Assembly: GCA_030062745.1 (NCBI GenBank)
Contig: CP099839.1
Location: forward strand, 43,784,796-43,848,795
DNA: 64,000 bases
Direction: 5' to 3'
Source: Capitulum mitella
Taxonomy: Eukaryota; Arthropoda; Thecostraca; Pollicipedomorpha; Pollicipedidae
Position 1 is the stretch's first letter. Every line of letters begins with the position of its first letter. The notes beneath the pieces are model-generated. The model saw only the letters and a list, made by a program, of their open reading frames with translations. It did not search any database and was not told the DNA's origin. Both the position numbers and the translations under genes were made by a program. Of this stretch, positions 1-64,000 are shown in pieces.

Positions 1-3000
1 ACGAGTCCGGCGGCAAGGATGCGCCATCCTCCGAGAAGACGGCTACCAAGGTACCTCTCATTGCGGAGAAGCCTCGGAAGAGCCTGCTGAGACCAGAGTG
101 GGAGGAGGCGCGGCAGAAGCGAAAGGTAACCGCTGTGAAACACGGTTCCTTATCTTTGAGGAATTCGTGTGCTTGGTTGCCGTTGATTGTTAAATATTCG
201 TCGATTTTGAGCCAAGTTTCCTGATTTTCGTCGTTCATGCGCCTCCAGACGGCGGTTCGCCGCATGCACCCGGTGCCTGGCGAGTCGCCTCTGCTCACGA
301 GCCGCCGATGTCTCTCAGCAGGCGGCTGCTCGGGCCGGCCCAGGCGAGGGCTACGAGCCTGGCTACGGGCGTCACATGTCCATGCTGGAGCCCGACTACG
401 AGGAGTACGACGAGGAGATGGCCGGCATGGGCCACCAGCGCTTCAAGCGGCGCCGCATGGACCGGACCATGCACAAGTCGCCCGCCATCTGCAGCTACTT
501 CATGCAGGGCAAGTGTCAGAAGGTGAGTGACACCGCCGGTCTTCTACTAGGTGTGCCAAAACGCATTTTGGCTCCGCACTGCTGTTATCTGCTGTGTCCG
601 TTTTATCCATCTTCTGTAATCCGCCGTTAAAATTCCATGTGTATTTCATATGCTCCCATGTATATATGTACACTGTACGCTTCCGAACTCTCAGGGCTTC
701 GTCTACGGAATTTTGGCGGGGGGGGGGACAGGCCTTCCGACCTGGTATTCCAGTAGCACCTACCTACTATGGGGGGGCAAAAATGGAAACACGAAGATTT
801 GCATACATCTTAATGTGGCCCCTAGGAGCAAGATTGTGTTGCATTGTCTAGAATGGTTCACTACGCGGGACTCGCGTTTTTTAAACCTGGCGTTTTTGGC
901 CTTGAAACTGATCTTTTTCACGATTGACCCTCTTAATCGTTTAAACCACACTAACCATATGTTTTGATCCCCGCCAGTTCAAACGTGGCCATGCATTTTG
1001 CTCCAGATGGCCTCGTTGACCTTTCGGTGCAGTTTGCGGTTCAAAGACGTACCAACAGAAACATTTTTATTAAAGAAGTGGGGCCAAGTCCGTTGGACCA
1101 TGTTGTTAATGCATCGTTCAGAAGATAAACTCGAACTAGGTAACAATGGCTGCTACATAATACACATGATAACCGCATGCGGCAAGAAGCAAGGAATATC
1201 TTACAATAACATCATTTAACATGATGCAATTTGTTTACAAAACTGGCCCCATAGCTATGCACGACTTCATCGAGTTTTGCTTTACCACGTCTTTTTCATG
1301 CAGTGCTACAGTCAAAGTTAACTTTCGCGAAACTCAGAGGAAAACACCCCATTCTGGTCAGGCCAATGACACATATCACTATGTTGCTGCAATGCTTGAC
1401 GGGCTGTGTTTTTTTGGGGGGGGGGGACGCTAGGAACACCTAAATGATTTGCAGGTACAATTTTAGGTCTCCTGGGCGAGACTATGTTCCTATGGTGTTC
1501 CGAACTTCCCAAGACACTAGCCTCTGCAGAGTCAGTATGTGAATGATTACGAAGGTAGAGGTTGTTTCGTGAGAGATAAGGATCTCTTTGCAATGATGCA
1601 AAGGGATGCGAAACATTGCTGCTTGCAAGTACAAGACTGAAGACATCTACACTTCACGTCATGACGAATAAAGTTTTATATGCAGCACTAGAACAATTAC
1701 AGGAAAAATCAATAATGGTATAGATAAGACGACGAACGAATGAATGGTGCTTGCAAGAAGAAGACTGTAGACATGTACACTCCAGTTTTGTGACCAGTAA
1801 ACCAAGCCCTCCATTGACTGGGCAGGGATTTAACGCCCCCCCCCCCGCACACTTTTTGGATGTCTCCCAAACGAATAAACGGAGAGTCTTGAAATTTTTC
1901 CTTACCCATTCTTGAATTTTTGGTACCCATTCTTGAATTAATTGCGCACATACTGACGAAAATTTGGAAATGAGGTCATCTTAGGTCACGTCGTAATGAC
2001 GTCTTAAAGACATACATGTTTTACGTTTTGACGTCCAATTTTACTTCTCCGCCATATTGTCGGTGCTTTTACAATATATGGTGTGGGTTCCATGTCAGCA
2101 AGAGCTAAAAGTGTCATATGGAGCATCCCTGACCTCATGCTCTCTCATCCTGGGTCAAGTATGTATTTTGCACTTTCCTGCTCCAGTGAGAATACATTTT
2201 AGCAGAGGAACTAAATGAATTGATTTCTGGACACGGCGAGATAGATTATCAGTATTTTTTTGCACCATATTGCACGTACAACTTGCACACCAGCGTCTCC
2301 AACAGCGCAACATTTCTTGCAGTATGACCTTTGGCGGGTTTATGCAAATTTCAACGTAGCGAGTAAACTGGTGCCGTACGTTTGACGTTCTGGGTCACCG
2401 GTGCGGAGATTTCGGCCTTGATAACGCTGGGCAACATTCCGTGAAAATGTGCATTATGTGACTAATTGACTTGAAGGGTCAACCAGAGGTGGCAGATGGA
2501 GTTCACTAGCGTGCTTGTGCTCTTCCGAGTTCAGAATTACGGAATGTTGCTATGTTGCATGTGCACGGTAATTCAAGCCTGTTCTTGTGCCCAAAGCTAC
2601 TTTCATGTGTGTTTCTTTTTAGAATGTCTGTGTCAGATGGGCCGCAAAAAAATGCAATGCATGACCCTTGATCACAGACGTGAAATTTGACCCGGTATAT
2701 GACCTCGGCCTTTGATGACCTTGGACCAGGTATCACTGAGAATATGAGATGAAGCTGCCAGAAACATATGGTAATAGATGCGGGAAGCGGGGGGGGGGGG
2801 GCACCCCGCCCAGGTTTTCCGAAGCTTAACATTGACCCTGTGGGCGTTGACTGGGAAGAATTGACCCAAGATGCTTCTTTGCTCCCCCATCTGTTGAGGA
2901 GTTCCGGCGACCCTGCATATGGTCACGCCAACGTCATTTGCCATCTGCTTTTCATTGCGATTAGGCAACTCTGGAGAAAAGGGCTTCTTTTGGGTATTTA

Positions 3001-6000
3001 CCCTGATCTGTGACGTCATCAGTGACCAGAGGAAAAAATCGATGTCACAGGACTGCACGGTTCGACACTATAGATTGATGTTTGAATCAGCCCAGTGGGG
3101 CAGTTGGTTCTGGGAGGAGGCGTTAAACGCGTCTCGCCCCCCCCCCCACTTCCTGGGGTATTTCGTCACCTTCCGGTCAGTGGAAGGTGACGAAATACCC
3201 CACTCATTGCTGGGTTGAACAGAAGTTAGCATTACGAGATTTGTCAGAAATTACTTTTTTAGTCTCTTTAAGCTAAAAGTCCCATTCCTTCTTTCATGTG
3301 ACAGGGTTGTATAACGTTCTGCCCTTCCCGTCGTAACGTTCTGTCACGTATTGGACGACTCCCCCACCCTCTCCCAGCGTTACATGACTTTCGGACCTCC
3401 CTTTATGACCTCAAACGCATGAGATTCGATTGAAAATTCCTCAAGATTAGACTCGGACTCATACGCCGACTTAGACAGGACGAAGTCAGAACCAGATGTG
3501 GTTTAAGAATACGTTCATCCCAAATTACAGTTGCCTTCAGGTACATTAAACTTCAGAGTAATGGCAAAGAGACGAATAACACGGATGGAACCATACTGAC
3601 ATCTGAGCATAGCGGGCGATCCCGTTGTGATGGGGCCTGAACCCCCTTCCCCCCAGTATCCAGGGATTTTAACCGTAGGCCTTTGACAGTGACTGGAAAG
3701 AAATGATCTGAAAACCTATGTGGACCCCTCCTCCCAATCATTTTCGAAAATGATTACATCTTACCTCTTAGCTCATGTCAACCCTTGTAATCAGCGTTGA
3801 TTTAAGTGTATGTTAGGCTCAGACAATTTTCATTTTTATGGAAAAGTGACATACCCTGAGTTCTGTTTTTGTGTCTGGTATAGTGCCAGCATTATTTGCA
3901 TAAGGTTTCTTTCTACCACCACATGGTAGAAATATGAAATAACGACAAATTAGAAAAGCAGGCTAGGCTAGGAAGAGGTCATCTTTATGCATGTTCGTGA
4001 TCTTGCTCACGCCTGTATATTTACAGCGTACAAAATGTAAATACAGTGGTCGTAGTACGCAGCAATCTTGTTTATTTGTGAGTTTGGACGCACAGCCTGT
4101 TGGGCTTAGGCGTCCATTGCCAAAGAGCAACATTTCATTTTCAAGGCAAAAATGCATGATTGAACAAAGGCCAGTCCTTCGGAAGGAGACCACTGAGAGA
4201 AAGGACAGACCTGATTTCCTGGGTCTGGCAGAATAAAAGTGTTTTTATAGACCGTTTTTTCTTTGCGTCTGACGTATTATGTACCCAGTCCTTTTCCCCT
4301 CATATTTCAACCACGTTGTTTTGGGTTTTTTCTCTCCGATGTAATCGCAGGATAAAAAATGTGACCAGCATATTTCATTTGAATACGCTACTATTCAAGG
4401 GCACGAAAATGTGATGAAGCATTTTTTGCACGGGCTGCGCGTGGGGAAAAATCGGATTTCTCCTCTGAAAATCCTGCATTTGCTGTACTAGCACACATAC
4501 TTTATTTACTTAATAACGCTGCGTTTGTATATACTACCACTTTTGATGCAAGCATAAACGAAAAAAACGGATGGACGAGGCATTTTTCCAGTGACTTCTG
4601 AAAAATGGCAAAAAATGGCATCTAAAGAAATGTTAAGTTTCCGCAAAAAAACGTAGATATTAGGTTTTATGACTTCAAACATTCTCACTGCCCCTGCCCC
4701 CTTCTGTTTTGTCTTGAACGGTGGGGGGGACACTGGTGACTCCACTGCGGGCCTGAGCCCCCGAGTTAACATGTTACACGAGGCCCTGCAAACCCTTGTA
4801 AGCACATAGCACTGCACAATGTAATGCACGCATATCAGACATGTTCTATTTTACAAATTCCCTCGTCCCGCGATTCAGTGGTCCACTCAGCAGGCTTGTA
4901 CTTGACTTCGAATAGGTTCGAATGTTTTTTGAATTGATTGGGTAACGTCACACAGTTGCCGTGAATCAGAATCAGAATCGATTCAACTGAAAACTGTAGT
5001 GAATCAGAATCAGAATCGGGTCGCTGACGTGGTGCAGTTCAGTCATTTGGTCATCAGTGAATCAGAATTAAAACATTTCACCTTTTTTAAAAGCCGCTGT
5101 GAATCAGAATCAGAATAAACTTCCAGCTTGGTGAATCAGGAGGTGAACTGATCCACTTGGGTTGAATCGAGGTCAAGCCTGTTACCCAGTTGACTGCGAA
5201 TACGAAGATACTTTAAACCGTCTTAACCGTCTTAAAGAAGATACTTTAAACCGCCTTTTAAGAACCACAGTGCCATTTAAAGGAAAGCTGTTTTGATTTG
5301 TGCTTTATGTCAGCTCATGCTAGATATTACTGAACAAGCTGAGACATGCTTGTGCACGACGTGCTGTCATCTCGCGTATCACCACGCCATTGGTCCACGA
5401 CACATACTTTCAGCGTAAGACATTGTTGTTAAATTGGTTGTGTTTGCAGGGACGAATGTGCTCGTTTTCTCATAACGCCATCCCGCCGAGGAAGATGGAG
5501 CTGTGCAAGTTTTACCTTATGAACTGTTGTGCCAAAAAGGAGAAATGCCTCTACTTACACAAGGGATTCCCCTGCAAGTTCTACCAAACGGGCGCCAAGT
5601 GTTTCGTCGACGAGAAGTGCAAATTCAGTCACGAACCACTCACCGATGTTACTAGGTCCATCCTGCTTAAGGTGAGATTACAAGATATTGCTTTTTAGAC
5701 GCGCTTCACGTATGACCGGTTTGCTTTGCTGCTAGTTCCGATTCCGCTCAGATTTGTCAGTATATTTATTGGGAGTTCATAATTGGAACAATAGATGGCG
5801 CTGCGCTTCACGCTTTAATTTGTTCTCGATAGATGTAACTTCTCATATCTCTCCTGACCTCGCTCGTTATTTGTCTCTCCTCTTGATACACTTATATGAT
5901 AAATGAACAGCTGTCTGGCTAATAGTTAAAGGTTTTCTGTGCAACCGATTTTCATTTCATTTTGCAGCAGCGCCGTTGTTTTTATGTCGCTGCGGATCCT

Positions 6001-9000
6001 GTGGTAGTAGAGAACTCCTCGCATATCCTCCAGTCACGTTATCTTGCTTGTTTTTTTAAGCTTTACTTTGGATTTCATAAAGATGACACGTTCCTGAGTG
6101 GGAAGCACCATGAGTTTGTCTGTCACTGGCAGCATCTGGAGACAGCACCCAAGGAGATCCTGGGCGATTTTCCTCGGATGGCGCGGCCAGACGCCCAGCT
6201 GGTTATCGAGTCGGCAGCCTCCAAACGCGAGCAGGACGAGGAGCCTAACTTCACCTTCCCCAACATGGAGCAGACCAGAGAGGCTCACTTGGGTAGGGAC
6301 GATTTTCACCTGCGCGTGCTTACCTCTCGCGAGTTCTTTCGACGTGGAGGCCGTTCTTTGTTCATTGTGATAGGGTGGGGAGTGGATTCAGGATTTTTCT
6401 GGTTGATGGTTAAAAATCCCGTGCATAGTTGCTGAAATTTTCTTTTGTCAACACTTCCGTTCTCCGTTTTAGTGGCATCGTAATCGGCCCCAGCTATTTC
6501 CACCGGAGTCTTTGGAATTATGCTGCATGATTCTTTTTAATGGGTGTTCCACACCCGGCTATAGCGGGAACTCCCGGCACTTTACTGTTAGTTCCAGCGC
6601 ACAGTGTCAGCTGATACACTTCAGTGCCGTTCTCTGCGGCACAACACGGTAAATGCTGCCTTTTGGAATTGCCTTATTCGGAGCATTGCAACAGGCGCTA
6701 GTGAGCTGAAGATGACGTGTCGCAGATCTTCATGGCGTGTTCCTCCGCTTCCAGTGAAGAGCTCGTTCGATCCAAGGAACCTGGAGAACGACCGGAGCGT
6801 GAGGCCGCCTGACCGACATGATTGGTCCGGTCCGGACCGATCGGACCGACACGACTGGTCCGGTCCGGAGCGCGCCGAGTGGTCCGGCGGTCCGGAGCGG
6901 CCGGACCGGGCCGACTGGGCCAGTCCGGAGCGGTCCGAGCGGCCCGACAAGGCCGAGCGGCGCCGCGACTCGGCCGCCAGGGAAGAGGAGCGCCGCGAAC
7001 GCCGCGAGCGGCGCGCTCAGGAGAAGCGCGAGCGCGAGGAGCGCCGCCAGCACCGGCACCACCGGCGCGAGCGGGGCAGTTCGGAGCGCGACCGCGACCG
7101 GGACAAAGAGCGGGACCGGGACCGCTCGCCTCGCCACGACCGGCACGAGCGGCGGCGGCGGCGCGAGGAGCGGCGCGCCGCCCGCGCCGACGGCTCGGCC
7201 GAGCGCCAGGAGGTGCGCAGTCCGGCCGAGGCCGACCGACGGCAGGGCTCGCCGCCGCCGGTGCGGTCCGACGAGGAGGCGGCCGGCGAGCGGTCTCCGC
7301 TGCCAGAGCGGGCCGCCTCGCCGGGCGCCGGCGGGCCGGAGCCGGCCGGCGCCTCCGAGTCGTCCGACGGCCGCGACGCCGAGCCGCCCAACATGAGCTA
7401 CATCAACAGCCTGCCGGCCAGCCAGCGCCAGCTCTACCTGCGCATACACCAGCACCAGAAGGAGCACGTGCCCAGAGAGGTGAGGCGCCGCGCGCCGGCC
7501 CGGCCGCGCACGTCCGCTGCGGGTGGCGGATGGGGCTTACATGTCACTTCATTGTCGTCTGTGGTCATTTCCACCGTGTTATCGGTCATTGTCGCATCGC
7601 GTAACGTTCGAGTGTCCTACGCCGTAGAGCGGAAATTATCTAAAGGGCTGGAAAGTTTGAAAACTGACGAAGACACAACGGCCCTGTGATTGGTCGGCCG
7701 CCACAAAGTGCATGCCATTCCCATCACCAAGGCGCGTGCGCCCGTGTCGGGCAGGACACGCCGCAGCCGACAGAGGAAGACGACGACCGAGCCGCCGACG
7801 ACAACTGGTACTCGAGCGACGAGGAGGGCGCTCCGCCGCTGGCCGACGTCCTCAAGAAGATCTCCTCAGAGGTGGGTGGTGCTGGCTGGAGGACGCCTGC
7901 CGGAAATTGTCCCACGAAATCAGGCGCCCTGGCCATGGCTTTGGAAACGCTTACATTGGTTATCAGTACCTCCTGACGGGTAGCACCGACACACCCACGG
8001 GCGTACTGCTAAATTTTGCCGAAGTAGTTTGCTTTGCTTCACCGTCCCCCCCACGGACCCGTCATGCTTCATTCGTCGTTGTGTGTTGTCAAAGAGTAGT
8101 CTTTTTCTTTCACAGTACATCATTCGTCGGTAATTGAATGGTTCGCTGTTTTTGTTATGTCGTGTTAACCTGAGCAAACTGGAAGCACATTAGCTTTAAT
8201 ATGTCAATAATTTTTGATGTGGATGTGTGATTATGTTGGTATATACATTACAGTTTCAAAAATCGGACTGCTGTCTAATAGCTGTGTGAATTTTGTGACA
8301 CGGAGGTTTTAGGCCTTCCGCTGTCCTTAACACGTTGCATTCCAACTTTTTCAGACAAGTACCAAACAGGATGAAAAGCAAGATGCGGCAGGCATCATGA
8401 ACCCAGCTGATGCCATTAACCAGTTGCTGACTACAATAAGAAACACCACCAAAGATCGGAATCAGAGGTGAGGTTTGTTGGAAATTTGTAGCGCCTCGAG
8501 CCGTCGTATCGAACGGTGGAGTCTGAGGGTGTAATTGTTGTTGAATTTGGAAAATTTAATCCGTAAATTTCCGTTTTTCCGCATTCTTGTGTAGTCGTTG
8601 ACAGCTTAAAGGTGAAAAACCCGCAAATTTTCCTCTTTTATATCTGATGATCCTACTGAAAGGAGGTACAATAAGTTAATTCCTCGCTGTCTCTGCCAAT
8701 AACATTAAACTTAGAATGGCGTTGTTTGCCGAAATATTTCGTCAGTCTTTCATGTCGCCAGCTTCGCAGGCCTAACCGTGATTTAAACGTCTTGCCCGGT
8801 ACTGGACGGGTCCTGATCCGCGACAGGCGCGATCTGAGCCTGTCCCGGTCCGTGAGGCTGACCTCTCTCGGTGCGGACAGGTCGCCGGAGGGCGGTTCAG
8901 TTCGCCGCACCTCCGACCCGGACGACGCCCGGCCGCGCCGCTCCTCCCGCGACGACTGGGACGGCGACGGCGGCCGCGCACGCGACCAGCACGACCTAAA

Positions 9001-10564
9001 CGGCCGGACCGGGCTGGCCGCGGCGCGCGACGTCGACGAGCGCGACCAGTGGTCGCGGCCGCGCGGCGCCTGGCGCGACGAGGACGGCCAGGAGCGCCGC
9101 GAGCCGCGCGACTACTGGGACGGCGAGCGGCGCGACGCCAGGCCGGCCCGAGACGGCGCCGAGGCAAGCAGGAGTTCCGACGTCGACCTGCGAGACCCGA
9201 GGGCCGCGAGGGACGCGGACGCGCGAGAGCCCAGGGCCGCCGACAGCAACCTGCGAGATCCACGGGCACCGAGAGACGTCGATGCGCGGGATCCACGAGC
9301 GTTCGGTGATGTGGACTCTCAAGATTCTCGTGGTCATCGTGATGTGGATATCCGAAATCCCCGCGGTATGCGGGATGTGGATATTAGGGACCCTCGCGGC
9401 ACGAGGGATGTGGACATCCGAGATCCTCGCGCGGCGCGAGATGTAGATATCCGAGATCCTCGTGCGGCGCGGGATATGGACTCACGAGATCCTCGTGCGG
9501 CACGTGATGTAGACCCACGTGACCCTCGAGCAATGCGAGACGTGGACTCGCGGGACCCCCGAGCAGCGCGAGACGTCGACTCGCGGGACCCTCGAGCAGT
9601 GCGAGACGTGGACTCGCGGGATCCTCGAGCAGTACGGGACCCTCGGGCAAACCGAGACGTGGACTCGCGGGACCCTCGAGGCGCGCGAGATGTGGACTCG
9701 CGGGACCCGCGAGCTCGAGCGGCGGATCCGAGGCGGGCAGCGTCGGACTCCCAGGAGGCGAGATCCAGCCAGGACGTGGACCTGCGCCGGCCGGCCGGCA
9801 GTGCCACCTGGCCGGCGCCCGATACGGACCTGCGCGCGCACGACGTGGACCTGCGCGTGCAGGACCGGGACATGCGCGCGGCCGCCGCGCCCCGGCCCGC
9901 CTGGGACATGGCCGCCATGGACTTCGACAGGGACGTGAGCGACATGCCGCTGCCGTTCAAGCCGGTCGACTTCAAGCCGTGCGTCGAGATCGACGCGTCG
10001 GTGAACTCGCACGCGCCGATGGAGTGGGTGGTAGTGCACGTGACGGTGGAGAAGCTTGACTACCTGCTGCAGCGGTTCCGGCTGGCCGAGCCGGTGGCGC
10101 GCGTGGACCCGCGGCTGCGCGCGGCGCGCCGGCGCAGCTCGCAGGAGGAGAAGCCGCCGGCAGCGCGCGTCATCCCGACCGAGCCCGACCGCGAGTACGA
10201 GCAGCTGCTCAGCCAGGAGCGGGAGGAGCCGCGCTACCGGGAGCCGCGGCCGGACCCGCGCCGCGCCGCCGCCGCCGCAGCCGTCGCGCCGCTGCTCCCC
10301 AGCCCGCCGATGGTGCCGCAGGCGCTGCCGCTGGGCCGGCCCGGCTTCATGTACCCGCCCAACCTGCCGCCGCACGGCAAGCCCGGTCTGTTGGGCCTCA
10401 TGCCCGGCGTGCCCGGCCCGATAATGCCTGGCATGTACGCGCCCGGCCGGCCGCCGATGCCGCGCATGCCCGGCTACAGCGGCGGCGGTCCGTTCTGCGA
10501 TGGCCCGGCCGGCCGGGGGGCCCGCTCGCCGCTCGACGAGCGCTCCTTCACGCCTCCGATGTAG
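1..10564 (+). CDS. ZC3H4: ZC3H4/Suppressor-of-sable type triple CCCH zinc-finger protein, 5' partial
   Basis: Eight exons are visible: 1-125 (frame 3), 319-522, 5450-5671, 6133-6292, 6755-7479, 7755-7871, 8355-8467 and 8770-10564 (stop TAG at 10562). All junctions are GT/AG and every phase matches, giving 1152 residues; the start lies upstream of the window. Three fingers occur in a row: CX7CX5CX3H split by the 523-5449 intron, CX7CX5CX3H, and CX8CX5CX3H ending KCKFSHEPLT, the arrangement of ZC3H4/6/8 and Drosophila Su(s). Next come LLKHLETAPKEILGDFP, an Arg/Glu/Asp/Ser-rich tract (6755-7380), DDNWYSSDEE, an 11-residue repeat array, and the conserved EIDASVNSHAPMEW before a Pro/Met/Gly-rich tail. 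Family knowledge: ZC3H4 with WDR82 restricts unproductive nuclear transcription, and Su(s) acts on aberrant transcripts. The role here is inferred from homology. Confidence 0.92.
1834..3122 (+). mobile_element. dispersed repeat of about 1.3 kb (family 2, copy 1) in ZC3H4 intron 2
   Basis: This stretch matches 33942-34940 in the same orientation at many points: the ATGACGTC block (about 1995 and 34055), GGAGTTCACTAG (about 2499 and 34560), and the CAACTCTGGA...GACGTCATCAG block (about 2967 and 34846). TTAA lies at both apparent ends (1830-1833 and 3123-3126) and both ends carry C or G runs. Similarity may run past the right TTAA, so the ends are uncertain. No coding potential is seen. It is probably a non-autonomous DNA transposon. 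Confidence 0.55.
3154..3202. repeat. perfect 21-bp inverted repeat with 7-nt loop
   Basis: The arm at 3154-3174 (TGGGGTATTTCGTCACCTTC plus C) is the exact reverse complement of 3182-3202, with loop GGTCAGT between. It lies just beyond the right side of the family-2 repeat in ZC3H4 intron 2 and would form a stable hairpin in the pre-mRNA. It may be the terminal hairpin of that repeat. Confidence 0.8.
3203..5449 (+). other. rest of ZC3H4 intron 2, with GTGAATCAGAATCAGAAT repeats
   Basis: Nothing recognisable lies between 3203 and about 4955 apart from C/G runs near 3640 and 4725. At about 4961-5155 the motif GTGAATCAGAATCAGAAT or a diverged form occurs five times with irregular spacing, looking like a decayed minisatellite. 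The intron ends at the acceptor TTGTGTTTGCAG (5449) that joins the two halves of the first CCCH finger. Confidence 0.6.
9175..9720 (+). repeat. 33-bp in-frame repeat encoding R-D-V-D-x-R-D-P-R-A-x units
   Basis: Inside the last ZC3H4-like exon about 16 copies of an 11-residue unit, consensus RDVDSRDPRAA, run head to tail. The first units (9175-9305) are more diverged, and one unit near 9630 is truncated to RDPRAN. The period is 33 bp, so copy-number changes keep the frame. Each unit alternates acidic and basic residues. The middle copies are nearly identical at DNA level, which suggests recent expansion or homogenisation. Vertebrate ZC3H4 also has DPR-containing stretches, so the motif may be ancestral while the array is local. 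Confidence 0.85.
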
Positions 10565-10788
10565 GCGAGCGGCGGCCACGCCGGCACTGTGGGCTTTCAC
10601 GGGCGCACCAGGCTCACGACCGAGTGAACGACACTGGCGTGCGCAGCGCAGAGGTTACGGGCACTCGAGGCAGCGTGCTCTTCGTGGGGAAGAAGACGGA
10701 GAAGTGGACAGCATGGTCGCCACCACTCGCGTTTGTGACTCTTCTTGGTTCGCTGTATTATTTGTTGAATGTGCTGGAATACACCGCA

Positions 10789-10794
10789 AATAAA
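10789..10794 (+). promoter_or_regulatory. poly(A) signal AATAAA for the ZC3H4-like gene
   Basis: AATAAA lies 225 nt after the stop codon at 10564 and is the first consensus hexamer in the 3' flank, implying a short 3' UTR. It sits 17 bp from a hexamer on the opposite strand that could serve UROC1. Confidence 0.6.
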
Positions 10795-10810
10795 CCGAGA
10801 TGCCAAACTG

Positions 10811-10816
10811 TTTATT
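10811..10816 (-). promoter_or_regulatory. possible poly(A) signal AATAAA for UROC1
   Basis: TTTATT on the plus strand reads AATAAA on the minus strand, 720 nt downstream of the UROC1 stop at 11536. I saw no other minus-strand consensus hexamer between 10800 and 11535. If used, the two convergent genes end at almost the same place. Confidence 0.4.
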
Positions 10817-11535
10817 CAGCGTTCTTTATGACGGCACTCCAGTAATGTACTTTACTTGCGGACCCAAAACCAAAGCAGCGGAGCTGTTGGCCATTTCTGT
10901 CAGCGTATGTCGACTACTAAGGTGATTTGTAATTACTTGTGCCTTCAGGTCCTTGCGTCAAGAGAACTTGCTCGGATTAACACTAAAGCTAACCTGCATT
11001 AGTTAATACTCAGTAATTCTGGGCACTTACACGTATTGGAGCGGAGAGCGGCGATGCACTGCTAGCTTGGTCATGTATCGTGTACGCGACCTTCGAAAGT
11101 CCGCCGCCCCGGGATATGTGATAACGGCCAAGGGGGAAGGGGGCCGTCCCGGGACCTCCCTTGTACGGGAAAGCCAAAGACAAAATTTGACAAAACTTTC
11201 AGGAATCAGCATTCGAAGTCCATTGAGCGTTCTTGCCATTACGGTTATGAATTGGTATTGGTCGTGCAAGAAAAAACTAAATAAGCATTAACTAACACAT
11301 TCCCAGTCAAGGTGAGTAGAAGATGATGGCAATACTGGAACCCTGCCCCTCCCATCCAAGAAAATCTGGCTGCGCGCCTGCGTAGCGAACAATCCTCCGG
11401 TATCTATTGGATTTGTTATGACCGCACAGCTCTGCCACCAGGGACCGGGAGTTCCAGACGAGTCACCGTGAGAGACGAGTCACCCTCTCCACCAGACTGC
11501 CCTGGACTCGGCAACACCAGAGGCTCCAGATAAGG
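10817..11535. other. convergent intergenic / UROC1 3' UTR interval
   Basis: This space lies between the 3' ends of the ZC3H4-like gene and UROC1. It has no exon-like or repeat signal that I recognise. Part is probably UROC1 3' UTR if the hexamer at 10811-10816 is used. Confidence 0.5.
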
Positions 11536-14500
11536 TCACTGAGCGAGCGCCTTCTCCACGAGACTCTCGTCCTGGACCCGGTGGGCTCGGGTGACGTTGA
11601 GCCTCGGCTCTGCCTCCATGGCTCGCGTGATGGCCAGGTCGGCGTTGTCGTTCCCTGACCAGCTCCTGCGGACAGCAGACACGGCCGTCAGACGACTGCG
11701 CTGCGGCCCTCAAGTCCAGGGGCGGCACGCTGCGGACACCGCCGGCGCGGCGGCGTGCGGCGACACTCAGGGATGTTTCACTGTTGGCAAACACCAAGCA
11801 TGCCGTATGTGCGGCGCTGAGACCGCTTTAATGGCTAAATTCCACTGTGTGATAACAGGGATAACGGAGCGGTAAACGAGGGCACGGCTGTCGCTCTATA
11901 CGCAGACGCCAAACAGGTGATGAAATTTCGACCAAGAAGACTTTCAGGTGGCCTTGTCACTGCCAGGTGGGCTCGAAGAGCTTGATAGTGGCAACACGAC
12001 CAGGACAAATCAAACAGTCGCCTTACGGTAGGTCCTTGTGGACTGCGAACACTGTGAGGACATGCGGCAGCACTAGCACTGATCACTGTGCACATGAGAC
12101 CATGAGACAGAGGACATGAACAGTCACCTCCTGGCTATGCCGTTGTTGACGTCCCAGTGCAGCATGCTCCTGGCCCGGCTGGCAGCGTCATCTGACCCGT
12201 CCAACACCATCCCGAACCCTCCGTTCATCACCTCGCCCCTGCAACAAAATGGAGCCACCCCGGTGCGGCATCACAGGTCAGTTTTGTCCTACAAATTATC
12301 ACTGTAAAGGTAACCCGGACGTCTGAAGTGCATGCCGCTGGAATCAGGGTTCATACTAACGAATCCAAGCACGTGACGGGGCCGCCTAAGAGGAAGAAAT
12401 CATACAGGGGGTCGAAACGCAGCGACGACCTACTCTTAGCTTTCATGCTTCCCCTTTCGCTAATCGGTCGCCTGGTGGTCCTTGAACAACATACTGATTC
12501 AACAGCATACACCAGGTATCTCTGGGGACTACCCACCAGCCGACCCCGCCGCCGTTGTGCAGCGAGACCCAGGTGGCGCCGCGGAAGGCGTCTCCGATGC
12601 AGTTCTGCACGGACATGTCGGCCGTGAAGGCCGAGCCGTCGAACACGTTGGACGTCTCGCGGTAGGGCGAGTCGGTGCCACTAACGTCATGGTGGTCCCG
12701 ACTGATGATCACGGGACCCTGCAGGCGGAGAGAGCGAGCGGTGTACTCGCCCCAAGGCTGGCCGGCCGCGCCAATTTAGCCCCCGCGCCAACCCCTTAAA
12801 AGGTTGTCCACTTTATCATTACTAGCAACAGACAAAGAACGGACTTCGTTGTGGATCTCTGAGCTGTTTCTGCGTAAAAAGTCAGTGATTTGACAAAAAA
12901 AACAAGACTCATCTCCAACGCAGGCTGGCAAACAATGCGCGCCTGCCAAACCACCAGGATAAAAAATGCCCCCAGAAAACACAATCTCGAAGAAAGTCGT
13001 ACGCAAGGCTACACCAGCCGCAGGGACACTGTTGATCTGAGAGGCTCTGTCGGTAAACAATGGAGCAATGTGTCTTTGCGGGCTCTCCGTGGCCACGCAG
13101 TGCCCGCGGTGGACAGGCGGACCACACCTGCAGAGTACCGTCTCGGACGGCCTCGTTGAAGGCGAGCGCCATGGCCGAGCGGCCCCGGCAGTCGGAGTAG
13201 AGGATGCGGGCCTGCGATCCGACGACCAGACGGTGCTGGCCGGCCTCTCGGATCCAGCGCAGGTTGTCTCGGTACTGCTGCAGCACCGGGGTCGGCAGGT
13301 CGTCTGCAAGCGCCCGACATAGGTAATAGCTCATTGGAGGGACGTAAGGGCACCTCGACTTTTTGGCCGTGAGGCCCCGGCCGGAGAGCATTTAGAAATG
13401 GCTTAAAAGGGCGCATAATGAAGGCCAGAAAATGCTAAAAGACGAACTGAAGCTGGCTACGGATTGTTTATTCCCAGTGCGCTGGTTAAACTCACGCTTG
13501 TAATTCTTTTGTTCCCTTTAAAATGAAACACAAACTGCTCAAAAGTTACTACTTGTCCACCAAAAATTGCATCAAGCTTTTGCCCTACCGTTACGCCCAC
13601 CTGCCATGATGTCTTCCATGACGCGCTGAGCAATGCGGTCGGTGGCGGCCAGGTCGGCCGGCTCGCCGGAGGTGCACACCCAACGGAACGGGCCGAACCC
13701 CAGGCTGAAGATGTCGCCCATGATGTCCTGCACGTAGCTGGGGTAGCGGAAGCGCAGGCCGCTCGGGTCGCCGGCGCGGCCGACGTCGGCGCCGGCGCGG
13801 CCGGCCTCCAACAAGAAGGCGTTGCCGTAGTCCCAGAAGGCCATGCCGTGCTCGGCCAAGTAGTTGATGGCAGCCACCTTGGCGGACGAGCGACTCCTGG
13901 ACGAGCCGGCGGAACTCGTCTGGCCGCTCGGCCAGCAGCCGCCGCGCCGCCTCGTATTCCAGCTGCACCGGGTAGTAGCCGCCCGAGAACGGCGCGTGGC
14001 ACGAGGTCTGGTCCGAGCCGAGGTCCACCAGCAGCTCACCGGAGGCCCGGTGCTCCTCCACCATGCGCTCCCACACCGCCACCGCATTGCCGTGGAAGCC
14101 GATGCTGGTGGGGCGGCGCTCGGCGCGCGCGGCGCGCACGCGCGCCACCAGCTGGTCCATGTCGTCGATCACCTCGTCCAACCAGCCCTGGGCGTGTCGT
14201 TTGTCGATGGCGTCGCGGCTGACCTCGACGACGACGCCGATGCAGCCGCTGATGGTGGCCGCCTTGGCCTGGGCGCCGCTCATGCCGCCCAAGCCTGAGG
14301 TGAGGAGGACGCGGCCGGCGAGGTCGGCGGAGCCCAGGTACCGGCGGCCGGCGTTCAGCACCGTCAGCTGGGCAACGGGCGGGCGGCAGCGGTCAGCGGC
14401 GGCACCCGACCGGCCTCAGAGGGAGACGCACGAGACATCGAATCGTTTCCTTCGAGTATCACCGCTACGCTGCTGTTAATTTTGTAATCAGCTGATAATC

Positions 14501-17500
14501 CTACTGCCTCGTTGCCAGGGCCATATAAGGCGGCAGCTGCCATGTACGGCAGAGGGGTGGCGTCAGGCAGTTGCCAAGCAGGGTAAGAGGGTGGCCTCAA
14601 ACAGTTACCGAGTGCGTGGAAAGGGTAACCTCAGACGTCTGCCGAGCATAGCAAAAGAATGACGTCAGGCAGTTGGTCGGAGCGACAAGGGGGCAACGTC
14701 AGGTAGCAGACGGCATCAAGGAGCGGACCGTCAGGAGACAGCCACCGAGTACCAAGCCGAAAACTATGTCTAAAAGCTATCGAAAATAACAGCAAAATGC
14801 TTTTTGAAGGTAATGGAGATGGGATATTTGTGACAGGTTCGTCAGTGCTGATAAATATTAGAACATGTTTTTTTACAGATGAAAGAAAGAAGTAATATTT
14901 GGACTTTTCGCACAGGAAAATCTTGCTGGTCCAAGTCAGGGTAAAGATTACTTACGTTTCAAAGCACTTTTTCCATGCAATGCTCCTACGTGTTATGTCA
15001 AGTTCCTCCAAGGTTGGGGGAGCCCGTCCCAGTAGTGATGGAACATTTTCAGCTTTTAGGGACGAAGCCATCCTAAATGAAGAATTTCAATGCAAGGTCG
15101 TATAGCTAACGTAAAATTTTCTCAAGCCCAGTGTGGAGTCACCTATCTGAACCCTAGTAGTGCAACCATCTCCAGTCCCCTGCTTCTTGCCCCCTCCCCG
15201 TGGTTGAGCCCATATTTACGGAATTGCTCATTATCTAAATAATGCATTTCCAAACTCAAACTGCCTCCACTAATTGCTGCGCACTTTTCTTTCGTCTTAA
15301 TCACTGCGAGTGCCTTCGATTTCTGTGCCGCCATAACATAAAACGCACTTAATCGCATCAAAACATTTCTGGAACATTGAAGTCTCCTTCCGGTGGTTGG
15401 TTCTAGTTCATGCGTGTAAGTTTCCCGTGTGAATCCTTGTTGTGCGTGCATTACAGTCACACATAGCAAAATGGCGGAGCTTCGGGTCATTGACACAGAT
15501 GGGCTCTAAATTCTGGGACCAGGAGCGCGCAAACACAAGACCATTTGGGAAGGGGAGGCCGTGGCGGATTTTGGTGCACCTTGAGCATTTTGAGAAATAT
15601 GACGTCTGCAGTAAACTTAGAATATTTTGGGAGGGAAACAATGGTAGATTTGGGAAACTTTTCCATGCAATGTCATAAAACTTCCTTTATTTCAGAGTCA
15701 ATCATAGCACCTACAAAACAGCCGTGATCTGAATAAAAGTAGAAAGAGTTTTTGGCGAGCCATGGGAAGCTAGGATGCATCGTCACGTTTGATGAAGAAA
15801 CATGCGGACCTATTTCACCGTAAACCGGTACAAAATCAGTATCAGACGTGCTGAAGCGTCGTACTCCGCTGAACCAGACCACCACAGTGTCATACTCAGA
15901 CGTATTGTGACACAACGCTGGGGCGTACCGTGGTGCCGTGGACGATGCCCTGCGGCCCGATGTAGCAGAAGCTGCCCGCCGTCATCTGGCCGTACTGGGT
16001 GACGCCCAGCGCGAACAGCCGGTCGTAGTCGCGCCGGCTCGAGTAGTTGGGGATCACCAGACCGTTGGTGACGACGGCGCGCGGCGCTGTGCCGCTGGAC
16101 GGGAACAGGCCCAGCGGGTGGCCTGAGTACAGCGCCAGCGTCTGCTCGTCCGTCATCGTCGAGAGGTAGTGCAGCGTCAGCCGGAACTGGCGGTAGGAGG
16201 GCGGCAGCGTCAGCCTCCGGCGCCGTCAAGGGCCGCGGTCCAGTTGGCCAAGAGATCGGTAACCGTTGGTGGCGATGGTGGTGGTGATAAGAAGGGGGAG
16301 TAATTTTGCCACTCGGGGTTGCTAGCCATGGAACGGCAGCGCGTGACACGCAAGATATGTAGCTCGCGAAAAGAATACCTCTGCAAACATTTTGGAAAGG
16401 CGAATTGGAGACATCACTGAAATCCCAATAACGTTAGCGAAGTGCCTTCGGGACATCTCTAAATGTTGTGTGCGCCGCCCAAAACCTTGCCGAAATCCAG
16501 CAAAGTGCGCACCTTCGACGACTGCGAAACACCCAGGAGGAGCCAGGAGTGCTCCTCAGCAGAAATGCCGGTGCCATACCTGGACCCAGTTGGAGAACAC
16601 CTGGCCGTTTCCGCCGTAGGTGACCAGCTCCTGAGGGAACTGGGCCACGCGTGGGTCCAGGTTGTTCATGATCATCAGGATGATGGACGCTGCCTGGCGC
16701 GACTCGCCTGGGTACAGACGAAGAGGGTATGCCCTGCCGAAGGGAAGGCGTCAGCGGCTGTTCTGGGCCAAAGCGCGCCTCAGGCAGGGGTGGATCATCC
16801 ACGAGAGGAGGGGCGGGAGCCATGCCCCTACCCCCCTGGGCTACCCAAGGGTCAGTAGAAAACATGAAGGTTTTGCGGCCCTTTAGGGGCCCGCCATATA
16901 GTCTCCTACTTTTAATACAATGCAAGGCCATTTGATGGCAAAGGAGGGCACTAGAGCATGTGGATTGCAGACAGAGGAGGATCCAGGGTTCTGCCAAGGG
17001 GGAGGGGACTTATGCTCGGCGTGGCCCCCCCCCCGCCGTCCTCATTTTTTTAACTCTCGAGATATGGGAAAAGCGTGGATCCGCGAGAGTCTAGGGGAAA
17101 GTATATGATACAGTTTTGCGTTTGCGACTGCATTCCTCCGTCTACTTGAAATCCCGTGTCCGTATCTGACATTTTTCAGATATTTGGTAATCCAGGAACT
17201 CCTCTGCCCCCCCCCCCGTAGTTTCTGGTGACGTTCTTGCCAGGTTAGGCTAACTTAGGTTAGATTCCTCTGGTAGTTCCAGGGGCACTTTTGGTGGCCT
17301 CGTACCGTCTGCGGTGTCAGCGCCCTCCAGCACTCTCAGATCCCTTTTACAGTTTCACGTGTTCCTCGGGACATCTCGGGCGCTCCTTTGGATGTTTCAG
17401 GAACACCTCGGACAGTTTCAGGAACCCAACCGGCAGTTTCAGGGGCATTTTGGCCATCTTAAGGTCCCTCCTGTCGAACCTGGAACATTTTTGCCGTCTG

Positions 17501-19856
17501 AGGAGTCCCTCAGGCAGTAGCAAGGGCCCTCTTCAAGTCTGTCGTGTCAGAGGCACCTCTGGCAGTCCTCTGGTCCTTTGGCTGTTTTAACTGTCCGGAC
17601 GTCTCAGGTTTTAGTGGTTTCAGGGACCTCTCTGGTCGTCTCAGGGGCTCCTAATGCTGGAGACTGCTAATTATCAGTCTCAAAGGCCCCTCTCCAGCAG
17701 TCTCTATTTTTCTATAATCTCTATAAATCTTTATAATCTCTATAAAGACCCCCTATTGCCTTGGGGGTTCTTCTTGTCGTCTTTGAGGAACATTTTTTTG
17801 CCGTCTCGGGGCCCTTTGATATTTACATAATACCTTTTAGCTATCTGAGGACCCCTGTGTAGTGCCAGGGACCCTCTGAATGTCTCCGGTGGTCCCCGTG
17901 GTTGTATTAAGGGTCTTCTTCTGTTACTTGGAGGTATATATGGCAGTCTTAGGGCCTCTCTAACCGTATCAGGGACCTTTGTTGGCGCTTTAGGCGCCTC
18001 ACTGGCAGTCTTAGGAGGACCTTTGTCAGGGACCCGCCTGGCACACTTGGGGTCCCTTGCTGTCCAGGGCTCCATGTCTTAGAGGCTCTGATATCTTTTG
18101 TTGCTCTTGTAGAGATCCCTCTGACCTTTTTGGCTCCTCTGCCGTGTAAGAACCCCATCTTGAGGTCCCTACACGGCAGAGGGCCCTGGTCATGTGGGTT
18201 CTGAGACCCAAGGCCACGTGGGTCCCAGGACCCACGTGACCTTCCCGGGCCCCCTGACTGCATCAAGAACCCCTCAGATTTTCAAAAAGACCAGTGTTGC
18301 GATGGACTCCGCCATATCGGACGTGCTGGAGGGGATTATATCTCCCAAATAACTGCCTTATGTAGGCTCCAATATTTAATCCAAAAAACTCCGCGCTGAA
18401 GCTACTGGGTGCTACAGAAAACTCATTTACTTTATTTGGCGTTTTCTCTGCCTGATGTTGAATCCGGCAATAAATGGCGACTATATTGCTATGCACAAAC
18501 GATCCGATCCGATGCAGGACTATGCATGGGCACCTGCATACTAACGCTTACGCGATGGTTGCAGGGTCAGAATGAATGTAAGAAATATCCTCCATAAGAA
18601 GGTATTCAAATACAAATAGCTTGCAATACCGGACAATACGAAAGCTTGTGCACTTATTTTTTACATCGTTTGCTGATGATGGAACAGGAAGGCACCGACA
18701 GGGCCAAGGAAGCAGGTTTCAGGGCTATCCACGAGTTAGCGTCACCTCACCATTCAAAGTCATACCCGTGACAACGGCACCACAAGTGGCGATAGTGCAA
18801 CTAATCTTGCACAGAACTATAGTACATTCGTCTTGCCGGTCAAACCTTCGTCATTTTCCAAAACGATGGGTCGGGAAACTTAAGTGGAAGGCAGGAGCAG
18901 GTACGGTAGTAGGCGTATGACAGTTAGGCTGGCCAGGTTAGGTATTATTACGCCTGAATGTGTACTCAGAAGCTTTCAACAGACACAGGTTTAACATAAT
19001 CAGGCTAGCGAACGGTGGCTTGCTGAGCTGTCGTTGGTAGTATTACTGTCAGGCGACATTTTCCTTTTTGTTGTGAAGACAACTCGTACAATGTTGGCTT
19101 CGGTGATTTGTCTCCAAACAGATCAAGAATCAACCCTGTATGGCATTGCATAATGAATGAGTCAAAAATCTGCATTTGCCTCCCGACTCAGACTATGGCA
19201 GATTTGAGTGACATCTCTTTGGAGCATTGGTGGAAAAGTGTCAGCAGTTTGGAGCGAACGTTCAAAATCCGGGGACAGTTCATGGAATCTTGTAATGAGG
19301 TGGAGTTGTGCCATGCCCTACCGATTCTGTTGAACAATAATGTATGACGAATAGATGCACGACATTATCAAACTCGCGTAATCCGTAATTTCTAAAATCG
19401 AATACGGGAGGGCATAACTTGTCGGTGTGTAACCTCCGAGTTCAATTATCCTTTGGTGTGGGATTTAGAGGAGGGATCTGAGTAACCCCTATGGGGATCA
19501 AGCCGCCGCCGTGGCCTCATGGATAAGGAGCCGGACAACAGATCCGGTGCGTGGCAGGCACCGGGTGCGAGTCCCAGAACGGGCACCTGTATTTGACCCG
19601 AGACCGAAGGGATCAGCCCGCACGTCCGGGCGGCCGTGTTCTGGAGTGGCACGGCGTAATAATGACCCTCCGGCGCCATCTGGTTCGCCATGTAGGCAAA
19701 TTCGCTCCAAATTTGGTAGCACTTAGGTGGCGGGGTCAGGGTCCAGTAGCAATCCCATCTTAGCATGGACTCTGATCCCAACGCCACCCGCTTCAGTACG
19801 TTCGGGATAAGCTGAAACACACACACACACATGCGCACGCACACACGCACACACAA

Positions 19857-19899
<43 letters not shown>

Positions 19900-22800
19900 A
19901 AGTCCCCAGCCTTGACGGCAATGTATAACTAAAACAAAACGGAGGTTACATTACATCTTTATCGAAACAAAAGGACATTTTACCCATGCAGTACCGTAAC
20001 ATGTAGTTTACCGTAAAATGTAGTACCTTGAACAACACAAATCCGATGAGTTCTGGCCGAAATTCTGTGCTTTTCTGGTCTGCTAGACAGACTTGTAGGA
20101 CCACATTTGCCATCCTCCCGTCCAATCAAAACGACGTAGCGAAGCCCCAAAGAGTAGCCCATTTAGGGCTCTCTTGAGTTTGAGGCAGGGCCTATTTTAA
20201 GAGCAAATCACTGGAGGGGGAGATGGATTTCGGCCTGTCGAATTATGGGTAACATGAATAACAAAATCTGGGTATTTCGCCAACCTTGTTTTGTCTGACC
20301 CCGTCGGAACTCGGTTTAGATGGGATGGTGTGGTGAGACTATTGGTCGCAAGTGGCTGAAACTTGGCCGTCTCAGAGAATTGGTGGAGCAGTGCATTATA
20401 TCAGATTTGCGGGTTTCGGGGCGCCACGTTGACGAAACCCAACACATTTTCGAAAAATTTAGACGCACGCCATTTTCGGACGTTCGATCTCGAAAACAAC
20501 GGGTCGCACCGACACAAAACCGCGTGCATTTGACAAGGAATCGATTGAAGCATTGCATCGCATGGAAGAAGCGGGCCGGGACCGGCACGTCGCACGTGCT
20601 GGCCTTGGGAACACAAAAAATGCCCGTTTTGCAAGCTTTTGAAAATGGGGTCACAATCTTGGAAACCGTTAAAGATGCGGACCCGAGGACACGATTACCA
20701 GCCACAGCAAGGTACCAGAAGGGAATCATTTAGCGAAGTCGACCTCGTCCGCCTGACGGCGTAGCTGCAGCGCGCTCTAAAAGTGGTTTTTACCATGATT
20801 TCGAATGCAAAGTCGCCAATGACTGACATGAAATTGGTACCAACGGAGAGCCCGTTCTTTTGTTATTGCGATCATGCCAAACACTAATCAGGTGTGCCGC
20901 TCCTGCTCCGGCCATGCGACACCATGTGAACCGATGCAGGAAGACATGGCCTCCTGCATCGGTTGAGCTCGAAGTTATTGCCGACACGACGTCCTTCCCG
21001 GCGCCTAATCGCCAACCGTGATTCGCTCCGAGACCAAACATGGTTCGTTCCACAGAGTATCGATTGGAGAAAAACATCATGCACAACATCGCACGCGGGA
21101 CCAACGCGTGACACGTGCTAGCCGCGAGAACACTTAAAAGGCTATTTTGCGTTCCGAAATATGTTAAGGCTAAATTTAATCTTCAGTTGCAACAACTCGG
21201 AGACAATGTAGCCTCTTGTCACAAGGTACTGACATATTATTTCGTGGGGCTGACCTCGTCTGCCAAACGGGGTAGCCACGGCACGCGCTCAATCTGGGGG
21301 ACATTTTTGGTTTTCGGGTCCATTGTTTTCCCACCGTGATTGCGGTGGTATGGAGGGTGAGGTTGTTGGCAAAACTAATATTAACGGCACGAAAAGATTT
21401 TCGTCGTTTTGACGCCGCCATGAAATAATCATAAATCACCTAACTTTTACTGTTATCGCACACATCAGATAAACTGGTGCAAGTCGCGATTTTGCAAAAA
21501 ATCAACATCATTCGAGATATCTGTGTTCGACTGAAGATTGGGGTGGCGCCATTCGGAGCATATCGTTCAAAACACTACCACTATGTTCCTCAGCTAATTG
21601 TTAACCCGTCCCCGACTGGAGGGGTGAGGGGCAGTTGACTGCCCCCCTGATGATTTTCTGGGATTGCGAGAGAACCAACAAACACAGAGCCACGAAACTT
21701 TGTGTACCTTTTGCTCCGTCGATTTTACACCTCGTGTCAAAATTTTGACCTCAGGTCAGGTCAGGTTGCTGACCTAGGTCAGGTCAAACAGACCTATGTC
21801 AAAAAAACGTTTAGCGCCCTGTAACTTTTTTGCAAAACAAGATATCTCAATAATACTTTCAGGGATTAGTGATCGTGATAGATGCAACAAATCTGCTATC
21901 TCAGACTTTTCGGAATTTTCCGGGTCATTGACCTAAGGTCAAGCCCATTTTTAAGACATATCGCTGTTTTTTTCGGAAATTGACGGAATATTCCATAGCA
22001 TTTTTAATGAAGCAGACATCTAGTTACCGTCATTGGGCAAAGCTTCAGTGACTTCCAGCCATTGACCTGACGTCAGGTCACGAATAACTGTAATGGGCCA
22101 AAGTGTACCACCGTCAAAATCGGCGATGAATTGCTCAGAATGGGTAGAAAATGGCAGAACTAGCTTGCACAGACGTAATTAATACCAGGAAGCTCAAAAA
22201 GTTTGAAAAAGTAGCATATTTTGGAAATAAACAGGCTCTCGCGAAGAAAGTTCCGCCAACTTTGTAGATTAGTAACTATTTAATTTTTCCAAAATTTAAG
22301 AATGAGAAACCATTACAAGAACCACAAAGATCAATGAAATTGACATAGATCGACTTTTTTCGCGAAAATAAATGAACGCCAAAATTAGTTCGCGTCAATT
22401 TGGTACCGCATACGGCAGCGGCGCATACTGACAGCTGGCGGGAGAATTACGGTGTCTTTAACTCAACGTTTCGGCGTACATATTAAACAAATCTAGGGAA
22501 ATTAGACGTGTGCCGGCATCCGCGGACCCTTACTTGTGCGCTGGTGCCTTTACCTATGCGTTATTAGTCACAGCCCTGGAGATTCAGGCCATTTCTTGGT
22601 CTCATGCAGCCGGCTATGAGAAAACATATATAGGGTGTAAATTGCTTACATATTATCTAAAACTAAAAATGAGACCAATTTCGAGCTCTACTCGTCACAG
22701 GCTTTCCAACGGTATGCTTATTTTTATCGTGCGACCAACCGTTCGTGAGTTAGAGGGGGTGCAGTCAACTCCCCCCCAGTCGCCCATGTTCGAGACGGAC

Positions 22801-25800
22801 CGACGGTCGTGCGCGGGTCAACACGTCAGTATAAGCCATCTGGTGTGTCTCGTTGTGGTCGCTTCAAAAAATCTGCATTTCGCGTTTTGCTTAATTTTTA
22901 TGTCGTCCCCAACTGAAAACCAGCTTCTCTTGCTTTCAACTAAAATTTGTATTAATCCATCCTGCTCAGTTTGACCTTCACACTGTCTCCATTGTCGGGA
23001 TTCTAGATAAGTTGCCGGACTTAAAAATGTGGCCATAATATGCATATAGGTTCGCTTAGATATAGACGCAGATAGACAAACACGAACAGGGTTACACAGA
23101 GACGGACAGATACTGGAAGGCAGAGATAGATACAGGGAATGAGACGAAGATAGGAGGGAGAGACAGAGAGAGATAAGAACGAATGACTCCGGGAAACAAA
23201 GAAGAACTGAATAAATGTGGGGGAGATTGAGACCGAGGAGGTCGGTAGGAAATGACGGGGATCGGCGGCCCGATGGAGATCGGCAGAGACCGGTGAAGAG
23301 CGATGGAGCCCCTATGGGGCTCTTCGGAGCCCCTTTCATACCTGGGGGGATCGCCCATCACTCCCTCCCCTCCCACTTGGATCCTGCCCCGACAGGAGTC
23401 CACTCGTTTTAAGACAATATGCAGTCGCATGTAAGACAACGTGCCTCGCCTCAGATAGCAGCACGGCATGTTTCGATGAATTTTTACGTCCGAATGCCTA
23501 GGATGATTTTACGAGCCGGCGGTGCGGTATATTTCATTTCCATTGGTTGTGGAATCTGTGAACCCATATTACTTATGTATGGCTGGAGTCACACTCTTAT
23601 CACAGTTCAAGTGTTAACAGATTTTGAACTCCTTCATTATAGTCAAACTTGCATATTCCAGGGAGTTGACCCTCCGTGTCACTGCCAGGAAGTATATGGC
23701 ATCAAAAGCTTGAGGAATTTCACTGGCTTCGCCGCTTTCGGCTACCACCACCAGCATTTTAACCATGCCAAGTCACTTGCGTCGTTACGATTTAGAACTG
23801 GCGTAAAAGTTGTTGCTTTCGCTTTGAAGCATCCTCTGTAAGGTCAGCGACGTACAAAATGCGATTTTGCTGGCGGTTTCGCCGCGCACAACGATAGCCT
23901 GTCATTTGGATGCGTTATCGTGCCTGACTTGGGTGCTATTTAGCAGCCAACTTTAATTAATTTTGCCACATATTCCCCGAAACACTTAGCCTCAAAATGA
24001 CAGGATTCACCATTCTCTGGAGAAAATAAACGCGTTCCATATATCTACGTACGATGTCTTGCCGTTCAGAGAAAGACAGTTCACGAAATGGGAAGGACAA
24101 AAATGAAACGTAGGACCTGGAAACTAAGTGGCCGAAAACCGACGGCTTTTTGAGGGAGGGACGCCGTATTCCAGGGGGCACCATAATGTCGCATGCCCCC
24201 CTCCTTGACGAAATCCTGTATCCACCCCTGAGCCCAAGGTGAATGATTTAAAACTTTCGCACTTGGCGATACTGGAACGATGGTCCTTGCACCCAAAATA
24301 CCGTGGCTAGTCCGCTGTGGTACGAAACGTCATGATCTTCGTTTCTCTTACTTTGATAGACGGTGCGTGCAGGCAGCGGAACATGGTCTTGAAAGCTGAA
24401 TGTCCATTAACCATGAAAATGACGCATTTATGGGCAAACTGAAACATGAGTCATTGCACACGAATGCTACCTAGAGCACTGATAACTTTCCTTTGAGTAC
24501 CTGAAATGCTAATGTTGGGCAGACACGGACGGATTCGTGCTGACTCTTGGAGACGTGTTCCGCCGTGCCTCCAACAATAATTCATCAGGACGTCTGCGGC
24601 ATCTCTAGCGTGAAGTGGCACATGCTGATGTCCCCATACTCACCAGGCACGGGGGACGTGCCCGGCATGAGTGGCACATGTAGATGTACACGTACTCACC
24701 TGATGCGGGACGTGTCGGGCATGAAGCGGTACATGTAGATGTGGCCGTATTGACGCAGTTCGGCGGCGAATTCGGGAGCGAGCTCGGCATGATATTCGGC
24801 CGGAAAATAGCGCAGAGCGTTCCTCAGCGCCGTCTGCGGAACAGGCAGTGGTGCGTGAGAGGACGGCACAGTACAGAGGACACCATCCAGACGACAACGT
24901 GGATGTCCAGACCGTCCAGACGGCAGCACGGTACAGAGGACACCGTCCAGACGGCAGCACGGTACAGAGGACACGGTCCAGACGGCAGCACGGTACAGAG
25001 GACACGGTCCAGACGGCAGCACGGTACAGAGGACACGGTCCAGACGGCAGCACGGTACAGAGGACACCGTCCAGACGGCAGCACGGTACAGAGGACACCA
25101 TCCAGACGACAACATGGATGTCCAGACCGTCCAGACGGCAGCACGGTACAGAAGACACCGTCCAGACGGCAGCACGGTACAGAGGACACCGTCCAGACGA
25201 TGGCGCAGTACAGAGGACACCGTCCAGACGGCAGCACGGTACAGAGGACACCGTCCAGACGGCAGCACGGTACAGAGGACACCGTCCAGACGATGGCGCA
25301 GTACAGAGAATACTGTTCAGACCACGGCGCAGTACGGAGGACACCGTCCAGACGGCACGCCGGGTACAGTTCAGAGTGTCTTAAGAACTGAAGACAACTC
25401 CGATTGTAATCGTGTGTGTTTTTTCGAACTCACGCTTTGCGGCCAGCATAAGATGACGGGAAGATCATTGAAACCAAAGTCGGCAGATACCGCGTAAGGC
25501 TACGTAATTAACGACAACAAAGGCACATGTCCTGGACCGTTTTGAGGGAGCTGCTGTTCAGCTGACCTCACCTTCTCCTCCTCGGGCGTGAGGTGCGTGG
25601 TTCGCACGGGTGCGTGTGGAACCGCCTCATCCCTGGCTGACGGCGGCGGCAGCGGCGTCAGCTGGGGGCCGGCGCACAGGTCGGCCAGGAAACGGCGGTC
25701 CTCCTCCTCGCTAGCCCGCAGACGCAGCACGGGCGTCTCCCGCTCGGTGACGGTGGTGGTGACGCTCATGTCTGACCTGGCGGCCGCGCGTGTCGTCGTG

Positions 25801-25826
25801 GCCAGGTCGGGCCGCAGAGTCGGCAC
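11536..25826 (-). CDS. UROC1: urocanate hydratase (urocanase)
   Basis: Nine exons, in transcript order: 25826-25572, 24833-24700, 16733-16580, 16186-15929, 14367-13601, 13303-13128, 12718-12537, 12238-12128 and 11665-11536 (stop TGA). All introns are GT/AG and the phases agree, giving 721 residues once one extra base in exon 5 is discounted; human UROC1 has about 676. Urocanase converts urocanate to imidazolone propionate in cytosolic histidine breakdown, using bound NAD+. Family signatures read in order: [102 protein letters not shown] (catalytic Cys region), [75 protein letters not shown]. In-frame Met codons lie at 25826 and 25769; which one starts is undecided. A 1-bp insertion near 13879 breaks the literal frame. 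Confidence 0.94.
13877..13882 (-). other. UROC1: 1-bp frameshift in UROC1 exon 5
   Basis: On the minus strand the protein reads LVQESLVRQ in one frame and continues [21 protein letters not shown] in the next. Human UROC1 has VQESLRRQVSAINRLAEE with nothing extra. Plus-strand CCACCTTGGCG has one T more than CCACCTGGCG would. Exon 5 is 767 bp; 766 bp would give the phase that exon 6 needs (MA|D|DLPTP). The rest of the gene is conserved and open, so an assembly or consensus error, or a recent allele, is likelier than an old pseudogene. Confidence 0.85.
14368..15928 (-). other. UROC1 intron 4
   Basis: The intron lies between the exons ending HGTT and starting [13 protein letters not shown] see no embedded gene or clear transposon. 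A run of GTCAGGCAGTTG-like motifs at about 14560-14740 looks like a decayed short tandem repeat. Confidence 0.45.
17280..18260. repeat. degenerate tandem array of about 25-50 bp units in UROC1 intron 2
   Basis: Variants of a unit containing GGCAGTYTCAGGGACCTCT recur along almost 1 kb, for example near 17400, 17430, 17535, 17630, 17940 and 18005. Spacing varies and similarity is partial. It ends in two inverted repeats: CCTCTGCCGTGTA...TACACGGCAGAGG (about 18136-18183) and the palindrome at 18215-18238. No coding signal is present. Confidence 0.6.
18215..18238. repeat. 11-bp perfect palindrome arms with 2-nt loop
   Basis: CACGTGGGTCC-CA-GGACCCACGTG. Each arm holds a CACGTG E-box core. It stands at the end of the degenerate tandem array, so it may be a by-product of that repeat. 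Confidence 0.7.
19503..19815 (+). repeat. tRNA-derived SINE
   Basis: The 5' part resembles a tRNA, closest by eye to tRNA-Arg: GTGGCCTCATGGATAAGGAG matches a box A with D-arm, then CCGGACAACAGATCCGG fits an anticodon arm, then GGGTGCGAGTCCC a box B. An unrelated body of about 210 bp follows, leading into a (CA)n tract. The anticodon and variable regions are disrupted (extra GTGCGTGGCAGGCACC), so it is not a working tRNA. It lies in UROC1 intron 2, opposite to that gene. Target duplications were not found. Confidence 0.65.
19816..19897. repeat. (CA)n/(TA)n microsatellite
   Basis: An interrupted CA run (19816-19854) is followed by about 20 TA repeats (19857-19897). It directly follows the SINE body and is probably its tail. 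Confidence 0.95.
19898..21600. other. unassigned UROC1 intron sequence with a weak direct repeat
   Basis: No gene is recognised. Segments at about 20580-20770 and 21100-21290 look like diverged direct repeats: both have CACGTGCT-GCC followed by GAACAC, and later GACCTCGTC-GCC-ACGG-GTAGC. The long open frame at 20320-20733 is open on both strands and resembles nothing I know. Confidence 0.35.
21605..22817 (+). mobile_element. TTAA-flanked non-autonomous element, copy A (family 1)
   Basis: The element is 1213 bp, flanked by TTAA (21601-21604) and TCAA (22818-22821, one mismatch). It starts CCCGTCCCCGACTGG and ends GTGCGCGGG. Beside the termini lie C/G runs around the palindrome GGGGCAGT-TG-ACTGCCCC. 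Several GGTCA/TGACC half-sites occur inside. The same sequence occurs inverted at 51740-52961 and in the same orientation at 32664-33937. TTAA target choice and a CCC/GGG terminus fit piggyBac-type transposition. No transposase is present, so it would depend on another element. Confidence 0.75.
22818..24635. other. unassigned UROC1 intron 2 sequence
   Basis: No exon or full transposon is recognised. A purine-rich stretch of GAGA/AGAC-type repeats covers about 23085-23200. Short segments at 23330-23400 and 24175-24235 carry the common motif of a C-rich run near GGATCC or GTATCCACCCC, seen again at 16780 and 16975; they are probably ends of decayed repeats. Confidence 0.35.
24636..24730 (-). 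repeat. tandem copy of the UROC1 exon 2 3' edge with its splice donor
   Basis: On the minus strand the last 46 or so nt of exon 2 plus its donor (GTGAGTACG at 24699) are repeated 56 bp further into the intron with donor GTGAGTATG (24643). Both copies share TACATCTACATGTG-CC-- followed by GGGCACGTCC-like sequence. A third weaker copy of TGCCACTTCACGC lies near 24610. Only the first donor keeps exon 3 in frame. Confidence 0.75.
24885..25375. repeat. 31-bp minisatellite filling UROC1 intron 1
   Basis: Unit CGGTACAGAGGACACCGTCC followed by AGACGGCAGCA repeats about 15 times. Some units have GATGGCGCAGTA in place of GGCAGCACGGTA, and a variant block with ACAACRTGGATGTCC appears twice, about 210 bp apart (24893 and 25105), so there is higher-order duplication. 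Because 31 is not a multiple of 3 and the unit lacks stops, all frames stay open and give repetitive pseudo-proteins; these are not genes. Confidence 0.95.
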
Positions 25827-25843
25827 CCCGGCCCGGCCGCGGC

Positions 25844-25878
25844 GCCGGCCGGCCCAGATACCATCTGGGCCGGCCGGC
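25844..25878. repeat. 16-bp perfect GC-rich inverted repeat in the UROC1 leader/promoter
   Basis: 25844-25859 and 25863-25878 are exact reverse complements (GCCGGCCGGCCCAGAT and ATCTGGGCCGGCCGGC) with loop ACC. It lies 18 bp upstream of the distal UROC1 ATG, so a transcript covering it would carry a very stable hairpin close to that start codon. Confidence 0.85.
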
Positions 25879-25948
25879 CGGCCAGTCGGCGGGCCCGGTC
25901 TCCGCTTGCCGGGGCGCCCTCGCTCCCCAAACCGGTTTGTCAGACGAT

Positions 25949-25954
25949 CTTATC
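25949..25954 (-). promoter_or_regulatory. GATA-factor consensus upstream of UROC1
   Basis: The minus strand reads AGATAAGATC about 125 nt before the distal ATG. WGATAR is the GATA-factor site and GATA factors drive gut and digestive-gland genes in arthropods, which fits urocanase. A single six-base match is weak evidence. Confidence 0.25.
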
Positions 25955-25969
25955 TGGCGACGAGCCTCT

Positions 25970-28930
25970 GAGGTCCTCCACCTGCGCCGCTGGACGCTGT
26001 TCACACCCCCGGGCAGGGCCGGAAGGTCACCTTTATGCGTCGCACAAGACTGTGATGTCGCTTTGACGTCTTGCACACGAAACGTTGGTTATACCGAACT
26101 GCGTAGGCATGAATTTATGCAAGTTGCCAGGAGGTTTCGTCTGCATTTCTTGGCGGCTGAACGGAGAGCCTACTGAACAAATACATAAATAATGTATATG
26201 TGCAATGATATGTACATAAAATCAGGGAAGGCAACCGTGGGAAAAACGTCAGTTGACTGCAAAGTAAGGCATCCTGCTGCATGAGCCGCATTTAATGTTT
26301 TGCTCTGTGTTGTTATTGGTGTTGACGGGCAAGTCAGAAACCAACGCATAAATTATTCATAGACCACAATGTTCAGATTCCTAGTATGTCACCTGTTGCA
26401 CCAGTACAAAAGCAGCCCATTCCACTCGGAGACTGACATTGAGATATTGACTGTAACTGACAAATATCCGTTGAATCACAGTTACCTGGTAAAATTCCAG
26501 TTACGTATGGTAATACTGTAAAAGTCGTCAGGATTACAATTCGATTTACACCCGTAAAACCTTAAAAGTAGACAAAATGTGTATTTGTGTAGGAATCTTA
26601 ATTATCTTGAACGCCCAGGCAACAACTCATTCACGATGGAAAAGCCGTTGCGCATGCATTTTTGTTTTTAATTTCATTTGCTTTTATTAACACAAAATTA
26701 AAACTTGCACGTATTAAAGTTATAAAAATCTGCATTGGTGACTTCATCGACAAAGGAATAGATAAGAACCTTACTGAATGCAGGTGAAGGGAAATGTGCT
26801 GCAAACGTAAGTCTAATTATATTTTAGCATATGCAACCCGTCGAAGAAGCCCCATGGTCTGTCATCATGTAACAGAATGGGTCAGACATGGCCTACAGTT
26901 GATCTCAGACCTTCCACTGTTTCATTCTTTCCGCCGTACTTACTGGCGTTATTTTCTATGCCAGATTAAAGGTGAATGTTTGTTTTTCCAGCCTTTTAAC
27001 TTTGTTTCGTTTAACATGAGGATGAGAAGCTACTACCTGCAAATAAACATTACTTTGCCAACGCAGCTTAACGAAACGGAAGTTCACGAAACAAAACGAA
27101 ACGATTAAAGCCTAACAAGTATGAACACCAACCAACACCGGCCAACACAGACAAACGACTAACGGCAAGCAATGAATGAATGAGCAAAAGGCATGTGCAT
27201 CAGATGTCGAAGCTTTCGATTAACAGACGGCAGGCTGAAGGTCAGTTTACAAGAGCGGCAGAAACGCGTGGCTAGACGCGGTTCTGCCGCTCGAAAGGCC
27301 CCGCTTGTCTCACGACTGCCCAACCCATCCACTGGTGACGTTTTATGACGTATTAAAAGGTCTTCATTGACTATTGGCGATCAACGATCACATTCGCCAA
27401 TCAGCGATAACGAGATCTTTCCGGCGACAGATCCGCCCACGCTAGACCCTTATACTTCAATTGTGCCCTTATATAGCGCATTAGTCAGCGTGCAGAGCTC
27501 TGAATCCGAAGGTCCCCGGTTCGAATCTGAAAACAGCGTACAACTTTCGACGCGGCAACGCATACATGGCCATCACTATAACGAAATATGACGTAAGCAA
27601 ACTTGTGGCGTCCATCGTCAGCTACTGCAGAGCGCGGCCGCCCTGCCGCTGCGGCAGGCTTCCATTTCTAGTCCCTCCGCCGGCCTTTTGATCGCAGCAC
27701 CCCGTTGTTGCACTGGCCCAGATCACTTATCCTAAGCCACCTAAAGTTCACCTCCCTCTTATCCAACAAACTTTACATCCTTCCCATCCTTGCCCATGTA
27801 GTCCGTCCTCATCTATTTGGTATTCATTCCACCTGTCATGTGGATTGCGACAGGTACTTGGTACATTTAACCTGGCACCGTCTGGCGTGTTTTCGTGCCC
27901 GCGACCGCCTGAGAGGGTGTTAAAAGGCCCCCATGTTCTCTTAGGATTTAACATTTGGATCTGAACCGGTCTACCACCAATCGACAGCCCTGAGTATTGT
28001 GATTCAGAAAATGTCATGGTAGTCCTGGCCAGGTGACTGATGACGTCACAGGTCACGTAAACCGCAAACACGACGTCGGAAAAGCTGACACCGGTACGCA
28101 TGTCACATATCCGGCAATATTGGTCTTAAAGCTTTCAGCTGGGTATCAAACGAATGTTCACAATCTTCTGCATCAGAAGCATGCCCAAATGCTAAAAATT
28201 TTGGGTCAAGGTCAACCTAGGTCAGGTGAAATACTGATCTTACTTTAACAGCCAAAGACCGATACTTACCATCAAACGTTTTCATCCACGTCACAAAAAT
28301 GACTGAAAAATAAAGCCTTTTGATGATCAGCTTTGCATTACCTGCGTTTCATCCAGCCAAGATCAGTTTGGTCACATCAGATGAAGCTGTATTACGTTTT
28401 CTGCCAAAGAACAATAATTACTCGCTGGGATTCTTAACTGCGTCAAGTACAGAACTGAGATGACAACTCGTGGTGGTAAAATCTGTTCTATCTACCCTTG
28501 ATTATGTCAAAATCAAATCATGTCAGGACAGACAGACATTTTTCTTTCCTGGCCTGGTACAATAATTGCTCTCTAATACTACTGAACGATCTTCATCAGG
28601 TAATCTTGTGCTTCATTTCGTTTTATATCTGCCTGTGACGTGGCCTGACATGACCCCACGATGCATTCGGTAAGAGGCGCATATAGATTTACTTGTCTAG
28701 ATTGAACGGTGGGAAAGATTACCGGCAACCACTTGTCACCCACAATGCAAATCATGTCCAACTGTCATTATGCATGTGACCTAACATGGCCTCTAACGTT
28801 GGCGTAACACAGTTGTATATCCTTTTGGGGCTCGTGTCCTTTGTAAACCAAAATAATCCATGCGTTATACTTGGGAATATTATAGAAAATAAAGCATGCT
28901 CGTGCCACCGCCCGAGGAGGCAGAAACATA
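25970..28930. other. intergenic DNA between UROC1 and the orb locus, mostly featureless
   Basis: No protein homology or full transposon is recognised apart from the tRNA-like patch near 27476. A few GGTCA-type motifs occur near 28205-28225. Confidence 0.4.
27476..27532 (+). repeat. tRNA-like patch (probable SINE head)
   Basis: TAGCGCATTAGTCAGCG resembles a box A/D-arm, and GGTCCCCGGTTCGAATC has a perfect box B about 35 bp later. No acceptor stem closes around it, so it is more likely the head of a SINE than a functional tRNA. Confidence 0.4.
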
Positions 28931-29177
28931 CATGCAAGAGTTAAAAGTTGGTCCTAACGTCATTCTCCAAAATCAGACCTAGCATGAAAATGGTATTGCA
29001 TCAGCCAACCAAAGTTCGCGCATGCGCAGTACACACTGGTTCCAAACTCACTTTGAAAAAGCTCTTACAAAAGCCTGCGAACAAACATTGTTAAAAAACA
29101 TGACTATGATAGTGGAAATCGTTGTGTGACTGTATAACAAAACAGTATCTTCGAGAAACATGGAAAAACTGTACTGA

Positions 29178-29205
29178 GTCAATTAATATGCACAAGGGTG
29201 TAACT
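29178..29205 (+). repeat. direct repeat, left copy, near the Tc1-like element
   Basis: The core ATTAATATGCACAAGGGT with GTA after it recurs in the same orientation at about 31353. If this is a transposon end, this copy belongs to a second, otherwise decayed element, because a Tc1 element would show an inverted pair. Confidence 0.6.
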
Positions 29206-29704
29206 AAGCGCATGCTGTGTCGTGGAATGCGAATAACCAGAACTGCCAGCACTGCGGAGCTGCCATTTAACGTCTATTTATCATGCAGAGTGTGGATACA
29301 CAGTGATATAAACTGATTTCTGCTCTGAGCGCCACGCGGAAATTCTAGTCTCCGTGGACAGTTCCTGCTCCTTTTTTTCCATACGCTCACTGCTACACGC
29401 CAGCAACGTAGACAAGGAAGCAGAGGAACACATCACTTAAACATCGCTGCTTGTATCGTTAAACCAGTAAGCGATTTTGTTATCCATTCTACGCTTTAGA
29501 GTACATGCTATTCTAAACTTTTGCCCTTTCGCCAACTTCTAACTCCGTTTTTGGCACGAACACCTACGACCTATGCTATAAATGGTCTGAATGGTTCTAC
29601 GAATTATGCTCTATTCCCAATTATTACCATCGCAAAGGATGCGGCTCAAATATTTGTAAAAAGAAAGACTTCTGAAATAACGTAATACATTTCCAGCCGG
29701 CTAC

Positions 29705-30177
29705 GGCGTGAATGACATCAAGCAAACGTCCCGAAGAAAGGTGTGAATAGTCCCACAACCTACGACTGTGCATTTACATCTGAACCATTTATTCATTTAT
29801 GTGCAGAACATCCTCAGGAAACCAAGACTTCTTGACCCGACACAGCTCGGGGGTGCCAAATAGGACTGCCTCTCGATTTGTCGTAAATAACATCTGAACC
29901 GTTAAAGCCAACACAACATAACTTTTAGTATCCGTCCATCAATCAATTTTACATATTCTGATATCAAAACCATTTTCATGCTAGGTCTGATTTTGGAGAT
30001 ATGACGTTAGGACTAACTTTTAACTGGCACCCCCGAGCTGTGCCCGGTCAAGAAGTCTTGGTTTCCTGAGGATGTTTTGCACATAAATGAATAAATGGTT
30101 GAGATGTAAATGCACAGTCGTAGGTTGTGGGACTATTCACACCTTTCTCGGGACGTCTGCTTGATGTCATTCACGCC
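29705..30177. repeat. large fold-back: 153-bp inverted arms around a 168-bp spacer
   Basis: 29705-29857 and 30026-30177 are near-identical reverse complements. Shared blocks include GGCGTGAATGACATCAAGCA, CACAACCTACGACTGTGC, CATCCTCAGGAAACCAAGAC and AGCTCGGGGGTGCC. Part of the spacer (about 29967-30025) is itself inverted relative to 28937-29000. The right arm abuts the Tc1-like transposase frame (start 30244), so the arm may be the long 5' terminal region of that element, present in two orientations. Confidence 0.8.
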
Positions 30178-30243
30178 ACGTCACTGCGTCAGCGACATTA
30201 ATTCACTGAGCATTCATCGCACACACACAACAGCTCTAACACA

Positions 30244-31265
30244 ATGGACATCACGCCTAGGAAGCGGACGAAGATTTTTACTTTATTCGAACATTCTGAG
30301 AAGTCACAGAGAGAGATCGCTAAGATAGCTGGTGTCAGTCAGCACTCAGTCTCACGGATTATAAAACAAGGAGTTACTACTGGATCTCTGTCACCAAAAC
30401 GAAAAGGGAATTGTGGAAGAAAACGAAAAACGACGCCGAGAGATGATCTGTATTCGATACGTCAAAGCAAACTTGCACCACGAAAGACTAGTAATGATCT
30501 GCAAAAAAATCTAGCCGGATCTGGAATTAGTGTAAGTTCGAGCACTGTTCGAAGGAGGCTTCTCGGTACCAGTCGGAGGGCTCACAGACCACTAGAAAAA
30601 CAACTTCTTACAGAGAAAATGAAGGCTAAACGTTTGTTATGGGCAAAAAAAATACCGGCACTGGACAAAGGAAGACTGGCGGAAGGTCATGTTTTCGGAC
30701 GAAAGCCATTTTTTCGTTCAGGGACAGAGGAGTCAACATGTCCGACGCTCTCCTGGTGAGAAAGTCCGTGAAGGCCACATGAACCAAACCGTGAAACACC
30801 CCGAAAAGAAAATGTTTTGGGGTTGTTTCAGTTTCCGTGGCGTGGGATCACTTCATCCTGTCGAAGGAATGATGAAATCTGCCCAATACATCGACGTGAT
30901 ACGGAGAAAGGCGATTCCAGACATGCAGAAGGCGTTTCCAGATGGTTCAGGGGTTTTTCAACAGGACCTGGCTCCTTGCCATACGTCGAAGATTGTGACC
31001 AATTTTTTTCAAAATAAACAAGATAAATGTTTTGGACTATCCGGGAAACTCGCCGGATTTAAATCCTAGAGAAAATTTATGGTCTATCATAAAGACTTGT
31101 CTCCGCAAAAAGGATTGTACAACCAAAACCAAGCTGATACAAGCCATAATTCAGGTCTGGTACCACGACGAACAGATAAAAGAAAACTGCAAAAACTTGA
31201 TAGATTCCATGCCCAAGCGGGTTTCACAAGTGGTAGACAATAGCGGTGGTCATACTACGTATTAA
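30244..31265 (+). pseudogene. Tc1-like DD34E transposase, broken by two 1-bp insertions
   Basis: The frame starts MDITPRKRTKIFTLFEHSEK at 30244. A helix-turn-helix (QREIAKIAGVSQHSVSRIIK) follows, then a basic GRKRK patch and a second DNA-binding part. The catalytic triad is visible as MFSDESHFF, QQDLAPCHTS and SPDLNPRENLW; about 34 residues separate the second Asp from the Glu once the frame is followed. The frame shifts near 30646-30653 (eight A where seven would keep KK-YRHW in register) and again near 31020 (one extra G before ATAAATGTTTTGG). Apart from these it is well preserved to VDNSGGHTTY, so loss is recent or the shifts are sequence errors. Confidence 0.88.
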
Positions 31266-31346
31266 AATGTGAAAAAAATAAGAAGAAATTATGTGAATAA
31301 ACGATTATTTTGACAAAATACTAATTTTTATTGTTTTGAGTGTTTG

Positions 31347-31376
31347 AGCCAATTAATATGCACAAGGGTGTATTCT
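31347..31376 (+). repeat. probable right end of the Tc1-like element
   Basis: About 85 bp after the transposase stop comes CCAATTAATATGCACAAGGG followed by TGTA. A terminal TA after GGGTG fits a Tc1 right end with TA target duplication. The matching inverted left end was not found near the transposase start; the only other copy is direct, at 29178. Confidence 0.4.
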
Positions 31377-31379
31377 GCT

Positions 31380-32659
31380 TTACTTTTGTTCGTTCCCAAT
31401 AAATGAACTTCAGTGTCTGTTTACATCTGTATCTGGTCAGCTGGCGGACCACGCCGGCATGTGTCGCCACCGACCAATCACGTTCATTTCCGTCCGACCG
31501 CCGAGTTGCCATGGCTATCGCCCCCGGCAACCAGACGATCTAAGGTCATGGGTCAGCGGTGTAGCCCAGGCTAGTCGTGACTTGGGTCTGGTGGAGGGTG
31601 ATTTATAAACTCCTGTGAAATTTTAAGCTAGCAATTCTGTATTAGCATTTCTTTTAGCTGTTTTTAAGCTGATAATATTTGTGGGTGTCATGGAACAATT
31701 ACGGGTAAGACTCTACAACCTATCCTCGATAATGCGGTCCACGATCGCATTTCGTTCTAACTTTGTTCTTTTGCTGCTAAGCATCTAAGCTGCATCCGAA
31801 TGACATTAGTCATGTTTTGTTATCCATGCTGCGTCGCTTTGTAATCTAAACTACATCGCATCATTGTAATATACGTAACTTGCGTTTCCGTCAGATTTTT
31901 TTCACTACATACGTGAACTGTTTTCTTTGGAGCATGTCAACTGTTAAAATGTGTTGATGTGCAATCGTGGGTTTTCGTGCATTCATTCACAGAAAACAAG
32001 TGACACTGTGATTTCTACGCTGCTTTTTTCCATGCCGCATCATATGCATCCAATACTGTGGCTTCATCACGCTAGGGAAGGTGCAATCTATTTCAAACGT
32101 TGGCAATGCCTCACCAGCCGCGTTGTTTTCAAAATATCATTTTTGTTAGCCCTCTAAGATCGCTGTTCAAAAACGCATGCCTCCCGCACTAAATTTTTAC
32201 GCGTGAAGTAAGCTAACAATTTTTTGCTTTGGTTCAAGACCTTGAGCTGTCAGTACCCGTTCTTGATGTCAAACGACTAGTATGTAGCGATGCACGATTT
32301 TTTACAGTCGTGTTCGGGCTCCTTCTTTTCCTTTAGCCGAATGTTCAATATATTCATTTTTAAACTCATGGTCACTTACGAGGAACAGTTAGAACCTTGC
32401 CAAAAGTAAGGCGAAAAAATAATCATTAATTCGCTCAGTTCACCGAGAAACTTTCAGGTGTCCTTTGCTTCTGAAGACTGTATTAAACTCTCGAACAGAT
32501 AAGATATAAAACAAACATGCCCAGTCGCAAAGTACCCATGAACACAGTTGACGAACTCGTTACATATGGTCATGAGTATTGTAGTTATTATTTCTGCGTC
32601 CAATGTCTTTTAACCCGCCACTGACCGGGGAGGGTTCGTTTAACCCTCTCGCGCATTTC
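31380..32659. other. unassigned intergenic DNA
   Basis: AT-rich, with no recognisable gene. C-rich TTTAACCCTC motifs at about 32608-32660 precede the TTAA element and may be the remnant of another one. Confidence 0.4.
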
Positions 32660-32663
32660 TTAA

Positions 32664-33937
32664 CCCTCCCCCGAGTGGGGGCGGTTGATCGCCTCCCTGG
32701 GGTTTTCCGAGACTGCGCGAGAACGAACAAACGCAGCGCCACCAAACTTTGTGCACCTTTGATTGATCATTTTTGACACATTACACAAATTTTTGACCTT
32801 AGGTCAAGTATGATGTCTGACCTAGGTCAGGTCAAGCAGACGTACGTCCATAAAAGTTTAGCGCCCTGTAACTTTTTCGCAAAACGTATCACAATAAACC
32901 TTCCAAGGTCTAAAGATTTGGCTAAATGCAACAAATCTGCCATGTGATTTTCCAGAAATATCTGAACCATTGACCTAAGGTCAAACCAGTTTTCAACATA
33001 AGTCGTCTTTTTTTCGAAAACTGAGGAATTTTTATAATAATTCGAGTGTGGGAATACTGACATCCAGTTTACGTCAATGGACAAAGTTTCAATGACCTAT
33101 GACCACTAACCTGAGGTCAGGTCACGAACGACAGTTGAGCCAAAATGCACTGCCATCAAAATCTGCGACGAATGACTCAGATCGGACAGAAAATGACAAA
33201 ACTGCTCGTTTGAAAATGAACGAACTGCTCGAATGGCTCACACGATTGCGATTAATACCATGAATTTTTAAAATTAAAATTAAAATTGAAATTAATACCA
33301 TGAAGTTTCTAAAAAATTGCATATTTTAGGAATAAACAAACTATCGCAAATAAAACTTCGCCAATTGTGGAGACTGATAACTTCTGGCTTTTCCAAAAAC
33401 TAAGCATGAGAATGCATCACAAGAACCAATAGGATCGAGAAACAACATCTGGAGTGGCATATCTGGCAAAAATAGAAGAGCGCTGAAATTAGTTCCCATT
33501 AATTTCATACCACGTTCGTCTATCGCGCCCGCCGTGCAGCGGTGCGAGAATCGCCTTGTCCTAAACTCAACCTCTCCGCTTACACATTAAGCAAATCTGA
33601 CAAATAAAACGTGTATCGGCGTCTGCGGACTTTTATCTGTCCACTGGTGCCTTTTTCTAGAACTGATTAGCCACAGTCGTTGAGATCCAGGCCGTTTCTC
33701 GGTCTTACGCAGGACACTCTGAAAAATTATATATAGGGTGGAAATGGCTTACATATTATCCAAAACCAAAAATAAAAATACAAATGGGACCAGTTTCTAG
33801 CTTGCTCGTCACGAGCTTTCCAACGATGTGCTTATTTTTATCACGCGACCAGCCGTTCGTGACTTAGAGAGGGGCGGCCAACCGCCCCCCCCCCCCTCCG
33901 TCGGGGGGCATGGCGCCGACAGACAGTCGGGTGAGGG
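32664..33937 (+). mobile_element. TTAA-flanked non-autonomous element, copy B (family 1)
   Basis: TTAA at 32660-32663 and 33938-33941 bounds 1274 bp. The left part matches copy A: C-rich terminus, GGGGCGGTTGATCGCC palindrome, then TTTTCCGAGACTGCGCGAGA, ACCAAACTTTGTGCACC and repeated AGGTCA motifs; the right end mirrors it (GGGCGGCCAACCGCCCC, ending GAGGG). It is more diverged than copies A and C. An imperfect duplicated patch (AAAATTAAAATT and GAAATTAATACCATGAA) lies near 33255-33305. Confidence 0.72.
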
Positions 33938-33941
33938 TTAA

Positions 33942-34940
33942 ATGTCTCTTAAAAGAAGGCACACAACGTCTTGAAACTTTCAGTATCTTTACTCGCACCA
34001 GTTATGAACATATTGACCACACAGTGACATTGGCAAAAAAGATCACATCATAATGACGTCATAAAGACAATGTTTTGCGATTCGACATTCAGTTTCCCTT
34101 CGCTGCCACATTGTCTATGCTTTTGCAATGCGTGGTGACTGTGGCTTGTGTTGCATATTAGCATGACCAGAGTATTCAATATAGAGCACCACTGACGTCA
34201 TGCCAGTCCATCTTAAGTTAAACTGCATTTTCCATTTTCCGGGGCCAGTGAGAATACATTCGACGCACGGAACTAAATAAGACTGATGTTTGAGTACCGA
34301 CAAATAGGTAATCGAATGCTCGTGCAAGATATTGTGCATAAGACTTACGCAGCAGTTTCTTTCAGCAATGCAACATTGTTTTATAATGTGATATTTGGCG
34401 TTCTTATGCAGATTTCAGCTTTACGAGTGAATTGGTGGTTCCTTTTGACGCTATGGATGACCGGTGTGAAGATATCGGCCTTTGCAAATTTTTGCGACAT
34501 TCCGTAAAAATGTGTGACATGGGCCAAAGTGACCTTAAGGGTCATGCAGAGGTGGCAGATGGAGTTCACTAGTGTGCACGTGATACTCGAGAGTTTGAAA
34601 GCGCAAAATGTTGCAGTGTTGCATGAATACAACCTTTGGGGCCCTTTCAAGGGTTTAATTGTACCTAAAGCTCTCTGAAAGTGTAGTGCCACCTGTGTCA
34701 GGTGGCACAGAAAACATGCTAACCTAGCGTGTGACCTTGACTTTTAATGACCTTAAGTATGAGAATATGACACCGAGCTACCAGAGACAGATCACGATGC
34801 AAACTTCAGTTTCTGTCTGTTTTTTATTGCGATTAGCCAACTCTGGATAAGATGGCCATTCTTGGGTGTTTAGCCTGACCTGTGGCGTCATCAGAGACCC
34901 AAAAGCCAAAACATACATGCACGACTCGGGGGGGGCGGCG
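33942..34940 (+). mobile_element. dispersed repeat, family 2, copy 2
   Basis: It matches 1834-3122 in the same orientation and starts at the very TTAA that ends family-1 copy B. It ends near GGCGGCG-TTAA (34941-34944), as copy 1 ends GAGGCG-TTAA. About 300 bp shorter than copy 1. Non-coding. Confidence 0.5.
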
Positions 34941-34960
34941 TTAAATACCCTCCCCCAGTC

Positions 34961-36119
34961 GATGAAAGGTGGGGAAATACCGTAGTCAGTGCCAAACTAA
35001 AAGATTATTCTTTATCGCGGAGATCTTTAAGTTAATGTAAGTCTCAGACAAAACAGTCTGGTTGCTTCCCTGAATGCTTGCTTGGGTTTTCGTAGGATTC
35101 CTGACGAACTGCTCTGCGACGGGAAGTAAATGTCGAACCAGAGTTCGCGCTGGCTAATTTTTCATTAGTGATGCCCACGGGCGCAGTCAAAAGGGGAGTG
35201 CCGGGGGCCCAGGCCCCCCTTAGGCCCGATTTTTTGTGAGAACCATTGCATGTCGTCTTCCCATCAGCCGGTTTTCGTTTAATTTCAGCTCACACCGAGC
35301 TCTGTGCTCATTGTGAACTGAGCCCCCTTAAGAAAACCCTGGCTGCGCCCCTGGTTATGCCATATAAGATTATTGAAATGTCTCGCTGTTCTGAGCGAGG
35401 TTAGTGTTTACGACCTGTTTATAAATTGGAAGCGTCAGTAGAAAACGCGTGCACTTCGGCGCTTTTATTTTCGAGATGTCGAAACGAAATGGCGAACAGT
35501 TTTTTGTTGATCACATGTAAACTTATAGGACACAAAGCCTTTTGGGCTCAGGCATTCAGAGTCTTGTCAAGGCTTTTCATACAAACGTCAGTCAGTCGTC
35601 ATTCAAGACGCCAGTCAGTCGTCTGATCGAATGTAAGGAATCAACATTCTTAGTCGTCAAGAATGTCTGGAATAAAGCAAAACGATTCCAAACCGAAAAT
35701 GCACCAAACAACGGCCGCCGGGACGGATGAGTGGTGGTGGTGCCTGGAGGTGGCCTTATCAACTAATGACTGGTGGACGTGGTCGACGTGGTCGGCAGCC
35801 GTTGATCCGTCTGACTTAACACGCGCACTGAAAGGGGGCACTTTTGTGCCTCTCACTTGTTTTTCCCGGAAATCTCAAGAACGGATCAAAGCTGGTTGCT
35901 GCTACTTTGTGACATTTATGGCGACTGAGTAACTCATCGATGGACGCAAAACATTCGAAAATCGGCCGGAAATTTTTCAAGTTTGAAGCATATGAAGTCA
36001 AACAAACATAACGAAAATAACGGTTGTCGATGATAAATAGGAACTTTGCAAAAGGGCCAGCGTTCTACGTAAGGTTACCGTTTGAACAAAATAAGCAGAC
36101 ATCATTCGGGCATACGTGA
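34961..36119. other. unassigned intergenic DNA
   Basis: No gene is recognised. At 35170-35350 a GGGGCGCAGTC...CCCGGGGGCCCAGGCCCCC segment, followed by TGGCTGCGCCCCTGG, has the look of a decayed repeat end. The open frames at 35542-35932 show no domain. Confidence 0.35.
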
Positions 36120-36711
36120 TGGATGTACCAAGACCAAAGCCAAGGTCAGTAAGGGTCAAGGTCACCAAAGGCCAAGGTCAAACAACTTGTGAGTTGATCT
36201 GGGTTTGCCTTGCAATGTGTCGGTTTGTATGAAAAATGCATTCAAGCACCCTAATAAAAACACGTGTGCGCACATTTATACGCTTATATACACCAGGATC
36301 AGTGCAGTTAAGGGCCATCAAAGGTTCAGGTCAACTATCTTGTGACTTGGTCCAGATTTGCTTTGCATCTTGTCTGTTTGTACGAAACATGTATTCAGAG
36401 ATCCCGATAAAAACACGTGTGCGCACACTGATACGCTTATACACACCAGGATCAGTGCAGTTCAGGGTCATCAAAGGTTCAGGTCAACTATTTCGTAACC
36501 TGCTCCAGATTTGCCTTGCGATATGTCTGTTTGTATGGAATAAACATTTAAAGATCCTAATAAAAACGCGTTTGGCACATTGATATGTTTATATATACCA
36601 GGGTCAGTGAGGGCCAAGATCACCGATTTTGTGATCTGGGCCGGATTTGCTTTCTAAAATGTCGGTTTGTGTTCAATATGCATTGCAAAGATCCCAATAA
36701 AAACACGCCTG
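36120..36711. repeat. about 4.5 tandem copies of a 138-154-bp unit
   Basis: The block CCYRATAAAAACACGTGTGC recurs near 36250, 36402, 36556 and 36695, with AGGTTCAGGTCAACTAT and GATTTGCYTTGC blocks between. The first partial unit holds TCAAGGTCACC. Units diverge towards the 3' side and the array ends in a microsatellite. Confidence 0.85.
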
Positions 36712-36712
36712 G

Positions 36713-36775
<63 letters not shown>
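36712..36775. repeat. (CA)n/(TA)n microsatellite
   Basis: A CA run (36712-36733) passes into about 20 TA repeats (36734-36775) at the end of the 150-bp array. Confidence 0.95.
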
Positions 36776-36777
<2 letters not shown>

Positions 36778-39158
36778 CGTTTTATTGCAATCAGGTCGTG
36801 TAGTTAAGCTCATAACGACTTGGGCGTAAACAATTGACGTCAAACTTACTCTGGGTTAAAAACTTCATCCAAAGTCAATGACCTCGCTTCACTTCTTTTG
36901 ACCTTGCGAAGGTTAGTAAACGCTAAGCGTGATCAAATGCACCGATGTTTGGCTATCTTCACTGAAAATACGCTAAAAGATGCGTTTAGCGCCATTGTTT
37001 ACACCCAGTCCAAAGCAGTATCCCTCGTTGCTCAAAATCTGATTAGCAAAAAATGAAAAAAATGACTCCATTGATCAATGACCTGACATGACCTTGGTCC
37101 GAAATCCCAAGACAAGACGCAAAATGAATGGAAATTGTCGTATTTTACGTTTTAACGCTCAAATACGTACCCTTTTCTCGCTTCGTTCCAAAAGCCGTAC
37201 GAAATTGAACGGTCCGAGAAAGTGTCCAAAATTGACCTTCTCGACCCCATTTGAACTTGAAGATATTGGCCTAGGGTAATGAAAATTGCACGCTATGTAA
37301 AACTTAATGGCGCTGTCGTACCCATAGAATTTCATGTCTGCACCTCTTTTCGGAATCGGAGGTGGGCACTTTGCGCCCTTCCTTCTAGTGCAGATTAGTG
37401 CGAAACCCCCGTGCACTGCGCGTGTTAATGTCTTTTGTTTGTTTTTATGTTGATCATATTGAGTTATATGGCAAATTTAGAGACGTGCTTTAATTTACGA
37501 GTTTTATTCTTTCGCACCGATCTGACCGCGTATACATGTCTTGTCACATTCTATGATCTATGAAAATGCATACGTTATTACATTATATATTTGTTTCTTA
37601 TATACCATGTATATTCCTATTATGTTAGTAGATGAAATGGTGCTTGAATAGCATAAGAGTGACATTAGTATTATGTCAAATACAAAAAGCTGAAGCTGGT
37701 TTGGGACCCCTCGTTCGAATTACATTGTCAGGAACTTCAACGTCAGGTGCATAACTTGTTCTCAGCATGTCCACTCCATTTAGCAAGCATTTCACATTCG
37801 TTCAACTATTTGATCTGGGTCAATATGCACAATTACTGTTTGTTGTTACGAGTGCTTACAGTGTTTCCGAATCATTGTTTAATTTCCTGTATCGATATAT
37901 ATATCGTTCTACGTGTGCGGTCTGCCTCTCATGATGACTGCTGCATGCCGTGCATGTCTCAACTAGCATAAACTAAATAATTCTCGTCGGCATTTTTCCC
38001 AATATAAAGCCACACGCCAAATGCAAGGCCATACATTCCGCATCCTTGCCATGAATGATTCGGCAATCATTTTTCGATCCATTTCCAGACGCATTTAACT
38101 CGCTGCTTTACACGTACTAAGCAGTCAGACAAATGTAGACCCAATGGGATTCTTCAGTCATGCGATCAGATAACCTGCCAGTTCCGTATATCTAAGTTAG
38201 AAAGTAGATCTATGGGCGGAGCAGGGGCGTCAATTTCTGTAAATGATTGGGGGACCGAGTCGAGGGTCTGACAACCTAACCTACTTCCAAATATGGTTTG
38301 CTCAACGGGTTTAGCCCACTTTAGTTTACCAACGGAAATTTACCGTTTTTTGCTACTATTTATCGAAAAAATGCATTTATTCCCATTTATTTAGGTATAT
38401 ACAGATAGAAGATAGAAGTGTAAATACACCGCTTTAGACTTTGTTCTCTATTTTCCACCCACCTCTTATCTGTTGCGGCCGTTCTTTTCGTTGTCATTAC
38501 TCGTTGACCTTTAAAACCGGCAGAAAATATTGGGTGGGTCCAAACCAACATTGGGTGGGCAAAAATCAACATTGGGTGGGACAGGGCCCTCTGAAAAGAA
38601 TACAAAACGACACCTCTGCGACGGGGTACGACTTGCTTGATTTCTCAACACCCCTATAAATTTCGACGACGTTTAGTGGCTGTTGCTGAGTTGATGTAGC
38701 GGAAAGCAAAACAGAATCAAAGAACTGATTCTACTGATACAGGGCACTACTCGCACCGTAGCTGCGGTCTAAACTTAGGTATGAATACCCCAACCATCGT
38801 TTGAATTTTGTCTTATTGCCGACGTTAGTGTCGATTTCATCGTTATGTAGACATAGTATGAGTTCATAGCTCTAACGGTGTGTGTGTGTGCTTCGTTAAC
38901 TACTGTTTAGATTGCCGAACTTTTTCGATTAATCCTCTAAAATATTTTAGATCAAAGCCATACCCGGGAATCTAAGGCAGTTAAAAATCTCCGAAAAATA
39001 CTTGGGCTGGAATGTTGCATGAATAGGTCTTGTAAAAACAATACTTTCATGTGCCATGCTAAGCGATGCCACACGTTTCACGCGTCAGTATTTATTTTGG
39101 TTTTCCAGTCGACCGATAAACCTCTGGTGGCACATGCGGACTTTTCCCGAAACTGCAA
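36776..39158. other. presumed upstream region of orb; nothing recognised
   Basis: No exon, transposon or promoter motif is convincing. GGTCA motifs near 36880-36910 and 37085 continue the theme of the repeats to the left. Upstream orb exons, if any, were not identified. Confidence 0.35.
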
Positions 39159-42100
39159 GTGAAACTCAGTGAAATGTCGGAAATTTCTCTTCTTTTGCAG
39201 AGTAACTTCTTGTTCCCTGAATTGCCAGCGCAGGAGAGTCGCCTGACGAATACCGATGCCACCAACAGCAACAATCTGGAGACGTTCCAGAAGATTAACC
39301 AGATGCTGGAGAACTCACTAGATCTCAGCAATCTGGGAGGCGACATGAAGCGCCGAGGGACTTCCGTTGGTATGTTTATTAATCCCGCGACAGTGCGGCA
39401 GCGCACAGCGTACTGTTGAGTTGGTGAAATGTGGATGAAACAGTAGGCCGTGACTGGGCCGATATTTCGCGGCCATTTTGACTGTCTTCACTTGCTAAGC
39501 TGTACTAATGCTTCCCTTGTGTACAGAATGTTCCATGAAATGAGATACAACACTCACTCCTGGCTGCAAGTGATGTTATTCGGCTGGAAGTAGAAAAACA
39601 TTAGTGGTAGTGCTTGCTGAAAGACCGCATACAGCGGCCTCCGCTCGATGTCAAGTCACTTCCCATCTTCATTCGAAAGGTGACAGAAATTGGAATTCCT
39701 GACGCTGTGAGTGAAAAGGAACAAAATTTTTTCCCCATTTCTGTCTCGTCGAACACCCGTGTAGAGGAGACTATCACGAAATCGTTTAATTCATGGCTTT
39801 TACTTGCTTTATCCTTTGCATTAAGTTCATCCCTTTCCTCGTCCGTCTTCTCCCCTCTTCCTTGTTGGCGTTTCCCTTTCATTTTAGACACGTTCATGTC
39901 TTTCCTCGTGCGCCTCTTCTCCCCTTTTTGTGATTGCCCTCGTCATTTTGCATCATTCCTTATCCCGGAATTTCCCTTTTCTTTGCTCGGTGAGGCATAG
40001 TCTAAAAAAGAAATGGCCACAATCTTTAATGACTTTTAGCATTTATCGAAAGGTTCATAAGAATAAAATCACCAAGCTATCAAGAAGAATAACATCAACT
40101 ATTCAGGATATTGGGTTTAACATTTGAGTTCACTGGTGTCATGAAATATTTATTCCATCCATACATTCATCCCAGCTGAAGATTTTTTTCGTGTAGTTTA
40201 GTTCCTCTCGGGGTCTCTTTTTAGAACCTGCTAAAACTAATTTAAAGGACAACATGGTGCCTGAATGATTTGGAAGAGGTGCAAAGCACTGCAAAAATTG
40301 AGGCGACATCGAAACTATATAGTTAGGTTTTCTGTTATACTAAATTGTACTATACAATCATGCCAAATAATTAATGTACATTGAAATTCATTTCAGACAA
40401 AATTTAACTGGTGAAAAATTCACCTTCAAGTAATTAGGTTGAAAACTTCAGCACCGAACTTTAGGGCACGTGACTCACGCGGCCGGCAGCGAGTGTGAGA
40501 GGAATTTTCTACGGAGGAATTTTTTCTTAGGCCAGAAATAAATATTAACTGGGGGCCGGTGGCCCATTGAGCTGGATATTGTTTTTTTTCAGCAACTGTG
40601 GAACATTTTTTGCTTCGGTGCAATATTTTATCCAATTCTCATAACATGAGAATAACTTTTGCGGCTTAAATTTCAATTATTTGTGCGTGCTACACCCAGC
40701 CCAGTTACCGAATAAAACAGTTGTCACCTATTTCGTCGACATCTGAAACAGCTAAAAGTAAACGCTACCGCACTGGTCGAAAATCTAGGCCCGCAGAAAT
40801 GCCGGAAGCGAGGACGCTGTTTGGTTCAGTCTGGTAGTTCAAAACGGAGCTCTTGGAATGCGAAAGTTCTGTTCATCGACTCTGCGGACCATTCATGAAA
40901 TTGCCATAGGAATGCGCTCAGCTCCATTTTATGTTCATGGTTCTTCCAGTCGCTAGTATAGGCAGTCAGCTGACTGACTGATTTCCGGACACTTACTTTG
41001 ACATTTGACTTTAGAATGTTTACGATGTACTAAAATTGGCAGGGCAAAACCAAACTTGACATAGCAGAAAAGACAAAAGCGAAACAAAAAAGCGAAACAA
41101 AACGAAACAAAACGAAGAAACAAAATCCTGAAAACCTAATAAAAACAACAGATAAAATTACTCTTGGTCATCTGGGCACACGTTGCTTCATACTATTAGG
41201 GCACTTCGGCACTTTACGAGGACCCTTTTGTAATGTGCTGATTCATAATCATCTTAAGTTTGATACTTTCCTGGATTCCCGTAGATGAAATCTGTGCACC
41301 ACTGTTCAACAAATTGCAGCTGTCTTCGCTTTAAGTTTACGATGGCTCATAACAAACAATTATTTTGACTGCAGTGGGAAGGTGTTTTCCTCGGAGCACA
41401 GGTGACATAGTACCGGATACCTTTTAAAAATCATAATCCCGTTGCAATAAACTTTACACAATAAACAAATGTCACTGTCACTAGAATAATGTTTCCTCAT
41501 GAATTATGTCTTACATGTATATGTGAAAGACATTGCATATTTTTAATGTGAGGTGTTCCAATAATTATATCCTGTCCCTGTCATAACAGATAAACGATAT
41601 GCACGGAACTGGTTACGGGAAGTCTGCTTGACGAACTGCCTATAATTCAGTCTTACTCCAGGTGCTGTGTCATGGAGACGAGGAGTTACTAAAACCATTA
41701 TGCTAGACCCAGCATTTAACAGGCGTGCCCGAATGCTGGCTGCATTGACGTACCCTAGAAGGCAGACGCACGTTTCTGGCAGCAAGCTCTGAACTCACGT
41801 CTGGAGCATGCGGAAGGCGTTTGACCGCACTTGCGACCAAAGCCGACTCTCGGCGGAGCAGGTTGCTGACGATGAAATCGCTGTGTCTCCAGACGGTCCC
41901 AACTGCCGGTCGGCGAGTCTGGAGGTGCGGCGCCGGTCCACACAGAACAGCGGTGAGTGGCGGCGTGCCGGGTGGCCGGGTCGCCGAGGCTGGCGAAGTC
42001 CGGCGCCGAGCAGGGTCCACCGTCCACCGTCCACCGTCCGCTGCCGCCGGCAGGCCGCCTCGACCCTCACCCCTTATCTAGTGCCGGCCGACGGGACGCA

Positions 42101-45100
42101 CTTTTGACCGAGACGTGGCCTGCGCGAGAAACAAGCTGTTGACTCGCTCCACTGTTTATCGACCATCATTCTCAGGGCTCTTTCGACAGCCGACAGTTGG
42201 CGCCAGTTTTAGTACAGTGGAGGTTTCGCGCCGGTTTTCGTGCTGCCGGATTTGGCATCGCTTTTGGTTTTTAATTTGGCATCATCTCCTAAACTGAGAA
42301 AAATGAGCGTAGACGTCATGCCTATTGAAATTCAGTGGCAGAATTGGTTGCTTCGAGTGGTCATCCCTTCCCATGTCCCCAAGGATTCGGAAAGTACCAG
42401 AAATGTGATTCTTTCAAGTAAGTGGAGCAGCTAATGCTGTGTTCCAAATGTGACATACTTGGCTCAATACAAGAAACGTTGCTAATATTCTGCATCAAGC
42501 AGGGTACAAGCGCTTACATGCAGTTTATTGTTAGTGATATTAAAGAATGTTTTATCGTATGGAAATATTACTTTATTAGTGAAACATTTTTCATTCACGC
42601 CTTCGACGGAGGCGACCTCATAGGCCCGAATGGTCTCTCAGTTGTTCACTAACGAATCACCTCAGGGCTACTCGGTATCAAATACAGTAGCAGACTTTTA
42701 CGTCATTCAGGTAAAAATATTTTGGGTGAATTTCTGTTTGATCTGTCCGTCAATCGCGCTAGAAACATCTCATGTCTGGTGGTACGTTATCTCAAAATTA
42801 AGACACGTTTAACTGTGCTCCCGGCAGGGGGCTGAATGCACCCTCCTCTAGTTTTTTACTTGCCAAATCAAGGGTTTTTGACGGAGCTAAGCGAAACTTG
42901 CTGACTTTTCCTTTCTATTCCCTCTACTTAATGGGACAAAAATTCGAAATTCCGTTTTATTCGGGGGCGGAGCCAGGCAACGTTTTTTGGAGGCCATTTT
43001 TGGCCCTGTTCAGGGTGAAAGGAAAATGACTGCCAAAACTGGCATTTTTAGGATAGAACTTAAAACCTTATATGAATGTATAGCTAAATAGTTGGGCAAC
43101 GTGCAAATACAATTTTGTTCATCTGAGGTCACTTTACAAGGTCAGGTCAAGATCAGTTTAAAACTTGGTTTTATGGTAATAGTTTCAGAGCTATGTTTTG
43201 AAATGCCAAACCCAGAATATATATGACATAGCAGAGTGCCCTCTACTTCTGTATTAAATTTCAGCTTGATATAGGTCGGGTCACGGAGTTATGACCTGAA
43301 ATGTCAGTACCGGTACCTTATAAGCCGTAAAATCGTTTTTTTAATATAATGAATTCAAATGATTGAAAACGTTTACAGATATGACATGAGATCATTCCAA
43401 GTGACTCTAGGGTCACTGTAGGTCATTTAAGGTCAAAGGTCACAAGTTGATCTGAAGAGCATGTTACCATGACTGTTCCCCTTTTTTCATGTACCCGGCA
43501 CCTATGCTAACATTAAACAACCATTGTAATACGATTTGTATTTCTTAGTCATAACATGACTAGCAGAAGCCAAAAAAGTGTTTTTACCCTTTTCAGTTGT
43601 TGAAAAACTAATTCTCCTATTTTTGAAATCCTGTGTACGCCGACGAATTTTCTCGAAATTTCAAATGTATGTACCAATGTTAAAACTCTCATTCATAATC
43701 TCTCGATTCATGCCCTCGATTCATGCCAATTTTATCGAAATCGATCCATAAACAACGGAGTTATAGGAAGTCCAGAAGTCCCCAATTTTGGCATTTTTGC
43801 TCCCCTGTACCCATCCCTTTCAAAATTTTGGAAACTTCGTTTTGTAAAATGTAGTTTACATCATGGTAAATCGATTGCCGTTTGTTGCGATGAAATCGGA
43901 TGTATCGTTTTTGAGATCTCAGGGGGAGGGGGCGAATCCACCCCCTGAGGAAATCGACCATACCGTCTAGCCCTCCGGGAATAGGGTGCAACAAGTACAA
44001 TACTGAAATATTGCTCCACCTCCGATAACAAATCGTAGAAATTCTGTAACACCGTGAAATAGCCTGTTGGCGCTTAAGATCAGTTTTCATAACATGTTCC
44101 CTCTTTCTTTGCGAAGATTGTACGGATAACAATATTTTAACAGTAAGAGACAAGTCGAAATAAAATCGAACATCACCTTAATGTCTGAGGTAACGCTGCG
44201 TCCAAGAAAACTTCACACGGGTAAGAAACCATTTTTATGCCTAAAATGCATAACTGCGAGAAGAAAATCTCACATGGAAGAAAGACTGACATCTCTAAAG
44301 CATTATGAAAACAACGGGATAGATTTCTGGGTTCTCACCAGTCCAAACGCCAGACTAGCATGGTAATGATGCAATAGTTTTATCGCCGCTCTAAGGAAAT
44401 CTGTACTGGGAGTGCACCCGCATTTAGTGTTGGGACTTTTTGCATCCCTTCTGATTCTTTGTGGAAAACTGATAACGTGTCCATAAAAATCAGAATGATT
44501 GCTTTATGACATCTAAGTTCTTGTCTGTGTGACGCCTGAGCGCTCTGGAACGACTGACATACCTGGGGCAAGCCTACACAAGGCCAAGTTATGCATTGCC
44601 CTAACTGTGCTTCACGGTGCTCGATGTCCCAGTTACATAGGTGGGCATCGTTACTAAAAAATGCAACTTCGTTACTCGTTACTCCGTTACTCAGAAAAGC
44701 CAGTCCGTTACTCGTTACTCCGTTACTATGCTTTAAAAAGTAACGGAAATTACCGTTACTCCGTTATTCCGTTACTTTTTTAAATGCAGTGAAAACCAAG
44801 CGAACGCGGGTTTTAAGTCTTTTATGTTGCTTTGTGGTTGTAAAACGCATTCCATATACAAAGGGAAGAAACAAAAAGCGCTTACCCAAAACACTCCGCT
44901 AGCTGCCCACTGCCCTCACCAGCCGTTGTAGAGTCGGCGGCGCCGGGACAACAGCCGCGGCGGGTATTCTACCCCTGTGTTAGCCACAATGGTCAAACCA
45001 ACGAATTCCTTTTCATTGCCCGCGGCGCCGACGGAGCGGGAACAACCGGCGCTGGAGCGGACGCATGCAAAATGCGACAAACAGCGAACATCTATCGACT

Positions 45101-48100
45101 GGGTTTGATCAACAATGCCTCTCGAAGTATCCGCCCTGAACATAATGGTCTCCGTTCAGAGCTCGTTTCGGTCTCGCGAACTTCTTGTTTTGTTTTGAAA
45201 TTATGTGTGTGTATTAGTTTGTGTACGAGCGCGTGCGTGGAGGTAAGATTCCTGATACCCCTGACGTTTTTTTAATACCAAACGACGAAGGACTCAAAAA
45301 AAACATGACTGATATGGATTTTATTATTGTGAAATAAAAGACTAAAAAAAGGTGCTTTAGTACCTCCTCAGCACCCTTGAAAAGACAAATTAGCTATAAA
45401 AACATGGTCATAAGTAAGATGCAACGGAGGATGTTAGCCGTTCACAAGTGGAACATTTTGGAACGATGACGTGACCTGACCTGACCCCTGTGAAAGGCCA
45501 AAATTGATATCAATGAACTCGCTATTGTCTTACGGTTCAGTATATGTCGCTTAAGTTCAGCTTTTCAGGGACAGGGTACTGTGTCTATTTACCTAATTCC
45601 AAGGACGTGTTTTGACCTTTCATGGCGTCTGGTAGCCTCAAAATTGATCTGAGGTCAAAACTCTTGAATGTTTTCGTCTCGGTTTGACAAAACCTTTCTG
45701 CCGGTGTTTTCCTTTTTTCCGTGCGATATATGGGAGCCGAGATCCTGGGAGGTGCGGAAATCCGCGCTCCCCCTCCGGCCGGGCAAAGGGCATTCTGAGC
45801 CCGGCCGGAGACGGGTTAAAAACACGTCATTTAACCCTATTCCCTGTGGGGGGGGGCAGATTTTGCTACCCGTGTCTTTTTGCTTGTCCCACACTGTTTG
45901 CCGCAGCGCCAGAAGATTTTCTGGCATTTCATGGAATTGATACACACGTGTTTTGTCAACATTTAAAAAAAAATCGGTCCCGCAGGGGCGGTTCCAAGCC
46001 CCGTTTTCGGCGGTAATGTGCTGTGCGTGAAGCTGCAAAGTTGTGCGGTTCACTATCGTGGCATTCTGAGTAGAAATAAAGATCACTGACTCATTTATAT
46101 AGTCATACGCATCCTAAACAATGCGTATGCACACACATTTTCAGGCGAACGCACACCCAGGTACTGAAAAAATGGGGGAGCACACTATTGTGCTTATGGT
46201 GCCCTCCCAATTTTGTTTACCTGGATCCACCTCTGCGCTACATATAAACTTAAACTGGCTTGCTAGTTGTACATCTGATGTTTATATCACCCAAAACAAA
46301 CAAAAACAAAGGAAATTTCTTATTTAAAAAATCACCCTTCTTGCCCTTCCTGGAACTGCCTATGGTTTTCTATTTTAAATTTCAGCTTTCGGCATATAAA
46401 AGACTCGGACATTCCAAGCTGAACCGTGTTATTCCCATGAAAATTGGTTGGTAAACACGGCCGCAGTGACCTTTCAAAAATCTCCAAATTTTGAAGTTTG
46501 TTTGCCCCCACGCCCTATTTTCGCAATTTTTGAATTTTTGGGGTCCGGAATTGGAGATCTCGTTGAAACATCTTAACTGGCATTCATCCCATCAACATTG
46601 GACGAATGCATCTCGAGATCTCTGGAAGGGCGGGGAGGGGAGGGGGCAGAATTGGTAATCTTCGCCTTTCGGCCAATGCATATTTTTCGAAGGTGCAAAA
46701 GTGGCAACGGCTCATATCATGTTTGAGTTTGGGTCTTCACTGCTGCGTCTACAAAAAATAATGTGTCAGCCAAAAGGTGTTTCTGCCAGTTGATATTTTT
46801 TTCGGGAACGCAGGAGTGGTAACTCGAATCGCATGGACAATGTAGCCTGTCCTACAAGTTAAAAATGATTTAACCTAACCTAACCTAAAACCTACTGTAT
46901 GGTTGCGGGGATTGCCCTAGATGGGCATGTAAAACTAATTTTTTATTAGGTTCAATTTGCCTGTTTTTTGGTTTGGTTAGCTCGTATCGGCTGAAGGCAA
47001 ACATGTGTCAACTGAATCAAAATTCAAGGGTTACCTAACCAAGTCAGTTTACACATCCAGTAAGGGCCAGTGCTTAGAAAAATACCTGAATGGGCTAAAT
47101 TTTTCACACAACTTGTGTTGCCACTTCCGCGTCTCCAAAAATTACGCGTAAGCGTCGGCCGAAAGGTAGATTACCGCAGATCTGCCCCCCCCCCCCAGGG
47201 TAATGTGAATCTCACTGCCTGCAGAGAATATGGTTAAGGCAAATAGTCCAAGCAATAGTCGACAAGTTTCATAATTATGCTTCACTACTGACAACTTATT
47301 GTGCACATTCTGTTCACACCTGGAAATACCGTAAATAATGCTTCCTCTTGATATGTGCCTTTAGGTTTGAAAGGCTACTCTTGTGACCCTTGATTATAAC
47401 CTCTTTCGGTCTGCACAGGACATACGTAAAAATGACGTTTTCCCCCTCCTCCTTAAACTCAAAGTACGTTTCTAGATGTGGCCATGGGTGACCCAGACCG
47501 GGCTCGTCCTCTGCCTCCGAGGCTGAGGCACCGTCGGACTCGGAGTCAAGGTTTTCGACCTCCAGTGACGACGTAAAGACGCCTTGATGGGACATTTTAG
47601 TGTCGGGCAGTTAAAATTTCAGGCCAGTCAAGAATCAATCACCACTCCATCGCCCCATGGACATCACAGATCCAAGGCCATGGAGGCAGTAATCATGTGC
47701 TCAACAGCCTTGAATGATCTTGGCGGGGAACCGTGTGGCGGTGGTAAGCAATCCGTGACTAACTTGAGACAACATTGAAAACTGCCGTCAGCTGGCTGTT
47801 CCAGTATAAATGGCAATAACTTTGATATCTTTTAGCTTGAAAAATGACGACTGGTTAATTTATAATTTTAAGCATAGGTGGGCATCCTTACTAAAAAATG
47901 TAACTTCGTTACTCGTTACTCCGTTACTAAAAAAAGCCAGTCCGTTACTCGTTACTCCGTTACTCTGCCTTAAAAAGTAACGGAAGTTACCGTTACTCCG
48001 TTATTCCGTTACTTTTTTAAATGCAGTGAAAACTAGGCGAACGCGGGTTTTAAGTCTTTTATGCTGCTTTGTGGTTGTAAAACGCATTCCATATACAAAG

Positions 48101-51100
48101 GGAAGAAACAAAGAGCGCTTACCCAAAACACTCCGCTAGCTGCTCCCTGCCCTCACCAGCCGTTGCAGAGTCGGCGGCGCCGGGACAACAGCCGCGGCGG
48201 GTATTCTACCACTGTGTTAGCCACAATGTTCAAACCAACGAATTCCTGTTCATTGCCCGCGGCGCCGACGGAGCGGGAACAACCGGCGCTGGAGCGGACG
48301 CATGCAGAATGTGACAACAGCGGACATCCATCGACTGGGTTTGATCAACAATGCCTCTCGAAGTATCCGCCCTGAACATAATGGTCTCCGTTCAGAGCTC
48401 GTTTCGGTCTCGCGAACTTCTTGTTTTGTTTTGGAATTATGTGTGTGTATTAGTTTGTGTACGAGCGCGTGCGTGGAGGTAAGATTCCTGATACCCCTGA
48501 CGTTTTTTTAATACCAAACGACGAAGGACTCAAAAAAACATGACTGATATGGATTTTATTATTGTGAAATAAAAGACTAAAAAAAGGTGCTTTAGTACCT
48601 CTTCAGCACCCTTGAAAAGACAAATTAACTATAAAAACATGGTCATAAGTAAGATGCAACGGAGGATGTTAACCGTTCACAAGTGGAACATTTTGGAACG
48701 ATGACGTGACCTGACCTGGCCCCTGTGAAAGACCAAAATTGATATCAATGAACTCGCTATTGTCTTACGGTTCAGTATATGTCGCTTAAGTTCAGCTTTT
48801 CAGGGACAAGGTATTGTGTCTATTTACCTAATTCCAAGGACGTGTTTTGACCTTTCATGGCGTCTGGTGGCCTCAAAATTGACCTGAGGTCAAAACTCTT
48901 GAATGTTTTCGTCTCGGTTTGACAAAACCTTTCCGCCGGTGTTTTCCTTTTTTCCGTGCGATATATGGGAGCCGAGATCCTGGGAGGTGCGGAAATCCGC
49001 GCTCCCCCTCCGGCCGGGCAAAGGGCATTCTGAGCCCGGCCGAAGACGGGTTTAAAAATACTTCATTTAACCCTATTCCCTGTTGGGGGGGGGGGGGGCA
49101 GATTCTACTACCCGTGTCTTTTTGCTTGTCGCTCCCACACTGTTTGCCGCAGCGCCACAAGATTTTCTGGCATTTCATGAAATTCATACACACGTGTTTT
49201 GTCACCATTTAAAAAAAAAATCGGTCCCGCAGAGGCGGTTCCAAGCCCCCGTTTTCGGCGGTAATGTGCTGTGCGTGAAGCTGCAAAGTTGTGCGGCTCA
49301 CTATCGTGACATTCTGAGTAGAAATGATTGATTGATATTGGATTTTGAGGCGTGCCTCGACCTTTTGGTCATTATGCGCCGCCTGTCAAGTCTGTGTGAG
49401 TTACGTTACGTTAGAGTGTATGTGGCGATTTTAAAGATAGCGCAAGTGTTTCATTTAACGTTACAGGTTGAAAGAGCAATGGACACAAGTGCTTTTTACG
49501 TTAAGTTGTGTGTGTGACAAAAAATTTTGGATGCCGCTGAGATCGGCATGGTGGGGGGCCTCCGTGAAGCGGGGCAAGATGCGCAGGGGGAAGAGGAAGG
49601 GAGTCGCCGCCTCTTTTACTGTCAGCTACGTTACTTTGAGCCCTCCTCAAAAACTAGGAATTTAGGATTTAGATTTGATTTTGCCAAGGTGCCGGCACGT
49701 GGCCTACTCCTCGCGAAAAGCACCGAGGGGTCTTTATCGTGCAGGCTAGGAGGAGATTGCCCACACTGCCTCTCACGCTGGCTAAGCGTTCACCCTCTCA
49801 CGCCGGGTGTTGCGGAAGAAAGGAAGGAGTGAGAAGGATGTGCGGTGTTGTGTGGCGTTAGAGTTTTTCTGCTAGGTGTGTGTCATTTAAGTACGTGAAT
49901 AGCAGCTGTAGAAGGTCTGGGTGCTGGTTACCCAGTAGGGTACCCAGGGTGAGCTGAATGTTCTTTTGTTGGCAGAAGGCCTTAATGGGTCGTCTTTGTG
50001 TTTCGAAATCCCTACATTCCAGCAGGAGGTGATTTACGTTAAGTGGTGTGTTGCATGTGTGGCATTGTGGTGCTTGGTAAGAGCCGTCCTCTAAGAGTGG
50101 TTGTGTGCATTGTGTGCGACCCGTTCTAAGTCTGGTGAGGACGACTTCTTGGCGCCTGTATTTTTGATTTGATGTGTCCCAGGCGCCAAGTGTGGGTTTG
50201 ATATCGTACAGGTGTGCGTGGTGATTTTGTGTCCAGGTTTTCTATTGGTGTTTACGGATGTGTTGTTGCAGGGCGGCCTTGCAGTCGTCGAGTGAAAATT
50301 TGGTGTCAAAGCATGTGTCAAATGCTAGTGACTGTTTCGCAACCTGGTCTGCTCAGTAGAAATAAAGATCACTGACTCATTTATATAGTCATACACATCC
50401 TAAACAATGCGTATGCACACACATTTTCAGGCGAACGCACACCCAGGTACTGAAAAAATGGGGGAGCACACTATTGTTCTTATGGTGCACTCCCAATTTT
50501 GTTTACCTGGATCCACCTCTGCGCTGCATATAAACTTAAACTGGCCTGCTAGTTGTACATATGATGTTTATATCAGCCGAAACAAACAAAAACAAAGGAA
50601 ATTTCTTATTTCAAAAATCACCCTTCTTGCCCTTCCTGGAACTGCCTATGGTTTTCTATTTTAAATTTCAGCTTTCGGTATATAAAAGACTTGGACATTC
50701 CAAGCTGAACCGTGTTATTCCCATGAAAATTGGTTGGTAAACACGGCCGCAGTGACCTTTCAAAAATCCCCAAATTTTGGGGTTTGTTTGCCCCCACGCC
50801 CTATTTTTGCAGTTTTTGAACTTTTGGGGTCCGGAACTAGAGATCTCGTTGAAACATGTTAAATGGCATTTATCCCATCAACATTGCACGAATGCATCTC
50901 GAGATCTCTGGAAGGGCGGGGAGGGGAGGGGGCAGAATTGGTAATCTTCACCTTTCGGCCAATGCATATTTTTCGAAGGTGCAAAAGTGGCAACGGCTCA
51001 TATCATGTTTGAGTTTGGGTCCTCACTTCTGCGTCTACAAAAAATAATGTGTCAGCCGAAAGTTCTTTCGGCCAGTTGATATTTTTTTCGGGAACGCAGG

Positions 51101-54100
51101 AGTGGTAACTCGAATCGCATGGACTATGTAGCCTGTCCTCCAAGTTAAAAATGATTTAACCTAACCTAACCTAAAACCTACTGCATGGTTGCAGGAATTG
51201 CCCTAGATGGGCATGTAAAACTAATTTTTTGCTAGGTTCAATTTGCCTGTTTTTTGGTTTGGTTAGCTCGTATCGGCTGAAGGCAAACATGTGTCAACTG
51301 AATCAAAATTCAAGAGTTACCTAACCAAGTCAGTTTACACATCCAGTAGGGGCCAGTGCTTAGAAAAATACCTGAACGGGCTAAATTGTTCACACAACTT
51401 GTGTTGCCACTTCCGCGTCTCCAAAAATTACGCGTAAGCGTCGGCCGAAAGGTAGATTACCGCAGATCTGCCCCCCCCCCAGGGTAATGTGAATCTCACT
51501 GCCCGCAGAGAATATGGTTAAGGCAAATAGTCCAAGCAATTGTCGACAAGCTTCATAATTATGCTTCACTACTGACAACTTATTGTGCACATTCTGTTCT
51601 CACCTGAAAATACCGTAAATAATGCTTCCTCTTGATATGTGCCTTTAGTTTGAAAGGCGTCTCTTGTGACCCTTGATTATAACCTCTTTCGGTCGGCACA
51701 GGACATATGTAAAAATGACGTTTTTCCCCTCCTCCTTAACCCGCGCACGACCGTCGGTCCGTCCCGAACACCGTCGACTGGGGGGGGGGGCAGTTGACTG
51801 CCCCCCCCTCTAACTCACGAACGGTTGGTCGCACGATAAAAATAAGCATACCGTTGGAAAGCCCGTCACGAGTAGAGCTCGAAACTGGTCTCATTTTTAG
51901 TTTTAGATAATATGTAAGCCAATTTACGCCCTATATATGTTTTCTCATAGCCGACTGCATGAGACCGAGAAATGGCCTGAATCTCAAGGGCTGTGACTAA
52001 TAACGCATAGGTAAAAGCACCAGCGCACAAGTAAATGTCCGCGGATGCCGATACACGTCTAATTTCCTCAGATTTGTTCAATATATACGCCGAAACGTTG
52101 AGTTAAAGACACCGTAATTCTCCCGTCAGGCGTCACTGTGCGCCGCTGCCGTATGCGGTACCAAATTGACGGGAACTAATTTTAGCGTTCCTTTATTTTC
52201 GCGAAAAAAAACGATCTTTGTCAGTTTTATTGATCTTTGTGGTTCTTGTGATGGTTTCTCGTGCTTAAATTTTGGAAAAAATGATTAGTTACCAATCTAC
52301 AAAGTTGGCGGAGCTTTATTCGCGAGAGCCTGTTTATTTCCAAAATATGCTACTTTTTCAAACTTTTTGAGGTTCCTGGTATTACGTATGTGTGTGCAAG
52401 CTAGTTCTGCCATTTTCTACCCATTCTGAGTAATTCATGGTCGATTTTGACGGTGGTACATTTTGGCCCACTTCAGTTATTCGTGACCTGACCTCAGGTC
52501 AATGGCTGGAAGTCACTGATACTTTGCCCAATGACGGTAACTAGATGTCTGCTTCACTCCACACTAAAAATGTGATGAAATATTCCGTCAATTTCCGAAA
52601 AAACGGCGATATGTCTTAAAAATGGGCTTGACCTTAGGTCAATGACCCGGAAAATTCCGAAAAATCTGAGATAGCAAATTTGTTGCATCTATCACGATCA
52701 CTAATCCCTGAAAGTATTACTGAGATATCTTGTTCTGCGAAAACGTTAGAGGGCGCTAAACTTTTTTTTGACATAGGTCTGCGTGACCTGTCCTAGGTCA
52801 GGCACGTGACCTGACCTAAGGTCAAAATTTTTACACAAGACGTAAAATTGATGGAGCAAAAGGTACACAAAGTTTTGTGAATCTGTGTTAGTTCGTTCTC
52901 TCGCAATCCCAGAAAAACCTCAGGGGGGGCAGTCAACTGCCCCCCCCCAGTCGGGGACGGGTTAAACTCAAAGTACGTTTCTAGATGTGGCCATGGGTGT
53001 CCCAGACCGGGCTCGTCCTCTGCCTCCGAAGCTGAGGCACCGTCGGACTCGGAGTCAAGGTTTTCGACCTCCAGTGGCGGCGTAAAGACGCCTTGATGGG
53101 ACATTTTAGTGTCAGGTAGTTAAAATTTCAGGCCAGTCAAGAATCAATCACCACTCCATCGCCCCATGGACATTACAGATCCAAGGCCATGGCGGCAGTA
53201 ATCATGTGCTCAACAGCCTTGAGTAATCTTGGCGGGGTACCGTGTGGCGGTGGTAAGCAATCCGTGACTAACGTGAGACAACATTGAAAACTGCCCTCAG
53301 CTGGCTGTTCTAGTATAAATGACAATAACTTTGGTATTTTTTAGCCTGAAAAATGACGATTTTAATTTAATGGTTAATTTATAATTTTTAGTCATATCTT
53401 ACGCATAATTCAATACTTTTGTCCTAAAAGAGACCAAAGTCAGCTGGCCTTTATACTGAACCATTGCCGCCAGCTTGCCGTCAACGTTTATCAGCTGACG
53501 AATATTGTCAGCAAGTCCACTCCGCGATTGTCAGCTGAGTGCGCGCCCAGCCGCGCTTGTATCGCCACACGCTATTGGGTGGTGGCTATCCAAGTAGCCA
53601 ATGGCGTGTGCCGATGCAAATAAAGCCGGGCGGTGTCTGTAAGGAGTTTAAAAAGTAACGGAGTAACGAAGTAACGGACCAAAAAGTAACGGTGTAACGG
53701 ACCACAAAAGTAACTTCCGTTACTCAGTCCGTTACAGTAAAATAAAAGTAACGGGTCCGTTACTCCGTTACTCAAAAAAGTAACTTCGTTAGTAACGGAG
53801 TAACGGAGTAACGGACCAGTGCCCACCTATGATTTTAAGTCATATCAAACTTACGCATAATTCAATACTTTTGTCCCAAAAGAGACCAAAGTCAGCTGGC
53901 CTTTATACTGAACGATTGCCGCAAGCTTGCCGTCAACGTTTATCAGCTGACGAATATTGTCAACAAGTCGACTCCGCGATTGTCAGCTGAGTGCGCGCCC
54001 AGCCGCGCTTGTATCGCCGCACGCTATTGGGTGTTGGCTATTCAAGTAGCCAATGGCGTGTGCCGATGCAAATAAAGCCGGGCGGTGTCTGTAAGGAGTT

Positions 54101-55490
54101 TAAAAAGTAACGGAGTAACGGAGTAACGGACCAAAAAGTAACGGAGTAACGGACCACAAAAGTAACTTCCGTTACTCCGTCCGTTACAGTAAAATAAAAG
54201 TAACGGGTCCGTTACTCCGTTACTCAAAAAAGTAACTTCGTTAGTAACGGAGTAACGGAGTAACGGACCAGTGCCCACCTATGCCGAGTTAGAAGAGCTG
54301 TCTCCCCACCAAGGCAAGGAGGATTTACGTTCGTCTCGGCGCAAGAGTTAACGCCAACCGGGCAGGAGAAGATGCTAGAAAGCTGCCGTACCTTTCAAAT
54401 CCGCGAGTTCAGCCTGACACACAATCATAAAGTTACACCTTGCCAGTTTCATAGCAATTGTGAGTGAACGCACATTGTTTGCCTTCCAGATGCATCTATA
54501 GCGCTTGACGGCCTTATAAACAACTATTCACCCGACAACGTCTTCAAAGAGAGCTACAGGGCGTCTCCTACAGCGAGATCAATAGAAGTAAGCTACAAGT
54601 CCATGATATCCGACTACATGAGATCCGGCTCCTGGCCAGTCGCAAACGAGTCAGCGATGGTGACTGGCCTTGCAAATTAGCCGATGTATGTCTGGCCACC
54701 AGACGCCGGCTCGGCGGCCCTGTTTAACCGGCCGCCGTGTGCCGCAGCAGGAGCGGAACCTCAGCAAGCTGCTGTACAACTTCTCCAGCAGCCCGTCACC
54801 GACGGTGCGCGCCATCCGCGGCTCCGGCTCCGGCTGCGGCTCCGGCTCCGGGTCCGGCTCCAGCTCGTCCTACATCAGGCAGGCTGAGACGGGCAGTCCC
54901 ACGCTGGAGCAGGCCATCCTGATGGGTTGCCGCGACTTCCGCAGTCCCTCGCCGGCCTCTGACACCAGCGGTGTCGGCACCATCAACAGCAGCGACGGCT
55001 CCATGCTTTCCGACCTCATGGTGAGCGTTCCAGTCTCGAAGCAACTGATAACGGTTTCTAAGATCACGGTGAGGGCATGACTTCTACCTAGAGCTGAAAC
55101 TGGCGTTCGCAGAGAGAGGTTTCCGTGATTCGAACCTCTCGGCGAGTGAACGGAGCTCTGGGCTCTGCTTATTGAGAAGACCAAAGCTGCTTCATCTGTA
55201 AAAACGTGATCGTGTTGCCAGTCATGCCATGCCCTGTCAGTGTGCTCCGGCACCAAATCTGGATTTGCAGAAATCACCATTCGGTCTAACCTTTCAGACG
55301 CTGATCCGAATTTTCGGGTCACAACAAAGTGCTGCCTTCTCTCACATTGCAGGTTATCTTGCGAGCCCTCTGTCGGGGCTCCGTGGAACGCCGTGATGAT
55401 GACTTTCATTGCACGCCGTCCATTTGTTTCCAGAACAGCTTGAACATCGGCTACAGTGGCGGTGGAGGCAGCGGTGGCGGCGGCAGGCCC

Positions 55491-55522
<32 letters not shown>

Positions 55523-55616
55523 GGGTGGCGGTAGTCTGCAGGTGTCCGGGGTTCCGGTGAGCTTGCAGTCGCTGCTGGGGCCGCGCCGGCTACCACTTCC
55601 TGCCGAGTTTGACCTG

Positions 55617-55656
<40 letters not shown>

Positions 55657-58600
55657 GCTACCCGCCGGCGCGGGCCGCCTCGCCGCGCGCCGGCTGGCCG
55701 GCCATCAGTGCAGGGGCGGCTCCGACGGCGGGTCTGGCCAGAGACCAGCGAGCCATCGAGCAGGCGGCCAAGCAGCACCGCAGCGCCGCCTCCGTCTACG
55801 ACGCCACCTGCACCTGGTCTGGCCAGCTGCCCAGGAAGGAGCACAGAAACCCGGTGTACTCGTGCAAGGTGGGCGCGCCTCGGCCGCCGCCGTCCGGCGG
55901 CCGACCCGTACCGGAGCTCGGTCGGGCCCGGGGGGGACTGGTCTCGGTAACGCAAATGACCAAAGATGCACGAGGGTACAGATGATTTTAGGGCTGTCGT
56001 GGCATTGTTCTCTGTTTCATGCGCCACATGGGTGTAGAACTGAGACAAATTTTACTATGGAAAAATAAATTTGTGTAACCCTAAAATGTGAGATTGGTAA
56101 CGTTTTTTTTTACATAACTTGATTTCATCAAGCAAAAAACATATGAGTAAGTAAAAAACAATGCTACGGAATTCCATACCAAGTTTTTTTGGCATGGAAA
56201 GCTCCGTACCAAAAATATACAAAGTTGGACCCCTGGTGCGTCGCGAATATCGTGGTTTGATGAAAGCTCATCCATAATTGCAAAGCGTATTCGTAATTCG
56301 GATTTTGTGTCCTGTATGAGAGATTGGGTGAGAAAATAGGAGTGAATAAAGAGCAACATCGGTCGAACATACAATGTGATACTAGCTCACAGAGCAGCCT
56401 CTTCCTGTTCCTCATGAACTCTCTTACCTATGCTGTTCACTCTCCTCGCGGCTGAACATTGGACTTTGTCTAGAAGTAGTTCCGAAACAGAAGCGTTGTG
56501 CGAGGCCCGGTCAGCGTCAGCTCTGCCAGTGGCGGACGGCTGGGCCTGTGGCTGCGGCTGTGGCTGCGAGGCCCGGTCAGCGTCAGCTCTGCCAGTGGCG
56601 GACGGCTGGGCCTGTGACTGCGGCTGCGGCCGCTCCGCCGCAGGCCAGGTCGCCGCTCCCACGCGCCGTGCCCGCCGCCGGCAGGTGTTCCTGGGCGGCG
56701 TTCCATGGGACATCACTGAATCTGCCCTGGCCTTCGCCTTCAGGCCATTCGGTCCCATTCGGGTCGAGTGGCCTGGCAAGGATAGCAACGGCAATCCTCC
56801 CAAAGGCTACGTATATGTTCTGTTCGAGTCTGAAAAACAGGTGAAGGCAATGCTTGAGGCGTGCACGTACGACTTGGGAAACAGCAGCAACTGCTACTTC
56901 AAGATCTCGTCTAGGCGTATGAGGTCCAAGGAGGTAAGATAATCGTCGATTTGTAGTCATTTTCAATGTTATGTTGCCTCTCTGACACTTCGTTTTTGAA
57001 ATGCAGCCGCCATCGGGCCGCGGTCCAATTTACTGCATAATATCACGCGAAATGTAGAGCCAAAGCTATGCCTTTTCCATTTCAACAGAACTATAATCTG
57101 CTCCTCAGCCTTCATTTACTTTCCTCTCGCGGGCAGCGTGAGTTGCAGGTGCTGTAAATCGCAGGCTCAGGTGATCATCCCCTCCTGTCAGATGCAAGTG
57201 CGGGCGATGCTCCGGACGAGAGCCGGTGCTGCTGGTCGCAGTGCAGGTGATGCCCAGCGCTGTCACTCGCAGGTACAGGCGACTCCCTGGGTGACACCCC
57301 GTGCTGTCGTTCTCAGGTACAGGTGATTCCCTGGGTGATCGCGGACAGCAACTATGTGCGCTGTCCGTCCCAGCGGCTCGACTCTCAGATGACGGTGTTT
57401 GTGGGCGCCCTGCACGGCATGCTCACGGCCGAGGCCCTGGCGCGCATCATGAACGACCTGTTCGGCGGCGTCGTCTACGCAGGTCTGGCAGTCTCCGCCC
57501 GCCCTGGCCCCAACACTGTGGGTCGGCTGCGGCTCCGGGTCCCATTGGTCACTGAGGTCAGCGCCACCCCGAGTCTCGGTGGTAACGTGGGCTATTAGCA
57601 CCCTCGAGTCCCAGTGGTAACTGAGGTCAGTCACGCCCCCTGAGTCCCAGTGGTAACGTGGGTTATCAGCCACCGGGGCCGATCGAAAGCATGGGTCAGG
57701 CGCGGCATTGAGGCACGTCGGTATTGCGAGCGCACCAGTCAAGATCGTTTCAGGCGTGATCGACCCGTTTGGGTCGGCCCAACCATTGATTATTCGTTTA
57801 ACTTTATCGCAGTTTCTTTGATTCTCAAGGTTACGGGCTCTTTGGAATAACACGACCGGCACGAGTGGACACGTACCCTTCGGTTTTGTTATAATTTTGT
57901 TGATAAACATGCTATTCATGCAAGGCGATTGCTCAAATGTTCCATTATTTCGTTTCGCACAGTTTCAAGCCGTACATGAGCAGCACAGCACGTGGCCAAT
58001 GCTGTGCACCCGGAAATGGAAAGGGCATGTTGTTCTGCGATCCTGACTGCTACCGGCGTTCCTGTCGCCAACTGAGGTGACGGCTGTTCGTTGCAGGCAT
58101 AGACACGGACAAGCACAAGTACCCGATCGGGTCCGGCAGAGTGACTTTCAACAACCAAAAGTCATTCATGAAGGCTGTGGCGGCCGCTTTTGTCGAGATC
58201 AAGGCGCTCAAGTTCACCAAGAAGGTTGGTGGTCGGACAGTGCTGGACGTGCGCTCCTGCCAGATTCCTCAGTCGTACCAGACTCTCATTCGGTCAGCAA
58301 CGAAACCATTGCATTGTTTCATGTGCACGTGCCAGAGCGGAAAAGCGATACCAAGTGTTGCGGCCTGCGCTAAGTTATCGTGGCAACATATTCCTCACTA
58401 TGTAATAACTCTAGAATAAGTTAAGTGCGAGTTTGCTTCAATCTGCCGCCACGAGACGCTACAAGAAGTGACGCTCTGTCTCGACATCACACATACAGGG
58501 TCCCCGAACTGGTCATCCACCATGTGTGCTGACGCCACACTCCTGCCCGTCGGCCGCAGGTGCAGATCGACCCGTACCTGGAGGACTCTCTGTGCTCGGT

Positions 58601-58757
58601 GTGCGCCACGCAGCAGGGGCCCTACTTCTGCCGCGACCTGACCTGTTTCAAGTACTTCTGTCGCGTGTGCTGGACCTGGCGGCACTCGTCCGACACGTAC
58701 CGCGGCCACAAGCCGCTGATGCGCAACTCTCGCAGCTCGGCCGGCGCGCGCGTCTGA
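39159..58757 (+). CDS. orb: Orb/CPEB1 cytoplasmic polyadenylation element-binding protein
   Basis: Exons: 39201-39369 (or from an in-frame ATG at 39159), 54490-54587, 54748-55020, 55434-55868, 56685-56933, 57317-57482, 58097-58224 and 58560-58757 (stop TGA). All are GT/AG and phase-consistent, giving about 571-585 residues. The N-terminal [20 protein letters not shown] and [20 protein letters not shown] match CPEB1 rather than CPEB2-4. A poly-Gly and poly-Pro stretch in exon 4 is followed by [23 protein letters not shown]1 has [10 protein letters not shown] and [13 protein letters not shown]2 has [10 protein letters not shown] and [10 protein letters not shown]; the C-terminal Cys/His-rich zinc domain starts [19 protein letters not shown]1 binds UUUUAU elements in 3' UTRs and controls polyadenylation and translation in oocytes and neurons. 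A TTTTGCAG acceptor at 39200 suggests a further upstream exon. Intron 1 (15.1 kb) carries the transposon nest. Confidence 0.94.
39370..44627 (+). other. first part of orb intron 1
   Basis: Mostly AT-rich and without recognised features. Exceptions are an A-rich GAAACAAAA stretch (about 41065-41125), the GC-rich patch at 41780-42110, and a possible decayed element at about 42810-43980 with G/C-rich ends and GGTCA motifs. Confidence 0.4.
41780..41952 (+). other. candidate alternative orb exon or unrelated GC-rich island
   Basis: A GC-rich open stretch from an ATG at 41808 ends at a strong donor (AGCG|GTGAGTGG, 41953) in phase 1, the phase that orb exon 2 (54490) accepts. The coded sequence (e.g. 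[18 protein letters not shown]) has exon-like composition, but I cannot match it to any CPEB. GC content stays high past the donor to 42110, so a promoter island is another possibility. Confidence 0.25.
44628..44635. repeat. left 8-bp target-site duplication of the outer hAT-like element
   Basis: CCCAGTTA here and CCGAGTTA at 54284-54291 flank the element termini and differ at one position. Confidence 0.75.
46872..46888. repeat. short CCTAA array within the hAT-like element
   Basis: Three CCTAA units in a row, repeated at the homologous place in the inner copy (about 51157-51175). CCTAA is the complement of the common arthropod telomere unit TTAGG. Three units are too few to suggest telomeric origin. 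Confidence 0.5.
47314..47595 (-). pseudogene. BED-finger-like transposase N-terminal exon (outer hAT copy)
   Basis: 93 residues from [20 protein letters not shown]: an acidic Ser-rich lead, then [10 protein letters not shown], a Cys in [10 protein letters not shown], and [14 protein letters not shown], which resembles the Trp/Phe...C...H...H layout of BED zinc fingers in hAT transposases. The first zinc-ligand Cys of a CxxC pair appears as Tyr. The frame ends at CCAG|GTGTGA, which could be a splice donor. No further transposase exons were found leftwards. Confidence 0.55.
49326..50354 (-). mobile_element. 5'-truncated LINE (non-LTR retrotransposon) 3' end
   Basis: The outer hAT copy (46071-46090) lacks this 1029-bp block, and AGTAGAAAT (49317-49325 and 50355-50363) is the 9-bp target duplication. 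On the minus strand the C-terminal part of a non-LTR reverse transcriptase protein can be read: [30 protein letters not shown], then [17 protein letters not shown], the cysteine-histidine ending seen in Jockey/I-type LINEs. The 3' end is a short ATCAATCAATC tail. One stop lies in the upstream part. Truncated and dead on arrival. Confidence 0.85.
51740..52961 (-). mobile_element. TTAA-flanked non-autonomous element, copy C (family 1)
   Basis: 1222 bp bounded by TTAA at 51736-51739 and 52962-52965. The outer hAT copy reads CCTCC-TTAA-ACTCAAAG at 47449-47466, a true empty site with a single TTAA. Orientation is opposite to copies A and B: it starts CCCGCGCACGACCGTCGG and ends AGTCGGGGACGGG. It interrupts the inner copy of the BED-like exon. 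It is the best-preserved proof of the family's target preference. Confidence 0.92.
52966..53104 (-). pseudogene. BED-like exon of the inner hAT copy, split by the TTAA element
   Basis: The start ([20 protein letters not shown] to ETYFEF) lies here. The remainder continues at 51735 and below, beyond the insertion, and there a G is missing compared with the outer copy (TTAGTTTG versus TTAGGTTTG). The inner copy is therefore doubly broken. Confidence 0.7.
54284..54291. repeat. right 8-bp target-site duplication of the outer hAT-like element
   Basis: CCGAGTTA, compared with CCCAGTTA on the left. Ordinary orb intron sequence resumes after it. Confidence 0.75.
56502..56633 (+). repeat. 66-bp tandem duplication just upstream of orb exon 5
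   Basis: Two near-identical 66-bp copies starting GAGGCCCGGTCAGCGTCAGC lie 50 bp before the acceptor at 56684. The period is a multiple of 3, and the frame through both copies into exon 5 is open, although the conserved protein starts exactly at the acceptor (VFLGGVPW after PVYSCK). Confidence 0.9.
57162..57316 (+). repeat. degenerate copies of the orb exon 6 acceptor region
   Basis: CTCGCAGGTACAGGCGACTC with CCTGGGTGA after it, at about 57266, precedes the real TCTCAGGTACAGGTGATTCC at 57311 by 44 bp. Weaker copies (GCAG-TGCAGGTGATGCCC, GCTCAGGTGATCATCCC) lie at about 57163 and 57233. The real acceptor is 57315-57316, because only it gives [12 protein letters not shown] in frame. Confidence 0.75.
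57545..57680 (+). repeat. about 35-bp tandem repeat after orb exon 6
   Basis: Units beginning GAGTCCCAGTGGTAAC or a variant recur at about 57572, 57607 and 57643, with alternating GTGGG-TAT and TGAGGTCAG ends. The array starts some 60 bp after the donor at 57483. Confidence 0.75.
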
Positions 58758-61072
58758 GCGGTGGTGCCGCTGGGCGCGGCCGCCCGCGGCACCGTCGCCT
58801 GCTGGGGCGGTCATACGCCGGCGGCCGGCGCCCCGCGGCCGGCGGCGGCGGCGGCGGCCGCGGCGACGGCGGCCGCCGCCAGCGCGCCGCGGAGCGGCCC
58901 GTTGCCGGACGCTCCCAGCACACCCGCTAGCTTGGTTCCGTAACCAAATGACATTAATTTTCGTTCGTGCAGGATGCTTTACGTTTGCAGATGGTTTGGT
59001 GTTGGTGGCGGTACGTTGCGTTCAATTGATTTCATGGATGGTTATTTGACGTGAAGCGCTACTAACCCGAATATTATGCACACAAAGCGAATGGCATCGC
59101 TGCAAGTTCGAATAAAAATGATAAAATGTAAAAAGAGAGTGCGTCTTCCTAGAATGGTTTGTTTTTAGCGTTTCAATCTGCGGCAGATGATTGTTTTGTC
59201 TCGGGCTGTTTTTTACACCCTCCCTAGGCTTAGGTAAAGCTTGATTTCTAGGAGAAAACGGCCTGGCGAGAAATAGGACAAGACAACTGATGATGTTTAT
59301 TGATAAAACTTGAGCGTGAGTGCATTTATTTTCTATCCCTGTAAGCCTTTAATAACACCCTAGTATTCGTGGTGGCGTGTCTGTGACTATGTAAGGCTAT
59401 GTAACGTTCGGAAATAAAGGTGGTATCAGATCCGGGTGTGTTTGAGACCTGGGCTTATGCAGCTGTCTTCCAACACTTCTGTGGGGCGTTTAGGGCTGGG
59501 TTTGGTTAGTCATCATCTGTTCAAGGTGTTAGGGTCGTAGTCCAGTTCGTTTTGTGGTTGTCGTCTGAAGGAAGCCTGCGCTTCTGATTAGAAGTAGACA
59601 ACTATTCCACTGTAACTGCGATGCACCTGACCATTTTTTTTAAGGGGGGGGGGGGTGGTTGAGCGTGGGCACGGCGTAGAGAGGCGAGAGGCGAAAGGGC
59701 TTATCGCCATCCACTGGCGTGCAAGTCTGCTGCCAGTCGTAGGCGGGCAATAGCGTGGGTACTAATAAGTTATTCAGTCCGTGAAATGCATGCTTCCTTC
59801 GCAACAACACTTACCACTTGAACGCACGAAATCACACTGCCGTCAAGTAAACTCTTGTGATCTGAACGATGGCAGCTGTCTCTTGAGTGGCCAATGCATG
59901 TGTTCCCCCGTCTGTCGTTTATTCGGCAGTACCAGTCTTCCCAACAGTTCAGTTAGTCGGAACTATCTGGATCCGCAAACGTTCGCATTCTAGGAGTAAT
60001 GCTGCACGTCGGTTTCTGAGGCAATCTCTCCAAATAATCACTTTAAATCTTTATTTGCTGATATACCGTTTTAAGTGTGATTAAACCAGCCAATGCGGAG
60101 CAAGCGTTGCACGTACAATGTCACGTCGACGGCGTTACCCAGGTGCGCTTGTTAGAAAAGCGGAGGAGCCTGAACCGACGAAGGGAGCTAGACAAATCGC
60201 GTATCCAGCCAATGGGCGGCCGCGGCGTCACGTAAGGCGGCTCTGTCGTCTCTGGTCGGGCCGCGCGGCGCCGCAGCCGGACCGCCAAACTCCGTGCACC
60301 GCAACCGGCGGCAGCCCTGGACACCCCGCACTGCAGGCCTACACCGGTCGCCGATAAGCAACAATCCACATCCGACTATACCACATTGATAATATAGAAA
60401 CCCACTTCGAGATGTATCAATTATGCATGCAATTTATCCAACACAACAGTCTCATCCACATGAAACACTAAAACTTCCATACACAAAGTGCACACTCGGA
60501 ATCGGGCCACTATAGAGGATTTAACACCCCCAAATGATCATGAACAGCACGTGAGGTGAGAGAGGTTCCGACAAGATTACCTACGACCTAAGCCGATGAA
60601 AGCGCATCAAGGCAACGCAGCAGGACCGAGGTGGAACTCCATTCCAATGGATTACACGCATGGGAGTTGAGCTACACAAAACAACCTATACCCCTTTGAG
60701 AGCCGGCGCCGGGCGGACGGGCCACCCCTCCACGGGGCCCGCCGAGCGCTCACCACACATCGCTGGACGCCCGCCCACCCTGGCGCCGTGCACAAAGCCA
60801 AGCAGCGCTCTCTAAACAGCGCACGTCAACGGTCCGGTGTAGTTAATGAAACGGCACACTCCCGGGCGGAGCGGCGCCGTCCGGCGGCAGCGCTCTGGGC
60901 TCTGCCGCCGGGGCCGACCCCCCCCCCCGCTCGGCGGATGGCCGCCACGCCGGCAGGGCGCGCCGTCAGCCGACCGGCCTGAGCCGGCCCTCAGCGCGGC
61001 AGAGGTCGGGAAGCAGGAGCGGCCGCCGCTTGCCGTTCAGCGCTCCCCATATGAAAACTACATGGGCGGCGT
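58758..61072. other. orb 3' region and convergent intergenic DNA
   Basis: The orb 3' UTR probably ends after AATAAA at 59111-59116. GC-rich stretches at 60120-60355 and 60700-61030 resemble exons in composition but match nothing I know; the second may be ZFAND 3' UTR. A G run lies at 59645. Confidence 0.45.
59111..59116 (+). promoter_or_regulatory. poly(A) signal AATAAA for orb
   Basis: It is the first consensus hexamer after the orb stop (58757), 354 nt downstream. A second AATAAA lies near 59413. Confidence 0.5.
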
Positions 61073-62114
61073 TCAAATCTTGTTCACCTTCTCGCCGACG
61101 ATGACCGGATTGTTTTTGCGGATCTCCTGCTGGCCGAGCTCGCGGTAGTTGAAGGAGCAGTCGTGCTTGTCGCTGTACCGATGTAGCGAGCAGAACAGGC
61201 CCTCACATCGACACGTGAAGCCTGCGGACACGAACAGTGGTCACACACCAACGCACCAACGGGCAGAAATCATGTCACTCAGCACGCGCAACGCACCGGT
61301 CTACGTATAAACTGCGCAGATTTCTACATATTACCATCGCAAGCACACAAATGAAACGGACGGTTCTGTGGAACCAATTCCAACCACGTGCCATTACGTA
61401 ACGGAGGTACAGCAGCTGGAGCGTGCATCTTGTCAACAAACTTGACTTTTTTAAATATCATTTGGACTGGCCAGACCCTTTAAGCAGACTATGTTACGAT
61501 CAGAGCCCATATTAAATAAGCCTTGTCGTGCATAATGTGACCAAGCTGCCAACAGGCCAATACGCCACAATATGGTTTTGCAGGACTGGAATAGACACAT
61601 CACAGATAGATAGACATAAAGACTGATACATCAATGAGATAATTCAGAATCCAGGAAGCCAATAACCTGGGTATCACCGGCGATCCACATAATGGTAACC
61701 TTCAGCCTGCTATACATCGCAGCTCACCGGATGCACACTGCGGGGTGCAGTCGGATACGTTTCTGATGTACCCATAAAAGCAATACTGTCTTACCCGTAA
61801 CCCGAGAAACGTAATGCTGTCACAACAAAACTGAGCCCCGCCCATCACTGACACACGAGCAAATCGCAATGCCCGACGTATATCGAGCGCAGCCAGCAAC
61901 ACAAAAACGCCTTATCTCAGCGACAGCACTCGATCGTCATCTCACCTGTCAGGCCGACCTTCTTCCGGCACACTTCGCAGCGGTTCTTTTTCTTCCTGCT
62001 GGAGCCATCGGCCGGTGACGGGACGCTATCAGCGCTAACTCCGGGAGAGATATCAGCGGAGGTCGAGGCTGAAGACGCTGATGGTGATTTCTGAGGGCTG
62101 GCCTCGGCCGATTT
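61073..62114 (-). CDS. AN1-type zinc-finger protein (ZFAND5/6-like), 5' partial
   Basis: Two last exons: 62114-61946 and 61221-61073 (stop TGA), joined in phase 1 across LTG|F. A Ser/Pro/Ala-rich linker (KSAEASPQKSPSASSAS...) precedes the AN1 finger: NRCEVCRKKVGLTG, then FTCRCEGLFCSLHRYSDKHDC with all eight ligands (C-x2-C-x10-C-x-C-x4-C-x2-H-x5-H-x-C). The tail IRKNNPVIVGEKVNKI matches ZFAND5/6, whose ends read IRKENPVVVAEKI in human. Those proteins also carry an N-terminal A20 finger that binds ubiquitin; that exon should lie above 62114 but was not found before 64000. The acceptor TGTGTTTCAG at 62115 supports an upstream exon, so the in-frame ATG at 62123 is not the start. Family members act in proteasome regulation and stress responses. 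Confidence 0.88.
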
Positions 62115-64000
62115 CTGAAACACAAGTCAATGTTGATAGCCTCTTGCAAACAGAAAAATCGGCTGTTCCCGAATGGCTGTTGCATAAAAAACAATACAGC
62201 CAAGATTGGCGACTCAGTTGGGACATCGCTGGCCTCCCGTCCTGGCCAGACGGGCTTGAGTCGCCTCGGCGCTCACTATCTGTCCCCCCCCCCCGTCAGC
62301 CTGTCAGCTGGCAACTGGCCAATAGAGGGTCATGCTAGCTACCACCACCTCGTTTAGTTACTCCGAAGGCACAATGAACTTTGACCACAAAACCACCTAT
62401 TACCTGCAGCTGCGCGACCGAGTGTGGGGTTCGCAATCTGTGCAACAAGCTCTGCGCGGTACGGGCTCTGATTCCAAACACCTAAGCAAATCACAAGGAT
62501 ATGATAAAAAAGGGGAATGCGAAATGGCTGCACAATCTGGACAAACATAACTCTGACTGTTAGTTACGATACTCCAGGAACTCCAAAACTGGATAACAAC
62601 AAATATCACCTGGATATCATACATTTTGCAACACATTCGGATATCTTCCCATTCCAATGCATTTTCCGGAATGAAAGCCTACACGGTACGCATTGAGTGA
62701 AATATTTAAATTGGTACTCCAAGTTATTTTTCTCAATCCTTCTTCAAGAACTTCAAATTTTGAAGACAGGACGCCAAACAAAACAGCGCGAAAATCGATG
62801 TCAGAAGAAAAAATAAAAATCCTCGAATTACGTGAACGGAGTCACGCGCAGAGTTTGTCCCACACCTCCAACTATAGTTAAAGCTGGACACAATCCCAGG
62901 AGAGTGGCATTCCGCGCTACTAAGGATTGCATAACACTTCGTGGCTTATGGAAAAGATTATCTTATCGGACGCAGTCTTATGTTTAATTTTACAACGACG
63001 AAACTACCACCAAATTTCTGAGACATAAGCTTCTATCACGTAGACCAATACAGGGGAGCTTCAATTGCCACAGGTCTTCACATGGTACGGTAGAAAAGGA
63101 GTTACATGAAATACGCACAAACGCACTCCGAATTTAGACTTTCACAAATACTTTGTACCATTACACTTATCATAAACACGATTCTGATGGCCAAGTGCGC
63201 TTCTATCACCTGGCGGATTCTCGATCACCTTCTGCAAGAATCTAACCCAGGCGATCTACAATGTCCAGGTTTATATAATTCCAGAGTCGGCAATGCAACT
63301 GTCAGAGCGCACTCCGACTCTGACAGTCGGAACAACGAATTTCCGCGATGCAATATATATATATGTCATGATGCCACAGCCAACGGGCTTTGGGGCCGAA
63401 AATAGCCACCCCGGAATGGACTCGTATAGGGAACGCATACTTCTGCTCCAGTACAAGAAAAAAGTCCCCAAAGGACCTCGTTTCTTTTAGGGCCCAAGTT
63501 TGTTGGAAACAGCGATATTTATTTACGTACAAGTACATCCTCGGAACACCGAAACTAATAATCACCGTGTCGTAATGGACACGCCAAACGATAAAGATGG
63601 TGGACAGTAGAAGACAGATTATGTGGGGATGGATGAAGGACGCAGGGTTTACTTGGAAGCTAGGAGATGGACTTAGTCCCATTTTCGCACGGTACGTTTC
63701 CTCGTGATGTAATGTGTAATGTAAGCATGCAATGCAATGAAATGTAATGTAATCACGTAAATTCTCTTAAATCCCTGTGGTTTATGGGTCAGAGTTACCC
63801 CTACCCTGGGCTCTGCCAATCTGCAGGACTGATTTCGACAACGCAGGACTTAAACAAAAGTTTGTGGTCTGGCTCTTCATATATGCAAAGGCAGCAAAAC
63901 AAAAGGCAAAAGGCATATTCAGAACAGCAAAAAGGGGACAGACGGCCGATTTCCGTTCTTTGTCATATGGACTCCAAATAGTCATATCTTTGGACTTACG
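62115..64000 (-). other. intron of the ZFAND-like gene; nothing recognised
   Basis: AT-rich and without an A20-type coding stretch on the minus strand. The short TA run near 63355 and low-complexity AATGTAATG motifs near 63705-63755 are the only features. Confidence 0.4.

Follow-up and report, generated by a model that had tools for sequence, protein, structure and literature searches.

A hAT-like transposon inside another copy of itself in Capitulum mitella: a reused internal site and a more divergent copy inside a less divergent one

What happened at a locus where a transposon lies inside a copy of its own family: in which order did the two copies arrive, how old is each of them, and why was that internal spot hit? 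These questions are raised by a stretch of 64,000 nucleotides from Capitulum mitella (contig CP099839.1, positions 43,784,796 to 43,848,795), which is called the window below; all positions are counted from its first letter.

Architecture of the nest

A sequence-only reading of the window had described a hAT-like element that was interrupted by a second copy of itself, with the target-site duplications of both insertions preserved. The coordinates, ends and duplications given there proved correct, and the nest consists of the following parts:

44628..44635, unstranded: left 8-bp target-site duplication of the outer element, CCCAGTTA (7/8 against the right copy)
44636..47872, plus strand: left part of the outer element, element positions 1-3237, beginning with CATAGGTGGGCA
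44648..44776, unstranded: left subterminal repeats of the outer copy, CCGTTACT / AGTAACGG
47865..47872, unstranded: left-hand ATTTTAAG flanking the inner insertion, at outer-copy positions 3230-3237
47873..53831, plus strand: inner element in the orientation of the outer one, 5959 bp with two inserts and 3695 bp net
53832..53839, unstranded: right ATTTTAAG of the inner insertion (8/8 against the left copy)
53840..54283, plus strand: right part of the outer element, element positions 3238-3681, ending with TGCCCACCTATG
54284..54291, unstranded: right 8-bp duplication of the outer element, CCGAGTTA (7/8 against CCCAGTTA)

The outer element spans 44636-54283 and measures 3681 bp net when 44636-47872 is joined to 53840-54283; the inner copy splits it after element position 3237, 444 bp from its right end. 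Joined in this way, the outer copy runs collinear over its full length with the inner copy once the two inserts of the latter are taken out. Removal of the inner element with one ATTTTAAG had been said to restore such a collinear sequence, and in the alignment, which used looser insert borders, 3542 of 3668 positions are identical (126 mismatches, K2P 3.5%), with 13 gap events, two of which come from the loose borders. The identity is thus 96.6%, and with corrected insert borders the two net lengths agree, as had been reported (3681 bp for the outer copy and 3695 bp for the inner one, for which looser borders give 3701 and 3691 bp). The two units share their ends, and a genome search returned further copies with 8-bp duplications and the same boundaries. 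Since the two copies match from one end to the other and family members with identical termini are found at many loci, a chance origin of the nest is excluded, and its description as a self-nest of one family stands. The order of the two insertions, outer and then inner, is forced by the topology; the single mismatch in the outer duplication, against none in the inner one, agrees with it.

The element family

A first look at the genome (477 Mb in 16 contigs) with two different parts of the element gave 672 and 693 candidates, of which 40 were scored each time, the copy number being rough. Twenty-three loci were fetched, 20 of them from the search that used the outer copy. Perfect 8-bp duplications were found at 20 of the 23 loci, including L016, L029 and L030, for which a match is little informative since they sit in pure (TA)n tracts; the exceptions are L019 (7/8), L020 (out of register, with a damaged left end) and L018 (without a right end). 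The family ends are 12-bp terminal inverted repeats, CATAGGTGGGCA / TGCCCACCTATG, and the CCGTTACT/AGTAACGG motifs are clustered near both termini, within 150 bp of the left and 185 bp of the right one, as putative transposase-binding repeats of the kind present in the hAT superfamily.

An N-terminal BED zinc finger is common in the hAT superfamily, albeit not universal. A candidate remnant of such a domain lies in the outer copy:

47314..47610, minus strand: BED-zinc-finger-like exon remnant with Tyr at the first Cys of CxxC (zf-BED, E = 0.04)

This match is below the Pfam cut-off and covers only the C-terminal half of the domain; the sequence closes a minus-strand open stretch toward the right end of the element and had no match in NCBIfam. 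YVLC stands in place of CxxC in 21 of 23 aligned rows, the stretch being unreadable in L014 and in the window inner copy. All that a structure-database search returned were weak matches to PP2A regulatory subunits (E at least 0.31), which were taken as chance. The exon is probably the 5' coding exon of a lost transposase gene. No hAT dimerisation domain was found in the five open reading frames scanned of the 20 listed for the nest, and no transposase or autonomous copy was seen among the copies studied. The 8-bp duplications together with the BED-finger-like sequence point to a non-autonomous, high-copy hAT-like DNA transposon of ~3.68 kb, and the earlier label "hAT-like" fits the family-wide 8-bp duplications, the 12-bp inverted repeats, the two-sided subterminal repeats and the degenerate, sub-threshold BED-like exon.

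It should be noted that, judged by eye from the right flank of L011 and the flanks of L022, these two copies seem to be situated within or at the border of one other repeat, which in L011 begins with CATAGGCGGTGCC and so resembles the hAT-like end.

Inserts in the inner copy and neighbouring genes

Two insertions of other kinds are contained in the inner copy:

49317..49325, unstranded: left 9-bp duplication of the LINE, AGTAGAAAT
49326..50354, minus strand: LINE fragment, probably 5'-truncated, with a minus-strand tail of CAAT repeats at its left end
50355..50363, unstranded: right 9-bp duplication of the LINE, AGTAGAAAT
51736..52965, unstranded: TTAA element including its duplications, in the BED-like exon of the inner copy

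The LINE fragment matched zf-RVT with E = 0.14, below the cut-off. The body of the TTAA element (51740-52961) has TTAA on each side and a 33-bp inverted match (94%) close to its ends, and by this duplication and these terminal inverted repeats it would be classed as piggyBac-like. Its relatives (69–89% identical) occur near the hAT-like copies L012 (also L005), L017, L018 and L024; at L012 and L024 they extend past the hAT-like copy in both directions, so each family inserts into the other. The order of events had been given as outer, inner, and then LINE and TTAA element. Its first part is the one forced by the topology, whereas the later arrival of the two inserts is not established: the inner copy is the older one by divergence (see below), so the inserts may predate the nest, and the inner copy may have carried both of them into it.

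To the right of the nest lie exons of a CPEB1/Orb-type gene (55305-56942, plus strand), with CEBP1_N (E = 3e-9) ~1.4 kb and RRM_7 (E = 3.5e-27) ~2.4 kb rightward of the nest, which may be located in an intron of this gene or upstream of it. Elsewhere in the window there are a coding stretch for urocanase (urocanate hydratase) at 13591-14415 on the minus strand (E = 5e-55) and a Tc1-like transposase remnant at 30202-31069 on the plus strand, where the first open stretch matches HTH_Tnp_Tc3_2 (E = 1e-12) and the second, overlapping one has no Pfam match.

A second nest at the same internal site

When as many as three mismatches are allowed, the right-hand junction of the nest (element end, ATTTTAAG and TCATATC) is matched at two genomic places and no more, namely the window and locus L022 on contig C12, with no hit for a control pattern. 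The left junction has an exact match in the window only. Among its 14 other matches, all at three mismatches, two on contig C14 were fetched and are not nests, two on contig C13 belong to L027 and L037, and the ten unfetched ones look like chance flanks. L027 (C13, 844.7 kb) and L037 (C13, 827.5 kb) lie 17 kb apart in opposite orientation, and their identical right-hand 8 bp and flank suggest an inverted duplication of the locus. The C14 pair, whose hits are 5.5 kb apart, had looked like a third nest and turned out to be two separate copies in opposite orientation.

L022 consists of a whole element, then ATTTTAAG, then a second copy of the right end, and the outer duplication around it, AGAGCATG, is perfect. 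The first of its elements is recombinant: alleles diagnostic for L026/L028 are present at 10 of 11 such columns within alignment columns 440-1326, and at none of 23 within columns 1667-3658 (Fisher p = 8e-8 against the left stretch). The extra right end carries the L026/L028 allele at all three diagnostic columns, which rules out that it was copied from the outer right end in the window. Judged by these alleles, L022 reads as a collapsed nest in which the same 8 bp were hit in an outer copy of a different subfamily. A nest with both copies in one orientation, formed within an L026/L028-type element, would leave such a chimera after recombination between its two left arms.

None of the 22 other fetched loci lies inside another copy within the fetched flanks, nor does any of 37 further copies with readable right flanks (40 were fetched; L061, L062 and L067 have no readable right end). 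For this family and among the copies sampled, the earlier remark that a self-nest can seldom be read so clearly is fair, L022 being the sole other nest and a collapsed one.

Choice of the internal site

Target preference was assessed on 59 sites, L037 being dropped since it has the same right-hand 8 bp and flank as L027. TATATA is present in the first 12 bp of flank at 15 of these sites, as compared with 0.5% of background 12-mers from the same flanks, and the AT content climbs from 52% at a distance of 140–280 bp to 68% in the duplicated 8 bp. No strict target motif was found in 20 sites, where no position exceeded 0.46 bit. A 3-mer target model was trained with the nest site kept out; in it this site ranks 22nd among 3649 positions of the element, and 19th of 3649 when sites with TATATA are left out of the model; ranked on AT content and nothing else, it falls in the top 0.5% over 20 bp but no higher than the top 4% over 40 bp, and on a flexibility scale in the top 2%. 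A general preference for TA-rich DNA, together with the rank of 22, makes a hotspot created by this preference the likeliest explanation of the repeated hit. The probability that two inserts share one position is 0.1–2% under the 3-mer models, against 0.03% under uniform insertion and before orientation is counted, so the preference explains much of the coincidence, perhaps not all of it.

The remainder might be ascribed to self-homing, with the transposase complex on the subterminal repeats of a resident copy steering incoming copies to a fixed spot and orientation. Two independent self-nests at element positions 3230-3237, both in the same orientation and inward of the right subterminal repeat array, are what this process would yield, and under uniform insertion any given position has a probability of only ~1/3649. 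However, there are two events in all, self-nests are infrequent (the 37 further right flanks gave none, and ~1.8 are expected at random for 690 copies), and composition also puts the nest site among the best general targets, which leaves self-homing unlikely. We hold it to be quite improbable that this is a hAT-like element with a fixed 8-bp self-landing spot and orientation, whose direct-repeat nests collapse to possibly mobile elements with a doubled right end.

Relative ages of the nested copies

Trees were built without L011 (right end rearranged) and L018 (right end missing), and L022 was split at its breakpoint with columns 1327 to 1667 omitted. The terminal branches are 0.60% for the outer and 1.89% for the inner copy in the window nest, and 0.39% for the outer and 1.65% for the inner part of L022, so that in both nests the private branch of the inner copy is three- to fourfold longer than that of its host. 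In the window the private changes number 15 in the outer and 56 in the inner copy, of 3556 columns (binomial p = 1e-6). A compact group of young copies includes the outer one, which is 1.0% from L009 and L010, while the best relative of the inner copy is at 97% among the 40 scored of 693 candidates; it is the lack of a closer relative among these 40 that makes the inner copy appear old. This sibling search covered the window inner copy, the branch of the L022 inner part being drawn from the tree sample alone. As 20 of the 23 loci came from the search with the outer copy, siblings of that copy are favoured and its private branch is shortened.

Since the topology makes the inner copy the later arrival and the branches make it the older sequence, the simplest reading is a remobilised old copy: in both nests, old copies with working ends were probably excised and reinserted, and the one in the window probably arrived with ~1.3% private change already. 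The same contrast would result, with no remobilisation of the inner copy, if gene conversion had overwritten an old outer copy with young subfamily sequence, and copies of this family do recombine, L022 itself being a recombinant. Against this, L009 or L010 is nearest to the outer copy in nine of ten alignment intervals of 400 columns (one of the nine is tied with L017, and the last interval is nearest to L012), conversion would be needed on both sides of the 6-kb interruption, and the second nest shows the same branch contrast. No mosaic of old and young alleles was seen in the outer copy at the present sampling, and we think it improbable that conversion produced the contrast.

Probable independence of the two nests

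The inner part of L022 differs from the inner copy in the window at 76 of 2033 positions (3.7%), so that the two nests are most likely separate insertions of different copies. The tree does group the L022 inner part with L027 and the window inner copy, though at a support of only 20. One ancestral nest could instead have given rise to both if its inner copy, together with the ATTTTAAG duplication, had spread to another outer copy by ectopic gene conversion; site and orientation are indeed identical in the two nests, and the outer flanks offer homology on each side. A divergence of 3.7% between the inner parts disfavours such a spread, being more than twice what the outer terminal branches (0.39–0.60%) allow, and each inner part is closer to other copies than to its counterpart, so that we consider a common origin of the nests very unlikely. 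An assembly or duplication artefact, that is, a tandem duplication of one element, is hardly credible, even if the doubled right end has the form of a 452-bp tandem repeat, as the junctions coincide precisely with the ends of the element and show an 8-bp duplication, the duplicated 8 bp are single in un-nested copies such as L010 and L024, and the window copies are 3.4% apart and placed in different subfamilies.

Proposed history

With a probability of roughly 80%, we favour a history in which a hAT-like outer element received a remobilised older copy in a TA-rich spot, and in which a nest at the same site in L022 later collapsed. In this scenario, an element of ~3.68 kb with the ends CATAGGTGGGCA...TGCCCACCTATG would have inserted near the CPEB1-type gene. 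A divergent, older copy of the family would have been excised elsewhere by transposase supplied in trans and pasted, in the same orientation, into an AT-rich site of the outer copy, 444 bp short of its right end, the TA-rich preference making this internal spot one of the best targets that the family presumably offers to itself. Another copy, on a different contig (L022), would have been struck at the identical 8 bp, and homologous recombination between the direct-repeat left arms may then have removed one of them, so that a 4.2-kb element whose right end is doubled would be left.

Nests serve as clocks, and the two nests described here set topological order against sequence divergence. Both illustrate that the latest move of a cut-and-paste element is not necessarily dated by its divergence, and the nest suggests renewed movement of old copies rather than a simple clock. 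The repeated strike at one internal site ties a general DNA preference to the damage that a family does to itself, and L022 suggests recombination as a clean-up route for same-orientation nests. The repeated site and the old-in-young order are features of moderate interest.

Comparison with known systems

In the classical double Ds of maize, the copies are nested in opposite orientation. The family described here resembles maize Ac/Ds in its 8-bp duplications, short terminal inverted repeats and subterminal repeats, and in the presence of a non-autonomous copy within a copy of its own family, whereas its ends and host are different and its nest is in the same orientation and accompanied by a collapsed derivative. 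According to one maize study, one Ds-l4 is nested in a Ds-l3, nesting of the Ds type is rarer than that of LTR elements, probably as nested Ds break chromosomes, and the chromosome-breaking double Ds was not found in B73 (PMC3260210). In the open PMC literature searched, maize Ds is the one precedent found for self-nesting in a hAT family.

With respect to target choice, another report states that Ds and Tol2 have no strict motif and favour flexible target DNA (PMC4825651); the present family likewise shows no strict motif and resembles them in using flexible targets, with a strong over-representation of TATATA (15 of 59 sites). A preference for (TA)n microsatellites is shared with MITEs of pineapple, which are Mutator-related and produce 9/10-bp duplications as opposed to the 8-bp ones found here (PMC8449440). 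A nest whose copies share one orientation and which later collapses is a variation on the theme of self-nesting known from Ds.
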